Source: Dyella subtropica (GTDB lineage Bacteria; Pseudomonadota; Gammaproteobacteria; Xanthomonadales; Rhodanobacteraceae). Taken from it: a stretch of 64,000 bases of DNA. Below, one piece after another: positions 1 through 64,000 of the stretch. Location of the stretch: NCBI RefSeq assembly GCF_026283965.1, contig NZ_JAPDPD010000010.1:1-64000 (forward strand). The letters are read 5' to 3'. The stretch's first letter is position 1. Every line of letters starts with the position of its first letter. A model generated the notes under the pieces. It made no database searches. It was not told the DNA's origin and worked only from the letters and a program-made list of their open reading frames with translations. The translations under genes were made by a program, and so were the position numbers.

Positions 1-1
1 T

Positions 2-94
2 GCCGCTGCCGCGCGGCTCGACCTGACGGCCAGTCAGGCGCTTCGCCACGCGGCAGCGGCAACGCCCTTTCTGGATATCATGCCGCCTACGTAG
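2..94 (+). CDS. Possible 3' end of an upstream gene (partial)
   Basis: One plus-strand frame is open from the window edge to a TAG at 92-94 and reads about 30 Ala/Leu-rich residues ending DIMPPT. Another plus frame is closed early by a TGA, and the third stays open into the next gene. This is compatible with the C-terminus of a gene starting left of the window, but it is too short to identify. It may be non-coding. Confidence 0.3.
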   Translation, partial: AAAARLDLTASQALRHAAAATPFLDIMPPT

Positions 95-118
95 AATCGA
101 TCAGAGGGTCCCTGGGTC

Positions 119-586
119 ATGAGCGACGAGCAGCAGAGCATCGAAGTCACGCTGGAACAGGTGTCGGATTACGAGTTCCGGGTGCGCTTCGACGACACCG
201 CCATACCGGACCTGGTGACCGACGAAACCCCGCCGCTGGGCCATGACGCCGGCCCCAATCCTTCGCGCATGCTGGCGGTGGCGGTGGCCAACTGCCTATC
301 GGCCAGCCTGCTGTTCGCCCTGCGCAAGTACAAGAACGAGCCGAGTCAGCTGGGTGCGAAAGCCAGGGCCACCTTGGCCCGCAACGAGCACGGCCGCTGG
401 CGGGTGGTGCGCATTGCCGTGGAGCTGAGCCTATCGAACGGGGAAGCTGATCTCTCCCATCTCGACCGCGCGCTGGCCCAGTTCGAGGATTTCTGCATCG
501 TCACCGAGAGTGTGCGCCAGGGCGTGCCGGTGGACGTGAGCGTGCGCGATAGCAGTGGAACCTTGCTGCACGCGGCCAAGAGCTGA
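119..586 (+). CDS. OsmC/Ohr family protein
   Basis: A 155-residue protein of OsmC family length. Members are thiol peroxidases that reduce organic hydroperoxides, or related proteins of unknown substrate. The two typical cysteine regions are visible: NCLSASL around residue 60 and the FCIVTESV segment around residue 127, which match the paired cysteines of the OsmC fold. There is no signal peptide, so it should be cytoplasmic. The ATG at 119 is close behind an AG-rich stretch (AGAGGG). It stands alone, with the secreted nuclease following after about 60 bases. Whether it is a true peroxidase or a diverged OsmC-fold protein cannot be told from sequence alone. Confidence 0.8.
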   Translation: MSDEQQSIEVTLEQVSDYEFRVRFDDTAIPDLVTDETPPLGHDAGPNPSRMLAVAVANCLSASLLFALRKYKNEPSQLGAKARATLARNEHGRWRVVRIAVELSLSNGEADLSHLDRALAQFEDFCIVTESVRQGVPVDVSVRDSSGTLLHAAKS

Positions 587-648
587 CTCGTAACACGGCT
601 GTGGCAGACTCCGTGGCCGCTTGATCGAACAACCCCACTCAGGTGCCC

Positions 649-1491
649 ATGTTTCAGAAGCCCATGCTCCAGAAGCTCACGTTCCCGACGCGCCGCGTTC
701 TCGCCAGCCTGTTAGTCACTCTCGTCATGGCGCCTTCCGCTCACGCCTGGGGGCGCCAGGGCCACAACATCGTCGCGGAGCTGGCGCAGCGGCATCTGAG
801 CCCTGGTGCCGAAGCGGCGGTCGAGCGTCTGTTGGCACCGGACCACACCAAGGCGTTGGCCGATATCGCGAGCTGGGCGGACGACTTGCGCAACGATCCG
901 GCGCAGCAGGCGTTGTGGGACAAAACGAGCCGGTTGCACTACATCAATTTCCGCAGTGAGGCTTGCGATTACACGCCGCCGCGCGACTGCCCGGACGGGC
1001 TGTGCGTCGTGGATGGCATCTCGCACTACGTGGACGTGCTCAAGGACCGCAGCCAGCCGGATGCTGCGCGTCGCGAAGCGCTGAAGTTCGTGGTGCATTT
1101 CATCGGCGACATCCATCAGCCGCTGCATGCCGGCTACCGCGACGACAAGGGCGGCAACGCCTATCAGGTGCAGTTCAACGATAAAGGCACCAACCTGCAC
1201 AGCGTGTGGGATTCCGGCTTGCTCGGTACGCATGGCAAGGATTGGCAGCCTTATGCGCAGGAGTTGGAATCGCGCGGCGCCGTGCCTCTGCCGCCGCCGA
1301 TCGCTCCGCTGGACAACGACTACGCGCAATGGGCCGAGGAGTCCTGCCTCGCCACACGCAACATCTATCCGGAAGGGCACAAGATCGACCAGGCTTATGT
1401 GGACGCGCAGCTGCCGACAGCGGAGCTGCGCCTGCGCGAGGCCGGGCGCAGGCTTGCCGAAATACTCAATCTCGCGTTGACGGAAGGTTGA
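649..1491 (+). CDS. Secreted S1/P1-type zinc nuclease
   Basis: S1/P1 nucleases hydrolyse single-stranded DNA/RNA and 3'-nucleotides with a trinuclear zinc site, usually outside the cytoplasm. Here a signal peptide (charged start, hydrophobic LASLLVTLVM core, cleavage after SAHA) leaves a mature N-terminal Trp, which in this family is itself a zinc ligand. Further ligand motifs follow in order: GHNIVAE, the Asp of ASWADD, HYINF, HFIGDIHQPLH and NLHSVWD. The length (about 280 residues) is normal. ATG at 649 is chosen; a GTG at 643 and an ATG at 664 are in frame and also possible. The gene converges on the S9 peptidase gene across a short hairpin. It probably scavenges phosphate or nucleosides from external nucleic acid. 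Confidence 0.88.
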   Translation: MFQKPMLQKLTFPTRRVLASLLVTLVMAPSAHAWGRQGHNIVAELAQRHLSPGAEAAVERLLAPDHTKALADIASWADDLRNDPAQQALWDKTSRLHYINFRSEACDYTPPRDCPDGLCVVDGISHYVDVLKDRSQPDAARREALKFVVHFIGDIHQPLHAGYRDDKGGNAYQVQFNDKGTNLHSVWDSGLLGTHGKDWQPYAQELESRGAVPLPPPIAPLDNDYAQWAEESCLATRNIYPEGHKIDQAYVDAQLPTAELRLREAGRRLAEILNLALTEG

Positions 1492-1496
1492 GCGGG

Positions 1497-1519
1497 TGGG
1501 TCGCCGATGCGGCGACCCA
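1497..1519. terminator. Hairpin between convergent genes
   Basis: A 9-bp perfect stem TGGGTCGCC/GGCGACCCA with loop GATGC lies between the stops of the nuclease and the S9 peptidase genes. There is no clear T-run on either side, so terminator function is inferred from position and stem strength. Confidence 0.5.
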
Positions 1520-1525
1520 TGCATC

Positions 1526-3541
1526 TCAGCGTGGGGCGCTACTGGTCGTGCCGATGTTCCGCTGCAGGAAGTCCAGCATCTTCTGATAAGCCTCCTCCCG
1601 ATGTGCAGGCAGGAAGAAGCCGTGGCCTTCGCGCGATTCGACCAAGGTTTCGTAGTGCTTGCCGTACTGGTCGAGTGCCTTGGTGAACTCCTGAAAATTC
1701 TTGAACGGCACACGCTCGTCGTCCTTGCCGTGCAGTAGCAAGACGTCGGCCTTGATTCGCTCGGCGCCGTTCAGCGGGGAACGGCGCAGCAGATCGTCGC
1801 GATCTTCGCCCAGGGCCATCCGCAGGTAGGCCTGGCCTCGATCGGTCTTGTGCGTGTCGCTTTTGTCGATCTGCACGCGAAGGTCGTAAATGCCGGCATA
1901 ACCGATCGCGCACTTGTACAGCTCCGGCTCGCGCACAACGCCTTCCAGCGCGGCGTAGCCACCGTAACTGGCGCCGTAGATGCAGATGCGCTGCGGGTCC
2001 GCATAACCCTGCTTGATCGCCCATGCGGTGGCGTCCGTCAGGTCGTCCTGCATGCCCAGGCCCCATTGCCGGTAGCCGAGGTGCTGAAATCGGCCTCCAT
2101 AACCTATGGAGCCGCGGTAATTGATTTGCAGCACGGCGTAGCCACGGCTGGCGAACAGTTGCACTTCGTTGTCGTATCCCCAGGCATCCGCGATGCCGTG
2201 AGGTCCGCCGTGCGGCAGCACGATCAGCGGGTGCGGCGTGTTCCCCGCCGGTTGGGTGAGGAAGCCGTGCAGGTCGAGGCCGTCGCGGGCTTTCAGCTCG
2301 ATCGGCTGCATCGGCCTCATCCGTTTCGGGTCGATCCAGTGTTTGGCGCTGGCGAGGTACTGAGCTTCGTGGCTGTCCAGGTCGAACAGGTAGAAATCGC
2401 CCGGATTGCGATCGCTGATGACGTGAACGATGGCGTGCTTGCCGTCGCGGGTGAAGCTGGAGAAGTACGCCAGCTGATCGGGGAAGTTGACGGCCAGGGC
2501 TTTGCTGAGCCGCGCTTCCTTACTGTCCTCGTCGAAATAGTGCAGCGCGCGCTTGCCGTCCTCGGTGACGACGGCGTAGTAGTCCTTGGCGTCGGCCGTC
2601 GGCAGCAAGTCGCCTGGGTCGGCGAACTGCCCCTGGTAGAGTCGCGTGCGCTTTCCGCTGGCCACGTCCATGAGTTCGATGGCATCGGGTCGTTCGCCTT
2701 GGGATACCCGCACGTAGAGTTGGCTGTTATCTCGATTGAAGCCGATGGGTACGATGCCCACCCTCGACTTGGCGGGATCGTTGACGAGGCTCCAGGGCGC
2801 GTCATTGTCCGCCCGCAGCCAAAGCACATCGCCGGTGGACTCATTGTCGGCATAGGCGACGCGGACCTGGCCGGCATGATCCGCCAGCAGATGGGCATTG
2901 AGTGCCGGTGAGGCGCCTACGCGCACGGTTCGTCCGGTGCGAACGTTGAGTCGCTCGATCTCGGTGTAGCTTCCCTTGGCCGCCTGGGTGTAATCGTTGA
3001 TCGCGATCAGGATCTGGTCTTGCTCCACGGGCTCCATGCCGATGGGCGATGCGAAGGCGTAGCGGCTTTCGCGCGAGGTGATGTGCGTGCCGGTACTGCT
3101 GCTGCCCGCGCGATAGCCGAACAAGTTGATCTGATGGGTGCCGTCCGGGTCGATGGCGAACAGCTCGCCGGTCAGCCAGGGCGTATCCAGGCCATCGTGT
3201 TTTACCGCCATGGTCGCCACCAGACGGTTGTCGCCCACCCAGAAATAGTGGGCGATCAAGGCCTCGCTGCCCGAGTGCAGCACCCGTACGATCTTGGCGG
3301 TCTTGCCGTCGAGGACGGCCAGCAGATTTTCGTGCGGCTTGTCGGCGATGGGCACGACCGCGGCCAGATATTTGCCATCCGGCGAGATGGTCATCTGGGA
3401 AAAGTCCGCGGGCCGCACGAAGTCGTCGATGGGCGGGGTGCTGGATTTGCTGCTGGCATCGGCCGCGCTCTCTGCGTGCGCGGCGAGGCAAGTCAGTCCC
3501 GAAAGCAGGGTAGCGAGCAGCCACCGGTGTGATGTCGTCAC
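1526..3541 (-). CDS. Secreted S9 family (prolyl oligopeptidase-like) peptidase
   Basis: A 671-residue alpha/beta-hydrolase peptidase of clan SC family S9. An N-terminal signal peptide of about 24 residues (hydrophobic LLATLLSGLTCLAAHA) targets it to the periplasm or outside. The middle is a beta-propeller-like region (ISPDGKYLAAV, FTRDGKHAIV repeats). The C-terminal catalytic domain has the nucleophile motif GASYGGY (Ser near 525), GKDDERVP (Asp near 608) and EGHGF (His near 638). The start is the GTG at 3541, because AAGGAGG sits 5 bases upstream and the signal peptide begins there. The frame stays open about 130 codons further upstream, but that part does not look like protein. It probably degrades dipeptides or short peptides; the exact specificity is not visible. 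Confidence 0.9.
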   Translation of the reverse strand: MTTSHRWLLATLLSGLTCLAAHAESAADASSKSSTPPIDDFVRPADFSQMTISPDGKYLAAVVPIADKPHENLLAVLDGKTAKIVRVLHSGSEALIAHYFWVGDNRLVATMAVKHDGLDTPWLTGELFAIDPDGTHQINLFGYRAGSSSTGTHITSRESRYAFASPIGMEPVEQDQILIAINDYTQAAKGSYTEIERLNVRTGRTVRVGASPALNAHLLADHAGQVRVAYADNESTGDVLWLRADNDAPWSLVNDPAKSRVGIVPIGFNRDNSQLYVRVSQGERPDAIELMDVASGKRTRLYQGQFADPGDLLPTADAKDYYAVVTEDGKRALHYFDEDSKEARLSKALAVNFPDQLAYFSSFTRDGKHAIVHVISDRNPGDFYLFDLDSHEAQYLASAKHWIDPKRMRPMQPIELKARDGLDLHGFLTQPAGNTPHPLIVLPHGGPHGIADAWGYDNEVQLFASRGYAVLQINYRGSIGYGGRFQHLGYRQWGLGMQDDLTDATAWAIKQGYADPQRICIYGASYGGYAALEGVVREPELYKCAIGYAGIYDLRVQIDKSDTHKTDRGQAYLRMALGEDRDDLLRRSPLNGAERIKADVLLLHGKDDERVPFKNFQEFTKALDQYGKHYETLVESREGHGFFLPAHREEAYQKMLDFLQRNIGTTSSAPR

Positions 3542-4052
3542 GATGTCCTCCTTGGCAGTGGCATGGCTGGCGCTAGCCCGGACAGCGCTCCGGGCGTCCA
3601 GACGGCAATTTATCCCTGTCCGATTGCGGTGGGCAAACCTTGTCGGATTGGCGATCCGCATGCGAGTTCTGCGCCGGTGAGCCGAAGTGTTCCGGCTTGC
3701 TTTGAGGTCAGGAATGTTGCGTTTTGCAGATGAGGTTTTGCTGCGATGCGAAAGACTTGTTCCGGCGCCATGGCCTGCCTTTCCGACCCGCATCGGAGCA
3801 CGTAAAGGGCCATAGCCGACATCCTCATCGAGTGTCTTTTTGATGCGTGGATGGCCTGTTGCTGTGCGGCGGCTTATTTGCGCGCGTGCCATACCAGTCA
3901 TGTCGCTCGTTGCTATGACCATCGTCGACAAGTAATACCAGTTAGCTCAAGTGGTAGACGTATCGCCAGCAGCCGGAACGAGGTCGTGCAGGGTCAGAGA
4001 AAACATGCACGCAACCCCCCCTGGCGCAGCGAAACAGTTCTGCTAGCCTCGA
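3542..4052. other. Divergent intergenic region, S9 peptidase / pyk
   Basis: About 510 bases separate two divergently transcribed genes and must hold both promoters. I see no convincing sigma-70 pair, repeat or structured RNA. A tRNA D-arm-like string at about 3945-3980 was examined and rejected. Short open frames here lack ribosome-binding sites and homology. Confidence 0.5.
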
Positions 4053-5531
4053 ATGATGACGAATGAAAATCCGCTGCGCCGCACCAAGATTGTTGCCACC
4101 CTCGGACCCGCCACGGACGTGCCGGGCATGCTCGAGAAAATCATCGCTGAAGGCGTGAACGTGGTTCGCCTCAACCTTTCGCATGGTCAGCCGGACGACC
4201 ATCGTGCCCGTGCCAACGCCGTGCGTTTGGCCGCCGAAAAGGCTGGGTGCGAGGTCGGCGTGCTTGCCGACTTGCAGGGGCCGAAGATACGCATCGAGAA
4301 GTTCGCGAACGGTCCGGTGGAGCTTCGCGTTGGCGACAGCTTTGTACTCGATTGCAGCCCAGGCGCTGCTCCCGGTGACAGCACGCGCGTGGGTGTGAGC
4401 TATCACGATCTTCCGAATGACGTCGCCGCAGGCGATGTGCTGCTGCTGGACGATGGTCTGGTCGCGCTCACGGTTGAGAGCGTGGTGGGTGCCGAAGTGC
4501 GCTGCCGCGTGCTGGTGGCGGGCAAGCTGTCGGATCGCAAGGGTCTCAACCGCCAGGGCGGCGGCCTCTCGGTTGCAGCGCTGTCGGACAAGGACAAGGC
4601 GGACATCAAGTTGGCGGCCGAGATCGGTGCCGACTTTCTTGCCGTGTCCTTCGTGCGCTCCGCCGCCGATATGGATCAGGCGCGCCGTCTCCTGCACGAA
4701 GCTGGCGGCAATGCGGCGCTGGTGGCCAAGATCGAACGTGCTGACGCGATTCCCGTGCTGGGCGAAATTATCGATGCCTCCGATGTGGTGATGGTGGCGC
4801 GCGGCGACTTGGGTGTGGAAATCGGCGATGCCGAGCTGCCTGGCTTGCAGAAAAAAATCATTCGCGAATCGGTGCAGCGCAACCGCGCGGTGATCACCGC
4901 CACGCAGATGCTGCAGTCGATGGTGCGTTCGCCCATTCCGACCCGTGCCGAAGTGCTCGACGTTGCCAACGCGGTCATCGACGGCACGGACGCGGTGATG
5001 TTGTCGGAGGAGTCCGCTGCGGGTGCGCATCCAGACAAGGCCGTGGCTGCGCTACGCCGCATTTGTCTCGGTGCCGAGCGTCAGTTTGAGCCAAAAGAAG
5101 ATCTGGCTACCGCCGGCCATCGACTGGATCGCACCGATCAGGCTATTGCCCTGGCTGCGATGCTGTTGGCCAGCGAACTGGGCGTGCGTGCCATCGTCGC
5201 GTTGACGGAATCCGGCGCCACCGCACAGTGGTTGTCCCGTTATCGCAGCGCGGTGCCGATCTATGCGCTGTCGCCGTTCTCCGACGCGCGCCGTCGCATG
5301 CTGATGTTGCGCGACGTGTTGCCGGTGCAGTTCACCCATGCCAGCGACCTGACCCCGGCGGCGTCGGCCCGTGAAGCGGTCCGCCTGCTGTTTAACCAGG
5401 GCAAACTGAGTGAGGGCGATCGGGTGGTGATGACCCACGGCGACCATATCGGCCGTGGCGGTGGCACCAACACACTCAAGCTGCTTTCGGTGGGCGCCGA
5501 CGGCATGGTGGAAAGCCTGCGCGATCTGTAA
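4053..5531 (+). CDS. pyk: Pyruvate kinase
   Basis: Converts phosphoenolpyruvate and ADP to pyruvate and ATP, the last step of glycolysis, in the cytoplasm. The 492-residue length suits a bacterial pyruvate kinase. Visible family motifs are RRTKIVATLGPATD at the N-terminus, VVRLNLSHG, LADLQGPKIRIEKF, the VAKIERADA segment carrying the catalytic Lys, the MVARGDLGVEIG metal/substrate motif, and ATQMLQSM. Two ATGs (4053 and 4056) are adjacent; the first is used here. The gene lies upstream of fba and close to tkt and pgk, so several lower-glycolysis genes cluster. Allosteric class cannot be assigned reliably. Confidence 0.97.
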   Translation: MMTNENPLRRTKIVATLGPATDVPGMLEKIIAEGVNVVRLNLSHGQPDDHRARANAVRLAAEKAGCEVGVLADLQGPKIRIEKFANGPVELRVGDSFVLDCSPGAAPGDSTRVGVSYHDLPNDVAAGDVLLLDDGLVALTVESVVGAEVRCRVLVAGKLSDRKGLNRQGGGLSVAALSDKDKADIKLAAEIGADFLAVSFVRSAADMDQARRLLHEAGGNAALVAKIERADAIPVLGEIIDASDVVMVARGDLGVEIGDAELPGLQKKIIRESVQRNRAVITATQMLQSMVRSPIPTRAEVLDVANAVIDGTDAVMLSEESAAGAHPDKAVAALRRICLGAERQFEPKEDLATAGHRLDRTDQAIALAAMLLASELGVRAIVALTESGATAQWLSRYRSAVPIYALSPFSDARRRMLMLRDVLPVQFTHASDLTPAASAREAVRLLFNQGKLSEGDRVVMTHGDHIGRGGGTNTLKLLSVGADGMVESLRDL

Positions 5532-5655
5532 ACAATGGGCGTCGGCAACGGCGACTGACGCGCCAGCGGGCAGGCTTGCTGGCAGTGCGCCGCCGGTGTG
5601 TACCGCGGCTACACTGCAATCCCGTTCCCCGCGTGCCAGTGCAAGGAGTTTGCCC

Positions 5656-6108
5656 ATGAAAACGATGCTTCGCCCCATGCTCCAAGGGCTTTGCCTGACC
5701 CTCGTCGCGGCCGCTGTCACCCCGGTGCTGGCACAGTCGCAGGCGCGCATGGTGGGGCCGGAACACCTGTCGGCCCACTGGATCATGCTCAACACCAAGG
5801 TCGATGCGGACATTCCCAATAGCGGCCGCAATTTGGATAAGCCCGTTTGCGCCGCGGTGAGTTATGAGATCGGTTCCGACGGCGTGCCGCGGGATGTGCA
5901 GCTGCGCAAAGTGGCGCCCGATAGCGATCTGGGCCAGGTCGCCGTGAGCATCGTCAAGAACCTCCGCTACGGCCCCTCCCTGACCAACCGGGGTAGTGAG
6001 CCGATCGCTACGTATTACGTGGTGCCGTTCAACACCACCACGATGGACCCCGCCCAGAAAGCCAAGCTGGTGGCCGCCTGCCAGTTGCCTGGTTACGCCC
6101 AGGACTGA
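5656..6108 (+). CDS. Periplasmic TonB C-terminal-domain-like protein
   Basis: A 150-residue exported protein. The ATG at 5656 follows AAGGAG at 7 bases and opens a clear signal peptide (LCLTLVAAAVTPVLA, cleavage after LA-Q). The rest resembles the TonB C-terminal fold: the pattern VSYEIGSDGVPRDVQLRKV, then VKNLRYGPS and YYVVPFN, is the same strand-helix-strand arrangement seen in energy-transducer TonB proteins, but there is no transmembrane anchor or proline-rich linker. It is therefore a stand-alone TonB_C-like domain of unknown role, perhaps a periplasmic binding protein. It sits between pyk and fba without an obvious functional link to either. Confidence 0.75.
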   Translation: MKTMLRPMLQGLCLTLVAAAVTPVLAQSQARMVGPEHLSAHWIMLNTKVDADIPNSGRNLDKPVCAAVSYEIGSDGVPRDVQLRKVAPDSDLGQVAVSIVKNLRYGPSLTNRGSEPIATYYVVPFNTTTMDPAQKAKLVAACQLPGYAQD

Positions 6109-6152
6109 ATGACGCCCCCCAGAAGATGGGGCAACGGTTTTCCCGAACGGGC

Positions 6153-6158
6153 TATAAT
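6153..6158 (+). promoter_or_regulatory. Sigma-70 -10 box upstream of fba
   Basis: A perfect TATAAT lies about 90 bases upstream of the fba start. No good TTGACA match exists at 16-18 bases upstream, so an activator or extended contacts may be needed. The leader from about 6165 to the ATG contains GGGGAGG. Confidence 0.6.
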
Positions 6159-6245
6159 CGCGCTCTTTGAACCTGTCCGACCCGGCAACGGGGAGGCACC
6201 CATCATCTAGCGCGGCCCATGGCCGCCTCGTTCCACGGAGCCGTC

Positions 6246-7250
6246 ATGAGCATCGAAGATCTCGAAAGCATCGCCCTGGCGATGGTCGCACCTGGCAAGG
6301 GCATCATCGCCATCGACGAGTCGACCAACACCATCAAGAAGCGTTTCGAGGCCGTCGGCATCGAGAACACCGAAGAGAACCGTCGCGCCTACCGTGAGCT
6401 GCTGCTCACCGCCCCGGGCCTGAACGAGCACATCTCCGGTGCGATCCTCTATGACGAAACCATTCGTCAGTCCACCAAGGACGGCGTGCCGTTCACCCAG
6501 CTGATGAAGAAGCTCGGCATCATCCCGGGCATCAAGGTCGACAAGGGTCCGCAGCCGTTGGCCGGCTTCCCGGGCGACGTGGTCACCGAGGGCCTTGATG
6601 GCCTGCGCGAGCGCTTGCAGGAATACGCCAAGCTGGGCGCCCAGTTCGCCAAATGGCGCGCTGTGATCAACATCAGCGAAGACAACCCGAGCTCCACCGC
6701 TATCGAAGCGAACTGCCACGCGCTGGCCCGTTACGCCGCGCTGTGCCAGGAAGCCGGCCTGGTGCCGATGGTAGAGCCGGAAGTGATCATGGACGGCGAC
6801 CACAGCATCGAAGTCAGCTACGAAGTGCACGAAGCCGTGCTGCGCAGCTTGTTCAATGCGCTGTATGAGCAGAACGTGATGCTGGAAGGCTCCATCCTGA
6901 AGGTCAGCATGGTCATCCCGGGCAAGGACGCGGACGAGCAGGCCGACGTTGAAGAAGTGGCCGAAGCCACCGTGCGCGTGCTGAAGACCACCGTGCCGGC
7001 CACCTTGCCGGGCATCGTGTTCCTCTCCGGCGGCCAGACTGACGAGCAGTCCACCGCTCACCTCAACGCCATGAACCGCATGGGTCCGCACCCGTGGCCG
7101 CTGTCGTTCTCCTACGGCCGTGCCATGCAGCAGGCGGCGCTGAAGCTGTGGGCCAAGGACATGAAGGCGAACTACGCCGATGCCCAGAAGACTGTTGCCG
7201 CCCGCGCCAAGGACAATGGCCTGGCTGCACTGGGTCGGTGGAACGGCTAA
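6246..7250 (+). CDS. fba: Class I fructose-bisphosphate aldolase
   Basis: Cleaves fructose-1,6-bisphosphate to glyceraldehyde-3-phosphate and dihydroxyacetone phosphate through a Schiff base. This is the eukaryote-like class I enzyme, not the zinc class II enzyme: GKGIIAIDEST, NRRAYRELL, GAILYDETIRQ, and the Schiff-base Lys in EGSILKVSMVIPG are visible, as is FLSGGQTDEQST. The ATG at 6246 (MSIEDLESIA) is preferred over the one at 6219, because the residues before it (AASFHGAV) do not fit the family N-terminus. Predicted length 334 residues. A perfect TATAAT precedes the gene and a strong hairpin terminator follows. Class I aldolase next to pyruvate kinase is characteristic of Xanthomonadales. 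Confidence 0.96.
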   Translation: MSIEDLESIALAMVAPGKGIIAIDESTNTIKKRFEAVGIENTEENRRAYRELLLTAPGLNEHISGAILYDETIRQSTKDGVPFTQLMKKLGIIPGIKVDKGPQPLAGFPGDVVTEGLDGLRERLQEYAKLGAQFAKWRAVINISEDNPSSTAIEANCHALARYAALCQEAGLVPMVEPEVIMDGDHSIEVSYEVHEAVLRSLFNALYEQNVMLEGSILKVSMVIPGKDADEQADVEEVAEATVRVLKTTVPATLPGIVFLSGGQTDEQSTAHLNAMNRMGPHPWPLSFSYGRAMQQAALKLWAKDMKANYADAQKTVAARAKDNGLAALGRWNG

Positions 7251-7338
7251 GAGCGGTGAGTGCCGGCTTGCTGCCGGCTAGTAAGTCAGGCTGCTGCACA
7301 GCCTGAGAAGTTGCTCGCTGCGCAAGCCGTAAGGAACA

Positions 7339-7370
7339 AAAAAGGGCGCCGGCATACCGGCGCCCTTTTT
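7339..7370. terminator. Bidirectional Rho-independent terminator
   Basis: The stem GGGCGCCGG (7344-7352) pairs with CCGGCGCCC (7357-7365) around loop CATA, flanked by A-run and T-run on the two sides. It can end both fba (plus) and the barrel gene that stops at 7435 (minus). Confidence 0.9.
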
Positions 7371-7434
7371 GTTTTGCACTTGCTACTAACTGCCTTACTT
7401 CTTACGGCTCGCCATAGCGAGCGACTTGCCTTAC

Positions 7435-8028
7435 TCAGAAACGATACTCGGCGCTGACCGACACCATATCGGTGCTCAGGTCCACATGGTTCTTCTTGGC
7501 GTTGAAGTAGTCGTAGTTCAGGCCCACGCTGACGTTGTTGGTGAAGCTGTAGCCGAAGCCCGCGCCTGCGTACCAACTGGTGTCGCTGAGGCTCTTGCGG
7601 ATCGGGTTGACGTCGTTGCTGAGCCCGTGACCTGTCCAGCTGTACACGCCGCCGCGGCCGCTGATGTACCAGTTCTGGTCGATGTTGAAGCGGGCATTGG
7701 CGCCGGCCGTCCAGCCGTGCAGCTGGCTCTTGCCACGGTCGACTACCGGGTTGCTATTGAAGATGTTCTTCGGGTGGATGTTGCCCAGGTCGTTGTAGCC
7801 CACCTCGGCGCCCAGCGCGAAATTCGGGGCCAGCGACCAGCGGTAGCCGCCGTTGAGGGCGTAACCGGTGTCATGGTCGTCGTACGGACCCTTGTTGATG
7901 GAAGTGCGGCCCACATTGCCGTTGATGAAAAAGCCGCCGTTGTCGCTGGGCGCGTTCTGCGCGAAGGCGGTGGGGACAGCCATCAGGCCGGTGGTAGCAA
8001 AAGCGAGGGCGAGTAGTGTCTTCTTCAT
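7435..8028 (-). CDS. Outer-membrane beta-barrel protein (OmpW/OmpA-like), paralogue 1
   Basis: A 197-residue protein with a signal peptide (MKKTLLALAFATTGLMAVPTAFA) and a mature part of alternating hydrophobic/aromatic strands (NGGYRWSLAPNFALGAEVGY, ISGRGGVYSW, YAGAGFGYSF, VGLNYDYF). It ends in the C-terminal aromatic signature EYRF that the Bam machinery recognises, so an 8-stranded barrel is likely. ATG at 8028 is preceded by AGGAGA. Its neighbour at 8339-9064 is a clear paralogue with the same signal peptide, YGLxGGYRW, GYxDLGNxxxKNxFNS and YDYF patterns. The two genes share an upstream 38-bp element. The ligand or physiological role is unknown. Confidence 0.85.
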   Translation of the reverse strand: MKKTLLALAFATTGLMAVPTAFAQNAPSDNGGFFINGNVGRTSINKGPYDDHDTGYALNGGYRWSLAPNFALGAEVGYNDLGNIHPKNIFNSNPVVDRGKSQLHGWTAGANARFNIDQNWYISGRGGVYSWTGHGLSNDVNPIRKSLSDTSWYAGAGFGYSFTNNVSVGLNYDYFNAKKNHVDLSTDMVSVSAEYRF

Positions 8029-8151
8029 GGAGAGTCTCCTGTTTTTTGACAAGGTCGGTCGCCGGCCGGGTTGGGGAAAGGGCTCGACGCCGCATGCCGC
8101 CATGGGGGCTATGGGCGACACAGGACCTTAGATGGCGCTCGCATGAGAAGA

Positions 8152-8189
8152 TTCAATACTGATTAGTACACTATTAAGTTAATATTAAG
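8152..8189 (-). promoter_or_regulatory. Direct-repeat regulatory element of barrel gene 1
   Basis: Two copies of TATTAAG (8172-8178 and 8183-8189 on the plus strand) are spaced exactly 11 bp, followed on the plus strand's left side by TTCAATACTG (8152-8161). On the transcribed minus strand this reads CTTAATA-N4-CTTAATA, ten bases, then CAGTATTGAA. The same layout at 9183-9220 precedes the paralogue, 27 of 38 positions matching without a gap. An 11-bp period is typical of OmpR/PhoB-family response regulator boxes, so that is the proposed binding class. Confidence 0.6.
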
Positions 8190-8218
8190 TTTTATGGCAG
8201 GTTTGTGATTCCAAAGAC

Positions 8219-8240
8219 AAACCGGCAGGACTGCCGGTTT
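8219..8240 (-). terminator. Second tandem terminator-like hairpin
   Basis: AAACCGGCAG pairs perfectly with CTGCCGGTTT around a two-base centre. It lies downstream of the hairpin at 8289-8314 in the direction of minus-strand transcription, insulating the promoter element at 8152-8189. Confidence 0.55.
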
Positions 8241-8288
8241 GCACTGCATAAGCTGCCCGCAGGGTGAGGGCCAGGGACGGCCCGAATG

Positions 8289-8314
8289 AAAACGGGCGCC
8301 AAGGCGCCCGTTTT
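8289..8314 (-). terminator. Rho-independent terminator of barrel gene 2
   Basis: AAAACGGGCGCC pairs with GGCGCCCGTTTT around AA, giving a GC-rich stem followed by TTTT on the minus strand. It lies just past the stop codon at 8339. Confidence 0.85.
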
Positions 8315-8338
8315 GGTGGTGCTGCACGTCGCTGGCGA

Positions 8339-9064
8339 TCAGAAACGGTATTCGCCGTTGAGCGACACGATGCCGGTGGAGCGCTTCAGGCCGCTGACTT
8401 CCACGCCGGTGGCGTTGTCCTTGATCTTGCCGGTGCTGACCTTGAAATAGTCATAGTGCACGCCGACGCCGAAGTGCTCGTTGACGTCCCAGCCGGTGCC
8501 GACACCCGCGTAGTAGCCGCCGCGGCCGGAGTTGCCGCCGCTGCTCAGCCCCAGATTCTGGCCCAGGCTGTTGCTGTAATTGTTGTGGTTGTCATTGCCG
8601 TGGAAGTAGCCGCCACGTGCGCTCAGGTACCACTGGGGAACCAGATTGATGCGGCCATTGGCGCCAACCAGCCAGCCGCGCAAGGCATCGGAGGTGGTGC
8701 GCTGGTTCACGTCCTGCGAGTTGAACACGTTCTTGACCCGGAAGTTGCCGAGGTCGGCGTAGCCCAACTCCAAGCCCAGGCCCATGTCCTGGCCGACCTT
8801 CCAGCGATAACCGCCGGTCAGGCCGTAGCCCGTGCGACGGCCACGATCACCGTGAAGGAAGTTGAAGCTACCGCCGTTGCTGCCGAAACCGCCGTTGCTG
8901 TTGCCACTGGTGCGGCCGACATTGAGGTCCGTGAACCAGTTGCCGCTGCCTACCGGCTGATTGGACTGATAGTTGCCATTGGCCGCGGAGGCGTCCTGGG
9001 CGAAGGCCGGGATGGCGACAAAGCCGGCGGAAATGAACGCAAGGGCAAGTAGTGACTTCTTCAT
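8339..9064 (-). CDS. Outer-membrane beta-barrel protein, paralogue 2
   Basis: A 241-residue protein with signal peptide MKKSLLALAFISAGFVAIPA-FA and the same barrel pattern and C-terminal EYRF as the gene at 7435-8028. It is longer by about 44 residues, mainly because of Gly/Asn/Ser-rich insertions (SGNSNGGFGSNGG near residue 53 and the SLGQNLGLSSGGNSGRGG segment near 165), which would be extracellular loops. Conserved pieces are TGYGLTGGYRWKVGQ, LELGYADLGNFRVKN and VHYDYFKV. Probably a tandem duplication. The start ATG at 9064 has upstream GAGGA. Function unknown beyond outer-membrane location. Confidence 0.85.
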   Translation of the reverse strand: MKKSLLALAFISAGFVAIPAFAQDASAANGNYQSNQPVGSGNWFTDLNVGRTSGNSNGGFGSNGGSFNFLHGDRGRRTGYGLTGGYRWKVGQDMGLGLELGYADLGNFRVKNVFNSQDVNQRTTSDALRGWLVGANGRINLVPQWYLSARGGYFHGNDNHNNYSNSLGQNLGLSSGGNSGRGGYYAGVGTGWDVNEHFGVGVHYDYFKVSTGKIKDNATGVEVSGLKRSTGIVSLNGEYRF

Positions 9065-9182
9065 TGATTGTTCCTCTTCTTGGGGCGCGCCGCGTGCCGT
9101 GGATTTAGGGGGAAGGGCAAGCGCGGTCGGTCAGGCCTTTGACAACCTGAAAGAGGATTAGAGCGGGGCCAGCCTGAAGGGT

Positions 9183-9220
9183 TTCAATACTGGCTGGTGT
9201 AATATTAAGCCCGAATTAAG
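9183..9220 (-). promoter_or_regulatory. Direct-repeat regulatory element of barrel gene 2
   Basis: TATTAAG (9203-9209) and AATTAAG (9214-9220) are 11 bp apart, with TTCAATACTG at 9183-9192. This is the same arrangement as at 8152-8189, at nearly the same distance from the start codon (119 versus 124 bases). Confidence 0.6.
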
Positions 9221-9303
9221 GCCAGTCTTTTCTGACGACAGCAGGTGGACGATCGGCGACAATGGCTGTTTTTCGCCGCCGCCTGCCCCCGGAGAACCAC
9301 CTG

Positions 9304-11313
9304 ATGACCACCCGCCGCGAACTCGCCAACGCCGTCCGCGCCCTAGCCATGGATGCTGTCGAGGCCGCTAAATCCGGCCATCCCGGCATGCCGATGGGCA
9401 TGGCCGACATTGCCGAGGTGTTGTGGAACGATTTCCTCCGCCACAACCCGGCGAACCCCAAGTGGTTCAACCGCGATCGCTTCGTGCTCTCCAACGGTCA
9501 CGGTTCGATGCTGCAATACGCGCTGCTGCATCTGACCGGCTATGACCTGCCGATGGATCAGCTCAAGCGCTTCCGCCAGCTGCATTCGAAGACAGCCGGC
9601 CATCCGGAAGCCAGTGAAACCCCTGGTGTGGAAACCACCACCGGTCCGCTGGGTCAGGGCCTGGCCAATGCGGTGGGTTTCGCGCTGGCCGAAAAGGTGC
9701 TGGCGGCGCGTTTCAACCGCCCGGGCCACGACATCGTCGATCACCACACCTATGTGTTCCTCGGCGACGGTTGCCTGATGGAAGGTATTTCGCACGAAGT
9801 CGCCTCGCTGGCCGGCACCTGGCAGCTGGGCAAGCTGGTCGCTGTGTACGACGACAACGGCATTTCCATCGACGGTGAAGTGCATGGTTGGTTTACGGAC
9901 GACACTGCCAAGCGCTTCGAAGCCTATGGCTGGAATGTGATTCGCGGCGTCGATGGTCACGACGCCGAGGCGGTAAAGAAGGCGATCGCCGTCGCCACTG
10001 CCAAGAGCGACAAGCCGACCCTGATCTGCGCTCGCACCATCATCGGCTTCGGCGCGCCGAACAAGCAGGGCAAGGAAGAGAGTCACGGCGCCGCGCTGGG
10101 CAAGGACGAGATCGCAGCCGCCCGCGAGCAGCTGGGCTGGCATTACGCGCCGTTCGAGATTCCGGCCGATATCTACACCGGCTGGGACCACAAGGCCGCG
10201 GGCGCTAAGCGCGAGCAGGATTGGGATACGGCCTTTGCCGCTTATGCCGTCGCCCATCCGGAGCTGGCTGCCGAGTTCAAGCGCCGCCTTGCCGCCGAAC
10301 TGCCGGCTGATTGGGCCGAGAAGTCGCAGGCTTACGTGGCCAAGATGCAGGCGGAAGGCCCGGAAGTGGCCAGCCGTAAGGCATCGCAGATGGCGCTCGA
10401 AGCCTTCGGCCCGCTGCTGCCGGAACTGATCGGCGGCTCGGCTGACCTCGCCGGCTCCAACCTCACCAAATGGAAAGGCAGCCTGGACGCCGCCAACGGC
10501 AATAGCGCCGACGGCAAGGGCAACTACATTTATTACGGCGTGCGCGAGTTCGGCATGAGCGCCATCGCCAATGGCCTGGCGTTGCATGGTGGCTTCATTC
10601 CGTACGACGCCACCTTCCTGGTGTTCTCCGACTACGCACGTAACGCCGTGCGCATGAGTGCGCTGATTCCGGCGCACGCCATCCACGTCTATACCCACGA
10701 CTCGATTGGCCTGGGCGAAGACGGCCCGACCCATCAGGCGGTGGAGCATCTGGCCAGTCTGCGCTACATCCCGAACAACCAGGTGTGGCGCCCGTGCGAC
10801 GCGGTGGAGTCGGCGATGTCATGGAAAGTGGCGATCGAGCGCAAGGGTGCGCCGGCCTGCCTCATCTTCTCGCGCCAGAACCTCAAGCATCAGCACCGCA
10901 CCGAACAGCAGGTGACGGACATTGCCCGAGGTGCCTACGTGCTGTCCGATCCACAGGACACCACGTTCAAGGCCATCCTGATCGCCACTGGCTCGGAAGT
11001 GGAACTTGCGATGGAAGCCGCCCGCACGCTGGCGCAGCAGAACGTGCCGGTGCGCGTGGTGTCGATGCCATGCACCGAAGTGTTCGATGCTCAGCCGCTG
11101 GAATATCGCGAAGGGGTGCTACCCGGCTGGTGCCGTGCACGTGTGGCGGTGGAGGCGGCGACTGCTGACTTCTGGAGCAAGTACGTCGGCCTGGATGGCG
11201 AAGTGGTTGGCATGACCACGTTCGGTGCCTCCGCGCCGGCGCCGCATCTGTTCGAGCACTTCGGCTTCACCGTGGCTCACGTGGTGGATGCGGTGAAGCG
11301 AGTTATTGGCTAA
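9304..11313 (+). CDS. tkt: Transketolase
   Basis: Thiamine-diphosphate enzyme of the non-oxidative pentose phosphate pathway, transferring two-carbon units between ketoses and aldoses. The 669-residue length is normal. The family N-terminus [19 protein letters not shown], the GHPGMPMG motif, GDGCLMEG (the ThDP/Mg motif begins here), DDNGISIDG, and the C-terminal [15 protein letters not shown] are all present. The ATG at 9304 is chosen because it starts the conserved region; an upstream in-frame ATG at 9262 adds residues without family similarity. The gene lies among other sugar-phosphate enzymes and ends at a strong terminator. Confidence 0.97.
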
Positions 11314-11340
11314 ACCCTCGCGAAAGCCGAGCCAGAAACA

Positions 11341-11370
11341 AAAAACGCCGCGATCGTCGCGGCGTTTTTT
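11341..11370. terminator. Rho-independent terminator after tkt
   Basis: AAAAACGCCGCGA pairs with TCGCGGCGTTTTT around TCG, with a T-run on the plus side. It stops tkt, and its A-run also gives U-rich RNA on the minus strand for the HAD gene ending at 11429. Confidence 0.9.
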
Positions 11371-11428
11371 TATAGGAGCGCACCCTGTGCGCGACCGGCC
11401 TAGGTAGCCATCATGCAGCGGCGCGCAA

Positions 11429-12070
11429 TCAGGGTACGGTGGTGGTCAGCAAGGTGCTGAGATGCGCAGGATCGCGCGCGATAGCGCTGGCCCCCGCTGC
11501 TTCCAATTCATCGCGACTGCCAAATCCCCATAGCACCCCAATGCCACGCACGCCATTGGCCACCGCGCCATCGATATCGAAATGGCGGTCGCCAATCATC
11601 GCTGTGTTTTCCGGAGGTGTGCCGAAGTCGGCCAAGGCAGCGGCGATCATCGTCGCCTTCTCGCAATGCGGGCTGCTCGGGTCAGGGCCATAGACGCGGC
11701 TGAAGACCTGGCCGAATGGCAGCGCTTCAATGATCGGCGCGGCATGCCGATACGGTTTGCTTGTCACCACCGCCAGCGCATGGCCGGCGTCGCGCAGGCG
11801 CTCGATCATCGCTTCGATGCCGGGATACACCGTGTGCTCGCGCCAGCCGATGGCATGGAAGCGGTCGTGGTAATGCTCCACGGCGGCTTCGATGCGCACG
11901 GAGTCGTGGTCTAGCAGCGGTGCGAAGCTGTAACGCAGCGGCGGGCCGATCCAATGCCGCAATTCGGCTGGGGCCGGCACACCCAGTTGCTCAAGGGCGT
12001 GCCGGACGCAAGTAGTGATGCCCAGCTCAGAATCGATCAGAGTGCCATCGAGGTCGAACAGGCAAAGCAT
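11429..12070 (-). CDS. HAD family phosphatase (phosphoglycolate phosphatase-like)
   Basis: A 213-residue HAD-superfamily hydrolase with all four motifs: DLDGTLIDS at the start (nucleophile and acid/base Asp), VVTSKP (motif II), the Lys in the CEKATMI region (motif III) and MIGDRHFDIDGA (motif IV). The cap inserted after motif I is alpha-helical, as in the Gph subgroup. The ATG at 12070 gives the correct N-terminus; the frame extends upstream only by overlapping pgk. It lies 11 bases behind the pgk stop on the same strand, so it is probably cotranscribed. It likely removes phosphate from a small metabolite such as 2-phosphoglycolate; substrate not provable here. Confidence 0.85.
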   Translation of the reverse strand: MLCLFDLDGTLIDSELGITTCVRHALEQLGVPAPAELRHWIGPPLRYSFAPLLDHDSVRIEAAVEHYHDRFHAIGWREHTVYPGIEAMIERLRDAGHALAVVTSKPYRHAAPIIEALPFGQVFSRVYGPDPSSPHCEKATMIAAALADFGTPPENTAMIGDRHFDIDGAVANGVRGIGVLWGFGSRDELEAAGASAIARDPAHLSTLLTTTVP

Positions 12071-12081
12071 CGGCGAGCGAC

Positions 12082-13260
12082 TCACTTCGTGGCGCGTGCC
12101 TTGAGTGCGGCCACTGCCGGCAGTTCCTTGCCTTCGAGGAATTCGAGGAAGGCGCCGCCGCCAGTGGAAATATAGGAGACGTCTTTTTCGATGCCGTATT
12201 TTTCGACAGCAGCCAAGGTGTCGCCGCCGCCGGCAATAGAGAACGCGCTGGACGCGGCCACGGCGCGGGCCAGTGTTTCGGTGCCCTTGCCAAAGGCGTC
12301 GAACTCGAACACGCCGACCGGACCGTTCCACACCACGGTGCCGGCCTTGGCGATCAATTCCGCGTAGAGCTTGGCCGTTTCAGGACCGATATCGAGGATC
12401 ATCTCGTCGTCCTTCACCTGGTCCACCAGCTTCACTGTGGCCGAGGCGTGCGCGGAGAACTCCGGCGCCACTACCACGTCTACCGGCATCGGCACCTCGG
12501 CGCCGCGGCGCTTGGCGTCGGCGATCACCTTCTTGGCGGCGTCGAGCAGGTCCGGCTCGTACAGCGAATTGCCAACCGAATACCCGGCCGCGGCGATGAA
12601 GGTATTGGCAATGCCGCCGCCAACGATGAGCTGATCCACTTTACCGATCAGGTTTTCCAGCAGGGTGAGCTTGGTCGATACCTTGGAACCGGCGACGATA
12701 GCCAGCAGCGGGTGAGCCGGGTGCCCCAGCGCCTTGCCCAGCGCGTCCAGCTCGGCCGACAGCAGCGGGCCGGCGGCGGCGATCGGGGCGAATTTGATCA
12801 CGCCATGAGTTGAGGCCTGGGCGCGATGCGCGGTACCGAAGGCATCCATCACGAAGATGTCGCACAGCGCGGCGTACTTCTTCGACAACGCTTCATCGTC
12901 CTTGCCTTCGCCGAGGTTCATGCGGCAGTTCTCCAACACCACCACCTCGCCATCAGCTACGTCGACGCCGTCGAGGTAGTCGGCGACCAGGCGTACTTGG
13001 TTGCCCAGTTTTTCGCCCAGCCATTGCGCCACCAGGGCCAACGACGACTCGGCGTCAAACTGGCCTTCCTTCGGGCGGCCCAGGTGCGACAACACCATCA
13101 CCTTGGCCCCGGCGTCGCGGGCAGCCTTGATGGTGGGCAGGGATGCGTCGAGGCGCTGGGTGGAGGTGATCCGGCCGTTCTCGATCGGTACGTTCAGGTC
13201 TTCGCGGATCAACACGCGCTTGCCGCGCAAATCAAGATCGCTCATGCGGATGACGGACAC
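12082..13260 (-). CDS. pgk: Phosphoglycerate kinase
   Basis: Transfers phosphate between 1,3-bisphosphoglycerate and ADP in glycolysis. The 392-residue length is standard. Typical motifs: [13 protein letters not shown] at the N-terminus, [22 protein letters not shown], the [12 protein letters not shown] segment, and the nucleotide site [12 protein letters not shown] ... [10 protein letters not shown]. The GTG at 13260 is chosen because [11 protein letters not shown] matches the known N-terminus of gammaproteobacterial Pgk, and GGGAG lies 7-8 bases upstream; an ATG at 13245 is an alternative. It leads a probable operon with the HAD phosphatase and diverges from maiA. Confidence 0.97.
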
Positions 13261-13411
13261 AGCGGAACTCCCAGGCTTGAATAACGTAGAGGCGATGGAG
13301 GGACGCCCGAAGGCGCGAACCGCTTATTGTCCTGCCCGCCCGGCAGCGATGCAAACCGCGCCGAAGCTATCCTAGGCGCTCGACTTCTGGTTACCCCGCA
13401 AGGACATTTCC

Positions 13412-14080
13412 ATGACCCCGGACTTGGTGTTGTACGGCTACTGGCGTTCCAGTGCGGCCTATCGCGTGCGTATCGCTTTGAACCTCAAGGGATTGGCCTA
13501 CGAGTCGCGCCCGATACACTTGGTGCGCGAGGGAGGGGAGCAGCACGCCCCGGACTATCAGGCGCTGAATCCGCAGGAGCTGGTGCCTTGCCTGGTGGAA
13601 GGCGGACAGGTGTTTACCCAGTCCATGGCGATCATCGAATACCTCGACGAAACGCGGCCCACACCGCCATTGCTGCCCGCCGATGCCACGGGCCGCGCTC
13701 GCGTCCGCGCCTTGGCGCAATTGCTGGCCTGTGACGTGCACCCACTGGGCAACCTGCGCGTACTGCAGTACCTCGGCAGCCAATTTGGCGCTGACGATGC
13801 GGCGCGTGGCGTGTGGTCGCGCCACTGGATCGGGGAGGGATTCGAGGCGCTGGAGGCCATGCTGGCCGGCAATGTGGCGACCGGCCACTTCTGCCACGGC
13901 GACACACCAACCTTGGCCGATGCTTGCCTGGTGCCGCAGGTGTACAACGCGGTGCGCTGGAAGCTGCCGATGGACGACTACCCGACCATCCTCCGCATCC
14001 ATGCCGCTTGCACCGAGCTGGAAGCTTTTCGGAAAGCGGTGCCCGAAGTGCAGCACGATGCGCCGCCGCCGAGCCACTAA
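13412..14080 (+). CDS. maiA: Maleylacetoacetate isomerase (zeta-class GST)
   Basis: A 222-residue glutathione-dependent enzyme that isomerises maleylacetoacetate to fumarylacetoacetate in tyrosine/phenylalanine breakdown. The thioredoxin-like N-terminal domain carries the zeta-class signature YWRSSAAYRVRIALN, and the glutathione-site ESxxI equivalent is TQSMAIIEYLDE around residue 70. The C-terminal half is the helical GST domain (DTPTLADACLVPQ). No hmgA or fahA is adjacent in this window, so the pathway assignment rests on the signature alone. The ATG at 13412 follows AAGGA. Confidence 0.88.
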   Translation: MTPDLVLYGYWRSSAAYRVRIALNLKGLAYESRPIHLVREGGEQHAPDYQALNPQELVPCLVEGGQVFTQSMAIIEYLDETRPTPPLLPADATGRARVRALAQLLACDVHPLGNLRVLQYLGSQFGADDAARGVWSRHWIGEGFEALEAMLAGNVATGHFCHGDTPTLADACLVPQVYNAVRWKLPMDDYPTILRIHAACTELEAFRKAVPEVQHDAPPPSH

Positions 14081-14107
14081 CGACTGGCGGCGAGCAGTCG
14101 ATAGGGG

Positions 14108-15223
14108 TCAGAAACCCATGCCGTAAGGGTCGTTGCCCACCAGTTCGGTGTTGTCCGCACCGCCGCCTTCGGACAGGCGGATCTTGAGCGCCAGGCCGTC
14201 GCGCGAGTCGGCCTTGTTGAGCGCTTCGTCCAGTTCAATGCGCCCTTCCTTGTACAGGCGATACAGCGACTGGTCGAAAGTCTGCATGCCTTCCTGCAGG
14301 CTGCGGTCCATCGCCTCTTTCACCTCGTGGATCTGGCCGCGGCGGATCATGTCGCGAATGAACGGCGTGTTGAGCAACACCTCGGTGGCCGGCAGGCGGC
14401 GGCCGTCCTTGCCGATGACCAGGCGCTGGCTGATCACCGCGCGCAGGTTCAGGGCCAGGTTCATCAGCACGTTCTTGTGAGCCGATTCCGGGAAGAAGTT
14501 GAGGATGCGCTCCAGCGTCTGGTCGGCGTTGTTGGAGTGCAGGGTAGCCAGGCACAAGTGACCGGTTTCGGAGAAGGAGATGGCTGCCTCCATCGTGTCC
14601 GTGTCACGGATCTCGCCGATCATGATCACGTCCGGCGCTTCACGCATCGCGTTCTTCAGCGCCTCGTGATAGCTGTGCGTATCCAGGCCGACTTCGCGCT
14701 GGTTCACGATGGATTTCTTGTGGCGATGCAGGTACTCGATTGGATCCTCGATGGTGAGGATGTGGCCGGAGGAGTTCTGGTTGCGCTGGTCGATCATCGC
14801 CGCCAGGGTGGTGGACTTGCCCGAGCCGGTGGCGCCAACCACCAGGATCAGGCCGCGCGGCTCCATGATCAGATCGCGGAAGATGCCCGGAAGCTGCAAC
14901 TGGTCGATGCTGGGGATCTCGCTCTTGATCGCGCGGATCACCATACCCACTTCGCCGCGCTGCTTGAACACGTTGATGCGGAAACGGCCGGCTTCCTTCA
15001 CCGCCAGCGCCATGTTGAGTTCCAGATCGCGCTCGAACTGGGGCACCTGGCCCTCGTCCATCAACGAATAGGCGATTTTCTTCACCATGCCGCCCGGCAG
15101 GCCGGTGTTGCCCAGCGGGTATAACTTGCCCTCGACCTTGATGTTCACGGGGGCGCCGGTCGTCAGGAACATATCCGACGCGCCCTTGTCCACCATAAGC
15201 TTGAGGAAGTAACCAATGTCCAC
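14108..15223 (-). CDS. pilU: Type IV pilus retraction ATPase PilU
   Basis: A 371-residue hexameric secretion ATPase of the PilT/PilU family, acting at the cytoplasmic base of type IV pili to drive pilus retraction. The N-terminus (FLKLMVDKGASDMFLTTG) is PilU-like. Visible: Walker A GATGSGKST at 130-138, the Asp-box region after SIEDPIEY-type TIEDPIEYLH, Walker B MIGEIRD and His-box HLCLATLHSNN. The C-terminal tail is Gly/Asp-rich and extends past the ATPase core as in PilU. pilT is usually its upstream neighbour; here the upstream gene is divergent and unrelated, so pilU is separated from pilT or the latter lies elsewhere. Confidence 0.9.
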   Translation of the reverse strand: MDIGYFLKLMVDKGASDMFLTTGAPVNIKVEGKLYPLGNTGLPGGMVKKIAYSLMDEGQVPQFERDLELNMALAVKEAGRFRINVFKQRGEVGMVIRAIKSEIPSIDQLQLPGIFRDLIMEPRGLILVVGATGSGKSTTLAAMIDQRNQNSSGHILTIEDPIEYLHRHKKSIVNQREVGLDTHSYHEALKNAMREAPDVIMIGEIRDTDTMEAAISFSETGHLCLATLHSNNADQTLERILNFFPESAHKNVLMNLALNLRAVISQRLVIGKDGRRLPATEVLLNTPFIRDMIRRGQIHEVKEAMDRSLQEGMQTFDQSLYRLYKEGRIELDEALNKADSRDGLALKIRLSEGGGADNTELVGNDPYGMGF

Positions 15224-15308
15224 TCGTGTCCCCTGAAATTTTGTGCGCGTTGCAATAGTGGATTATGCCCGCCCACAATACGCTGCGACACTCTTAGAGG
15301 AATGAGTG

Positions 15309-15869
15309 ATGGTCCACATCTTTTTCCCGCTGAACGGGCGCTCGAAAGGCGTTCGGACGGCGGTTTCTACCCTGGTTCTGGCCTTGGCTCTGGCCTCGCT
15401 CGGCGGCTGCGCCAGCGTGCCGCCGCCCGATGGCGCCATGAGTCTGGCCCAGAGTCAATTGCGGGCCGCCCGCGACGCCGGGGCGGCTGACTACGCGCCA
15501 GTCGACCTCGATTTCGCGCAAAACAAGTTCCAGCAGGCTCAGGCTGCGATGGCCAGGAGCAAGTACGAGGACGCCGCCGCCTTGGCGGAAGAGGCGCAGG
15601 CGGATGCCGAGCTGGCGCGCGCCAAGGCTCGACTGGGTGCGGCCCGTGCGCAGATCCAGAACAAGGCCGAGGCTAACAGCCGTCTGCGCGACCAGATCGA
15701 GCAGTCGCTGAGCAGTCACGAGGCGCCGCAAAGTCAGCAGAGCGGCCTGCCGGCGCAACAGCCCACCAACGACATGCCGGCGCCGTCGTCGTCCATGCTC
15801 CAGCCCATTCCGCAGGGGCAGGGCTTCCAGACCTTGCCTCAGTCGAATGACCAGGGAGGCCACCCATGA
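15309..15869 (+). CDS. DUF4398-type lipoprotein
   Basis: A 186-residue putative lipoprotein. A basic, hydrophobic signal (STLVLALALASLGGC) ends in the lipobox LGGC, predicting lipidation at that Cys. The mature part is a helical, Ala/Glu/Lys-rich region (LAQSQLRAARDAGAADYAP, FAQNKFQQAQAAM, YEDAAALAEEAQADAEL), the pattern of the DUF4398 domain, followed by a Gln/Pro-rich tail. AGAGGA lies 7 bases before the ATG at 15309; a GTG at 15306 is the alternative. Its last codons overlap the next gene by 4 bases, so the two are translationally coupled. A periplasmic or cell-wall associated role is inferred. Confidence 0.75.
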   Translation: MVHIFFPLNGRSKGVRTAVSTLVLALALASLGGCASVPPPDGAMSLAQSQLRAARDAGAADYAPVDLDFAQNKFQQAQAAMARSKYEDAAALAEEAQADAELARAKARLGAARAQIQNKAEANSRLRDQIEQSLSSHEAPQSQQSGLPAQQPTNDMPAPSSSMLQPIPQGQGFQTLPQSNDQGGHP

Positions 15870-16510
15870 AACCCCTGAACACCACACTGTCCGCTCTGGT
15901 TCTGGCGCTCGCCACCGTGGGCGCGGCCCATGCGGCCAAGGACGATCTGGATATCGCTCGCCTCAATAACAGCCTTGACCAGCTGTCCCGGGACCCGAGT
16001 CTGGGCAATTACGCCCAAAGCGAGCAGGCCCGCGCCCGAGACGCCATCGCACGGCTGTCTCAGGCGCGCTCACGCGACCGTGCGCACGCCCTGTACGTGG
16101 CCGAGCGCCGTGTCGACTTGGCCAAGGCAACCGCCCAGTTGCAGGATGCCCAGCTGAAGATCAACCAGCTCGATCGTGAACACGACCAGATCCAGCTCGA
16201 CGGTAGCCGCCGCGAAGCCGATGCGGCACGTCGCGAACTGGAGCGCCAGCGTCTGCAATATCAGCTGGCGCAGGAAGAGGCCGCCCGCTTGCAGGAGGAA
16301 GGAGCCGCCGCTACCGCTCAGGCCCAGCAGGCTCAGGCTCAGGCTGAGCAGGCACGCAAGCTTGCCGCCGCCCAGAGCAAGGTGGCCAACGCTGCTCGCA
16401 AGGAGGCCGACCTCGCAACTCAGGCGGCCAAGGCCATGCGTTCTCAGATGCAAAGTGGCGACGGTTCGGATACCCCGCCGCCGCCCAAGAAGGGGCAGGG
16501 GAAGAAGTAA
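15866..16510 (+). CDS. Periplasmic coiled-coil protein (DUF4398-associated)
   Basis: A 214-residue protein with a signal peptide (STLSALVLALATVGAAHA-type, cleavage after AHA) and then an almost uninterrupted heptad-rich helix: LNNSLDQLSRD, RVDLAKATAQLQDAQLKINQLD, READAARRELERQRLQYQLAQEE, AAATAQAQQAQAQAEQ. The last 20 residues are basic and Pro-rich (PPPPKKGQGKK). Similar proteins pair a DUF4398 lipoprotein with a DUF4398-OmpA protein; here the OmpA domain is missing. The ATG overlaps the previous stop (ATGA), indicating an operon. Role unknown; a periplasmic partner of the lipoprotein is inferred. Confidence 0.7.
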   Translation: MKPLNTTLSALVLALATVGAAHAAKDDLDIARLNNSLDQLSRDPSLGNYAQSEQARARDAIARLSQARSRDRAHALYVAERRVDLAKATAQLQDAQLKINQLDREHDQIQLDGSRREADAARRELERQRLQYQLAQEEAARLQEEGAAATAQAQQAQAQAEQARKLAAAQSKVANAARKEADLATQAAKAMRSQMQSGDGSDTPPPPKKGQGKK

Positions 16511-16544
16511 TCGGGCGGAGCCTGTCGGGCTTCTCCCTTGCGTG

Positions 16545-16577
16545 ATGTCCGGCATGACAATAGTTCATGCCGGACAT
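16545..16577. repeat. 13-bp perfect inverted repeat
   Basis: ATGTCCGGCATGA pairs with TCATGCCGGACAT around a 7-base loop, 34 bases past the stop of the coiled-coil gene. There is no T-run, so it is either a Rho-type 3' end, an RNA-stabilising stem or a protein site. Confidence 0.55.
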
Positions 16578-16706
16578 GTTCTTGGGCGAGCCGAGTCCAA
16601 TGATTGCTGCGTGCAAATTGCATGCTCTGACAGCTGTTTATCGCGTCAGGCCGCGCCCCGATTGGGTTCTCAGTGCTTGCTTGCACACCCCTTGCTCGGG
16701 GAGTAG

Positions 16707-16750
16707 GGTCAATGTCCCATGAGGCATCTCCGCTTCATGGGTTACTGACC
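16707..16750. other. Two-tier stem-loop in the leader region of the YdcH-type gene
   Basis: GGTCA (16707-16711) pairs with TGACC (16746-16750); after a symmetric 4x4 internal loop, CCCATGA (16716-16722) pairs with TCATGGG (16735-16741) around a 12-base loop. The 379-base gap between the coiled-coil gene and the YdcH-type gene (16511-16889) contains this and the repeat at 16545-16577 and no gene I can support. Confidence 0.4.
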
Positions 16751-16889
16751 TGAATCATGCGCCTACCTACTCTTTTCCATCGACCCATGTCCCGGTACAC
16801 CGGCATGGGGTGTGGGTGTGTGCATGGCTCTTCACCGTTTGCGGGCGCACCGATCCCGCGCCCGCGGTCACTCGCGAGGAGGTCGGATC

Positions 16890-17117
16890 ATGTTTGAAAA
16901 CCAGCAGCGTGATGATGTCGAAGCCCTGATGAAAGCTGACGCGGAGTTTCGCCGGCTTTACCAACACCACAAGGAACTCGACAGCAAGGTGCACGACGCC
17001 GAGATCGGTGTGCTCCCCATTGACGACATGACCCTGTCGGGCATGAAGAAAGAAAAGCTCCACGCCAAGGAGCGTCTGCAACGCATGTGGGACGACCGCA
17101 AGCACCTCATCCACTGA
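16890..17117 (+). CDS. YdcH family (DUF465) small protein
   Basis: A 75-residue cytoplasmic protein. DUF465/YdcH proteins are short antiparallel helical hairpins, often 65-80 residues, with no known biochemical role. Typical features here: FRRLYQHHKELDSKVHDAE in helix 1, a turn at PIDDMTLSGMKKEKL, and a basic helix 2 (HAKERLQRMWDDRK). The ATG at 16890 has an excellent GAGGAGG 8 bases upstream; the frame extends upstream to 16812, but that part is not protein-like. It stands alone between two structured intergenic regions. Confidence 0.85.
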   Translation: MFENQQRDDVEALMKADAEFRRLYQHHKELDSKVHDAEIGVLPIDDMTLSGMKKEKLHAKERLQRMWDDRKHLIH

Positions 17118-17289
17118 TTCTGCGCGTTTTCGCATAACCGCGGCCCCGGAGCCACCCGCAAGGGAACGGCCACCGGGGCCGACACGTTTTTGGCGTTCGC
17201 GAAGATTCGGCACAACCCGCTCGGTTATCATCCATGTCCTTCGGGCTGCCGTGGCGTGAGTGGTCCGATTCCAACCCAGCGGAGTCCCC

Positions 17290-18660
17290 ATGACGGTCCA
17301 CCAAAGTGTCCTCGAACTGATCGGTCGCACCCCGATGGTGCGCGCGCAGCGCCTGGATGCTGGCCCGTGCGAGCTGTTTCTCAAGTTAGAGAGCGCCAAC
17401 CCGGGCGGCTCCATCAAGGATCGCATCGGCCTATCGATGATCGAGGGCGCCGAGAAGGCCGGGAAGATCAAGCCCGGCGCCACGCTGGTGGAGGGCACCG
17501 CCGGCAACACCGGCCTTGGCCTGGCGCTGGTGGCGCAGCAGAAAGGCTACCGCCTGATTCTGGTGGTGCCGGACAAGATGAGCCGCGAGAAGATCTTCAA
17601 CCTCAAGGCGATGGGTGCCGAGGTGGTGCTCACCCGTTCGGATGTCGCCAAGGGCCATCCCGAGTATTACCAGGACATGGCCGAGCGCATCGCGCGCGAA
17701 ACGCCCGGGGCCTACTTCATCAACCAGTTCGGCAACCCGGACAACCCGGCGGCACACATTGCCACCACGGGTCCGGAAATCCTCGAGCAGATGGACGGCA
17801 AGGTGGACGCCATCGTCGTCGGTTGCGGCTCCTCGGGCACCCTCAGTGGGCTTTCAAAGTACTTCGCCGAAGCGTCGCCGAGCACAGAATTCGTCCTGGC
17901 CGACCCAGTGGGTTCGATCCTCGCCCAGTACATCAACGAAGGCGTGCTCTCCACCAAGTCGGGCAGCTGGATGGTGGAGGGCATCGGCGAGGATTTCCTT
18001 CCGTCCATCAGCGACTTCACCCGTGTGAAGAAGGCATACGCCATCACCGACAAGGAAAGCTTCCTGGCGGCGCGCGAGCTGCTGGCGAAGGAGGGCGTGC
18101 TCGGCGGTTCCTCCACCGGCACCTTGCTGGCCGCCGCGCTCAAGTATTGCCGCGAGCAGACCGCGCCGAAGCGCGTGGTGACCCTGGTTTGCGACACCGG
18201 CAACAAGTACCTGTCGAAGATGTACAACGACTACTGGATGCTGGACAACGGCTTTATCGAGCGCGAGCAGCACGGCGACCTGCGCGACCTGCTGCTGCGC
18301 CCGTTCGCCCAACGCGATACCGTGGTGGTGGGCCCCGGCGAGCTGCTGATGACAGCCTACACCCGCATGAAGTTGTACGACGTCTCGCAGCTACCGGTGA
18401 TGGATGGCAACAAACTGGTGGGCATCCTCGACGAATCCGACGTGCTGATGCATGTGCATGCCGATGAGACGCGTTTCCGCGATGCCGTTTCCACCGCCAT
18501 GATCAGCAGCCTGCAGATGCTGGACGTACGCTCGCCGATCCAGGCCCTGCTGCCGGTATTCGAAAGCGGCCATGTGGCTATCGTGGTGGATGGTGAGCAG
18601 TTCCTGGGCCTGATTACCCGCATCGATCTGCTGAATTACCTACGTCGTAAGGTGCACTAG
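17290..18660 (+). CDS. cbs: Cystathionine beta-synthase
   Basis: Condenses serine (or O-acetylserine) with homocysteine to give cystathionine, the first step of reverse transsulfuration. The 456-residue protein has a PLP fold-type II domain with the Lys in NPGGSIKDR, the phosphate/PLP motif VEGTAGNTGLG and GCGSSGTLSG, followed by a C-terminal CBS-domain pair (about residues 335-456: LLMTAYTRMKLYDVSQLPVMDG and ISSLQMLDVRSPIQALLPVF). ATG at 17290 follows GGAG. A cystathionine gamma-lyase/synthase gene lies 7 kb downstream; in Xanthomonas the two are closely linked, so together they would convert homocysteine to cysteine. Confidence 0.92.
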   Translation: MTVHQSVLELIGRTPMVRAQRLDAGPCELFLKLESANPGGSIKDRIGLSMIEGAEKAGKIKPGATLVEGTAGNTGLGLALVAQQKGYRLILVVPDKMSREKIFNLKAMGAEVVLTRSDVAKGHPEYYQDMAERIARETPGAYFINQFGNPDNPAAHIATTGPEILEQMDGKVDAIVVGCGSSGTLSGLSKYFAEASPSTEFVLADPVGSILAQYINEGVLSTKSGSWMVEGIGEDFLPSISDFTRVKKAYAITDKESFLAARELLAKEGVLGGSSTGTLLAAALKYCREQTAPKRVVTLVCDTGNKYLSKMYNDYWMLDNGFIEREQHGDLRDLLLRPFAQRDTVVVGPGELLMTAYTRMKLYDVSQLPVMDGNKLVGILDESDVLMHVHADETRFRDAVSTAMISSLQMLDVRSPIQALLPVFESGHVAIVVDGEQFLGLITRIDLLNYLRRKVH

Positions 18661-18819
18661 GCGCCCGCGGCGGAAAGGTCGATGCTTATTAGCGCCAGCC
18701 GCGGTCACTACTATGGCTTGGACGCTTACGAAAGTTTGTTGAAATGGGTTCCCGACAAAGTCGCGGCCTGCGCCGGATACGCCTGCGCCGTCACTTTTCT
18801 TATAAAGGTTCGTTAGCCC

Positions 18820-20649
18820 ATGTGTGGAATTGTTGCCGCCACCGCCCAGCGCGATGTCGCGCCCCTGCTGATTGCCGGCCTGAAAGCGTTGGAATACCGC
18901 GGCTACGATTCCGCCGGTTTGGCTGTGCTCCAGAGCGGCGAGATCCGCCGCGTTCGCGAGAAGGGCAAGGTGCGCGAGATGGAGGCGCTTTATCTCGCCG
19001 ATCCGTTCCCCGGCGGCACCGGTATCGCCCACACGCGCTGGGCCACCCATGGCGTGCCGAACAAGGTGAATGCGCACCCTCACGTCGCTGGCCGCATCGC
19101 GTTGGTACACAACGGCATCATCGAGAACTATGCCGCGCTGCGCATTGAGCTGGAGGCGCGCGGGCATGCCTTCACTTCGGAGACCGACACCGAAGTCATG
19201 GCGGCGCTGATCAATGAGCGCCTGACCCCCGGCAAGTCCCTGCTCGACGCGGTCTCTTCGGTCGTGCATGAGCTGGAAGGCGCCTATGCCATCGCGGTGA
19301 TCAGTGACGCTGAGCCAGGTCATGTCGTCGGTGCCCGCCGCGGTGCACCGCTGCTGGTCGGTGTCGGTATTGGCGAAAACTTCCTCGGCTCCGATGCTCA
19401 GGCGCTGATCCAGGTCACCAACAAAATCATCTACCTCGAAGAACACGACGTCGTCGAGATTAGCCGCGACCAAGTACGCATCTTCGGGCAGGACGGCAAG
19501 GTCGTAGAGCGCTCTATCCACGAGAGCGAGTTGTCGACCGATGCCGTCGAGCGTGGCGAATACCGCCACTACATGCAAAAGGAAATCTTCGAGCAGCCGC
19601 GTGCCGTGGCCGACACGCTGGAAGCACGTATCGGCCCGAACGGCGTACTGCCAAACATCTTCGGTGTCGGTGGCGACGAACTGCTGGCGAGGGCCAAGGG
19701 CATCCACATCATCGCCTGCGGCACCAGCTACCACGCTGGTCTGGTCGCCAAGTACTGGATCGAGGATTACGCGCGCCTGCCGGTAAACGTGGAAGTGGCC
19801 AGCGAATATCGCTACCGCGAGGCGGTGGTGCCGGAGGACACCCTGTTCGTGGCGATTTCCCAATCCGGAGAAACCGCTGACACCTTAGCCGCGATGCGCG
19901 AATCGCGTCGGCGCGGTTACCTCGGCACGCTAGCCATTTGCAACGTGCCCGAGTCCTCAGTGGTGCGCGAAGCGGACCTCAAGCTGATGACACGTGCGGG
20001 CCCGGAAATTGGCGTGGCCTCAACCAAGGCATTCACCACGCAGCTTGCGGCGCTGGGCTTGCTGACCCTGCAGTTGGCCCATCAGCGTGGCCTCGATGGT
20101 GCGCGCTATGCGGACCTGACGACCCAGCTGCAGCACATGCCACGAATGATCGAAAAAGCGCTTCAGCTCGAACCGCAGATCATTGAGCTGTCCGAGCACC
20201 TGATCCACCGTCAGCATGCGCTGTTCCTGGGGCGTGGCGTGCAATACCCAGTGGCGATGGAAGGGGCGCTTAAGCTCAAGGAAATCTCCTATATCCACGC
20301 CGAAGCCTATGCAGCGGGTGAACTCAAGCACGGCCCGCTGGCGCTGGTGGACGAAGATATGCCGGTGATCGCCGTTGCCCCGAATGGCCCGCTACTGGAC
20401 AAGCTCAAGTCCAATCTACAGGAAGTGCGCGCGCGTGGCGGTGAACTGCTGGTTTTCGCCGATGGCGCGGCGAGCATGGACGGCAACGCTGCGCGTGGAA
20501 CGATCCTGCGCATGGACGGTGGCGGCGATTTCATTGCGCCGGCTGTATTTACCGTGCCGATGCAGTTGCTTGCCTATCATGTGGCCGTGTTGCGCGGTAC
20601 TGACGTGGATCAGCCGCGTAATTTGGCCAAGTCGGTGACCGTGGAGTAA
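18820..20649 (+). CDS. glmS: Glutamine--fructose-6-phosphate aminotransferase
   Basis: Makes glucosamine-6-phosphate from fructose-6-phosphate and glutamine, the first committed step to UDP-GlcNAc for peptidoglycan and LPS. The 609-residue length is standard. The N-terminal nucleophile Cys (MCGIVAA) and the GYDSAGLA and THGVPN motifs belong to the glutaminase domain. Two SIS isomerase domains follow (CGTSYHAG, SQSGETADT; SKxFTTQL-type STKAFTTQ; GRGVQYP), and the C-terminus NLAKSVTVE is typical. AAAGG precedes the ATG. No glmS ribozyme is seen in the 160-base leader. It ends in a bidirectional terminator shared with the rhamnose operon. Confidence 0.97.
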   Translation: MCGIVAATAQRDVAPLLIAGLKALEYRGYDSAGLAVLQSGEIRRVREKGKVREMEALYLADPFPGGTGIAHTRWATHGVPNKVNAHPHVAGRIALVHNGIIENYAALRIELEARGHAFTSETDTEVMAALINERLTPGKSLLDAVSSVVHELEGAYAIAVISDAEPGHVVGARRGAPLLVGVGIGENFLGSDAQALIQVTNKIIYLEEHDVVEISRDQVRIFGQDGKVVERSIHESELSTDAVERGEYRHYMQKEIFEQPRAVADTLEARIGPNGVLPNIFGVGGDELLARAKGIHIIACGTSYHAGLVAKYWIEDYARLPVNVEVASEYRYREAVVPEDTLFVAISQSGETADTLAAMRESRRRGYLGTLAICNVPESSVVREADLKLMTRAGPEIGVASTKAFTTQLAALGLLTLQLAHQRGLDGARYADLTTQLQHMPRMIEKALQLEPQIIELSEHLIHRQHALFLGRGVQYPVAMEGALKLKEISYIHAEAYAAGELKHGPLALVDEDMPVIAVAPNGPLLDKLKSNLQEVRARGGELLVFADGAASMDGNAARGTILRMDGGGDFIAPAVFTVPMQLLAYHVAVLRGTDVDQPRNLAKSVTVE

Positions 20650-20663
20650 CCCTGTGTCCAGAA

Positions 20664-20697
20664 ATGAAAAAGCCGCGCATTTGCGCGGCTTTTTCAT
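20664..20697. terminator. Bidirectional Rho-independent terminator
   Basis: ATGAAAAAGCCGCGCA pairs with TGCGCGGCTTTTTCAT around a two-base centre (loop probably opens to four or more). A- and T-runs flank the GC stem on both sides, so it ends glmS and manC, which converge here. Confidence 0.92.
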
Positions 20698-20714
20698 GGT
20701 GTGAACGGCAACGC

Positions 20715-22127
20715 TCAGGAGCGGCCGTAGACGTCTTCCAGTCGAACAATGTCGTCCTCGCCAAGATAGCTGCCCGACTGCACCTCGATGATTTCGAGCG
20801 GTACTTTGCCCGGGTTGCTCAGGCGATGCACGCTTCCGAGCGGAATGTACGTGCTTTGGTTCTCGCCGAGCAAGAACACCTTATCGTCACAGGTCACTTC
20901 CGCCGTACCCGATACCACGATCCAATGCTCAGCGCGGTGGTGATGCTTCTGGAGGCTAAGCGCTGCACCTGGCTTGACCACAATGCGCTTGACCTGGAAC
21001 CGCTCGGCGGATTCGAGGGAGTCATAACTTCCCCAGGGGCGACGGACCACGCGGTGCAGCGAATGCTCGGTGCGCCCGGCCGATTTGAGCTCGTCGACCA
21101 CGCGCTTCACGTCCTGCGCAGCATCGCGATGGGCTACCAGCGTGGCGTCGGGCGTGGTAACCACGATGAGGTTGTCCACGCCGACGGTAGCTAGCAGGTG
21201 GTGATTGTGCGAGCGCAGCAGGGAGTTGCTGGTGTCCACGGCAATGGTGTCGCCATCGCGCAAGTTACCCTGCGTGTCGCGCACTCCCGCGAGCCACAGT
21301 GCCGACCAGGAGCCAATATCGCTCCAGTCACAGGCGACAGGTATAACCGCAGCGCGTTGGGTTTTCTCCATGACCGCGTAGTCGATCGAATTGTCCGGCA
21401 CCTTGGCGAAAGTGTCTGTGCCGATACGCACGAAGTCGAGGTCTGTTTTGGCTGACGCGTGCGCGGCGCGTACGGTTTCGAGCATCTCGGGTGCGTGTTG
21501 GCGGAGTTCATCGAGATACCGCGATGCCTTGAACAAGAACATGCCCGAGTTCCAGTCGTAACCGCCGTCCGCGAGATAGGACTCGGCCGTCGCCAGTGCC
21601 GGTTTTTCGACGAACTCGGCAACCCGGTAGGCACCAGTGCCAATCGGCTCGGCGCGACGGATATAGCCAAAACCGGTTTCCGGGCGATCCGGGCGGATGC
21701 CAAACGTCACTAGCCAGCCATCGCGGGCGGCGGGCAGCGCAAGCTCCACCCCCTCGGTGAAACTCTTGGCGTCGCCGATAAGGTGATCGGCTGGCAGCAC
21801 GAGTAAAACCGCGTCAGGGTCCCGTGCAATAGCCTCAAGCGCGCCGAGGGCGATCGCTGGCGCGGTATTTCGCGCAACGGGCTCGAGCACGATAGTGGCG
21901 CCCTCGATTCCCGATTCAAGCAATTGCTCGGCGGCGAGGAAACGGTGGTCCTCGCTGGCCACGACAATGGGGCTGGTCACGTCCTTGAGCAGGCGGGTGC
22001 GCTCCAGGGTCTGCTGGAACAACGTCCCCTGGCCCGTGAGCGACAGGAACTGCTTGGGAAGGTTCTTGCGCGATACCGGCCACAGACGCGTGCCAGATCC
22101 ACCGCTAAGGATTAAAGGAATGAGCAT
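20715..22127 (-). CDS. manC: Mannose-1-phosphate guanylyltransferase / mannose-6-phosphate isomerase
   Basis: A bifunctional 470-residue enzyme (XanB/ManC/AlgA type) that makes mannose-6-phosphate and GDP-mannose for polysaccharides. The N-terminal nucleotidyltransferase starts LILSGGSGTRLWPVSR with the pyrophosphorylase signature and contains FVEKPALATAESY. The C-terminal cupin isomerase domain has RPWGSYDSLE, VKPGAALSLQKHHHRAEHWIVVSG and LGENQSTYIPLGSVHRLSNPG. It is the last gene of the rmlBACD operon, 7 bases behind rmlD. No phosphomannomutase gene is in the window, so mannose-1-phosphate must come from elsewhere. Confidence 0.95.
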   Translation of the reverse strand: MLIPLILSGGSGTRLWPVSRKNLPKQFLSLTGQGTLFQQTLERTRLLKDVTSPIVVASEDHRFLAAEQLLESGIEGATIVLEPVARNTAPAIALGALEAIARDPDAVLLVLPADHLIGDAKSFTEGVELALPAARDGWLVTFGIRPDRPETGFGYIRRAEPIGTGAYRVAEFVEKPALATAESYLADGGYDWNSGMFLFKASRYLDELRQHAPEMLETVRAAHASAKTDLDFVRIGTDTFAKVPDNSIDYAVMEKTQRAAVIPVACDWSDIGSWSALWLAGVRDTQGNLRDGDTIAVDTSNSLLRSHNHHLLATVGVDNLIVVTTPDATLVAHRDAAQDVKRVVDELKSAGRTEHSLHRVVRRPWGSYDSLESAERFQVKRIVVKPGAALSLQKHHHRAEHWIVVSGTAEVTCDDKVFLLGENQSTYIPLGSVHRLSNPGKVPLEIIEVQSGSYLGEDDIVRLEDVYGRS

Positions 22128-22134
22128 GATCGAC

Positions 22135-23070
22135 TCAACGCGCGCCGGTTGAAAGTTCGTCCATGACCTCGCTTAAGCCATGGCGCCAATCCTGAAGTGT
22201 AGTGGCGAACCGCTTCTCGAAGAGGCTGTTGTCCAGCACGGAATAGGCGGGCCGGGCGGCGGGCGTCGGGAAATCGGCCGTGCCGATCGCTATGACTACA
22301 GGCTTGCGTGCGATCATTCCCCGTTCAAAGGCTGCATCGAAGATGGCTGTAGCAAAACCGTGCCAGGTGGTCGTGCCGCTCGCCACTAGATGGTATGTGC
22401 CTGCCAGAGCGGGTCGCGCCGCTGGTGCGGCATGGATCCATGCCCGCAGCGCAGCCGTGCTGCCGCGTACGATCATGTGCGTCGAGGTGGGGGCGCCGTA
22501 CTGGTCTGCAACCACGCGCAGCTCGTCACGATCCGCACCCAGACGGAGCATCGTGCGCAGGAAGTTACGCCCGTGAGCCGCATAGACCCAGGCTGTGCGA
22601 AAGGTCAGATGCTGCGCGCCACTCGCGACCAAGGCCCGCTCGCCAGCGAGCTTGCTGCGCCCGTAGGCACTCAGAGGCGCCGTAGGCGCATTCACGGCGT
22701 AGGGGTGCTTGGCCTGACCATTGAACACGTAGTCAGTCGAATAGTGCATCACGAGCGCGTCGTGCGCCGCGGCCCACGCGCCTATGGCACCCACTGCCGT
22801 GCCATTGATGCGGATAGCGAGTCCCTCTTCCTGTTCGGCACGATCTACAGCCGTGTATGCGGCTGCATTGACGATGACATCGGGTTTGATGCGGTCAAGC
22901 AGAGCGGCGATGTCTTCAGGCGTCGAGAGGTCACCTGCTTCGCCCTGACTCCCATCAAACACATGACCGTCGCGCGTGACGGGAATCAGCTTGCCGAGGC
23001 TCGCCAGGGTGCCGTCCTTGAGGAAGGTCTGGCCTAACTGGCCGTTGGCACCGAGCAGGGCAATCTTCAA
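22135..23070 (-). CDS. rmlD: dTDP-4-dehydrorhamnose reductase
   Basis: Final step of dTDP-L-rhamnose synthesis, an SDR-type NAD(P)H reductase. The 311-residue protein starts with the Rossmann motif LLGANGQLGQ and has the SDR catalytic YxxxK as YGRSKLAGE, with NAAAYTAVDRAE and STDYVFNG as further RmlD motifs. It overlaps rmlC by 4 bases (ATGA). The operon order rmlB-rmlA-rmlC-rmlD on one strand matches other Xanthomonadales. Confidence 0.95.
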   Translation of the reverse strand: MKIALLGANGQLGQTFLKDGTLASLGKLIPVTRDGHVFDGSQGEAGDLSTPEDIAALLDRIKPDVIVNAAAYTAVDRAEQEEGLAIRINGTAVGAIGAWAAAHDALVMHYSTDYVFNGQAKHPYAVNAPTAPLSAYGRSKLAGERALVASGAQHLTFRTAWVYAAHGRNFLRTMLRLGADRDELRVVADQYGAPTSTHMIVRGSTAALRAWIHAAPAARPALAGTYHLVASGTTTWHGFATAIFDAAFERGMIARKPVVIAIGTADFPTPAARPAYSVLDNSLFEKRFATTLQDWRHGLSEVMDELSTGAR

Positions 23071-23624
23071 CGGACATACTCCGGCAAGCGCTCGGTGAGG
23101 ATGTCCTTGAGTAAGGGTGCCACTTCGTCTTTCTCGGACAGCAAGGGCTGGCTCAACGGCCAGTCGATGCCAATGTCGGCATCATTCCACCGCACGCCTG
23201 CATCCGCTGCGCGATCATAAAGTGCGGTGCACTGGTAGCTAAACGTGGCGAAGTCGGACACCACGCAGAAGCCATGCGCGAATCCTTCGGGAATCCAGAA
23301 GTGTCGCTTGTTCTCCGCGCTTAGCATCACGCTGGCCCACTGACCGAACGTGGGAGAGTCACGACGGATGTCGACTGCTACATCGAACACTTCACCTTCC
23401 AGCACGCTCACCAGCTTGCCCTGCGGGTTGGGCCACTGATAGTGCAGCCCGCGCAACACGCCCTTGGCTGAACGCGACACATTGGACTGAACGAACTCGG
23501 CGGTGATGCCGGCTTCGTGATACTTGGTTTTGTTGTAGCTCTCGTAGAAATACCCTCGAGCGTCGCCAAAGACTTGTGGTTCGATGATGACAGCGCCAGG
23601 CAGGGACGTTTGAATCACTTTCAT
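23067..23624 (-). CDS. rmlC: dTDP-4-dehydrorhamnose 3,5-epimerase
   Basis: A 185-residue cupin epimerase acting on dTDP-4-keto-6-deoxyglucose. Motifs: [33 protein letters not shown] (catalytic His region), [15 protein letters not shown], and the IPEGFAHGF loop. Size and sequence are standard. It overlaps both neighbouring genes by 4 bases, so translation is coupled through rmlACD. Confidence 0.95.
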
Positions 23625-24505
23625 CGGACGTGACCCTGCCTGGTCAGGTTGTTCAGATACTGGCCGTAGCCGGTCTTGGAGAGGGGGGCTGCGAGGCGTA
23701 GCAATTGCTCAGCATCGATCCAGTCATTGAGGTAGGCAATCTCCTCAGGGCAGCAGACCTTCAGGCCTTGGCGATGCTCAATCGTTTGGATGAAGTTGCC
23801 TGCTTCCATCAGCGATTCATGCGTACCGGTGTCGAGCCACGCATAGCCACGGCCAAGTTGTTCGAGATGAAGGGAGCCATCGCCGAGATAGCGTCGGTTG
23901 AGGTCGGTGATCTCCAACTCGCCGCGCGGGGATGGTTTGAGTTCAGCTGCGAAATTGCATGCGCGACCATCGTAGAAATAAAGCCCCGTGACGGCGTAGT
24001 TCGAGCGCGGTTGCTGGGGCTTTTCTTCCAGGCCGATCACCTTGCCATGCGCGTCGAACTCGGCAACGCCGTAACGTTCCGGATCGCTCACCCAGTAGCC
24101 GAAAACGGTCGCGCCGTGCTCGCGCGCGGCAGCGCGCTTCAGGCGCTCGGTGAGCCCGACGCCATAGAAGATATTGTCGCCAAGCACCAGGCAGCTCGGC
24201 TTCCCACCCACGAAGTCACGGCCGATGATGAAGGCCTGCGCTAGTCCATCGGGTGATGGCTGCACGGCATAGGTGATGTTGATGCCCCATTGGGAACCGT
24301 CACCCAGCAGGCGCTCGAATAGCGCCTGCTCATGCGGCGTGTTGATCATCAGGATGTCCCTGATGCCCGCCAGCATGAGTGTAGCCAGCGGGTAATACAC
24401 CATCGGCTTGTCATAGACCGGCAGCAATTGCTTGCTGACCGCCTGGGTGATCGGATACAGGCGTGTGCCGGAGCCGCCGGCGAGGATGATGCCCTTGGTT
24501 GTCAT
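23621..24505 (-). CDS. rmlA: Glucose-1-phosphate thymidylyltransferase
   Basis: Makes dTDP-glucose from glucose-1-phosphate and dTTP. The 294-residue protein has the nucleotidyltransferase signature [32 protein letters not shown], and [15 protein letters not shown]. It overlaps rmlB by 4 bases. Its product feeds rhamnose synthesis and, through RmlB, probably also the 4-amino sugar made by the VioA-like enzyme at 30375. Confidence 0.95.
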
Positions 24506-25551
24506 GCCCCGAGCCGCTCCAGTTGATAGCTACCGTCGAGAATGCCCTGAACCCATGCCCTATTGTCGAGATACCACTGCACGGTGGCACGGATGCCGGA
24601 TTCAAACGTTTGAGCCGGTGTCCATTCGAGTTCGTCCTTAAGCTTGCTGGCATCAATCGCGTAACGACGATCATGCCCCGGGCGATCCCGTACGAAGGTG
24701 ATCAGGCTTTCGTGCGGCTTGTTGTTCGGGAGGGGGGCGACCTCGTCCAGGATCGCGCAGATGGTTCTGACCACGGTCAGGTTTGCGCGTTCGGAATTGC
24801 CGCCCACATTATAGGTCTCACCCACCCGGCCTGCCTCCAGGACACGGCGGATAGCACTGCAGTGGTCTTCGACGAAGAGCCAGTCACGGACGTTCATGCC
24901 GTCGCCATAGATCGGCAGCGGCTCACCTGCAAGTGCCTTCTGAATGACGAGTGGGATGAGCTTTTCCGGAAACTGGAACGGACCGTAGTTGTTCGAGCAG
25001 TTCGTTGTAAGGGTCGGTAGGCCGTAGGTGTGGTGAAAGGCACGAACCAAATGGTCCGACGACGCCTTGGAGGCCGAATAGGGTGAGTTGGGCGCGTAAG
25101 GTGTGGTTTCCGTGAAGAAACCCTCAGCCCCCAGTGAGCCGTAGACCTCATCAGTGGAAACATGCAGGAAGCGGAAAGCCTGTGCCGTGTCCCCGGTCAG
25201 GGTGCGCCAATAGTCGCGGGTTGCCTCTAGCAGGCCAAGTGTGCCCACGACGTTGGTTTCGACAAAGGCCGCAGGGCCGTCGATCGACCTGTCGACGTGG
25301 CTCTCGGCGGCGAAATTGACCACTCCGCACGGGCGGTGTTCAGCAAGCAGCCGGGCGACCAGTTCGCGATCGCCGATGTCGCCCTGGGCGAAAATATGTA
25401 AAGGATTCCCCGCCACCGATTGGAGGGTTTGGAGGTTGCCCGCGTAGGTGAGTTTGTCCAGATTGACAATTTTCAGGCCATCGTGAATGGCCTGAAGAAC
25501 GAAGTTGGCGCCGATGAAGCCGGCTCCGCCGGTAACGAGCAGGGTTTCCAT
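24502..25551 (-). CDS. rmlB: dTDP-glucose 4,6-dehydratase
   Basis: Converts dTDP-glucose to dTDP-4-keto-6-deoxyglucose, the branch point for rhamnose and 4-amino-4,6-dideoxy sugars. The 349-residue extended-SDR enzyme has the NAD motif [10 protein letters not shown], the [11 protein letters not shown] segment, catalytic [10 protein letters not shown] and [18 protein letters not shown]. It is the first gene of the operon and diverges from metB across 216 bases, where both promoters must lie; I could not pick clear -35/-10 pairs there. Confidence 0.96.
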
Positions 25552-25767
25552 GTGTCCTCTGGAGTGAACCGTGAGGCCGATATTGTGTCATGGATGAAGG
25601 GGGATGCCTCCCGCCCTGAAGGCGCCAAACTAAACGGTAGTTCACGCGCCCCACTGTTGTGCAGCCCCATTCCACTGCCGCCGGCAGTGTATGATCTCCC
25701 GTTAGCTCGCGGTCCGCTCCCCCCATGGCGCCGGCCGCCCAATTGTCCTTGATAGTGGTGAAGATAC

Positions 25768-26931
25768 ATGGCAATTACTGAGACCGGGCAGAAGCTGGCG
25801 ACCCGGGTTATCCATGCCGGTCAATCTCCCGATCCGACCACCGGCGCAGTGATGGTACCCATCTACGCTACCTCGACCTATGCTCAGGAAAGCCCAGGCG
25901 TACACACCGGGTTCGAGTATTCACGTACACAGAACCCGACTCGTTTTGCCTATGAACGGTGCGTGGCCGCCCTGGAGGGTGGACACGCCGGATTTGCCTT
26001 CGCCTCCGGTATGGCGGCCACCGCGACGGTACTGGAGCTGCTGGACAGCGGCTCCCACGTTATCGCCATGGACGATCTCTATGGTGGTACCTATCGTCTG
26101 TTCGAGCGTGTGCGCACGCGGACTGCGGCCTTATCAGTGTCTTACGTCGACCTGAACGACGCTGGGGCGCTCGCAGCCGCCCTGACCCCAGCAACCCAGA
26201 TGATCTGGGTGGAAACGCCCACCAACCCGACGCTGAAGCTGGTCGATATCGACGCGGTTGCGGCGTTCGCCAAGCAGCACGGTCTGCTATTGGTAGTGGA
26301 CAATACCTTCGCATCGCCCATGTTGCAGCGGCCCATTGAACACGGGGCCGATATCGTGCTGCATTCGGCCACCAAGTACCTCAACGGCCACTCCGATATG
26401 GTAGGGGGCGTCGCAGTTGCGGCTGATGCGCCTCTAGCGGATCGGTTGGCATTTCTGCAGAACTCGGCAGGCGCGATTCAGGGTCCTTTCGATAGCTTTT
26501 TAGCGCTCCGAGGGCTTAAGACTCTGGCTTTGCGGATGAGGGCACATTGCGACAACGCGATGCGGATTGCGGCTTGGTTGGCCGGGCACGGGGCGGTTAG
26601 TGAGGTCATCTATCCTGGTCTCACCAGTCATCCTCAGCATGCCCTTGCAGCAAGGCAGATGGATGATTTCGGCGGACTGATTTCCATCCGTGTGAAAGGT
26701 GGCGAGGCCGCAGCCAAACGCGTCTGTGAGCGGACACGTCTCTTCACTCTTGCCGAGTCGCTTGGTGGGGTCGAGAGCCTGGTCAACCACCCCGCATTGA
26801 TGACGCATGCCTCCATTCCAGAGGCACGGCGGCAGGCTCTCGGCATCACGGGTGACTTGGTGCGACTTAGCGTCGGCGTCGAGGATGCCGAGGACCTAAT
26901 CGCTGATCTCGAACAGGCATTGTCCGTCTGA
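25768..26931 (+). CDS. metB: Cystathionine gamma-lyase/synthase (metB-type)
   Basis: A 387-residue PLP fold-type I enzyme of the Cys/Met metabolism family, handling cystathionine. The PLP Lys lies in HSATKYLNGHSD, and SRTQNPTRFAYE, FASGMAATATVLELL, YGGTYRLFERV and ESLGGVESLVNHPALMTH are family motifs. With cystathionine beta-synthase 7 kb away, the lyase direction (to cysteine) is likely; the Xanthomonas gene at the same LPS-locus boundary is called metB but behaves like a lyase family member. The ATG at 25768 has no strong AGGAG. It forms the left border of the polysaccharide locus. Confidence 0.9.
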   Translation: MAITETGQKLATRVIHAGQSPDPTTGAVMVPIYATSTYAQESPGVHTGFEYSRTQNPTRFAYERCVAALEGGHAGFAFASGMAATATVLELLDSGSHVIAMDDLYGGTYRLFERVRTRTAALSVSYVDLNDAGALAAALTPATQMIWVETPTNPTLKLVDIDAVAAFAKQHGLLLVVDNTFASPMLQRPIEHGADIVLHSATKYLNGHSDMVGGVAVAADAPLADRLAFLQNSAGAIQGPFDSFLALRGLKTLALRMRAHCDNAMRIAAWLAGHGAVSEVIYPGLTSHPQHALAARQMDDFGGLISIRVKGGEAAAKRVCERTRLFTLAESLGGVESLVNHPALMTHASIPEARRQALGITGDLVRLSVGVEDAEDLIADLEQALSV

Positions 26932-27003
26932 GTCGATGACTAAGCGCACAGGGGCCCAAATGTGGCGGTCACGGGAAGACCACCGCTCGATACTGAGATA
27001 CGA

Positions 27004-27834
27004 ATGAATCCACATGCTGCACAACCGACATCGCCTGCTTCCATAGTCCGTAGCCTATGGACCCATCGGCAATTGTTACTTCAAATGACGACCCGCGAGG
27101 TCGTGGGGCGCTACAAGGGCTCCGCCATCGGCCTGGGTTGGTCTCTGTTCCATCCAATCCTTTTGCTCGCCGTGTACACGTTCGTGTTCTCCGTGGTGTT
27201 TAAGGCGCGTTGGGGCGCTACAGGAAGCGAAAGCAGGGCGCAGTTCGCTCTTATACTTTTTGTTGGCCTGATCATCCACGGGCTGTTCGCCGAAGTGATC
27301 AACCGCTCCCCTTCTCTGGTATTGGCTAACCAGAATTACGTCAAGAAGGTTGTTTTTCCTGTTGAATTGCTGCCGATCATTTCAATCGGAGCGGCGCTGT
27401 TCCATGCGGCAATCAGTCTCGGGGTTCTTCTCGCAGCATTTTTTCTGATCTCCGGTTTCGTCAATTGGACGGTGCTGTGGCTTCCGGTGGTCCTCTTTCC
27501 TTTCCTTGTGTTGATCACCGGTATTTCGTGGATCCTCGCCTCTCTGGGCGTGTTTCTGCGCGACGTTTCGCAGACCGTGGGCATCGTGACGATGGTGATG
27601 ATGTTCATGGCGCCGGTGGTGTATCCGATAACGGCGGTGCCGGAACAATTCCGTCCCTGGTTGTTGGCCAATCCAATAACTTTCATCATCGAACAGGCCC
27701 GGCAGGTAGTGATTTGGGGCGCGCTACCGAATTTCGGAGGGCTGTTCATCTACCTTGCCGCCTCCTCCTCGATGGCGTGGATCGGTTATGTCTGGTTCCA
27801 GAAGACGCGTCCGGGATTCGCCGATGTGCTCTGA
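27004..27834 (+). CDS. wzm: O-antigen ABC transporter permease Wzm
   Basis: A 276-residue membrane permease of the ABC-2 polysaccharide exporter family. With Wzt it moves lipid-linked O-polysaccharide across the inner membrane. After a cytoplasmic N-terminus (LLLQMTTREVVGRYKGSAIGLGWSL, the conserved coupling region), about six hydrophobic segments can be seen (ILLLAVYTFVFSVVF, FALILFVGLIIHGLF, ISIGAALFHAAISLGVLLAA, WLPVVLFPFLVLITGISWIL, VGIVTMVMMFMAPVVYP, LFIYLAASSSMAWIGYVWF). The ATG at 27004 gives the normal length; an upstream in-frame start would add 14 unlikely residues. Its 3' end overlaps wzt by 11 bases. Confidence 0.92.
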   Translation: MNPHAAQPTSPASIVRSLWTHRQLLLQMTTREVVGRYKGSAIGLGWSLFHPILLLAVYTFVFSVVFKARWGATGSESRAQFALILFVGLIIHGLFAEVINRSPSLVLANQNYVKKVVFPVELLPIISIGAALFHAAISLGVLLAAFFLISGFVNWTVLWLPVVLFPFLVLITGISWILASLGVFLRDVSQTVGIVTMVMMFMAPVVYPITAVPEQFRPWLLANPITFIIEQARQVVIWGALPNFGGLFIYLAASSSMAWIGYVWFQKTRPGFADVL

Positions 27835-29203
27835 TATCACAGCCACTGATGGCATCGGTGCCGTGCCGCAAGCCGAGGTCGCCATTCGCATTCGCGGTCT
27901 CAGCAAGTGCTATCACATCTATGCAACTCCGCGCGATCGCTTGAAGCAGTTTGTGCTTCCGCGACTGCGCCGCCTGCTGCGGATGCCCTCGGCTCGATAT
28001 TACGAGGAGTTCTGGGCCACTCGAGATGTAACGTTCGAGGTGGGGCGTGGCGAGACCGTCGGTATCATTGGCCGTAACGGTTCTGGCAAGTCCACCCTGT
28101 TGCAGATCATCTGCGGCACGTTGACGCCAACCCAAGGTGATGTCGAGACGCACGGGCGCGTAGCGGCCCTACTAGAGCTGGGTTCGGGCTTTAATCCAGA
28201 GTTCACTGGACGGGAAAACGTTTACCTCAATGGGGCAGTGCTTGGCCTGACTCGAGAAGAGATCGACGCGCGCCTATCGGACATTCTCGCTTTTGCCGAT
28301 ATCGGTGCCTTCATAGAACAGCCGGTCAAGACGTACTCCAGTGGCATGTATGTGCGTCTGGCCTTCGCCGTCGTGGCCCATGTCGACCCTGAGATCCTCA
28401 TAGTCGACGAAGCACTTTCCGTAGGTGATGCGTTCTTCCAGTCGAAGTGCGCCGCGCTTATGCGATCGCTGATCAAGAAAGGTACGACGATACTTTTCGT
28501 GAGTCACGATACGCACTCGGTCAAATCGCTATGCGACAAGGCGATCCTTCTGGAAAGCGGCTCAATCGTGGCGATGGGAGATACCAATGAGGTTGTCGAA
28601 CAGTATTACGCAAAACTTGTCAATGCTTCTCCAGGGCAGTCAAGTCCATCGAGCAGCCTGGCGATTAATCACGCAGTCAGTCCGGATAAGGACGTAATTG
28701 GTGATGTCACCACATTCAATGCACGGGCGGACTATCAGCGCATCTACAATCAGCGCATCAGGTTTCTGAATGTACGTCTTGTCGACGAGTGGGGGCGGGA
28801 CATCCAGTCGATCGAGTTCAAGCAGCGTGTGACGCTCCGGATGATTCTTGAAGTACAGCAGGATCTTCCGGAGATCGGCGTCGCCTACCACATTCGTGAC
28901 ATGAAGGGCGTCGAGCTCGTCTATTCCGATACCGGTCAGGAGAACAATAACCAGCTGCGCGACCTACGTGCCGGGCAGCGCTATGTAATCAACTGGACAT
29001 TTGAAGCGAGTTTGCGCGAAGGACAGTACAACTTCGCGTGCATGGCCTCTATTCCGAAAGATCTTGCTGTTGGGGCGGTCGACGTTTGCGATTTCGTCCC
29101 CTATGCCCTGCAGTTCCAGGTGGGGCGTGGCCGCTCATTGCCCATCTATGCCGCCGTGCACTGGAGGAATGAGCTGACCGTCGAACAACTGGGTGTTGCG
29201 TGA
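27824..29203 (+). CDS. wzt: O-antigen ABC transporter ATPase Wzt with C-terminal glycan-binding domain
   Basis: A 459-residue ATPase that powers Wzm. The N-terminal nucleotide-binding domain has Walker A GRNGSGKST near residue 83, the signature YSSGMYVRLAFA near 171, Walker B ILIVDEAL near 190 and the switch SHD near 226. From about residue 300 onward a beta-rich domain follows (RIRFLNVRLVDEWG, VTLRMILEVQQDL, YVINWTFEASLREGQYNFA), matching the Wzt C-terminal domain that in studied systems binds the capped non-reducing end of the polymer. The ATG at 27824 overlaps wzm. The next gene overlaps its stop by 4 bases (GTGA), which suits a functional link with the capping enzyme. Confidence 0.92.
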   Translation: MCSDITATDGIGAVPQAEVAIRIRGLSKCYHIYATPRDRLKQFVLPRLRRLLRMPSARYYEEFWATRDVTFEVGRGETVGIIGRNGSGKSTLLQIICGTLTPTQGDVETHGRVAALLELGSGFNPEFTGRENVYLNGAVLGLTREEIDARLSDILAFADIGAFIEQPVKTYSSGMYVRLAFAVVAHVDPEILIVDEALSVGDAFFQSKCAALMRSLIKKGTTILFVSHDTHSVKSLCDKAILLESGSIVAMGDTNEVVEQYYAKLVNASPGQSSPSSSLAINHAVSPDKDVIGDVTTFNARADYQRIYNQRIRFLNVRLVDEWGRDIQSIEFKQRVTLRMILEVQQDLPEIGVAYHIRDMKGVELVYSDTGQENNNQLRDLRAGQRYVINWTFEASLREGQYNFACMASIPKDLAVGAVDVCDFVPYALQFQVGRGRSLPIYAAVHWRNELTVEQLGVA

Positions 29204-30354
29204 ACGATGCATTGAAACTGCACCTCGGATCAGGGGCGGTATCGCTCGCCGGCTGGCTGAATATCGATCTTGAGGCGCCCGAAGCGGATCTACGGTTGGA
29301 TCTGCGCGGGCCGTTGCCCTTCGATTCGGCCTCGGTGAGTCATATCTTTTCCGAGCACGTGATCGAGCACATTGAATATGATGAGGCGCTGCGTCTTCTT
29401 CAGGAGTGCAGGCGTGTGCTGCGCCCCGATGGTGTGCTTCGTATCACTACGCCCGACCTCGCATGGCTCGTCGATAACTACGTCGGCGCCCTGACCGAAG
29501 GGTGGGGCGAACTGTGGCAGCCAGGCACGCCGGCGCGCATGATCAACCAAGGCATGCGGTACTGGGGTCATTGTTTCATTTACGATCGCCCTGAAATGCT
29601 ACGTATTTTTCGCGCAGCGGGTTTTGGCGATGTTCGCTTCGTCGAATGGCAAAAGAGCGACGATCCTATACTTGTGGGTCTCGAAACACGACCACTCAAT
29701 AATGAGATTATCGTTGAAGCGCGTATTCCGCTCCGCGCCGAATCGGATATGACGGTTGCCGCCTCACGGGGCAACTTTGGTCGCGGCGTATCTGATTTGC
29801 TCGCGGCGCAAGGCGAACAGCTTGAGAATCTGCGCATCCGGCTCGCTGTATCCGAATCAGAACTTACGCTTGCCCGTGAGATCGCGAATACGCGGATTTC
29901 GGCAATTAGCGCTGAATCAGATGAGCGCGGACGATTGCTACTCGATCTGGAGGCCAGCCACCGCGCTAATCAGGCAGAGATCCTGCGGCTGGGGGTAGAT
30001 AACGCTCGCGTTCTGGCAGAGAACGCGAGCCTTCAGGCAGAGCGCGCGAGCGTTCAGGCGGAGATCGCGGGCCTCCAGGCCGAGAGCGCTCGTCTTGAGG
30101 CTGAGAACGTTCGCCTCCGGGTGGAGACTCAATCAATTACCGATACCGTCGCCGAGTTACATGGTGTACACGCCGAACTGGGGCGTGTAAGGCAGGAGTT
30201 GGAACGGGTCTCGACCGAGTCCGAAGAGCGGGCCGGACACGTCACCGAGCTCGCGGCTACGCTGCGCCGCCATGAAGAGTACATGGCGAGACTGCGCGCC
30301 TCGCTTCCCGGACGCATACTATTCCGCTTTTTCAAATCCTCCAGTGTTGTCTGA
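29200..30354 (+). CDS. SAM methyltransferase fused to a long coiled coil (WbdD-like O-antigen chain terminator)
   Basis: A 384-residue protein. Residues 1 to about 165 form a class I SAM methyltransferase (LHLGSGA at 7-13, SEHVIEHIEYDEA, ECRRVLRPDGVLRITTPD). From about 200 to 360 lies a continuous heptad helix, including a block of very regular seven-residue repeats at 260-308 (AENASLQ, AEIAGLQ, AESARLE patterns). The end (RASLPGRILFRFFK) is basic and amphipathic, suited to membrane contact. This is the layout of WbdD, where a methyltransferase caps the O-chain and a coiled coil acts as a length ruler, but the WbdD kinase domain is absent. GTG at 29200 overlaps the wzt stop. Function is inferred from architecture and context. 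Confidence 0.75.
   Translation: MNDALKLHLGSGAVSLAGWLNIDLEAPEADLRLDLRGPLPFDSASVSHIFSEHVIEHIEYDEALRLLQECRRVLRPDGVLRITTPDLAWLVDNYVGALTEGWGELWQPGTPARMINQGMRYWGHCFIYDRPEMLRIFRAAGFGDVRFVEWQKSDDPILVGLETRPLNNEIIVEARIPLRAESDMTVAASRGNFGRGVSDLLAAQGEQLENLRIRLAVSESELTLAREIANTRISAISAESDERGRLLLDLEASHRANQAEILRLGVDNARVLAENASLQAERASVQAEIAGLQAESARLEAENVRLRVETQSITDTVAELHGVHAELGRVRQELERVSTESEERAGHVTELAATLRRHEEYMARLRASLPGRILFRFFKSSSVV
29977..30123 (+). repeat. Seven 21-bp in-frame tandem repeat units
   Basis: Units of 21 bases, each encoding one heptad of the coiled coil, run head to tail; the five from 30019 to 30123 all begin GAG and most share a G/C-rich AGC/CGC plus CTT/CTC core. The two before them (29977-30018) are more diverged. 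Gain or loss of units would keep the frame and change the coil length by 7 residues per step. Confidence 0.7.
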
Positions 30355-30374
30355 GTGCATTTACGGAATCGCCG

Positions 30375-31457
30375 ATGAATATCAATGTTACCAAGCCATT
30401 TCTTCCGCCACTGGCGGAGTACCACACCTATCTCCAGGGCGTCTGGGAGCGGGAGTGGCTCACAAATAACGGGCCGCTGGTCAACGAACTTGAAGTTGCG
30501 CTCAAGGAGCGCCTCGATCTGGACCACCTTCTGTTCGTCAGTAACGGCACCATTGCGATCCAGCTGGCATTGAAGGCATTGAACATAACAGGTGAAGTCA
30601 TCACCACGCCCTTCAGTTACGTCGCCACGTCTTCGGCGGTGTGCTGGGAGGGGTGTGTGCCTGTAATGGCAGATATTTCACCTTTGGATTTCAACATCGA
30701 TCCCGAGAAGATCGAGGCGAAGATCACGCCACACACATCAGCGATTCTGGCGACTCATGTCTACGGAAATCCGTGCGATGTGGACGCCATAGAAGCGATC
30801 GCAGCGAAGCATGGCCTTCGCGTTATTTATGACGCCGCTCACGCCTTCGGGACCCGCTACAAGAATCGCAGCCTGTTTAGCTATGGAGACGTCGCAACTT
30901 CGAGCTTCCACGCGACGAAGCTATTCCACACGATCGAGGGCGGAGCGGTGATTGCTCGCGATCCCGCCGTGTTAAAGCGCATGGCGGAAATGCGTAACTT
31001 CGGTCATATCAGCCCTACGGCCTTTCAGGAGGTCGGCATCAACGGCAAGAATTCCGAAGTCCATGCGGCCATGGGTTTGTGCAATCTGAAATATCTCGAC
31101 GATATTCTGCGGGTAAGAAAGTCTTTGTCGGAACGCTATGACCGTAATCTTGCCGGACTTCCCATCCAGCGGCCGGTATCGCGGCAGGGTACAGACTTCA
31201 ATCATGCCTACTACGCTGTGGCGGTCGAAGACGAAGCATTGTTGTTGAAGATCATCGACGGCCTCCAGCTGCACAATATTTTTCCGCGCCGTTACTTCTT
31301 TCCGTCGCTGTCGACACTGCCCTACGTGTCCACCGAATCCTGTCCCGTGGCCGAGGATCTCTCGCGGCGGGTCATGTGTCTTCCCCTCTATCACACGCTA
31401 TCCGAGGAAGAGGTTGACATGATCTGTCGCCTCATTAAGCGCTACATTCGTTACTGA
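30375..31457 (+). CDS. DegT/DnrJ/EryC1 sugar aminotransferase (VioA-like)
   Basis: A 360-residue PLP aminotransferase that converts a nucleotide-linked keto sugar to an amino sugar. The PLP Lys is Lys182 in HATKLFHTIEGG. The N-terminus (VTKPFLPPLAEYHTYLQGVW, LTNNGPLVNELE) resembles VioA, which makes dTDP-4-amino-4,6-dideoxyglucose from the product of RmlB. RmlB and RmlA are encoded 5 kb away, and an acetyltransferase follows after 12 bases, so a dTDP-Qui4NAc pathway is likely. A 3-amino enzyme (FdtB/QdtB) is possible, but the isomerase FdtA/QdtA needed for it is absent. The ATG at 30375 has only a weak ribosome site. Confidence 0.82.
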   Translation: MNINVTKPFLPPLAEYHTYLQGVWEREWLTNNGPLVNELEVALKERLDLDHLLFVSNGTIAIQLALKALNITGEVITTPFSYVATSSAVCWEGCVPVMADISPLDFNIDPEKIEAKITPHTSAILATHVYGNPCDVDAIEAIAAKHGLRVIYDAAHAFGTRYKNRSLFSYGDVATSSFHATKLFHTIEGGAVIARDPAVLKRMAEMRNFGHISPTAFQEVGINGKNSEVHAAMGLCNLKYLDDILRVRKSLSERYDRNLAGLPIQRPVSRQGTDFNHAYYAVAVEDEALLLKIIDGLQLHNIFPRRYFFPSLSTLPYVSTESCPVAEDLSRRVMCLPLYHTLSEEEVDMICRLIKRYIRY

Positions 31458-31469
31458 TCAGGAGCATCC

Positions 31470-32123
31470 ATGACCACTTACGGAGTTTTCGGTGCGGGCG
31501 GCTACGGTCGGGAGGTTATCCCGCTCGTTCGCGACATGATTGCTGCGTCGCCGGCCCCGGATGATCGCGTGGTGTTTGTCGTCGAAGGTGATGTTACCGA
31601 GCGTGAGGTCAATGGCTATCCAGTTCTGAGTAGCGAGGAGTTTTTCGCTGCCCCGGGTGAGAGGCGTTTCAATATCGCAATCGGCGACTCGAAGGTACGC
31701 GCGCGTATCGCCGCTGCCTGTGAATCGCAAGGAATTCTTGCATTCTCCATTATTGCGGCTTCGGCCGAGATCCTTGACGCCAACGAGATCGGTGTGGGGG
31801 CGATCCTGTCGTCAAAGACCATTATCACATCCAATGCACGAATCGGGCGTTTCTTTCATTCGAACATCTACGCTTATGTCGCTCACGACTGCATTGTGGG
31901 GGACTTCGTCACTTTTGCACCGAGCGTGAAATGCAATGGAAACGTCACTATTGGGGATCATGCCTATATCGGTACGGGGGCTATCCTTCGCCAAGGAAGC
32001 AAGGCCAAGCCATTGGTGATCGGTGAAGGTGCGGTGGTGGGTATGGGAGCCGTAGTGACGAAGGATGTTGCACCGTTTACCACGGTGGTAGGTAATCCCG
32101 CCAGAGTTTTGGAGAAAAAATGA
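31470..32123 (+). CDS. Sugar acetyltransferase with left-handed beta-helix (NeuD/PglD/VioB-like)
   Basis: A 217-residue acyl-CoA-dependent transferase. A Rossmann-like N-terminal part (YGVFGAGGYGREVIPL) binds the nucleotide sugar, and the C-terminal half has hexapeptide repeats forming a left-handed beta-helix (IGVGAILSSKTIITSNARIG, VTIGDHAYIGTGAIL, IGEGAVVGMGAVVTKDV). The general-base His lies in FHSNIYAYVAHDCIVGD. Placed directly after the VioA-like gene, it most simply N-acetylates the 4-amino sugar. GGAG lies before the ATG; the last codon overlaps the next gene by 4 bases. Confidence 0.85.
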   Translation: MTTYGVFGAGGYGREVIPLVRDMIAASPAPDDRVVFVVEGDVTEREVNGYPVLSSEEFFAAPGERRFNIAIGDSKVRARIAAACESQGILAFSIIAASAEILDANEIGVGAILSSKTIITSNARIGRFFHSNIYAYVAHDCIVGDFVTFAPSVKCNGNVTIGDHAYIGTGAILRQGSKAKPLVIGEGAVVGMGAVVTKDVAPFTTVVGNPARVLEKK

Positions 32124-33073
32124 GCAGTCGTGTATCCCGGATCAACATCCTTCTGATTACGTACAACCACGAGAAGTACGTTAGGCGCGCGCTCGATGGT
32201 GTGGCGAGCCAGATCGTTGATGAGCCAGTTACGGTTGTTGTGGCGGACGACTGCTCTACGGACGGAACGCTAGATATCGTTCGAGCGTTCGCGGCGGAGC
32301 ATCCCCATCTGGACTTCCGCTTTCTGGAGGCGGATTGCAATTTGGGAGTCACGCGGAACTATAAACGCGCATTCGCTGCGTGCGATGGTGATTACGTGGC
32401 CGTTCTGGAGGGAGACGATTATTGGGTGGCGCCGCACAAGCTGGCAAAGCAGCGCGACTTTCTCGATGTCCGGCTCGAATGCGATCTTTGCTCCGTCAAT
32501 TACTATGTGTTCGAAGAGAACCGGGCACAGTTCACGCCGCGATGGGCGCCCGGGACCGGCCACATGTTGTTGGGAGCTCGCGAACTTATCGCTGACAATG
32601 TGGTGGGCAACTTTTCCACCTGTATGTATCGACTGAGTGCGCTTCGAGCGATCCCGGTCGAGGTGTACGATTACAAATCGTATGACTGGATTATCAATAT
32701 TTTGATTGCCAGGCAGTCCCTCATTGCGTTCTTGCATGAGCCCATGTCGGTATACCGCATTCACGGCGACGGTGTCTGGAGTGTCTTGACTACCATCGAA
32801 AAGCTGAAGGTACAGCGCGATCTGCTCCCGCAGTATGACGATCTCACGGGCAACATGTTCACTCCTGAGTTTTCTGCGCTTAAGCATCGGCTGGATCATG
32901 TCATTGAGAGTGGTGAGATCGGCCACGCTGCTCCCGGTGTACTGGGTGCAAGCGAGGAGCGGACGCGTATTCGCGAGTGGTTCCCTCCTTTCGTGTTGCC
33001 GCTAGCACGTTGGATCGTGCCAGTCGCATTCCGTCGCGCTCTGTATAAGATCATCACGCGGAGCGCGTCATGA
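32120..33073 (+). CDS. Glycosyltransferase family 2
   Basis: A 317-residue inverting GT-A fold enzyme. INILLITYNHEKYVRRAL begins the domain, VADDCSTDG (42-49) binds nucleotide, and EGDDYW (97-102) supplies the metal-binding DxD equivalent. No transmembrane segment precedes the catalytic domain, so it is a peripheral cytoplasmic enzyme. It overlaps both neighbours by 4 bases. It likely adds one residue of the O-polysaccharide repeat; donor sugar unknown. Its N-terminal half is clearly related to the next gene. Confidence 0.85.
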   Translation: MSSRVSRINILLITYNHEKYVRRALDGVASQIVDEPVTVVVADDCSTDGTLDIVRAFAAEHPHLDFRFLEADCNLGVTRNYKRAFAACDGDYVAVLEGDDYWVAPHKLAKQRDFLDVRLECDLCSVNYYVFEENRAQFTPRWAPGTGHMLLGARELIADNVVGNFSTCMYRLSALRAIPVEVYDYKSYDWIINILIARQSLIAFLHEPMSVYRIHGDGVWSVLTTIEKLKVQRDLLPQYDDLTGNMFTPEFSALKHRLDHVIESGEIGHAAPGVLGASEERTRIREWFPPFVLPLARWIVPVAFRRALYKIITRSAS

Positions 33074-34164
33074 CCATGTTGCCACGCGTATCGGTGATCA
33101 TGCCGACCTACAATCACGAGAAATTCGTGAGGGCAGCTATCGATAGCGTGCTTGCACAGGAAGGTGTCGACTTCGAGTTTCTGATCTCGGACGATGGATC
33201 ACGCGATGCCACTCGAGAAGTAGTCGCCTCAGTCAGTGACGAACGCATTCGCTTCTTTCCTAATACCGTGAATCGAGGTGCGTGCGTCGTCACCAACGAG
33301 CTCGTTCAGGCTTCACGCGGTGAATTTGTCGCGCTATTGAATTCTGATGATATGTGGCTCCCGGGGAAGCTGGCCGAGCAGGTGCGTCTCATGGATAGTC
33401 GCCCCGGGCTCGGCGCGACCTTTGGTCGTGCGCGTTTTATCGATCGCGACGCGTTCCCGATAGCCAAGTCGGGGTTGCCGTTCGGTACGATTTTCGACCA
33501 GGCGAACCGCAATCAAGGCGAATGGCTACGTCGGTTTTTCGACCTCGGTAACTGCATCTGTCACCCGACCATGTTGATTCGACGGCGTTGTTACGATGAA
33601 GTCGGCTTGTACAGCAACCGACTGCGTCAGTTGCCGGACTTCGAGATGTGGATTCGTTTGATCAAGCGATATCCCATCCATATTGTGGAAAAGGATCTGA
33701 TCGACTTTCGGATTCTTCCCGGTGAGAACGCTAGCTCCGACATTGGTCCGAATGCGCGACGCACGATCAATGAGCATTTCCTGTTGGCCGAGCGGTTCTT
33801 CGATGCTGCGACGCGAGAGCAGTTGATCGAGGGGTTCTCCGATGTGCTTCACGTTCCTTCCATTCCCTCGGAGGCTCATCTAAGGATCGAAGGAGTACTA
33901 CAGCTCATGCGGCCCAATCAGTGGCTCGGTGCACCTTATCGAATGACTGGGCTATCGAAGCTTCGGGAGCTCTTAGACGACGATTCGCTGCGAGCGATTC
34001 TGGCGAGCGATTACAATATCGATGATCGTTGGTTCCAGGCGCGCATGTCGGAACACGAAGCACTCATGCCGCGCCCGCCTGCACTCCAGCCCGAAGGGCG
34101 AAAGCAGGCGTTGCGGCGAGCTGCCGGTCTGGCCTGGCGCGCTTTCGTTCCGAGTAGATCATGA
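33070..34164 (+). CDS. Glycosyltransferase family 2
   Basis: A 364-residue GT-A enzyme: VSVIMPTYNHEKFVRAAIDSVL, ISDDGSRD at 39-46, and LLNSDDMW at 89-96 as the DxD region. The C-terminal third (RRCYDEVGLYSNRLRQLPDFEMWIRL) resembles acceptor domains in this family. The start overlaps the preceding gene (ATGA), as does its stop with the following lipoprotein gene. It probably assembles the same polymer as its neighbour. Confidence 0.85.
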   Translation: MTMLPRVSVIMPTYNHEKFVRAAIDSVLAQEGVDFEFLISDDGSRDATREVVASVSDERIRFFPNTVNRGACVVTNELVQASRGEFVALLNSDDMWLPGKLAEQVRLMDSRPGLGATFGRARFIDRDAFPIAKSGLPFGTIFDQANRNQGEWLRRFFDLGNCICHPTMLIRRRCYDEVGLYSNRLRQLPDFEMWIRLIKRYPIHIVEKDLIDFRILPGENASSDIGPNARRTINEHFLLAERFFDAATREQLIEGFSDVLHVPSIPSEAHLRIEGVLQLMRPNQWLGAPYRMTGLSKLRELLDDDSLRAILASDYNIDDRWFQARMSEHEALMPRPPALQPEGRKQALRRAAGLAWRAFVPSRS

Positions 34165-34604
34165 ACTACTCGTCCGGTTTGATGGTTATTACGTTCGCTG
34201 CCTCATGCCTGATGGCCGGCTGCTCACCTGCCGCCATTCCCCCAGCAGTTGATGTCGGCAAGGTGTGCTATATCGAGAGCGTTCCCCCTGCGAGCTTCGA
34301 CACGGGCCAGCCTTTGCCTCTGAAGGGATGGGCGTTTCTCCCTGCGCTTGGTGGGCCCGCCCCCGCTGTAGCTGTGCGTTTCGAACGGGGGGATGGACTC
34401 GTTTATCAGCGCCCCTTGCTGCTTTCCGGGGAAAGGCCGGATGTGGCGGTTGCCCTTCACGTTGGCGACACCCATGTCGGCGCGTTCGAGCAGAGCATCG
34501 ACCTGACCCGCATTGTAAGTGGCCGGTACGTGGCCTCGGTGGTTCAGTTCGTGGACGGGCACACTTATACATGTGCCACGTCGTTCGTCCTTTCAGTGCG
34601 CTGA
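34161..34604 (+). CDS. Small putative lipoprotein of the polysaccharide operon
   Basis: A 147-residue protein with a short signal (MVITFAASCLMAGC) ending in a lipobox LMAGC. The mature part is beta-rich, with two further Cys (VGKVCYI and YTCAT) that could form a disulfide, and a GWAFLPALGG motif. I do not recognise a family. It overlaps the preceding glycosyltransferase gene by 4 bases, so it belongs to the operon, and its end overlaps the convergent membrane-protein gene by 12 bases. A role in handling or anchoring the polysaccharide at the envelope is only a guess. Confidence 0.6.
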   Translation: MNYSSGLMVITFAASCLMAGCSPAAIPPAVDVGKVCYIESVPPASFDTGQPLPLKGWAFLPALGGPAPAVAVRFERGDGLVYQRPLLLSGERPDVAVALHVGDTHVGAFEQSIDLTRIVSGRYVASVVQFVDGHTYTCATSFVLSVR

Positions 34605-35972
34605 GATTTTCGTACCCATAGGCTGCGCGCTCGTCGGCGTCGTTATGAGCATGCCTCGTATCGTTGGATCGCCGAGAGTGGCGCGCAGGGCGGCTGGATC
34701 AGGGAGCGGAATCGCCGGAACTGGTTGGTCCAGTTCTGCCGGAATGCCTGTCTGGAGGTACGCTTGAACGTGGGTTTGCTGCATCAGTGACTGGTCGCGA
34801 CGCTCCGCCATATTGGCGGAATCGACCGGTGCCGAAGACAGAAATCCTTGTGTCATGACAAGGACCAGCAATAGCACTGGGATGCGTCGGACAAGTGCGG
34901 TGATCGGATGCGCGTTGGTCCAACCTGCCACGCGGATGCCGAACCATAGGTTGGCAAGCAGCCCCATGACAAGGATGTCAGTGTATCGGGGGGTAACCAC
35001 CGCCATGCCATGCCCTCGCGAGACGGCGATCTCGACGATCTGAACCGCCGTCCATGCCGCGAGGCCCAGCATCAGCACGTCCAGCGTGCCGTCCCAGCGT
35101 CGACGAAAAATCATCCACGCGCCGACGAGGGCAGGTAGCCAGATTAATACAGCTCCCGCTCGTGGGGACGACGCCGGCCACCCCGCAGTAATCAGCAATG
35201 CATGTATCAGCTCGCGGAAATCCTGAGCATGTAGTGCGGCCTGGTTGGGCAGTTGTGGCGTCAGCAAATAGCCGAAGGACGTCACCACCAGCAGGGCCGC
35301 ACTTGTGACCAGCGCGCGCGTCCACGGTATGCGACTGAGCCATGCGCGGCTCACCAGCACGAGGCCGATTGCCGGTCCGGCGACGATGCCGGGCCCCATG
35401 GTTAGTATGCTTGTCGCAGCGATGCCAACCATTACGACGAGATTGGCGATGCTTGGGCGACCAAATGCGGCAAGTCCGACCCCAGCCAGTGTACCGAGGA
35501 TCATTAGATAAAACTGGTTCTGAAAGGCCCCTAGTGTGTTTTCCCAGCCGTAAGGCAGTACGGCAATCGTAACGATGGCAAGAGCCATCAGCGCCTTCTC
35601 TTTGCGTGTGGCGTCAGATCGTCCAACGTACATCATCATCAAGCTCGGAATGAGCGCATAGAGGAAGGTGTTGAAATATTCTGTTCGCAGTACGGACCAG
35701 GTCTTCCCGGAGGCTTCGTAGAGCGCGATTGAGATGACGCGCGTGAACATAATCCGGTGTTCGTTCCAAGGGGCAACGAGATGCTGCCATGTCAGTTGCC
35801 CCTCGGCCCAAGGCTTCAGCAGGTAGAGCCCTTCGGCACCCCACTGATCCCAGTAGGGAACCTCGACGCCGTACAGGTGAACGTATGCTGCGTGCGCAAG
35901 AGCGGCGATGATGCATGTCATCACTGCAGCCAGAGCGGTCAGGCGACCGCCGATTCGGGCATATCTGGTCAT
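34593..35972 (-). CDS. Polytopic membrane protein, GT-C-like glycosyltransferase candidate
   Basis: A 459-residue protein with about ten hydrophobic segments. After the first segment comes the loop YWDQWGAEG, an acidic/aromatic motif in the position where GT-C glycosyltransferases hold the catalytic Asp. C-terminal 60 residues are soluble and Pro/Ala-rich. It faces the O-antigen operon in the opposite direction and is followed upstream by a GtrA remnant; gtrA-gtrB-type modification sets pair a flippase with such a polytopic transferase. The ATG at 35972 overlaps the remnant's stop by 4 bases. Modification of the O-antigen by a glucosyl- or acyl-like unit is inferred, not shown. Confidence 0.6.
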   Translation of the reverse strand: MTRYARIGGRLTALAAVMTCIIAALAHAAYVHLYGVEVPYWDQWGAEGLYLLKPWAEGQLTWQHLVAPWNEHRIMFTRVISIALYEASGKTWSVLRTEYFNTFLYALIPSLMMMYVGRSDATRKEKALMALAIVTIAVLPYGWENTLGAFQNQFYLMILGTLAGVGLAAFGRPSIANLVVMVGIAATSILTMGPGIVAGPAIGLVLVSRAWLSRIPWTRALVTSAALLVVTSFGYLLTPQLPNQAALHAQDFRELIHALLITAGWPASSPRAGAVLIWLPALVGAWMIFRRRWDGTLDVLMLGLAAWTAVQIVEIAVSRGHGMAVVTPRYTDILVMGLLANLWFGIRVAGWTNAHPITALVRRIPVLLLVLVMTQGFLSSAPVDSANMAERRDQSLMQQTHVQAYLQTGIPAELDQPVPAIPLPDPAALRATLGDPTIRGMLITTPTSAQPMGTKISAH

Positions 35973-36232
35973 GGCGCTATCCCCGTGCCATTCGTTGAAC
36001 GGAAAGAAAGGTGTTTGTGCTCGAAATAGCTGGTGACCACTGGAACGAGCACACCCGCGATGTGGGCGAGGGTCTCACGATGCCATTCTATGCCGGTGAG
36101 CGGCAGTAGCCATCGAGACAGCAACACGCTGACCGCAATGATCTGGAGAACGGCGGTGAGGTTGATGACGGAGGGTATCCCTTGGCCGCAGTGGCGGCAC
36201 GGCAACGAAGGCCGTGCCGCAATGCAAGCCAA
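35969..36232 (-). pseudogene. 5'-truncated GtrA-family flippase remnant
   Basis: The 58 residues that read like protein (from [14 protein letters not shown] through [22 protein letters not shown]) match the second half of a GtrA protein, including the closing helix with the basic-aromatic FR end. A complete GtrA has about 120 residues and four membrane helices; here only the last two remain. The preceding codons run through a hairpin directly after the etfA stop and have no family similarity. The next gene overlaps its stop by 4 bases. The N-terminal half has apparently been lost at the junction with etfA. Confidence 0.6.
36194..36220 (-). terminator. Hairpin after etfA
   Basis: GCGGCACGGC pairs with GCCGTGCCGC around a 7-base loop just past the etfA stop. 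No T-run follows. It also overlaps the first codons of the GtrA remnant, supporting the idea that this is etfA-side DNA. Confidence 0.5.
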
Positions 36233-37177
36233 TCAGTCGATGGCCGCTTCCAATTCCGGAATCAGCTTGAACAAATCGCCGACCAGGCCGATGTCGGCCA
36301 CTTCGAAAATCGGCGCCTCACCATCCTTGTTGATGGCCACGATGGTGCCGGCGTCCTTGATGCCGGTGAGGTGCTGGATGGCGCCGGAGATGCCGATGGC
36401 CATGTACAGCTCCGGTGCGATGATCTTGCCGGTCTGCCCGACCTGCATGTCGCTGGGCACATAGCCGGCGTCGACGGCCGCGCGCGAGGCACCCACGGCG
36501 GCGCCGATCTTGTCCGCGAATTTGTAGATGATCTCGAAGTTTTCCTTGGAGCCGACACCGCGGCCGCCGGACACCACCTTGCTGGCGCTCTGCAGGTCAG
36601 GGCGATCGCTCTTGCCCTGCAGCAGTTCGACGAAACGGGTGTGCGAGGGCAGCGCGGCGTCGACGGTGATGGCCTCGACAGGGGCGCTGCTGGCACTGTT
36701 GGCCGCCGCCGGCCACGATGCCGTGCGGATGGTGGCCACCACGGTGGAACCAGCGTCAGCCTCTACCGTAATGATGGCATTGCCTGCGTAGATTGGGCGC
36801 TTGAATGTGTGGCTGCCTTCCACGCTCATCACGTCACTGACCTGGCCCACGCCGAGCAGGGCGGCGACACGCGGCAGCACGTCCTTGCCGAAGGTAGTAG
36901 AGGGTGCGAACACGTAGCTGTAGCCAGCGGCGACCTTGGCGATTTGCGGGGCCAGCACGGCAGCCAGTGGATGCATGTTTTCCGCGCGTGTGATGGTGAG
37001 TACGCGGCTGACGCCTTCGATCTTGGCGGCCTCGGCGGCAATAGCATCGGCGCTATCACACAGCACCAGTACGTCAATTGCTTCTGGCTTGATGGCCGCG
37101 GCCGCGCTCACGGCGCGCGCAGTGGAGGAGTTGAGTTTGCCGCCCAGGTGTTCGGCAACGACGAGAATCTTGCTCAT
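36233..37177 (-). CDS. etfA: Electron transfer flavoprotein alpha subunit
   Basis: A 314-residue FAD-binding subunit that accepts electrons from acyl-CoA and other dehydrogenases. The C-terminal FAD domain contains [56 protein letters not shown] and [16 protein letters not shown]. etfB lies 21 bases upstream on the same strand. It forms the right border of the metB-etfA polysaccharide locus. Electrons pass to the quinone pool through the ETF:quinone oxidoreductase encoded at 43074. Confidence 0.96.
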
Positions 37178-37198
37178 GTCTTGTCTCCCGTAGGCTGC

Positions 37199-37945
37199 TT
37201 AGAGCAGACCCTTCTGCTTCAGCGCTGCGACCAGTTCGGCCGCATCCTTCACCATCACGCCCTTGCTGCGCTTGGCTGGCGCGGCGTAGTGCGTGGTCTT
37301 GAGATGAGCGTTGTCCTCGAGGCCGAGCGAAGCGAACTCAATCGTATCAATCGGCTTGGATTTCGCCTTCATGATGTCCGGCAGCTTGATGAAGCGCGGC
37401 TCGTTGAGGCGCAGGTCGGTGGTGATCACTGCGGGCAGCTCTGCTTCGATTACTTCCAGGCCGGCGTCCACTTCACGGGTGACCGTAACCTTGCCGTCGG
37501 CGATCTCGACCTTGCTGGCGAACGTGGCCTGCGGGCGATCCCACAAGGCGGCTAACATCTGGCCGGTCTGGTTGGCGTCGTCGTCGATGGCCTGCTTGCC
37601 GAGGATGACCAGGCCCGGCTGTTCCTTCTCGATCAGCTTCTGGAACACGCGGGCGGCGGTGAGTGGTTGCACGGTATCAGTGGTCGTCACGTGGATGGCG
37701 CGATTGGCGCCCATGGCCAAGCCATTGCGCAGGTGAGCCGTCAAGTCGGCCGGGCCGATGCCCACGACCACGACTTCCTCGGCGACGCCCTTCTCTCGAA
37801 GGCGCAGCGCTTCTTCGAGCGCGATGTCATCGAACGGATTGGCGGAGAGCTTAACGCCATCCGTCACCACGCCCGTACCATCGGGCTTCACCTGGATGCG
37901 GACGTTGTAGTCCACGACACGCTTGTAGCCGACCAAAATTTTCAT
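37199..37945 (-). CDS. etfB: Electron transfer flavoprotein beta subunit
   Basis: A 248-residue subunit that pairs with EtfA and binds AMP. Typical pieces: KILVGYKRVVDYNVRIQVKP, DGVKLSANPFDDIALEEALRLRE, VVGIGPADLTAHLRNGLAMGA, LVILGKQAIDDDANQTGQMLA. The ATG at 37945 is chosen because AAGGA lies 7 bases upstream and the conserved N-terminus begins there; an in-frame start at 38005 adds a non-conserved basic stretch. First gene of the etfBA operon. Confidence 0.96.
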   Translation of the reverse strand: MKILVGYKRVVDYNVRIQVKPDGTGVVTDGVKLSANPFDDIALEEALRLREKGVAEEVVVVGIGPADLTAHLRNGLAMGANRAIHVTTTDTVQPLTAARVFQKLIEKEQPGLVILGKQAIDDDANQTGQMLAALWDRPQATFASKVEIADGKVTVTREVDAGLEVIEAELPAVITTDLRLNEPRFIKLPDIMKAKSKPIDTIEFASLGLEDNAHLKTTHYAAPAKRSKGVMVKDAAELVAALKQKGLL

Positions 37946-38049
37946 CAGCGGTTCCTTGAGTTGCCGGCGCCCACGGGGCGCTTGAACGTTTGTTTGAACG
38001 GGCATTCTAACCAGATTGGGGGTACCATGCGGGAGCGAATGGTGCCGTA

Positions 38050-38104
38050 CGCGGCCTGACTCGATGCATGATCGAGTCTCGCCACGAGGTGATACCAGGC
38101 CGCG
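38050..38104 (-). other. Nested stem-loops between etfB and the RgpF-type gene
   Basis: CGCGGCCTG (38050-38058) pairs with CAGGCCGCG (38096-38104), enclosing a second perfect stem GACTCGAT/ATCGAGTC around GCATG (38058-38078). It sits just after the stop of the RgpF-type gene and before the etfB promoter, so it is probably a 3'-end structure, perhaps with a regulatory role. Confidence 0.45.
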
Positions 38105-38108
38105 GTGC

Positions 38109-40949
38109 TCAGGGGGAGTCAGGACGTGTCATGACCTGCCCACGCCCGGTATATCCGTCGTCCACCGTGAGCTCTTCGCTCCACGCTCCGAGCTGCCAGC
38201 GCCCGGTGCCTGCGCAATGCAGAGGCACCTGCACGGCAAGCGCGGATGTGTCTAGATCGAGCATGTGCTCGCCAACGACATCCAGCAGGTCCGTGACAAA
38301 ATGTTCAGCGCCGAACTGCACTTTGCTGATGACTGTCCAGCGACGGCTATGTTCTTTGTCGTCGCGATACCGTGGAAAGAGTTCGGTGCCGTTCTGCTCG
38401 AAATGGGAAAACTGCCCCGACGGCGAGGTGAGTAACGATTCCAGCAGCAAGTGATGCTGCAGCACCGGTGCCTCCTTCGCCTCGCGCCGATCATCGTGGA
38501 AGCGGGCGACGGCCCATTGATCATCCGTCAGCACCTCGTCGATCTTGCGCGTTACTGCAAAGTAGGCGCCGCCCAGCGGCTCACCAGTGACGCGGGACAA
38601 TTGCGCCTGGATGCTACCCTCGTAGCCGACGTCCGCGACGATGGGCTGGTCACCATCCCTCACTTGTTCTTTCCAATAGGCCAGATATGCGGTGCGCTCG
38701 CGTTGGGCAATACCTGACAGTGTCGATGCCATGGGATGCAAGCGCTGGATTAGCTCGTCTGCCATTTCCGGCAAATACACCTCGTCGTCGAGGGTGGCCT
38801 CGCCTAGGGCTTGCTGCGCGGCCATAGCTACGTCGCGGCCAAGCCGGGAGTCTAGAAGGCCAAAAAAGGAGCCCGTGTATGGCTTGCGAAAGACGGGTGC
38901 CAAATCAGCGATGGAGCGCACGGCGGGCGTGTTGACGCCGCGGCGCGATGCGAGCAGATAACGCCCTTCGACGCTGGCGAGAGCGGGAACACGCTCCTGC
39001 ACGCGCTGATAGAGGCGATGCAGAAGGTAGCCCTCGCGGCTGAGAAACAAGATCTTCTTCGAGCCCCGTTGCAGCGCGTTTCGGGCCAGCCACGTGAGAT
39101 AGTCGGCTAGCAGTGGCCCAAGGACTACATAGCCGAATGTCTCGGGATGCTCGATCCGCACCGCCTGCGTAAACCACTGTGGTTGTTGGTCGCCCCATTG
39201 CGCGAGGTGATTAGCGACCAGTCCGAGCCAGAGTTCGTGCGACCAGCGGCCACGTTGTTCTGCTGACGGACGCAGGCTGCGCAGTGTCGGCACAACATCA
39301 AGGTAGGCCGCAGGGCGGAGGACGTGAACCGGAAAGAGCATGCCCGCATGTAACGGGCGCATGATGTCTGCGTGTTCGTTGTCTCCGATGTGCAGCCAAC
39401 GTTTTGGATCGGCGTGCTCCGCTGCCAGCAACGCGTGCCAGCCAGCATCGGTATCCTTGCGCCAACCGGTGTCGCAGGACACGTACAGCCGACTCAGCGC
39501 GTGGCCGATGGCTGCGGGTAGCAGCGCACGCAGGTCAGGCTCGGCGATATACATGTCTGACACGCCAACAATCTTTCGTTGTCGATCGGCGGCGAAGGAT
39601 TCGAGTGCGCCCATCAACTCCTGGCGAGGTTTGAGTAGGCGCCGTTCGGTAGCAAGTTCCAATGCCTTGATTGCGTCGACAACGTCGGCAGGCAGGGAGC
39701 TGTCTTCCTGCAGCGCTGCATAGATGCGAGTCAGGTCAACGTCCTTGCCGGTCCGTGCGCGTGCTCTCGCTTCGGCTTGCGTGCGCAGCGTGCCGAAATC
39801 GTCGATGCCGAATTGCTTGCGCACGAGCAGCGAAAGAAAGTCACGCGCACCATGTGCCGTGAGGAATGGCCGGAGGACCAGCGTATCAAAGACGTCGAAC
39901 GACAACCATGTCGCGTCCGTCGCAAAATAGTCGATCTTCTGGCGCAACGGTGCATCGAAATAGAGTTGGCGATTGCGTTCGCTTTCCTGCGTTAACGCCA
40001 GCCTGCCATCGGAGGGCAGGATGCCGACGAACATCCCCTGATGCCGGGTGACGAGGCAAAGCATGCGCTCGATCGCATGCTGCAAGGTGCCGTCGATCTG
40101 CCCCAGTTCCGGAGGGAACGAATCCATACGCAGACCAAGGTTAAACAAGGGGCGGAGCGCGCGGGTTCGCGCCCAGAACATGGAGCCAGCGGGGAAGTCT
40201 AGATAGTCCGCTGTGTCGATGTCGAAGCCGAGTTGCTCTGCTAGCCGTCGGCCCCATTCGGCGTTGCTGAGCCAGGTATGTCCCCACAAAGGAACGTTAG
40301 CGTAGCTCTCCGGATAAACGATGCCCAACTGCGGATTGGCCTGGAACATGCCGAAAATCCATGACAGTCGTTCCGGCGAACCAAGCAGCGATTCGAACAG
40401 ATGGCCGCGCCAGCCAAATTGGTCCTGGCCACCATAGAGGGACTTCTTCGTGTGGACATGGCAGATCAGATCGAGCGCGAGGATCTCTTCGCGGAAGGTG
40501 ACCAATAGCGGAGCGATGTCGCGCCCGCGGTTGGGCACAATGCGGACATGCAGTGCACTCAGCCGAGGCAGAGCAGAGAGGCTGGCCTCGGCTTGTGCGC
40601 GGGCGGCATCATCGACCACCGACACCATCAGGGTGTAAGGGAGAGGAATGCGCGTGAGGTATCCGGCCAATTCCTCGAGCAGGTCGGGGTAGAACACATG
40701 CGCCATCACACCGATGCTGAATTCCACATGGGCGAGCGGGGCGGCAAGGTTCAGCGCCATCGTATCCGGCGGCGGAAGCGCAGCGTTGCGTTGCTGCGCC
40801 GCGCGAATACGCCAGAGGAGACCGCGCAGACCTAGTGCCCGGACTACCTTGAGACTTCGGGTGGCGACGGACCGAATACCCGCCAAGCCACCGCCGTGAC
40901 GGTGAATAGCATCACGAAGAAACATTGAAAGTTTGGCGAGCGACGGCAT
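38109..40949 (-). CDS. Large rhamnan-synthesis (RgpF-like) / HAD-domain protein
   Basis: A 946-residue protein. Residues about 70-330 are an RgpF-type glycosyltransferase-like domain (VPNRGRDIAPLL at 138-149, HVHTKKS at 164-170, YPESYANV). A HAD-like domain follows from about 345: motif I FDVFDTL at 351-357, GVSDMYI near 459, and HIGDNEHADI near 513. The last 350 residues (ILFLSREGYLLHRLYQR, VADVGYEGSIQAQL, FAVTRK) form another conserved unit found in such chimeric polysaccharide proteins. With rmlBACD nearby, it probably builds or modifies rhamnose-containing glycan. No membrane segment is obvious. The N-terminal VRALGLRGLLWRIR motif is shared with the next gene's product. Confidence 0.75.
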   Translation of the reverse strand: MPSLAKLSMFLRDAIHRHGGGLAGIRSVATRSLKVVRALGLRGLLWRIRAAQQRNAALPPPDTMALNLAAPLAHVEFSIGVMAHVFYPDLLEELAGYLTRIPLPYTLMVSVVDDAARAQAEASLSALPRLSALHVRIVPNRGRDIAPLLVTFREEILALDLICHVHTKKSLYGGQDQFGWRGHLFESLLGSPERLSWIFGMFQANPQLGIVYPESYANVPLWGHTWLSNAEWGRRLAEQLGFDIDTADYLDFPAGSMFWARTRALRPLFNLGLRMDSFPPELGQIDGTLQHAIERMLCLVTRHQGMFVGILPSDGRLALTQESERNRQLYFDAPLRQKIDYFATDATWLSFDVFDTLVLRPFLTAHGARDFLSLLVRKQFGIDDFGTLRTQAEARARARTGKDVDLTRIYAALQEDSSLPADVVDAIKALELATERRLLKPRQELMGALESFAADRQRKIVGVSDMYIAEPDLRALLPAAIGHALSRLYVSCDTGWRKDTDAGWHALLAAEHADPKRWLHIGDNEHADIMRPLHAGMLFPVHVLRPAAYLDVVPTLRSLRPSAEQRGRWSHELWLGLVANHLAQWGDQQPQWFTQAVRIEHPETFGYVVLGPLLADYLTWLARNALQRGSKKILFLSREGYLLHRLYQRVQERVPALASVEGRYLLASRRGVNTPAVRSIADLAPVFRKPYTGSFFGLLDSRLGRDVAMAAQQALGEATLDDEVYLPEMADELIQRLHPMASTLSGIAQRERTAYLAYWKEQVRDGDQPIVADVGYEGSIQAQLSRVTGEPLGGAYFAVTRKIDEVLTDDQWAVARFHDDRREAKEAPVLQHHLLLESLLTSPSGQFSHFEQNGTELFPRYRDDKEHSRRWTVISKVQFGAEHFVTDLLDVVGEHMLDLDTSALAVQVPLHCAGTGRWQLGAWSEELTVDDGYTGRGQVMTRPDSP

Positions 40950-40964
40950 TGGTCCGGTCTCGCC

Positions 40965-42956
40965 TCAGTGGGTTGGTGGCTCTAGCGCGCGCTCCAGGGC
41001 CTGATAGGCGAGGCGCGAGGAAAAGTGGCGTTTTACATTGTCGATGGATGCGGCCGAAAGGCGGCACCACAGATCGCTATCCTGTTGGAGCAGGCGCGCG
41101 GCATGCGCGAAACCGTCCGCGGTGTCGGCCAGCAATACATCCTGGCCCTGTTCCAGATGCATGCCCTCAACCGCCAATGGCGTGGCAATCACGGGCACGC
41201 CATAGCTCATCGCCATGTTGATCTTGCCCTTCACGCCAGCGCCGAAACGCAGTGGCGCGAGTGACGCCAATGCACCATCCAGCCAAAGAGCAAGATCGGG
41301 AACACGGCCATGCAGTTCCAGTCCTGGCGTATTGAATTCATCTCGAGCCGCATCAGGCATGTCACCGAGCACATGCACGCGCGCGTCGGGCAGTTGCAGG
41401 CGAAGGGCTGGAAGGATATCTGAGGCGATCCAGCGAACGGCGTCAGCATTGGGCGGATGGCCGAAGCCGCCGATGAAGACGAAGTCGCGCCGTGTCGCGT
41501 GTGGCTGCCGACAGCCGTGCACCTCATGGATGTTCGACAGCAGCTCGACCTTTGCATGCGGAAGTTCGGCGGCAAGCAGGGCCTGCTCGTGCGGACTCAC
41601 TACTAAGGTCACATCGCATTGTGCGATGAGCGCCAGTTCGCTATTGCGTGAGGCCTGTGCCTGACGAGCCATCGCAGCGCTGCCGCTTAACTCGGCAGCG
41701 CGCCGTTCGCGAAGGAAGTGTAGGTCCACGGTGTCGAACAACAAGCGTGCCTTGGGTGCCAGTTTGCGCGCCAACGCTACGTATTGGCCAGCGACAGTGT
41801 GACGGCAGAGCATAACGGCGCGGAGCTCGTGGCCATGCGCTCTCAGCCAGTGCGGCAGGTCGGAAACCCAGGGGCGGCACAGGACCTCGGTCCCCAGTGC
41901 ACCGAGTGCGCGGATTTCCTCGTCGGTCGCGCGCCCATCGTCCGGAAGAAACGACACGGCCCAACCCTGTTCGTCGAGCAGTCGGAGAATGGCGCTCAGT
42001 CGCAGCGAACCCGAGTCGCGTGTGGGTTCGGGCGTCATGCTGTCGACAACGAGAACGCGGCCCCGGCGACGCCAGCGCATTGCGCGCAGCAACGAGGTGC
42101 CCACTGGGGGCTGGGCGCATAAGGCGTCCTCCCACTTGGTAACGAACGTCGCCTGATTCGTCACCTGATGGCGCTTTATGCCGACATGCAAGTCGGTGCC
42201 CGCGCTGATGCCCTCGCAATGGATGATGGTGCTGGAAGGCTCGTAATAGACCTTCAGACCTAGCCGTCGCACGGCGAAGGCTAGGTCGGTATCCTCGTAA
42301 TAGGCTGGCGCATAGCGCTGGTCGAAACCACCGACCTGTTCGAACACATTGCGGCGGATCATCAGGGACGCGCCACTGACGTAATCCACTTCCCGGCGAT
42401 AGCGCCATGCGGGCGCATCGCGTTGTTCAAATCGCCCTGAGGTCCAGCAGCTACCATCGGCGAACACGAGGCCACCCGCTTCCTGCAATCGTCCGTCGGG
42501 ATAGACGAGCCGGCTGCCTGCGATGCCGCAGTCGTCGCGGTCGCCAAAACAGCCTAGTAGGCCATCGAGCCAGTTCGGCATGACCTGCGTGTCGTTGTTG
42601 AGGAACAGCAGGAACTCGCCGCGCGCAGTGGCCGCTCCGGCATTGCAGCTGCCGACGAAACCAAGATTGCGCTCGTTTCGCAGCAAGCGCAGGCCATCGA
42701 CATGCGCCAGTCGTGCGACCGAGTCATCGGGCGAGGCGTCGTCGATGACAATGACTTCGAACGGAGCTTCCGGCGCGTACTGCGCGACGGAGCGGAGGCA
42801 GGCCAGCGTGTACGTCACTTTGCCGTGGATGGGGATAATCACCGAAACCAGCGGCTGATTCGAGACGGGCAGCGCGAACGGTTTGAACGGTACATCGAGT
42901 GGTTCGATGTGCAGCGAGTCGTCGAATGTGGGACGACGCTCGAATTCCTGTCGCAC
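40965..42956 (-). CDS. Two-domain glycosyltransferase (GT2 + GT4)
   Basis: A protein of at least 663 residues. An N-terminal GT2 domain (PLVSVIIPIHG, VIDDASPDDS near 70-79, LNNDTQ near 119-124, YYEDTDLAF) is followed from about 305 by a GT-B/GT4-type domain (LLFDTVDLHFLRERR, DFVFIGGFGHPPNADAVRW, PLRFGAGVKGKINMAMSYGVPVIATP). The given start is GTG at 42956, but the frame remains coding-like for 39 more codons up to the etf-QO stop (RLTWRFKRLNYALQRFRG, GWRDTLARVRQ), with no ATG, GTG or TTG. A CTG at 43058, 8 bases behind GAGG, is the best upstream start. It lies 15 bases before the RgpF-type gene, in one operon. Confidence 0.85.
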   Translation of the reverse strand: MRQEFERRPTFDDSLHIEPLDVPFKPFALPVSNQPLVSVIIPIHGKVTYTLACLRSVAQYAPEAPFEVIVIDDASPDDSVARLAHVDGLRLLRNERNLGFVGSCNAGAATARGEFLLFLNNDTQVMPNWLDGLLGCFGDRDDCGIAGSRLVYPDGRLQEAGGLVFADGSCWTSGRFEQRDAPAWRYRREVDYVSGASLMIRRNVFEQVGGFDQRYAPAYYEDTDLAFAVRRLGLKVYYEPSSTIIHCEGISAGTDLHVGIKRHQVTNQATFVTKWEDALCAQPPVGTSLLRAMRWRRRGRVLVVDSMTPEPTRDSGSLRLSAILRLLDEQGWAVSFLPDDGRATDEEIRALGALGTEVLCRPWVSDLPHWLRAHGHELRAVMLCRHTVAGQYVALARKLAPKARLLFDTVDLHFLRERRAAELSGSAAMARQAQASRNSELALIAQCDVTLVVSPHEQALLAAELPHAKVELLSNIHEVHGCRQPHATRRDFVFIGGFGHPPNADAVRWIASDILPALRLQLPDARVHVLGDMPDAARDEFNTPGLELHGRVPDLALWLDGALASLAPLRFGAGVKGKINMAMSYGVPVIATPLAVEGMHLEQGQDVLLADTADGFAHAARLLQQDSDLWCRLSAASIDNVKRHFSSRLAYQALERALEPPTH

Positions 42957-43073
42957 TCGGGCAAGCGTGTCACGCCAGCCGCGCAGCGCGACGCTGCCGC
43001 GGAAACGCTGCAGCGCATAGTTTAGGCGTTTAAAGCGCCAGGTCAGTCGAGCGGACAGCGCAATGTCCTCACA

Positions 43074-44675
43074 TCACAAGTTCTGATAATTCGGCCCCGA
43101 CCCACCTTCTGGCGTCACCCAGTTGATGATCTGGTACGGGTCCTTGATGTCGCAGGTTTTGCAATGCACGCAGTTCGCCGCGTTGATCTGCAAACGCTTG
43201 CCTGCTTCATCCTGCACGATTTCGTAGACATTGGCTGGGCAGAAGCGGGTGCAGGGGTTGCCGTATTCCTCAGCGCACTTCGTCACGCAGATCGAAGTAT
43301 CGGCAACATGCAGGTGGATCGGTTGGTCTTCGTCATGCTCGGTAGCCGCAAAATAAACCTCAGCCAGGCGATCACGCGGCGCCAGCTCTCGCTGCACATA
43401 GTCACGCTTAGGCTCTTCCTGCTGTCCTAGCTTGTGCAGTGAGGACCAGTCGGCTTTGTTTTTCAGCGTCCACGGCGAAGCGCCGCCGGTAACGGTTTCC
43501 CACGCGGCGTTGAGCATGCCGAACCACAGGCCCTTCTTGAAGGCGGGCTTGATGTTGCGCACCTTCTTGAGCTCGGCCATCACTTCCGAGCCACGTAGCT
43601 TTGCGTCGAAGCCGGCGGGGTTCAGTTCATGGGCGGCCAAGTGTTCGGCGGCGAGCATGCCGCTGCGGATCGCCTGGTGGGTGCCCTTGATCTTCGGTAC
43701 GTTGAGCAGGCCGGCGGTGTCGCCGATCAGCAGTGCGCCGGGCATCTCGACCTTGGGCAGCGACTGGTAGCCGCCGGTGACGATGGCGCGCGCGCCGGCG
43801 GAGAGGATGGTGCCGCCTTCCAGCAATGCCTTGACCGAAGGGTGGTTCTTCCACTGCTGGAAGGCTTCCCATGGCTGGTAATTAGGGTCGCTGTAGTCGA
43901 GGCCGCTGACGTAACCGAGTGCGATGCGGTCTTTGTCGAGGTGGTACAGGAAGCTGCCGCCGTAGATGTGGCTGTCCGCCGGCCAGCCAAAGCTGTGCAC
44001 GATCTTGCCTGGGGTCACGCGGCCGGCTGGTACTTGCCACAACTCCTTGATGCCGATGGAGTAGCCCTGCGGGTCGCTGTCTTTGTCCAGCGCGAAGCGC
44101 TTGATCAGCTGCTTGGTCAGGCTGCCGCGGGCGCCTTCGGCCAGCACGGTGACCTTGGCCTTGATGTCGATGCCCTGGGTGTAGCTGGACTTGTGCGAGC
44201 CGTCCTTGGCCACGCCCATATCGCCGATGCGCACGCCGGCGACGGAGCCATCAGCGTTGTAGACGATGTCGGCAGCGGCGAAGCCGGGGAATACGTCCAC
44301 GCCCAGCGCTTCGGCCTGTGGTGCCAGCCAGGCGCACATGGCGCCGAGCGAGACGATGAAGTTGCCGTGGTTCTTCATGCCCGGCGGCACCGGCAGCTTG
44401 CGACTGCCGGTTTTGCTGAGCAGCCAGAACTCGTCCTCGGTGGCCGGCACGCAGACTGGTGGTGGGTTGTCGCGCCAGCCGGGGAGCAGGGCGTCGAGCG
44501 GCTGCGGTTCGATCACTGCGCCGGACAGGATCTGCGCGCCAATGGTCGAGGCTTTCTCGATCACGCACACGCTCACATCGGGCTTGAGCTGCTTGAGCCG
44601 GATCGCGAACGACAGGCCAGCCGGGCCCGCGCCGACGACGATCACGTCGTATTCCATCGTTTCGCGTTCGCTCAT
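43074..44675 (-). CDS. Electron transfer flavoprotein-ubiquinone oxidoreductase
   Basis: A 533-residue membrane-associated flavoprotein that passes electrons from ETF to ubiquinone. The FAD motif IVVGAGPAGLSFAIRL is at the N-terminus, YPGGSFLYHLDKD-like and VGDTAGLLN-type (LLIGDTAGLLNVPKIKG) elements follow, and the C-terminal [4Fe-4S] region has CAEEYGNPCTRFCPANVYEI and NCVHCKTCDIKDP. The ATG at 44675 is selected because GGAG lies 6 bases before it; another ATG at 44702 is in frame. The glycosyltransferase gene follows in the same frame directly after its stop. Confidence 0.95.
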   Translation of the reverse strand: MSERETMEYDVIVVGAGPAGLSFAIRLKQLKPDVSVCVIEKASTIGAQILSGAVIEPQPLDALLPGWRDNPPPVCVPATEDEFWLLSKTGSRKLPVPPGMKNHGNFIVSLGAMCAWLAPQAEALGVDVFPGFAAADIVYNADGSVAGVRIGDMGVAKDGSHKSSYTQGIDIKAKVTVLAEGARGSLTKQLIKRFALDKDSDPQGYSIGIKELWQVPAGRVTPGKIVHSFGWPADSHIYGGSFLYHLDKDRIALGYVSGLDYSDPNYQPWEAFQQWKNHPSVKALLEGGTILSAGARAIVTGGYQSLPKVEMPGALLIGDTAGLLNVPKIKGTHQAIRSGMLAAEHLAAHELNPAGFDAKLRGSEVMAELKKVRNIKPAFKKGLWFGMLNAAWETVTGGASPWTLKNKADWSSLHKLGQQEEPKRDYVQRELAPRDRLAEVYFAATEHDEDQPIHLHVADTSICVTKCAEEYGNPCTRFCPANVYEIVQDEAGKRLQINAANCVHCKTCDIKDPYQIINWVTPEGGSGPNYQNL

Positions 44676-44879
44676 GGCGGGCTCCATAGTCTTGGCTGGC
44701 AATCAGTGGCTGGCGGTGGTGTCGCCGTGCGTGGTTGCGCGGGCGGAACCGGGTGACTGGGGTCACTCAACGCGCCATTGTCCGGCTTCGGGCCCGATGC
44801 GGCAACGCATGGTGCGATAACGCTTGCAAACGATTCATCGCTGACGGCGATAATCGAACCCGCTTGAAAGGGAGTATTC

Positions 44880-46277
44880 ATGAACCCATTGCCGCCGATT
44901 GCCGACCACGACCTGCGCCGCGCCTCGCTTTGCCAGCTGCTTCACTGGCTGGCGATTGGCCGGGTCCAGCCCCAGACGCTGGCCGATGTTTACCAGGCGG
45001 CTATCGATCGCCTGAATCCGCAACTCAATGCTTTCGTGGGTCTGAGCTCCGGCCTGTTGCAGGAACAGGCTCAGGCGGCCCAGCATCGGCGCCGCGATGG
45101 CGTTATCGGGCGGCTGGACGGTCTCCCGGTGGCGATCAAGGACAATTTTGACGTGGCTGGCTGGACCACCCGCGCGGGTTTGCCGGGCCGCACGCAGGCG
45201 GCGCAGATGGATGCCCACGCGGTAGCGAGGTTGCGCGCCTCCGGTGCGGTGCTGATCGGCAAAACCAATATGGATGAGGGCGCGCTGGGGGCGGCTACCA
45301 ACAATCCGCACTTTGGTCCTACCCATAACCCGCATCGTCATGGCTATTCGGCGGGCGGTTCCTCGGGTGGCGCGGCGGCGGCTGTTGCGGCCGGGCTCGC
45401 GGTGGCGGCGATCGGGTCGGACAGCCTCGGCTCCATCCGGATTCCCGCGAGTTATTGCGGCGTATATGCGCTCAAGCCGACCCACGGCGAGATTTCCGCG
45501 CGCGGTCTGGTGCCGGCGGCGCGGCGGCTGGATGCCGTGGGTCTGCTGGCCCGAGGTGTCGACGATCTCACCGTGCTGCTGCAAGTGCTGGCCGGTTACG
45601 ACGCCGACGATGCGCGTTCGCGCCGCCGCCGTGTGGCGTTCGCGTTGCCGGACTGGGAGCCTGGCAACCTGCGCTGCGGCCTGTTGCCGGACCTGGCGGC
45701 CGTAGGCGTGGAGCCTGCTGTCGTTGGGGTGTTTGAAGCGGCGCTGGCCAAGCTGCCGCGCGAACTGGGTGAGCGTCGCACCGTAGATTTCACCGACTGG
45801 AATTTCGCGCGTACCCGCCGCGCCGGTCTGTTCTTGATGGAGGCGGAGATGCTCAGCACCTTTGCCGACGACCTTGCCGATACCAACCATCCGGTATCCG
45901 AGCGCTTCCGCCAGATGCTTTCTTATGCCGCCACCAAGAGCGCGGCGGATTACGCCATCGCTGACCGTGTGCTGGATGCGGCCACGCTGAAGATGCGTCG
46001 CCTGTTCGCGCAGGTCGACGTCCTCGTACTGCCCACCACGCCGCAGGGCGCGTTCCCGCTGGACGGTCCGGTGCCCGATTCGCAGGCCGACCTGACCAGC
46101 TTTGCCAGCCTCGCGGGCTGTCCTGCGGTCAGCATCCCCATGGGCACCTTGCCGAACGGTTTGCCGATTGGCCTGCAGTTGGTCGGCGCGCGCGGCTCGG
46201 ATCTGCGCTTGCTCGAGCTGGCAGCCGTCTGTGCGGCGACGCTGGATGCGGAGCCGAGCTACCCGGTCATCGCCTGA
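44880..46277 (+). CDS. Amidase signature family protein
   Basis: A 465-residue serine amidase. The Ser-cisSer-Lys triad is visible: Lys87 in PVAIKDNF, Ser161 in SAGGSSGGAAA, and Ser185 in GSDSLGSIRIPAS. The family includes GatA, fatty acid amide hydrolases and AtzF-type enzymes. It is not GatA by context, since gatB and gatC are absent; it may act on a carboxamide, allophanate-like or acylamide substrate. No signal peptide. It is 6 bases upstream of the AlkB-like gene and probably cotranscribed. GGGAG precedes the ATG at 44880. Confidence 0.82.
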   Translation: MNPLPPIADHDLRRASLCQLLHWLAIGRVQPQTLADVYQAAIDRLNPQLNAFVGLSSGLLQEQAQAAQHRRRDGVIGRLDGLPVAIKDNFDVAGWTTRAGLPGRTQAAQMDAHAVARLRASGAVLIGKTNMDEGALGAATNNPHFGPTHNPHRHGYSAGGSSGGAAAAVAAGLAVAAIGSDSLGSIRIPASYCGVYALKPTHGEISARGLVPAARRLDAVGLLARGVDDLTVLLQVLAGYDADDARSRRRRVAFALPDWEPGNLRCGLLPDLAAVGVEPAVVGVFEAALAKLPRELGERRTVDFTDWNFARTRRAGLFLMEAEMLSTFADDLADTNHPVSERFRQMLSYAATKSAADYAIADRVLDAATLKMRRLFAQVDVLVLPTTPQGAFPLDGPVPDSQADLTSFASLAGCPAVSIPMGTLPNGLPIGLQLVGARGSDLRLLELAAVCAATLDAEPSYPVIA

Positions 46278-46282
46278 TCGCC

Positions 46283-46915
46283 ATGGGCCTGTTCGGCGAC
46301 AACGTGTCGAAGGTGTGGCAAACCATTCCTTTGCCAGGTGCGCAACTGCGGTGGATTCCGCATTGGCTGGATCAGGCGGAGGCGGATGCGCTGTTCGCGG
46401 ACCTGCTCGAATCGATTGCCTGGGAAACGCATCGCATCCGGATCTTCGGCCGAGAAGTCGATTCGCCGAGGCTGAGTTGCTGGATCGGCGACGCCGATGC
46501 CAGCTATACCTATTCCCGCACGCGTTTCGAGCCGCATCCGTGGAGCGCCACGCTGGCGTCTCTCCGGTCTCGCGTGGAGGTGGCCTGCGGCGCGCGCTTT
46601 AACAGCGTGCTGGCCAATCTCTACCGGAGCGGCCAAGACTCCATGGGCTGGCATAGCGACAACGAGCCCGAACTTGGACCACAGCCGGTCATTGCCTCGT
46701 TGAGCTTGGGGGCAGAACGACGTTTTCGCCTACGCTTGCGCACTTCAGGAAGTGGACGACGCGATGCATTCGGCATCGACCTGCCGCACGGCAGCCTGCT
46801 GTGTATGGCTGGTGAGACTCAGCGGCTGTACCAGCACGATCTGCCCAGGGCAGGGGCGAGCGCAGGGGCGCGGATCAACCTGACGTTCCGCTGGATACAT
46901 CCGCGAGGCGCCTGA
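46283..46915 (+). CDS. AlkB-like 2-oxoglutarate/Fe(II)-dependent dioxygenase
   Basis: A 210-residue dioxygenase likely to reverse N-alkyl base damage in DNA or RNA. Metal ligands are His124 and Asp126 in MGWHSDNE plus His185 in LYQHDLPR; the 2-oxoglutarate Arg is near 197 (ARINLTFR, also Arg203). Substrate-loop sequence FNSVLANLYRSGQDSMGWH resembles the ALKBH2/3 group rather than E. coli AlkB. It is 6 bases behind the amidase gene; no adaptive-response gene is nearby. It converges on the lipid-transporter operon. Confidence 0.88.
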   Translation: MGLFGDNVSKVWQTIPLPGAQLRWIPHWLDQAEADALFADLLESIAWETHRIRIFGREVDSPRLSCWIGDADASYTYSRTRFEPHPWSATLASLRSRVEVACGARFNSVLANLYRSGQDSMGWHSDNEPELGPQPVIASLSLGAERRFRLRLRTSGSGRRDAFGIDLPHGSLLCMAGETQRLYQHDLPRAGASAGARINLTFRWIHPRGA

Positions 46916-47563
46916 TCAAGGCGGCGGATTGTGACCGGCCGCGCCAGCAAGCTCGGTACGCTGCTGCAACGTCCACGTCACCAGCTGGTTGGCCAGCGCA
47001 TCGCTAGCCTGGCCAAACGCAGCGACCACTTGGGGAACGGCGGTGCCGCTCACCGGTTGGCTGATCTCGAACCGATGCGTGGCGACGATACGCATACCAC
47101 TGTTGCGAACGAGGCGAGCGTTGTAGCGCACCACGATCACCGGCTGGCCGTTGCGGTATTCCGATTGGAACGCGGTCAGGTCACCGTTGAGTGCGTAATC
47201 CGCCTGCAGGCTCGTGTCGTCGCTGCTTAATGCGGCGATGCGGCCGTCGTCGCGGAACGCTTCCAGAAGGCGATTGCGCAGCAGCGTCGGCACCCGGTCG
47301 CTCCAGCGCGCGCCTTGGTACACGCTGACCACATCGCCCTGTGGCAATACGGCGATACGCACACTATCGACGGCGCGGTCGGCTTGCGGCGTATCGATGC
47401 GCAGCGACCAATTCACCGCGCCAGCTTCGGCATGGGGAAGCGCCGTGGACGGCAGGCGGTAGATGTCCGGTGACTCGGCCTTGGGCAGCACCGAACAGCC
47501 GGCCAGCGAAGCGAGCGATAGCGCCACGATCAGGCGGGGTAGGTGGCGGATGGCGATCCTCAT
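46916..47563 (-). CDS. ABC-type transport auxiliary lipoprotein (PqiC-like)
   Basis: A 215-residue lipoprotein with a signal ending LASLAGC (lipobox). Members of this family accompany MCE-type lipid transporters and probably bridge to the outer membrane. IYRLPSTALPHA-type start, DSVRIAVLPQGDVVSVYQGARWSDRVP and VVRYNARLV segments are characteristic. It overlaps mlaD by 4 bases and is the last gene of the four-gene transporter operon. Topology: outer-membrane lipoprotein facing the periplasm, inferred. Confidence 0.85.
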   Translation of the reverse strand: MRIAIRHLPRLIVALSLASLAGCSVLPKAESPDIYRLPSTALPHAEAGAVNWSLRIDTPQADRAVDSVRIAVLPQGDVVSVYQGARWSDRVPTLLRNRLLEAFRDDGRIAALSSDDTSLQADYALNGDLTAFQSEYRNGQPVIVVRYNARLVRNSGMRIVATHRFEISQPVSGTAVPQVVAAFGQASDALANQLVTWTLQQRTELAGAAGHNPPP

Positions 47564-48498
47564 GGCACGAACTCCTTGCTGCGATCGCGGCCGAGCAGGA
47601 AGCCGGCCGGGTTATCGTCGAGCTTGCGTGAAATACCGCGCAGCGAACCCGCGGCATCGCGCAGTTCGCGCACGGCTGGGCCGAGTTCGCTCAACCCCTG
47701 CATGCCGCCGTTGAGCGCGGCGCGGTTGTCGTTGAGCAGGCGATCGATGGCGTTGGTGGAACGCTCCAGCGACGCCATCGCGTTCTTCGCGCTATCGAGC
47801 GTGGCGCGCGCCTGCCCATCGACGAGGCCGTTAGCGTTGCGCGCCAGTTGTTCAGTTTGCGCGAGGGTGGCGTTGGCCTGTTTACCGGCTTCGGCGAGTT
47901 GGTGAAGCAGCTGGCGGATATCGTCGCGCTGGTCGGCGATAGCGCCGGTGGCCTTGTCCAGATGATCGAGCGTGCGGCTGATGCGGCTGACATTGTCTTC
48001 CGACAGCAGCTGGTTGGCGCGGGAGACTACGTCGTTGATATTGGTCATCACATCTTCGCCGTTGGCGAGCAAACGGCTGAGCGGTGATGGATCGGCCACG
48101 ATCACCGCCGGTCGGCCGTCGTTCGACACCAGTGCCGGGCTGCTGGGCGAACCGCCGCTGAGCTGGATGATGGCCATGCCGGTGACGCCCGTCATCGCCA
48201 GCTTGGCATGCGTGTCCTGGCGCACCGGTGTGTCGGCACCCACGCGAATGCGGGCGAGCACGCGGCGCGGGTCCTTCGGGTCGAGCTTGAGCTGCGTCAC
48301 GTCGCCGACCTTGATGCCGTTGTACTGCACGGCACCGCCTTGAGAGAGGCCGGTCACCGCCTCGTTGAAGACAATGTCGTATTCGCTGAATTGCCGGTCC
48401 GAGCTGGACTTGGCCAGCCACAGGCCGAACAGCAACGCGGCAGCTACCACTATCACCGTGAACAGGCCGATCAACACATGATGGGCACGGGTTTCCAT
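47560..48498 (-). CDS. mlaD: MlaD-family MCE lipid-binding protein
   Basis: A 312-residue protein with one N-terminal membrane anchor (VLIGLFTVIVVAAALLFGLWLA) and an MCE domain (YDIVFNEAVTGLSQGGAVQYNGIKVG, VLARIRVGADTPVRQDTHA, VTGMAIIQLSGG). The C-terminal half is a long helical region (DHLDKATGAIADQRDDIRQL, LERSTNAIDRLLNDNRAAL), longer than in E. coli MlaD, which suggests a needle-like or periplasm-spanning form. Part of a phospholipid transport system linking inner and outer membranes. Start ATG at 48498 lies one base behind the mlaF stop. Confidence 0.9.
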   Translation of the reverse strand: METRAHHVLIGLFTVIVVAAALLFGLWLAKSSSDRQFSEYDIVFNEAVTGLSQGGAVQYNGIKVGDVTQLKLDPKDPRRVLARIRVGADTPVRQDTHAKLAMTGVTGMAIIQLSGGSPSSPALVSNDGRPAVIVADPSPLSRLLANGEDVMTNINDVVSRANQLLSEDNVSRISRTLDHLDKATGAIADQRDDIRQLLHQLAEAGKQANATLAQTEQLARNANGLVDGQARATLDSAKNAMASLERSTNAIDRLLNDNRAALNGGMQGLSELGPAVRELRDAAGSLRGISRKLDDNPAGFLLGRDRSKEFVP

Positions 48499-48499
48499 C

Positions 48500-49327
48500 T
48501 CAGTTCACCTCTCGCAATGCATCTGCAGCTTGTAATGCGGCGCGTCCGCGTGGGCCGTGGAAATAGGACTGCACCCAGGGATCGTCGGTGGCGGCCACCG
48601 CGTCGATGCGGTCGCACACCAGGACTTTCTTCTGTGACAGCACCGCGACTCGGTCGCAGGTGGTGTAGAGCGTGTCCAGGTCGTGGGTGACCAGGAACAC
48701 AGTGAGGCCGAGTGCATCGCGCAGGGTCAGGATCAACTGATCGAAGGCCGCCGCGCTGATCGGATCGAGCCCGGCGGTGGGCTCGTCGAGAAACAGGATC
48801 TCCGGGTCGAGCGCCAATGCGCGGGCCAGCGCGGCGCGCTTCACCATGCCGCCGGAGAGCTCCGACGGATATTTGTGTTCCGTGCCTTGCGGCAAGCCGG
48901 CCAGGGCCAGCTTCACCCCTGCCAACCCTTCGGCGTCGGCGCGCTTGAGGCGGATGTGTTCGATCAGCGGCATGGCCACGTTCTCCACGATGCTCTGCGA
49001 GGAAAACAGCGCGCCGTTCTGGAATAGCACCCCGAAGCGGCGCTCCACTTTCGATCGACGCTCCGGCGGCAAGCTCAGCAAATCTTCGCCGAACACATGC
49101 ACGCGGCCCGAGGTGGGGCGTCGCAGCCCGACGATGGTGCGAAGCAGTACGGATTTACCGGTGCCCGAGCCGCCGACCACGCCCAGGATTTCGCCGCGGC
49201 GCACGTCCAGATCCAGATGCTCGTGCACGGCCTGGCTGCCGAAGCGGTTGGTCAGGTCGCGTACCTGGATCACCGCCTCGGCGGCCGGCACATCGGCGGC
49301 CGGCTTGTCGACGGGAAGGGCGCTCAC
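48500..49327 (-). CDS. mlaF: MlaF-family ABC transporter ATPase
   Basis: A 275-residue ATPase driving phospholipid transport. Walker A GGSGTGKS, signature ELSGGMVKRAALARALALDPE, Walker B ILFLDEPTAGLDPIS and switch VTHDLDT are present. The start is a GTG at 49327 that overlaps the permease stop (GTGA), so translation is coupled. The frame is open much further upstream, but only in the wrong frame of the permease gene. Subunit of the same complex as the neighbouring MlaE and MlaD. Confidence 0.92.
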   Translation of the reverse strand: MSALPVDKPAADVPAAEAVIQVRDLTNRFGSQAVHEHLDLDVRRGEILGVVGGSGTGKSVLLRTIVGLRRPTSGRVHVFGEDLLSLPPERRSKVERRFGVLFQNGALFSSQSIVENVAMPLIEHIRLKRADAEGLAGVKLALAGLPQGTEHKYPSELSGGMVKRAALARALALDPEILFLDEPTAGLDPISAAAFDQLILTLRDALGLTVFLVTHDLDTLYTTCDRVAVLSQKKVLVCDRIDAVAATDDPWVQSYFHGPRGRAALQAADALREVN

Positions 49328-50469
49328 CAGTTCATCTCCATAAAGAACAGCGCAGCCAGCGCATCGAGCAGGATCACCACGAAGATCGATTGCACCACGC
49401 TGGACGTGGTGTGTTCGCCCACCGACTGCGCACTGCCGCTGACCTTGAATCCTTCGAGGCAGCCGATCACTGCGATGAGGAAGGCAAACACTGGCGCCTT
49501 GACCAGGCCGACGATGAAATGACGCACGCCGATGTCGGCTTTGAACAGCGACAGGAACATGGCGGGTGAAATATCCAGCGTCAGCGCGCAGACCACGCCG
49601 CCGCCGGCGATGCCGGCGATCATGGCGAGAAAGGTCAGCAGAGGAAGTGAGACGAGCAGGGCGAGCACGCGCGGCAGCACCAGAAGCTCCACGGGGTCCA
49701 GGCCCAGCGTGCGAATGGCGTCGATCTCTTCGTTCGCCTTCATCGAGCCGATCTGCGCGGTGAAGGCGCTGGCGGTACGGCCAGCCATCAAGATAGCGGT
49801 GAGCAGCACGCCGAACTCGCGCAAAAAGGAGAACGCGACCAGGTCCACCGTATAGACGCTGGCGCCGAAATCGGCGAGCACCGTGGAACCAAGAAACGCC
49901 ACCACCGCGCCGACCATGAAGGTAAGCAGGGCCACGATGGGTACGGCGTCCAGCCCGGTCTGTTCGATATGCGATACCAGCGAAGTGATGCGCCAGCGAC
50001 GCGGCTGGGGAAGGCTGCGGGCCAGGGCCTCCAGGGTGAGGCCGATGAAACCCAGCAATTGCAGCTGCTGGCGCCAGACGCTCTCCATCGCTCCGCCAAT
50101 ACGGGCGAGCACTTCCGTGATGGCAGACGTCTTGGGTTTGCGTGCTGGTTTGCGGTAGGCATCCAGCGCCGAGCCCACGGTCTGCAGCAGCGCACGTCGC
50201 GCGGCGGGCAGGCCAGGCGCTTCGCGTGCGAGGTCGGCCATGCGCTTGGCGCCCAGCAGGCGCACGAGCAGTGAAGCGCCCGCGGTATCCAGCTCGCCAA
50301 GGGCGGCGAGGTCCACCTGGGTGGCATCGGTGAGTGGGGTGGTTAGCGCATCGACGTTGCGCTCCAGTACAACGTAATGGGCGAGTGTCCAATCGCCCGC
50401 GATGCGCAGGCAAGGAGGCTGCGCGCTGGCATCGAGTTGTGCGCTTCCAGTCGCCGTCGATGAACTCAT
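49324..50469 (-). CDS. mlaE: MlaE-family permease with N-terminal STAS domain
   Basis: A 381-residue permease. Residues about 15-110 form a STAS domain ([40 protein letters not shown]) fused to the MlaE membrane domain ([39 protein letters not shown], split here by motifs [22 protein letters not shown] and LPRVLALL). In E. coli these are separate proteins (MlaB and MlaE). The ATG at 50469 sets the start; upstream sequence in the same frame is not similar to the family. First gene of the minus-strand operon permease-ATPase-MCE-lipoprotein; it diverges from gcvT. Confidence 0.88.
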
Positions 50470-50647
50470 GGGCGGGATCTTAATGGGTACGGATGTGTTT
50501 TGTCGGCACGCGTACTGTCGGCGCGAGGGTGCTTGCAAGGGAACGCATACGCCTCCGCATGGGTTGAGCGAGGGGTTCATCACGCCTGGCAGCTTGGAAT
50601 GCCCCGGTGCGACGGCGATAATGCGCCTTTCCCCGAGGCGCATAGCG

Positions 50648-51748
50648 ATGACCGAGAAGACCGTACTCAACGCCACCCATCGTGCGCTCGGCGCTCGCAT
50701 GGTCGATTTCGGTGGCTGGGACATGCCGATCAACTACGGCTCGCAGATCGAGGAGCACCATGTGGTGCGTCGCGACGCCGGCATGTTCGACGTCTCGCAT
50801 ATGACCGTGATCGACCTGCACGGCACACGGGCCCGGGAGTTCTTGCGCCACCTGTTGGCCAATAGCGTGGACAAGCTGAAAGTGCAGGGTAAAGCGCTGT
50901 ACTCCTGCATGCTCAATGAGCAGGGTGGGGTGATCGACGACCTGATCGTGTACTTCTTCGACGAGCAGCATTTCCGCCTGGTGGTGAATGCTTCCACCCG
51001 CGAGAAGGACCTGGCTTGGATCGAGCTGCAAGCCAAGGCCTTCGGCGTGGAAGTGAAGGAGCGCCCCGACTTCGCCATGATCGCCGTGCAGGGTCCGAAT
51101 GCGCGCGACAAGGTGATGGGGCTGCTGCACGAAGTGGATCGCGAGCGCATTCGCAAGCTCGGCAAGTTCGCCGCGGCGGCTGCCCAGGGGCCGCATGGCA
51201 TGCCGCTGTTCATCGCGCGCACCGGTTACACCGGTGAGGACGGCTTCGAGATCATCGTGCCGGAAGAGCACACCGTGGCACTGTGGGAAGCGCTCGCCGC
51301 TGCCGGCGTGGCGCCGGCAGGCCTGGGGGCGCGCGACACGTTGCGCCTGGAAGCAGGCATGAACTTGTACGGTCAGGACATGGACGAGACCGTCTCGCCA
51401 TGGGAGGCCAACCTCGGCTGGACCATCGCGCTCGACGAAGGCCGCGACTTCATTGGTCGCAAGGTGCTGGAAGCGCAGAAGGCCGATGGCGTGAAGCGTG
51501 TGATGGTGGGCCTGGTGCTGGACGAAAAGGGCGTGCTGCGCCACGGCCAGAAGGTGCTCACCGCGAACGGCGAGGGTGAGATTCTCTCTGGCAGCTTCGC
51601 GCCCACTCTCAACAAGGCTGTCGCTTTCGCGCGCATCCCGGCCGGTGAGCCGGGCGATGTGCGGGTGGATATCCGCGGCCGCGAAGTACCGGTGCGCTTG
51701 GTGAAGTACCCCTTCGTGCGCGACGGTAAAGCCTGCGAAGGCATCTGA
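50648..51748 (+). CDS. gcvT: Glycine cleavage system T protein (aminomethyltransferase)
   Basis: A 366-residue enzyme that releases ammonia from aminomethyl-H protein and moves the one-carbon unit to tetrahydrofolate. Typical motifs: [55 protein letters not shown] and [21 protein letters not shown] at 50648 is chosen over earlier in-frame starts that add a non-homologous stretch. gcvH follows 84 bases later; gcvP is not in this window. No glycine riboswitch motif could be found in the leader. Confidence 0.95.
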
Positions 51749-51832
51749 CGTCAATAACGAGTTTTGCCATTCGGGTGAAGTGGCTAGAATGGCCGCCTTC
51801 ACCCCCGACGAACCCAACGACTGGACCCGATC

Positions 51833-52228
51833 ATGAGCGAGATTCCCGGCGATCTGAAGTTTCTCAAGTCCCACGAGTGGGCCCGTGTCGAAGACAACGG
51901 CCTGGTGCGTGTAGGTATTTCCGACCATGCCCAGAGCGCGCTCGGCGACCTGGTCTACGTGGAGCTGCCGGAGATCGGCGCCAGCGTGCAAGCCGGCAAC
52001 GGCGCGGCGGTGGTCGAGTCGGTGAAGGCCGCTTCCGACATCTACTCGCCGGTGTCGGGCGAGGTGGTCGAGGTCAACGAGGCGTTGGCCGACAAGCCGG
52101 AAACCATCAACGAGGACGCCTATGGCGACGGCTGGATCTTCGTGGTGCGCATCAGCAACCGTGATGAGCTCAACGAGCTACTCGACGCGGACGCCTACGC
52201 CGAAGTGATCGAGAACGAAGATCACTGA
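51833..52228 (+). CDS. gcvH: Glycine cleavage system H protein
   Basis: A 131-residue lipoyl carrier that shuttles the aminomethyl group between GcvP, GcvT and GcvL. The lipoylated Lys65 is in [11 protein letters not shown], and [30 protein letters not shown] and [11 protein letters not shown] are typical. It follows gcvT in one transcription unit and is followed by a GAAA-capped hairpin. Confidence 0.96.
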
Positions 52229-52253
52229 TCGCTCGCGGCACACGGTGGATGAT

Positions 52254-52279
52254 CCGACGGCCGCGAAAGCGGCCGTCGG
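52254..52279 (+). terminator. Hairpin with GAAA tetraloop after gcvH
   Basis: CCGACGGCCGC pairs with GCGGCCGTCGG around GAAA, an 11-bp stem. It sits 25 bases past the stop. It lacks a T-run, so termination may need Rho or the hairpin may stabilise the 3' end. Confidence 0.65.
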
Positions 52280-52824
52280 TGTGTCGGGGGGCAAGGTGGT
52301 GCAGATCGCCTCTGCGGTATCGCGTACACGGCTTCATCACGATGCGTTTGTCGCATTCACGCCCGACCTCCTCGCGGCGCATGCCCATCGATGGTGATCG
52401 AGTTGACAGGTTCGCGATGACCGATGCGATGACGCGCCTGCGTGGCGAATCGGATCGGATTGTCGAAGCGTCGAGGCGTCGAGTGACGTGTTCGTCGATG
52501 CCCGTCGGGATGTCTTGAGCGCGATTTTCGGGTCGTCGCGTGGGGTGAGGGTGCCGGCGCTCAGTCGAGTTTCGTTCATCCATGGGAGCCCGCCGAACGG
52601 GGTGTCGCTAAGTCTTTGCGCGCCAACGAGTTGCGTTGTTTCATCGGGCGCATGCGTAATCGAGCGATATTCATAAAAACCCTGTTTTATGCGGGTTTTG
52701 TGCAGATTTTGCTTTTGTTGGTATTTATTTGTTTGGGTGTATAGACGTCCAATCAAATATAGCCATGTGGCCCGGAATGCCTTGTGGGACAGGGTTTCCG
52801 GGCTGGATGGGATGGGTGAGGCGG

Positions 52825-52848
52825 ATTGATTTCATGATTAAAATCAAT
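52825..52848. promoter_or_regulatory. Operator-like dyad overlapping the -35 of the MetJ-H1 gene
   Basis: ATTGATTT (52825-52832) and AAATCAAT (52841-52848) are perfect inverted halves separated by 8 bases; the right half ends where the -35 hexamer begins. Such placement would let a bound dimer block RNA polymerase. It does not match the MetJ consensus AGACGTCT. Confidence 0.45.
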
Positions 52849-52876
52849 TGACAGCTGAAATGTTCGGGAATAGCTT
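52848..52876 (+). promoter_or_regulatory. Sigma-70-like promoter of the MetJ-H1 gene
   Basis: A perfect TTGACA (52848-52853) is followed after 17 bases by TAGCTT (52871-52876), a weak -10. Transcription would begin about 20 bases before the ATG at 52905, with GGGGA as ribosome site in between. Confidence 0.5.
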
Positions 52877-52904
52877 TCGCTCCAGATAACGGGGAACAGG
52901 CGTC

Positions 52905-53447
52905 ATGGCATCATCGAAATTCATCAAGCCGTATGTCGAGCACGGCGAAAAGGCCGGGGCAGTACGCAAGATTACGGTCTCCATTCCGCTGCACGTTCTG
53001 CAGCCCCTGTCGGACGAACGTACCCGTCGTCAAGTGAACAATCTTAGGCACGCCACCAATAGCGATTTGCTGGTTGAGGCGTTCCTGCATGCTTTTACTG
53101 GGCAACCACTGCCAACTGATGAGGAGCTGAGACGAACTATGGCCACTGCCAAGAAAGCCACCAAGAAACCGGCCGCTAAAAAGGCCGTCAAGAAAACCGC
53201 CGTGAAGAAGGCCGCCGCGAAGAAGCCGGTTGCCAAGAAGCCGGCCGCCAAGAAGGCCGTTCGCAAGGTCGCCAAGAAGGCTGTCGCCAAGAAGCGTCCG
53301 GCGGCTGCTAAGAAGGCTGCCGTAAAGAAGGTCGCCGTGAAGAAGGTTGCCAAGAAGGCCGCCAAGAAGCGCACCGTGAAGAAGGCTGCTGCTGCCAAGG
53401 TGGTCAAGGCCACCAAGACCGCAAAAGCCAAGACCGCCAAGAAGTAA
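52905..53447 (+). CDS. MetJ-like repressor fused to a histone H1-like Lys/Ala tail
   Basis: A 180-residue protein. Residues 1-78 match the MetJ methionine repressor almost throughout: the N-terminal arm ([12 protein letters not shown]), the DNA-contacting beta strand KITVSIP at 22-28, helix A with [18 protein letters not shown] and helix B with [13 protein letters not shown], which hold dimer and SAM-binding contacts in E. coli MetJ. The final MetJ helix is missing. From residue 79 the protein changes to about 100 residues of AAKK/VKK-type repeats like AlgP or histone H1-like proteins. A second ATG at 53139 encodes the first residue of the tail. The fused protein could be a nucleoid-binding or SAM-responsive regulator; neither is shown. 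Confidence 0.85.
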
Positions 53448-53790
53448 GCACGACTACAACTAGGTTGTACCGATTTCTCTCCCTGCGGTGCCCAGCGCAG
53501 GGAGGGCACTTCGAAAGAGCGATTCGTCCCGGCCTATGCTGGGACGCTTCGTTTCTGGGGTTTGAAAAATGTAAAGCCTCGCCGCGACAACCGCCGGACG
53601 AGGCCGGGCGAGGGGAAGGCGGCTAGCGCAATCCGGGCGGCCAAGCCGTGAAGCTACGCGCGATTTGCCGTGATGCTTCATTGCGGTTACCTTTTGCACA
53701 TCCGCGCCGCGGCGAGCCTGGGGAGGTTTGCCGCTCCTGGATTCACAGGGGGAAAAAGCGCGGGTATCTGATGCCACTCAGCGAGAGACC
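53448..53790. other. Intergenic region after the MetJ-H1 gene
   Basis: About 340 bases without a gene. The one clear element is the hairpin at 53479-53504. The rest is GC-rich and holds the promoter of the TonB-like gene, not resolved. Confidence 0.6.
53479..53504 (+). terminator. Hairpin downstream of the MetJ-H1 gene
   Basis: CTCCCTGC pairs with GCAGGGAG around a 10-base loop, 31 bases past the stop. No T-run. Likely 3'-end structure. Confidence 0.5.
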
Positions 53791-54828
53791 ATGGATACCC
53801 GATATATCCGTCATGCGCGTCGGCACGCGCGGGGGGCTATTCAGCCCGTTGTTATTGCCATCCTCATCGTCTTTGCTGTGCTTGCGGCAGCGGCGTGGTT
53901 CCTCATCATCAAGCCTCATCAGGACCTGATGCAGACTGACGCAGGCGGCCATCCGTCGACGCCGGTGGCCTCCGGTCGCGAGGCGCCGCCACCGCCGGCT
54001 AACGTGGAAGCGATGAGCGTCAATCAGCTGTTGTCTGAGGCGCGGCGCGCGATGAACGAGCAACGCCTGCTCGCTCCGGCCGGCAACAATGCGTTCGAGT
54101 TCTACCTGAAGGCGCTGCAGAAGCAGCCGGGCAATCAGGTGGCGGCCGACGCCTTGCGCGAAACCTTCCCCTTTGCCGCCACGGCGGCCGAGCAGGCGAT
54201 CAACCAGCGCGATTTCAACGATGCGCAGCGCCAGATCGATCTGCTCGCCAAGGCCGATTCGGCTAACTACACGCTGACCATCCTGCGCTCCAAGCTGGAT
54301 GCCCAGCGCAAGCTGTTGGATCGCGAGCAGCAGCTTGCTGCCGACAAAGAAAAGCAGCAGTTGGTCGCCCAGAAAGCAGCCGCGGACAAGGCGGAGGCCG
54401 ACAAGGCGTCGGAACAGAAGGCCCAGCAGGCGGCTGCCGAGCAGCGCCAGGCGCAACAAGCGCGTCTGGCGCAGCAACAGCAGGCTTCCGAGTCCGCTCG
54501 CCCGCAGGCGAGCGCGAACACCGCGGCGGCCGCGACGAGCGGTGATGCCGGCGGCACCGGTACGCATGCTGCCGTGCTGGTCAAGAACGCCGCACCGCGT
54601 TACCCGACGGCCGCCATGCGTGCCAACCAGGAAGGTTGGGTGGAACTGGCCTTCACTATCACCGCGGACGGCAGCGTCAACGACGTGAAGGTGCTCGACG
54701 CCCAGCCGCGTCACGTATTCGACCGAGCGGCGATCGACGCAGTGACCCGCTGGAAGTATCAGCCGGCGATGCAAGGTGGCTCGCCGGTGGCATCGAGCAA
54801 GAGCCAGCGCATCGAGTTCAAGTTGTGA
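53791..54828 (+). CDS. TonB-like energy-transducer family protein
   Basis: A 345-residue protein anchored by one N-terminal membrane helix (VVIAILIVFAVLAAAAWFLII). A helical, Ala/Gln/Lys-rich periplasmic part with coiled-coil character follows (residues about 75-250: LSEARRAMNEQRLLAPAG, KEKQQLVAQKAAADKAEADK). The last 80 residues are a TonB C-terminal domain (APRYPTAAMRANQEGWVELAF, VNDVKVLDAQPRHVFDRAAI, VTRWKYQPAMQ). It lacks the Pro-rich spacer of standard TonB and the ExbB/ExbD genes are absent here, so it may link to another envelope system. ATG at 53791 is chosen; an earlier in-frame start adds a basic non-conserved stretch. Confidence 0.8.
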   Translation: MDTRYIRHARRHARGAIQPVVIAILIVFAVLAAAAWFLIIKPHQDLMQTDAGGHPSTPVASGREAPPPPANVEAMSVNQLLSEARRAMNEQRLLAPAGNNAFEFYLKALQKQPGNQVAADALRETFPFAATAAEQAINQRDFNDAQRQIDLLAKADSANYTLTILRSKLDAQRKLLDREQQLAADKEKQQLVAQKAAADKAEADKASEQKAQQAAAEQRQAQQARLAQQQQASESARPQASANTAAAATSGDAGGTGTHAAVLVKNAAPRYPTAAMRANQEGWVELAFTITADGSVNDVKVLDAQPRHVFDRAAIDAVTRWKYQPAMQGGSPVASSKSQRIEFKL

Positions 54829-54860
54829 CTTGACGGCAGGCTGCCGAAGGGATGAAGGAC

Positions 54861-54896
54861 AAGAGGCGCGCATGGGAACATGCAGCGCCTCTTTCT
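54861..54896. terminator. Rho-independent terminator between convergent genes
   Basis: AAGAGGCGC pairs with GCGCCTCTT, closed by an inner GCATG/CATGC stem around GGAA with one bulged A, followed by TTTCTTT. It ends the TonB-like gene and lies just before the serine hydrolase stop on the other strand. Confidence 0.8.
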
Positions 54897-54932
54897 TTGT
54901 CATCGGTCTATGCGGACGATGAAAACAAGCTC

Positions 54933-56258
54933 TTAGTTTCGATGCCCGCGCTTGCCGGAGGCGGCCTTGGTGCCGCGTCGCGCCTTGCCCTTGCCTGACG
55001 TGGCCTTGGCCGTGCCGGCTGGCGGTGCATCGCTTTCCACGCCGGCCCAATCGACGTGCTCGAGGCCCAGCATGCTGTCGAACACCATTGGCATCAGGCC
55101 CGAAGGCATGGCCCCGGCCGAGTTCCACATGGTCACCACGCCAGTGTGGTACTTGGGAAAGAAGCCGATCATGGTGCGATAGCCTTCCACGGCGCCGGCG
55201 TGGAACACCAAGGTTTCCCCGCCGTACTGGAAGACGCGCCAACCCAACGCGTAATGAGCGTCGCTGACCCTTTCGCGGCGCCAGGGTGTCGCGCGCAATT
55301 CCACTGGCGTTGCCACCTCCGGTGTGTGCAGCACGTCGAGTAGGGCCGTTGGAAGGACGTCCGGACGACCGCCCATCTGCGCGATCAGCCATTGCTCCAT
55401 GTCGCGCAGGCTCGCGTTGACACCGGCTGCCGGTGCGACGCGGTAGTAAGCCTCTTTCGGTTCGAACGGACGCCAGCCGCCGGGGCCAGCCGGGTGATGC
55501 GGCCGCGCCCAGCTCGGGCTCGACTCCAGCGCTTCGCGCCCATAACTGGCAGTTTTCATGCCCAGCGGCAAGAAGATGCGTTTGTCCACCTGGCGGTAGA
55601 AGAAATCGCCTGTCATGGCGTAGATCACGTCGCCGATCATGCTGAAGGCGACGTTCTGGTAGCCGTAGCACTGGCCCACGGCGCAGGTCATGTCGACCTC
55701 GTCGAGCTTGCGCACCAGCTCCTCGTAGGAGACATCACCTTCGAGCATGTTGTCGTAGGTATTGCGCGGCAGACCCAGGCGCTGCCCCAGGATGTCGCGT
55801 ACCGTGGCTTTCTCTGCCGCCTGCGCATCCTTGAGCTTGAAGAAGGGCAGCACGTCGGCCAGCTTGGTGTCCCAGCTCAACTTGCCATCATTGACGAGCA
55901 CACCGGTCAACGCCGTGGCGAAGGCCTTGGACAGCGAGGCCAGGCGGAACACCGTCTCTGGCGTGATGGGCTCCTGCGTCGTCGCGTTGGCGTAGCCGAA
56001 GGTGTGCTCGTAGACCACCTTGTCGTCGATCACTACGGCGGTCGCAAGGCCGGCTACAGCATGGCGCTGTTCGAGTCGTTCAAGCCATTGCTGGTAGGCG
56101 GCCAGGGCGGCCTTGACCTGTTCCGGCGGCAAGTGCTGAGGCGCCGCATTAGCGCTCTGCATAGCGACCTGCGCAGGAGCGGCGGGAGAGGCGAGCAGCG
56201 GGCCGCTAGTCAGGCCAAGCGCACTGGCGATCAACAGGAAAATCTTGCGAAACTGCAT
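54933..56258 (-). CDS. Secreted serine hydrolase, beta-lactamase/PBP-like family
   Basis: A 441-residue exported protein of the class C beta-lactamase fold family, which includes esterases and D-amino acid hydrolases. After a signal peptide (KIFLLIASALGLTSGPLLA) come the catalytic SxxK as SLSK (108-111), the second motif YQN near 197 and the third HAG near 375. The last 25 residues are Lys/Gly-rich (KGKARRGTKAASGKRGHRN), unusual for the family and possibly wall- or DNA-binding. The ATG at 56258 is used; the frame extends a few codons upstream. Substrate unknown. Confidence 0.82.
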   Translation of the reverse strand: MQFRKIFLLIASALGLTSGPLLASPAAPAQVAMQSANAAPQHLPPEQVKAALAAYQQWLERLEQRHAVAGLATAVVIDDKVVYEHTFGYANATTQEPITPETVFRLASLSKAFATALTGVLVNDGKLSWDTKLADVLPFFKLKDAQAAEKATVRDILGQRLGLPRNTYDNMLEGDVSYEELVRKLDEVDMTCAVGQCYGYQNVAFSMIGDVIYAMTGDFFYRQVDKRIFLPLGMKTASYGREALESSPSWARPHHPAGPGGWRPFEPKEAYYRVAPAAGVNASLRDMEQWLIAQMGGRPDVLPTALLDVLHTPEVATPVELRATPWRRERVSDAHYALGWRVFQYGGETLVFHAGAVEGYRTMIGFFPKYHTGVVTMWNSAGAMPSGLMPMVFDSMLGLEHVDWAGVESDAPPAGTAKATSGKGKARRGTKAASGKRGHRN

Positions 56259-56313
56259 GCTACTCTGGCGTGGTATTGGCGCGAAACGCGCCACGAAACA
56301 AGGGGGAATGGCG

Positions 56314-56901
56314 ATGGGCTTGTTGATTGTTCTTGTGACAATCGTCCTGATTGTCGTGTACTTCGTGTCGCTCTACAACGGACTGGTGACCGCGCGTAAC
56401 GGCTATAAGAACGCCTTCGCGCAGATCGATGTACAGCTCACCCGTCGACATGATCTGATCCCCAACCTGGTGGAAACCGCCAAGGCTTACCTCGCCCATG
56501 AGCGTGGAACCCTGGAAGCGGTGGTGCAGGCGCGCAATGTTGCAGTCAGCGGGCTCGCAGGCGCCAAGGCCAACCCCGGCGACGCCGCTGCGATGCAGCA
56601 GCTGTCCGGCGCCGAGAATGCATTAACACAAAGTCTGGGCCGCTTGTTCGCGCTCAGCGAGGCCTATCCCGACCTCAAGGCCAACCAGACCATGGCGCAG
56701 CTCTCGGAGGCGCTGAGTTCGACCGAGAACCGTGTCGCCTTTGCCCGCCAGGCCTATAACGACGCCGTGATGACCTATAACAACCGCCGCGAGGTGTTTC
56801 CGAACTCGGTGATTTCCAACCAGTTCGCCTTCTCGCCCGCCGAGCCGCTGCAGATCGAGGATCCGGCGGTGCGCGCGGCCCCGAAGGTTTCCTTCGCCTG
56901 A
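56314..56901 (+). CDS. LemA family protein
   Basis: A 195-residue protein with one N-terminal membrane segment (LLIVLVTIVLIVVYFVSLYN) and the helical LemA domain (NAFAQIDVQLTRRHDLIPNLVETAKAYLAHE, split motifs DLIPNLVET and VENRVAFARQAYNDAVMTYN). It is commonly encoded with an M48 metallopeptidase, as here (54 bases downstream). The ATG at 56314 fits GGGGGA about 7 bases upstream better than the ATG at 56308, which is too close. Possible role in envelope-protease recruitment; not established. Confidence 0.9.
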   Translation: MGLLIVLVTIVLIVVYFVSLYNGLVTARNGYKNAFAQIDVQLTRRHDLIPNLVETAKAYLAHERGTLEAVVQARNVAVSGLAGAKANPGDAAAMQQLSGAENALTQSLGRLFALSEAYPDLKANQTMAQLSEALSSTENRVAFARQAYNDAVMTYNNRREVFPNSVISNQFAFSPAEPLQIEDPAVRAAPKVSFA

Positions 56902-56954
56902 TCGCCATCCGTCGCGGCTCCGGCCGCGGCGGCTTTCTTGGGGGAAGCGCGGCG

Positions 56955-58892
56955 ATGGATTTCTTCGCGGAGCAGGCGAGACAGCGCGCTGCCAGCCGGC
57001 AGCTGGTGCTGTTGTTCGCATTGGCAGTGCTGGTGATTGTCGCCATGGTCGACGTGGTGGTGTGGTGGGTGTGGAGCCACCTCATGCTGTTCGCCATGCC
57101 GCCGCGTACCGGCCGGACGTTACTGTTTGCCACCAGCGCGCTGATCATTGGCGGCATTCTCGCCTGTTCGCTGTATCGCATCCGCAGCTTGTCGAGTGGC
57201 GGTAAGGCGGTGGCCGAATCGGTGGGCGCAGAGCGGGTGCCTGAGGACACCCAGGATCCGCAACGGCGACGCCTGCGTAACGTGATCGAGGAAGTGGCGA
57301 TTGCCTCTGGCGTGCCCGTGCCGGCGATCTATCTGTTGTCGAACGAGTACGGCATCAATGCCTTCGCCGCGGGTTACGAACCGGACGACGCAGCCATCTG
57401 CGTGACGCAGGGCTGTCTCGATCGTCTCACCCGCGACGAACTGCAGGGCGTGATCGGACATGAGTTCAGTCATGTGCTCAATGGCGACATGCGCTTGAAC
57501 ATCCGCATCATGGGCCTGCTGTTCGGCATCCAGGTGCTGGGTTTGCTGGGGCGCAAGCTGACCGCATCGGACTCGGACTCGGGTGATCGCCGTCGCGGCT
57601 TCACCTTTCACATCACCGCGCTGGGCCTGGTACTGATCGTGGCTGGCTATGTGGGCTACTTCTTCGCACGGCTGATCCAGGCCGCCGTAAGCCGTTCGCG
57701 CGAACTGCTGGCCGATGCTTCCGCGGTGCAATTCACCCGACAAACCACTGGCCTGGCGAACGCGCTCAAGAAGATCGCCGTGCTCGACGAGGGTTCGCAC
57801 TTGCATGCGAGCCGGGCCGGGGAGGTGGCGCATATGTTGTTCGGTGAGGCAGGCAGCTTCAACGCCTTGTTCGCCACACACCCGCCGGTGATGGAGCGTA
57901 TCCGTGCGCTGGAGCCTTGGTTCAGCGAGCGGGCGCTGAAGCTCTTCGCGGCCAAGATGGAGGCAGCGGAGCAGCAGGAGAACGAGGAGCCGTCGTCGCC
58001 AGACAGAAGCGATGCCGTCGAGCGAACCGACACGAAAGCAGCTTCCGCGCGAACGCAGCTTGCGGGCGAGGCCCCCGCCGTGGGCTTGTACGCACGGTTC
58101 GGTGCATCGGACACCTCAAGCAAGGCGCCACTTGATATCCAGCCAGCCCGCTTGCCGGACGATCTGGTTCAGGCGACGCGGCAGGCAGAATCCGCCCTGG
58201 GCTTGGTGTTGTCGCTGACGCTTTCGAGTGAGACCGAGCTGCAATCGCGCCAGCAACGGCTGATCGCCGCCGCTTTTGGCGATGACATGGCACATGAGGC
58301 GGTGGCCAGCGTGGGCTGTCTGCGCGCGTTGCCAGCCAAGCATCGGCAGCTGCTGCTCGCGCTCGCGTTCCCATCGTTGAAGCGCCTGTCTGCCGGGCGT
58401 CGCGAGACCTTGTTGAGTACGGTCGATGAACTGGTGCGTGCGGATGGCCGGATCGATCTGCAGGAATACTGTCTGGTCCGACAGCTTCGTACCCAGTTGC
58501 AGGAAGCGAAGCAGGCGCCGCGTGAGTCTACGGCCGGTACCAAGAAGCTCATTGATTGCCGGGAAAGTTATGCGCTGGTCGGGGCGGTGCTGGCCTGCCA
58601 CGGCAGTGCGAGCGAAGCGGAGGCACGTCGGGCCTGGCTGCTCGCGATGCAGGATGCCCTGCCGGGCGAGGCAGTGATCTGGCCGGTGCTCCCAGCCATG
58701 TGGCAAGCAGCGTTCGATCAGGCGCTCGATGAATTGGATCAACTCACGGCGGTGGGTAAGGAGTTGGTGCTGCAGGGCTTGCTACGAGCGATCAAGGCCG
58801 ATGGCGAGGTGAGTGGCGATGAGGCGGTGCTGTTCCGCTTGATCTGCGCCAGCCTGCACAGCCCACCACCGGCCGCTTTGTGCATGGCGTGA
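56955..58892 (+). CDS. M48 (HtpX-like) membrane zinc metallopeptidase with C-terminal extension
   Basis: A 645-residue membrane protease. Two N-terminal helices (LVLLFALAVLVIVAMVDVVV; LLFATSALIIGGILACSLY) precede the catalytic zinc motif HEFSH at 169-173; the third ligand is the Glu in SRSRELLADASAV. A further membrane segment follows the first (FHITALGLVLIVAGYVGYFFARL). The C-terminal half, from about residue 340, is not part of M48 and contains two TerB-like acidic segments (VRADGRIDLQEYCLVRQLR, IKADGEVSGDEAVLFRLI). HtpX itself has about 290 residues. It is paired with LemA. Quality control of inner-membrane proteins is the likely role. Confidence 0.87.
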   Translation: MDFFAEQARQRAASRQLVLLFALAVLVIVAMVDVVVWWVWSHLMLFAMPPRTGRTLLFATSALIIGGILACSLYRIRSLSSGGKAVAESVGAERVPEDTQDPQRRRLRNVIEEVAIASGVPVPAIYLLSNEYGINAFAAGYEPDDAAICVTQGCLDRLTRDELQGVIGHEFSHVLNGDMRLNIRIMGLLFGIQVLGLLGRKLTASDSDSGDRRRGFTFHITALGLVLIVAGYVGYFFARLIQAAVSRSRELLADASAVQFTRQTTGLANALKKIAVLDEGSHLHASRAGEVAHMLFGEAGSFNALFATHPPVMERIRALEPWFSERALKLFAAKMEAAEQQENEEPSSPDRSDAVERTDTKAASARTQLAGEAPAVGLYARFGASDTSSKAPLDIQPARLPDDLVQATRQAESALGLVLSLTLSSETELQSRQQRLIAAAFGDDMAHEAVASVGCLRALPAKHRQLLLALAFPSLKRLSAGRRETLLSTVDELVRADGRIDLQEYCLVRQLRTQLQEAKQAPRESTAGTKKLIDCRESYALVGAVLACHGSASEAEARRAWLLAMQDALPGEAVIWPVLPAMWQAAFDQALDELDQLTAVGKELVLQGLLRAIKADGEVSGDEAVLFRLICASLHSPPPAALCMA

Positions 58893-58898
58893 AGTCGA

Positions 58899-60500
58899 TC
58901 AGATGTCGCCGAGCATCAATGCGCTCGCCCGTTCCGCCATCATGATGGTGGGAGCATTAGTGTTGCCGGTGATCAGCGAGGGCATGACGGAGGCGTCGAC
59001 CACACGCAGGCTCTCGACTCCCCTCACACGCAATTCACTGTCCAGCACCGACGCGCCATCGCGTCCCATCCGGCAGGTGCCGACCGGGTGATAGATGGTT
59101 TCGGTGCGGCGGCGGATGAAGTCGGCGTACTCGGCATCGCTTCGCAATTCGCGGTTGGGTTGTACGGGGTGCCCGCGATAAGCATCGAACGGGGATTGCG
59201 CAAGGATCTCGCGCGACAGCTTGGCTGCCTCGATCATCATCTTCAGATCGTGGCCTTCCGGGTCGCTGAGGTAATTCGCCTCGATACCGATCGGTTGCGT
59301 CGGATCGGCCGAATGCAGCCGTAGCCGGCCGCGGCTGCGCGGATGCAGGTAACACGCATGCACGGTATAGCCGCGGCCGGGCAGCGCGCGTGCGCCGTGG
59401 TCGTCCAGTTGCGCGGGGATGAAATGGAACTGGATATCGCAGCGCTCGTCCGGCGCGAAGCGGCTGCGCACGAAACCGCCCGCCTCGGCCGCGTTGGAGC
59501 TGCCGATACCGTCGCGATGGCGCAGATAACGCCACGCCACGGCAGCATCGTTGAGGTGGTCGAAGGTGGCCTGGCTGGTCGTGCCCGTCACGCTGCAGAT
59601 GTCCAGGTGATCCTGCAGATGCGCACCTACATCCGGCTGGTCGAGCCGCACGGCGATGCCATACTCGCGCAAGTGGTCGGCCGGGCCCACGCCAGAGAGC
59701 ATCAGCAGCTGGGGTGTGTTGATCGCACCGGCGGCCAGGATCACTTCGCTTGCTTCAATGCGTTCGCTATTGAGCTGCACGCCGACCGCGTGGCCGTTCT
59801 CGATCAGCACCCGTTCGACCAGCACGCCAGTGCGTACCGTCAGGTTAGGCCGCTGCATCGCAGGCGCCAGGTAGGCCGCGGCAGCGGAGCAGCGCGCCCC
59901 GTCGCGCTGGGTGACCTGATACAAACCAAAACCGTCCTGCCGCTCGCCGTTGAAGTCGGTGTTGCGAGCGTACCCAGCGCTGATGCCTGCCTCGATGAAA
60001 GCCTCCGAGAGTTCGCTGTGATAGCGCAAATCGTCGACGCCCAGCGGGCCGCCACTGCCGTGCCAGGGCCCGGCGCCGCGGCGATTGTCTTCGCTGCGCA
60101 GGAACCACGGCAGCACGTGTTGCCAGCTCCAGCGAGCGTCGCCAGTAGCGTCCGCCCAGCCGTCGTAGTCGGCGGGTACACCGCGGATGTAGCACATGGC
60201 GTTGATGGCGCTGGAGCCGCCCAGGGTCTTGCCGCGCGGCCACCACAAGCGGCGTTGACCAAGCTGTGCCTCGGGTTCGGTGCGGTAGCCCCAATTGATC
60301 CGGTGGCCGCCATAGAGCCGCGCCAGACCGCGCTGGTCGCCGACCAATTTGGCGATGCCGGCAGGCATGTGGATCAATGGATTCCAGTCGCGTGGGCCCG
60401 CTTCGAGCAACAGTACGCGCTGGTTCGGTCGAGCGCTGAGTCGATGGGCGAGTACGCACCCGGCAGAGCCGGCACCGACGATCACGTAGTCGTAAATCAT
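58899..60500 (-). CDS. GMC family FAD-dependent oxidoreductase
   Basis: A 533-residue flavoenzyme of the choline/alcohol dehydrogenase family. The FAD fingerprint DYVIVGAGSAGCVLAHRLS is at the start, WPRGKTLGGSSAINAM and AGAINTPQLLMLSGVGP are GMC signatures, and the catalytic His-Asn pair is in HPVGTCRMG and GNTNAPTIM near the C-terminus. It is similar to both choline dehydrogenase (BetA) and medium-chain alcohol dehydrogenase (AlkJ). No betB or betI is nearby, so choline is not supported by context. The ATG at 60500 is the only reasonable start. Confidence 0.9.
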   Translation of the reverse strand: MIYDYVIVGAGSAGCVLAHRLSARPNQRVLLLEAGPRDWNPLIHMPAGIAKLVGDQRGLARLYGGHRINWGYRTEPEAQLGQRRLWWPRGKTLGGSSAINAMCYIRGVPADYDGWADATGDARWSWQHVLPWFLRSEDNRRGAGPWHGSGGPLGVDDLRYHSELSEAFIEAGISAGYARNTDFNGERQDGFGLYQVTQRDGARCSAAAAYLAPAMQRPNLTVRTGVLVERVLIENGHAVGVQLNSERIEASEVILAAGAINTPQLLMLSGVGPADHLREYGIAVRLDQPDVGAHLQDHLDICSVTGTTSQATFDHLNDAAVAWRYLRHRDGIGSSNAAEAGGFVRSRFAPDERCDIQFHFIPAQLDDHGARALPGRGYTVHACYLHPRSRGRLRLHSADPTQPIGIEANYLSDPEGHDLKMMIEAAKLSREILAQSPFDAYRGHPVQPNRELRSDAEYADFIRRRTETIYHPVGTCRMGRDGASVLDSELRVRGVESLRVVDASVMPSLITGNTNAPTIMMAERASALMLGDI

Positions 60501-60582
60501 CCGTCCAATTCCCTAGGGATGCTGGCTTGGCCGTCATGGTCGCATGCTAGTCTTCGCCGCGACTCTTGCAGGATGTCCCCCG

Positions 60583-61911
60583 GTGAACTCGTCCAAACGT
60601 GCCGCGACAGATCGGGCCACGGCAGATCAGGTTGCGACAGGCCAGCATTACGCCCCCGCGTTGTCCGCACTGGCCTTCTTCTTTGTGATGACGGCTTATT
60701 ACATTGTTCGCCCGGTGCGTGACCAGCTGAGCGGGGCGGTGGGTTCGCAATCGCTGCCGCTGTTCTATTCGGTGGTGTTCGGCGTGATGCTCCTCCTCAC
60801 GCCCGTGTTCGGCATGCTGGTGGCGCGCTTTCCGCGCAAGCAGCTGCTGGGCTGGAGTTATTCTTTTTTTGTGTTTTGTCTGTTCGCTTTCGTGCCGGCT
60901 TTCGTGGCGCAGGATCGCATTGGCGCGCGTGAGCTTGGCGTGGTGTTCTACGTCTGGGTCAGCGTGTTCAACCTGTTCGTGGTGTCGCTGTTCTGGAGTT
61001 TCATGGCGGACATCTTCAGCAGCGTCGAAGCGCGCAAGGTGTTCCCGCTGATCGCACTTGGGGGTATGGCTGGTGCCATCTTCGGTCCCCTGATCACCAA
61101 GTTCCTTGTGCAGCAGATCGGCGTGGCAATGCTGCTGGTGGTGTCGGCAGCAGCGTTGCTGCTGGCGCTGGGCCTGCTGTTGCGGCTCTCTGCGCAGCAG
61201 GAACGCCGTGACGGGGATGCCCAGCAGAGCGAGCCGGTGGGTGGTTCGTTGTGGGCCGGCGTCAAGGAGCTGTGGTCGCGCCCATTTCTGCGTTACATGG
61301 CCATCATGATGGTGCTTGGCGATGGCATCGGTACGCTGGCTTATGCCTTGATGGCCGACTACGCCAAGGCACATTTCACTGACACCGTGGCGCGCACCTC
61401 GTTCTACAACGATCTGGATCTGGTCACCAATCTACTCGGTGCGGGCCTGCAGCTGACCTTCACGCGCTGGCTGATGACACGTCACGGCGCAGGCTGGGGT
61501 CTGGTCGTGCCGGCGCTGGTGAATCTGGTGTTGCTGCTTGCGGTCGTAGGGATGGGCGCCAGCCATGTTGAGCTGCTCGGGTTCAGTGTGCCGACGCTGG
61601 CAGTGATGATGGTGGGCTCGCGCGGTTTTGCCTACGGTATGACCAAGCCCGCCGTGGACGCGCTGTACACGCGGGTGCCGCGTGAAACGCGCTACAAAGG
61701 CAAAAATTTCGTCGAAACGGCGGTGTGGCGCTTCGGCGATGTCGTGGTGACCAGTGGCGTGAGTTTGCTCGGCAAGTTTGGCGTGGGTGTGGCTGGCATG
61801 GCCATGATTGGCGCCGGCATTTCCGCCTTCGCGGCGTGGGTGGCGCGTCGCGCGGGCCATTCGCCGGACTTGCTGCCGGAGCGCTCGCATCCGGCGAAGG
61901 CCGGACCATAA
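60583..61911 (+). CDS. Major facilitator-like transporter, NTP/NDP-exchange (TLC)-like
   Basis: A 442-residue integral membrane protein with about twelve hydrophobic segments. The first segment FFFVMTAYYIVRPVRDQLSG has the RPVRD motif seen in ATP/ADP translocase-like (TLC) and related MFS proteins; SYSFFVFCLFAFVPAF, VFNLFVVSLFWSFMADIF, GAIFGPLITKFLVQQ and MVGSRGFAYGMTKPAVDALYTRVPRE follow. In free-living bacteria these are annotated as NTP/NDP transporters or plain MFS proteins. The GTG at 60583 has AGGA 9 bases upstream; an ATG at 60544 would add a lipoprotein-like stretch. It is transcribed away from the GMC oxidoreductase. Confidence 0.75.
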   Translation: MNSSKRAATDRATADQVATGQHYAPALSALAFFFVMTAYYIVRPVRDQLSGAVGSQSLPLFYSVVFGVMLLLTPVFGMLVARFPRKQLLGWSYSFFVFCLFAFVPAFVAQDRIGARELGVVFYVWVSVFNLFVVSLFWSFMADIFSSVEARKVFPLIALGGMAGAIFGPLITKFLVQQIGVAMLLVVSAAALLLALGLLLRLSAQQERRDGDAQQSEPVGGSLWAGVKELWSRPFLRYMAIMMVLGDGIGTLAYALMADYAKAHFTDTVARTSFYNDLDLVTNLLGAGLQLTFTRWLMTRHGAGWGLVVPALVNLVLLLAVVGMGASHVELLGFSVPTLAVMMVGSRGFAYGMTKPAVDALYTRVPRETRYKGKNFVETAVWRFGDVVVTSGVSLLGKFGVGVAGMAMIGAGISAFAAWVARRAGHSPDLLPERSHPAKAGP

Positions 61912-61920
61912 CGGGCTTAC

Positions 61921-62349
61921 TTAGCTGCTGATGTAACGCCGCAGTTGCTCGATCTGCTCGGCTTGCGCGTCGATCACGGCTTTCACCAGGTCGCCGATGG
62001 AAATCACGCCGACGACCCGGTTGTCGCTGACCACCGGCAGATGACGGATGCGGCTGTCGGTACACAGGCGCATGCAGTCGAGCACATCCGTGTCCGGGCT
62101 GACGGTGAGAGCGGGACTGCTCATGATTTCCGACACCGCCGTCTGGGCTGAAGAGCGTCCCTGCAGAATCACTTTGCGAGCGTAATCGCGTTCGGAAACG
62201 ATACCGACCAGTTGCTCGCCGCGCATCACCAGCAGGGCGCCGACGCGCCGTTCTGCCATACGCTTGATCGCATCGAGCACCTGCGCTTCCGGTGCGATGC
62301 TGAAGATCTGACTGCCCTTGCCTTGAAGCAAATGCTTGACCTGATGCAT
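61921..62349 (-). CDS. CBS-domain-pair protein
   Basis: A 142-residue protein made only of two CBS domains (FSIAPEAQVLDAIKRMAERRVGALLV and ALTVSPDTDVLDCMRLCTDSRIRHLPVV), separated by the ISERDYARKV-like ligand region (VGIVSERDYARKVIL). Such proteins bind adenosine nucleotides and act as sensors. It stands alone on the minus strand. Ligand and partner unknown. Confidence 0.88.
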   Translation of the reverse strand: MHQVKHLLQGKGSQIFSIAPEAQVLDAIKRMAERRVGALLVMRGEQLVGIVSERDYARKVILQGRSSAQTAVSEIMSSPALTVSPDTDVLDCMRLCTDSRIRHLPVVSDNRVVGVISIGDLVKAVIDAQAEQIEQLRRYISS

Positions 62350-62539
62350 GCCTGAGCCTCCGGGGTTACCGTGGACGGTCGCCTGATCGCCAGTCTAGCG
62401 CCACCGCGCAATGGAGGTGTAGCGCCCGTGTGAAGTCGAGCCAGGGGGTGTTTCCGCTGCTCCGACACTGTGGCGAGAAGTGCTCAATCTGCCTTCCGCG
62501 GAGGATGCTGTTCTTCGGTGAAATGCAGCGGCCGTTGCT

Positions 62540-63283
62540 TCATCGCTGGCGGCGCACCTGCGAGGACGGGGCGGAGCCTTGCAGATAGCCGGGCCCACCC
62601 AGCTGTCCCATTTGCTGCTGGATCCAGTTTGCACGACTCAGCACGTAAGGGCTTGGCCGATCGACCTTGAAGCGCCGTGGGCTAGGCAGCACGGCGGCCA
62701 GTCGCGCTGCCTGCGCTGCGCTCAGGCGCGAGGGCGGCATGCGGAAGAACACGTCGCTGGCTGCGCCAACGCCATAGATGCCGTCGCCCAACTCAGCGAC
62801 GTTCATATACACCTCGAGGATGCGCTGCTTGGGCCAGGTGAGCTCGATCAGCACGGTAAAATACGCCTCCAGGCCCTTGCGCACGAAGCTGCGGCCGTTC
62901 CACAGGAAGAGATTTTTGGCGGTCTGCTGGCTGATGGTGCTGGCGCCGCGCAGCCGCTTGCCGTCATCCGCGGCATCCATCGCGTCCTGGATGGAATCGA
63001 AGTCGAAGCCATGATGGAACGGGAATTTCTGGTCCTCCCCGGCCACCATGGCCATCGGCACATAAGGCGACACCTGCGGCCAGGGCACCCAGCGATGACG
63101 TAGCTGGAAGTTCTTCTCGCCATGGATCCATGCGCCCAGCTGGCGTTCCATCATCACCGCCGAGGTCCAGGGCGGCACGAAGCGCAGCACCAGAACGATC
63201 AGCCAGCTCAGGGCGACCCAGGCCAACACAAGGATGGCGAGCGAACGCAGCAGGCGAGCGAACAATGGGCGTCGTTGGAGCAT
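62540..63283 (-). CDS. mtgA: Monofunctional biosynthetic peptidoglycan transglycosylase
   Basis: A 247-residue GT51 enzyme that polymerises lipid II glycan chains. One N-terminal membrane helix (LLRSLAILVLAWVALSWLIVLVL) is followed by the GT51 domain: catalytic Glu83 in VAGEDQKFPFHHGFD, GASTISQQTAKNLFLWNGR, KQRILEVYMNVAELGDGIYGVG. ATG at 63283 is chosen because the anchor begins there; upstream open sequence is not protein-like. It has no penicillin-binding domain. Diverges from hslO. Confidence 0.93.
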   Translation of the reverse strand: MLQRRPLFARLLRSLAILVLAWVALSWLIVLVLRFVPPWTSAVMMERQLGAWIHGEKNFQLRHRWVPWPQVSPYVPMAMVAGEDQKFPFHHGFDFDSIQDAMDAADDGKRLRGASTISQQTAKNLFLWNGRSFVRKGLEAYFTVLIELTWPKQRILEVYMNVAELGDGIYGVGAASDVFFRMPPSRLSAAQAARLAAVLPSPRRFKVDRPSPYVLSRANWIQQQMGQLGGPGYLQGSAPSSQVRRQR

Positions 63284-63505
63284 GGCGGCGCAGGCGGTAA
63301 GGTCGCGGCAGTATAAGTGGCTGGCCCACAGCGATGGCTGCTGCCATGCCCGGCGAGGATTGGCATAAAATTCCTCTCTCCATCGCCGTCTGTGCGCAGA
63401 CCGCACAGTCGGGGGCACCTCCGAGACCGCGATCGCCGCCCAGCGGCTTGCGTCTGCGCCCTGGCGCCCCCATAAATCGCGCCTTGTCCAGAGAGGTTGA
63501 GTTCC

Positions 63506-64000
63506 GTGGAAACTGTGCTTGTCGAAGACGTGCTGCATCGCTTTCTGCTGGAACGCGCCGGTGTGCGCGGCGTGCTGGTGCGGCTTGGAGCGGCATGGCG
63601 TGAAGTGGCTGGCCGTGCCAGCTATCCACCCGCGCTGCGCTCGTTGCTCGGCGAGGCGTTGACGGCCAGTGCATTGTTGACCGGCAACATCAAGCTGGAA
63701 GGCACTTTGTCGATCGAGCTGAAGAGCAGCGGCGCACTGCGCCTGTTGTTCGCCGAGTGCACCGACCAGGGGCGTTTACGCGGTCTCGCTCGCTGGAGCG
63801 ACCCGCTGCCCGAATCGCTGGAGCTGGTGCAGCTGCCCGACGCCATCATGGCCATCACCATTGGCAACCCCGAACGCGGGCAACGCTATCAGGGTCTGGT
63901 GGATTTGCAGCATCCCGATCTTTTCGGTGCGCTGGAAAACTATTTCAGCCAGTCCGAGCAGTTGCCGGCCAAGATCCTGCTGGCGGCCGATGGTGAGCAC
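63506..64000 (+). CDS. hslO: Hsp33 redox-regulated chaperone (partial, runs off window)
   Basis: An open frame from a GTG at 63506 to the window end, 165 codons. The translation (VLHRFLLERAGVRGVLVRL, ALTASALLTGNIKLEGTLSIEL, GALRLLFAECTDQG, ENYFSQSEQLPAKI) is the N-terminal core of Hsp33. The zinc-binding cysteine tail would lie beyond position 64000. GAGAGG lies about 9 bases upstream. Chaperone activated by oxidative unfolding. Confidence 0.9.
   Translation, partial: METVLVEDVLHRFLLERAGVRGVLVRLGAAWREVAGRASYPPALRSLLGEALTASALLTGNIKLEGTLSIELKSSGALRLLFAECTDQGRLRGLARWSDPLPESLELVQLPDAIMAITIGNPERGQRYQGLVDLQHPDLFGALENYFSQSEQLPAKILLAADGEH

Follow-up and report, generated by a model that had tools for sequence, protein, structure and literature searches.

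How a site-specific repressor and a histone-like tail came to share one open reading frame, and whether the seam between them serves as more than a linker, are the questions raised by a gene, here called metJ-H1, in the 64,000-nucleotide stretch of Dyella subtropica DNA that was analysed (the window). The account favoured below, with fair confidence, is that one gene gives two proteins: a SAM-dependent repressor whose tail would condense DNA, and, from an internal start, an H1-like protein free of the repressor. The main oddity of metJ-H1, missed by the first-pass annotation, is its frozen junction nucleotides, together with the likely internal start.

Domains of the fused protein

The first-pass annotation had described a MetJ protein fused in frame to an H1-like tail, and this description is borne out. 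No stop codon interrupts the single open frame across the junction of the two parts, and the identity given to the N-terminal part is right: Pfam MetJ (PF01340) matches residues 4-81 with 125.1 bits against a cut-off of 25 (E 1.1e-36), the NCBIfam MetJ equivalog matches residues 3-83 with 130.7 bits against a cut-off of 110, and Escherichia coli MetJ (1CMA/1CMC) is aligned by phmmer to residues 3-81 with an E value of 6.6e-32. Besides metJ-H1, a search of the source genome found no second MetJ. Translation beginning at position 52905 would produce a MetJ repressor that ends in an H1-like tail.

The likeness to MetJ covers the alignment of residues 4-81 with profile positions 4-81 of 97, the retention of DNA-contact and salt-bridge residues, and the presence of Met-boxes at metX in the same genomes. 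The profile match stops at position 81, short of the C-terminal helix C, and, unlike E. coli MetJ, metJ-H1 has in place of this helix a 100-residue tail of the AAKK type, which in the window is longer than the MetJ part. The proposal that the tail had replaced an E. coli-type helix stands as far as the absence of the helix is concerned, but 16 tail-less MetJs read from other families of the order stop shortly beyond that point as well, so that loss of the helix need not stem from the tail. Against H1-like families the tail gives matches, to Pfam HC2 (E 6.8e-5, 23.5 bits) and NF038053 (17.8 bits), that are weak and lie below the respective cut-offs of 40 and 80. Structure prediction for the full fused protein with AlphaFold2 was poor (mean pLDDT 52.3). 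The features of the locus are collected in Table 1.

Table 1. Features of the metJ-H1 locus, in window coordinates
Feature	Position	Strand	Basis
gcvH, upstream neighbour marking the shared locus (gcvT before gcvH)	51833..52228	+	locus comparison
Met-box-like AGACGTCC, 7/8 by eye	52743..52750	+	upstream-region reading
TTGACA (52848-52853) with weak -10 TAGCTT, before metJ-H1	52848..52876	+	by eye; alike in many relatives
metJ-H1 fused open reading frame, 180 aa	52905..53447	+	ORF reading
Ribbon-helix-helix repressor domain of MetJ type (residues 4-81), lacking the C-terminal helix present in E. coli	52914..53147	+	Pfam PF01340 E 1.1e-36, NCBIfam, 1CMA
SAM-contact residues 38 and 41	53016-53018, 53025-53027	+	alignment of 109 fused MetJ domains
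Junction element, codons 63-77, frozen synonymous sites; corresponds to leader of standalone H1-like genes	53091..53135	+	entropy, leader profile
GAGGAG, Shine-Dalgarno-like, codons Glu73-Glu74	53121..53126	+	codon conservation
Internal ATG (Met79), at start codon position of standalone H1-like genes of sister families	53139..53141	+	ATG 108/109, GTG 1/109
AAKK/VKK tail of H1 type; probable nested gene encoding a free 102-aa H1-like protein	53139..53447	+	weak profile matches, synteny after gcvTH

The annotation knew of no described protein of this kind, and the open-licence literature searched likewise yielded no description of a MetJ-H1 fusion. If the reading given here is true, metJ-H1 would be, to our knowledge, the first site-specific, metabolite-controlled repressor with a histone-H1-like tail. 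Its AAKK/VKK tail resembles those of bacterial H1-like proteins such as AlgP and, in the available text of PMC8578834, Hc2 and the "Histone H1" of Xanthomonas; metJ-H1 differs from these in having a sequence-specific and, by prediction, ligand-controlled domain in front. The combination of a folded DNA-binding domain with a lysine-repeat tail is shared with mycobacterial HupB and with the lysine-tailed TopA of actinobacteria, where, according to the available portions of the two papers, the tail is needed for nucleoid association (PMC5676037) and for processivity (PMC7398561), respectively. Neither HU nor TopA is a site-specific repressor under ligand control, and a nested gene is not mentioned in those portions. 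The lysine-rich tail of metJ-H1 would add sequence-independent affinity for DNA, which should prolong residence there, and it may compact or bridge DNA near Met-boxes.

Spread of the fusion and its unfused relatives

In what follows, f1 is the family of the source genome, taken as Rhodanobacteraceae because the named loci all come from that family, and f2-f12 are the other families of the order. A whole-protein search of 61 genomes matched all 37 from f1, and the fused frame is present in 37/37, representing 26 genera; the best 80 of 523 confirmed relatives include Dyella, Frateuria, Luteibacter, Rhodanobacter, Oleiagrimonas, Mizugakiibacter, Rudaea, Tahibacter, Dokdonella and metagenome-assembled genomes (MAGs), and the named loci among them likewise read as one fused frame. 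A frameshift or assembly error joining two genes, an explanation with low-complexity sequence and nothing more in its favour and one that the annotation itself had raised, is refuted by the identical frame in independent assemblies of 26 genera and retains a practically negligible probability.

At the level of the domain, Pfam MetJ scores over its cut-off in 226 of 233 f1 genomes and in all 26 genera. The seven others, six without a match and one with a weak match, are all drafts of 79-94% completeness, and 190/192 f1 assemblies with completeness of 90% or more and contamination of 5% or less have a match. Of 398 genomes from the whole order, 145 encode MetJ (125 from f1, 13 from f9, six from f12 and one from f8), with none in f2-f7, f10 or f11. 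The collected set comprises 116 fused genes, six of which are truncated at a contig end; every one of the remaining 110 has a tail rich in K, A and R, of 35-309 residues. Among 16 regions fetched because of short frames in f1, six (G412, G413, G447, G426, G384 and G402) run off their contigs, which does not imply that they are tail-less. With L001 left out as a copy of L002, the 116 genes give 109 distinct MetJ-domain sequences. Eight of the 109, belonging to at least two lineages, lack one codon immediately ahead of the tail, with the frame kept.

Outside the 116 stands a gene from a Luteibacter MAG (G394, NZ_WNDO01000005.1; L094, also L326), whose MetJ part is interrupted by an in-frame TGA. 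Its junction element and H1 start are intact, and the stop codon is either an error of the MAG or the mark of a recent repressor loss in which the nested gene was retained.

These counts place a repressor fixed throughout a family within an order for which a published survey, in the text available, lists a MetJ regulon in 0/4 Xanthomonadales genomes (Leyn 2014, PMC4239095). The accessible parts of two other papers report metJ as missing in Xanthomonas campestris 8004 (PMC6230763), which fits f2, and state in general wording that the MetR/MetJ system appears conserved in Xanthomonas (PMC7270179).

The two halves of metJ-H1 also occur apart. In four sister families that have no MetJ, an AAKK H1-like gene stands alone after gcvT-gcvH (f2, L116 and L117; f3, L114 and L115; f4, L118; f6, L119), in the order gcvT, gcvH, H1-like gene, followed by tonB-like, beta-lactamase-like, lemA or htpX neighbours. 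Further f2, f3 and f4 genomes have this standalone gene too. It was not found after gcvH in 14 of 18 further stretches, some of them short, namely one from f4 (L228) and all from f5 and f7-f12. Most standalone genes begin MATKKAAKK, MAMKKAAKK or MATAKKTTAKK, at what corresponds to Met79 of the fusion, and metJ-H1 matches the Xanthomonadales post-gcvTH genes in locus, leader and start word alike. By gene order and sequence, the tail of metJ-H1 corresponds to the standalone post-gcvTH H1-like gene of the sister families. On the MetJ side, the proteins of f12, f9 and f8 (16 of 20 read) are about 79-97 aa long and have no H1-like tail.

The annotation had held that separate genes in homologues would mark the fusion as an artefact. 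Separate genes do exist, the H1-like one in sister families and tail-less MetJ in f12, f9 and f8, but within f1 the two parts form one frame in all genomes read except the one MAG, and the fusion is no artefact. As judged from sequence comparison, the fusion of a methionine repressor to a resident H1-like gene is fixed in f1, and the start and leader of the H1 gene are kept inside it. An rpoB tree places f6, f3, f4, f2 and f1 together with support of 89/89, which is not strong, and f12 next to this group, with 100/100 for the whole; it comprises 28 of 30 genomes, as G040 gave no match and the gene of G054 is split. The families constitute a natural experiment, in which tail and repressor each occur both alone and joined to the other and the frozen coding element has a noncoding twin in sister families, so that tail function, internal starts and gene fusion by loss of a stop codon become directly testable.

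The source genome has a second K/A-rich H1-like frame (L283, G000:C4:135823-136209), which is unfused and starts MSIDTEFEV; similar frames occur in several f1 genomes. Because of this other unfused protein, the supply of free H1-like protein need not come from metJ-H1.

A frozen element at the junction

Among the 109 distinct fused genes, mean normalised synonymous entropy is 0.196 in codons 63-77 as against 0.687 in codons 4-62 (Mann-Whitney U, p 1.9e-7), and the lowest 15-codon window outside the junction reaches 0.58. Several codons are invariant or nearly so, among them ACT (109/109), GGG (108/109) and AGA (all 104 genes with Arg76), and these are rare in the rest of the MetJ domain; codons 72, 75 and 77 are less constrained than the others of the element. 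In 16 unfused metJ genes codons 64-70 are free at synonymous sites, from which it follows that the freeze accompanies the fused state. The frozen bases may act as an RNA leader, as a promoter or in both ways. Pausing at rare codons is a disfavoured explanation, because sister families conserve these bases too, at a position ahead of the H1 frame.

Near the end of the element, the GAG codon is used in 108/108 genes for Glu73 and in 109/109 for Glu74, and the resulting GAGGAG also precedes most of the standalone H1-like genes read. Junction words recur before the standalone genes, for example as ACTGGGCAACACACACAACCACTAACGAGGAGCTAAGAC in f3 and GCCAACTGACGAGGAG in f2, and the pattern CTGGGCA..GAGGA..ATGGCNAC is found in 91 of 299 genomes of the order, some from MetJ-less families, with a reversed control that gave 0 in all rows listed. 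At four of 18 pattern matches fetched (G061, G146, G224 (f8) and G258 (f2)) no H1-like gene was seen.

The same correspondence was recovered with a profile of 23 MetJ-less leaders cut before the Shine-Dalgarno-like word. Of 27 standalone leaders collected, four were left out: L206 and L207 (as L205), L208, which shares its genome with L166, and L230, an f4 gene whose leader is without the ACTGGGCAA word. The best match of the profile in the 64-kb window lies at 53092-53119 (E 0.0071, the next at 1.9). At E values up to 1 it matches the junction in 104 of 110 f1 loci, or 105 with L094, and has one match elsewhere; the junctions of L027, L031, L050, L084 and L093 gave no match. RNA folding of the junction was no better than that of shuffled sequence (z -0.64 and 0.19), and three Rfam matches were all far below gathering scores. 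In five f2 standalone leaders (L195, L198, L204, L167 and L117) a hairpin of varying sequence, noted by eye, stands directly before ACTGGGCA, and a terminator-like stem, also by eye, lies farther upstream of it.

A second start at Met79 (53139), with the GAGGAG of Glu73-Glu74 as ribosome-binding site, is the proposed source of a free H1-like protein equal to the standalone product of the sister families. The word ends 12 nt before the ATG, a spacing longer than usual, which counts against an internal start. It is also conceivable, though unlikely, that full-length MetJ-H1 is the sole product and that the frozen junction is some other DNA or RNA element, such as an internal promoter, an sRNA site or a regulator site. 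The T-rich stretch and GGGC before the Shine-Dalgarno-like word could belong to a promoter, though a consensus scan found none on the + strand, and in one genome (G011/L027) the frame has been kept where the element has decayed. This explanation is opposed by the way the element ends, in GAGGAG followed by ATG in 108 of 109 genes and GTG in one, even where a codon is missing before the ATG, and by the occurrence of the same words at the start of standalone H1-like genes in sister families.

The decayed case merits description on its own account. In G011 (L027/L342) Met79 has become a GTG-encoded Val and the frame is still open, with gcvT and gcvH 1.8 kb upstream on the same strand (19.5 kb read), making this gene a natural candidate for a fusion with a single product.

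How the element arose is a separate matter. Under the favoured account, a MetJ that already had no C-terminal helix would have been brought next to the H1-like gene that follows gcvTH, immediately upstream of it; the final 45 nt of metJ would have become the leader of that gene, and the sister families would later have lost the repressor body but kept this stub. Tentatively, as a possibility worth keeping in view, the 3' end of metJ may be in double use, as the end of a repressor and as the conserved control leader of a nested H1-like gene, possibly including a site of autogenous control by MetJ-H1 or H1. If so, several families lost the repressor and kept the 45-nt stub as an untranslated leader, the end of a dead repressor now controls a chromatin protein there, and in Rhodanobacteraceae the level of SAM and the supply of a nucleoid protein are tied together through one gene.

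The opposite order, in which the element was an old possession of the H1-like gene that metJ joined later in Rhodanobacteraceae, its synonymous codons being tuned to rebuild the leader, is a rather improbable alternative with several observations on its side. The standalone gene with its leader occurs in four families and the fusion in one; f12 and f9, which are outside in the rpoB tree, have MetJ, and what was read of them downstream of gcvH showed no H1-like gene; and the leader profile found no match at the 3' ends of 10 unfused metJ loci. However, unfused MetJs from other families also have residues resembling TGQPLPTDE, and the leaders of f4 and f6 retain, by eye, codon traces of TGQ..LPT and GQP.PTD, which this order of events would have to ascribe to coincidence.

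Met-boxes and predicted control by SAM

Under the favoured account of two products, the MetJ part, as a dimer with SAM, would bind the tandem Met-boxes that precede metX and, probably, those ahead of its own gene. The residues expected to read DNA are retained, with Lys22 in 108 and Thr24 in all of 109 fused MetJs, equivalent to the DNA-contact residues Lys23 and Thr25 of E. coli MetJ. Arg39, Arg42 and Glu58 are each present in 109/109 and correspond to Arg40, Arg43 and Glu59 of E. coli, the roles of which are described in the available text of PMC2775130; all five belong to the DNA-contact and core residues of MetJ. The position of E. coli Thr37 is Ser in 106 and Ala in three of the 109.

Less uniform is the SAM-contact pair, given for E. 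coli as Glu39 and Arg42 in the same portion of PMC2775130. Its counterpart, Glu38/Arg41, is retained in 73 of 109 members, that of the window among them, and changed in 36, in 35 of them to Leu38 with His, Tyr, Glu or Ser at 41 and in one to Glu/His, so that SAM control may differ among members. Two genomes with a changed pair, G008 and G022, still have Met-boxes at metX, and the effector used may therefore differ as well.

That the protein should act at Met-boxes, as the annotation proposed, is supported by the boxes at metX and, in many relatives, upstream of metJ-H1. In the source genome tandem boxes matching 15 of 16 positions precede a gene over the cut-off for MetX (homoserine O-succinyltransferase). 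Scores of 13-16 of 16 were obtained at metX in 18/18 f1 genomes, that of 13 in G011 being not above control, since shuffled metX loci reach 13 at most. In the MetJ-less families f2, f3, f4 and f6, 0/11 metX loci pass 11 of 16; one of the 11, L325, and the sole f12 locus, which scores 9, show only 34-37% identity and probably represent paralogues. With its Met-boxes near metX, metJ-H1 still looks, in sequence terms, like a methionine repressor.

Upstream of the gene itself, the tandem Met-box of the window scores 11 of 16 when counted by hand, a value that about 10% of shuffles equal or exceed, and it is weak because the boxes adjoining AGACGTCC are poor. Better tandem boxes lie at the same place in many relatives: a score of at least 12 of 16 is found in 74 of 108 distinct f1 regions, as against mononucleotide-shuffled controls of which about 1.1% reach 12 and fewer than 0.05% reach 13. 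The TTGACA/TAGCTT pair in Table 1 was not reported by a promoter scan.

The Met-boxes at metX also bear on whether the protein is a regulator at all. It might instead be a nucleoid protein in which MetJ merely anchors a packing tail to DNA, and the length of the tail in the window, exceeding that of the MetJ part, is in keeping with this, as are two precedents from partly available papers. HupB needs a similar tail for nucleoid association (PMC5676037), and CdbA of Myxococcus xanthus, a ribbon-helix-helix protein like MetJ that binds c-di-GMP, is important for chromosome organisation (PMC7156744); CdbA differs from metJ-H1 in its ligand and in not being a MetJ, and an H1-like tail is not mentioned in the text available. 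Since Met-boxes at metX track the presence of MetJ (18/18 versus 0/11) and the DNA-reading residues are kept in fused MetJs, a purely architectural role is quite improbable.

Beyond metX, a Met-box scan of the source genome at three mismatches is noisy, with 17 sites as against 16 in the control, and of ten loci read only metX and a cysG/CysB-like pair appeared related to sulfur. The latter site (L221, G000:C11:429095-429110) is a Met-box-like pair with three mismatches that separates cysG from a divergently oriented gene for a CysB-like regulator, and is likely due to chance. The other best tandem Met-box (L214, G000:C16:18738-18753), with one mismatch, adjoins no recognised methionine gene and lies by a glycine-rich lipoprotein-like frame. 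In proteomics of Rhodanobacter thiooxydans FW510-R12, according to the portion of the paper available (PMC12146267), MetJ rises with nitrate and four methionine enzymes fall; R. thiooxydans LCS2 (L081) carries the metJ-H1 fusion.
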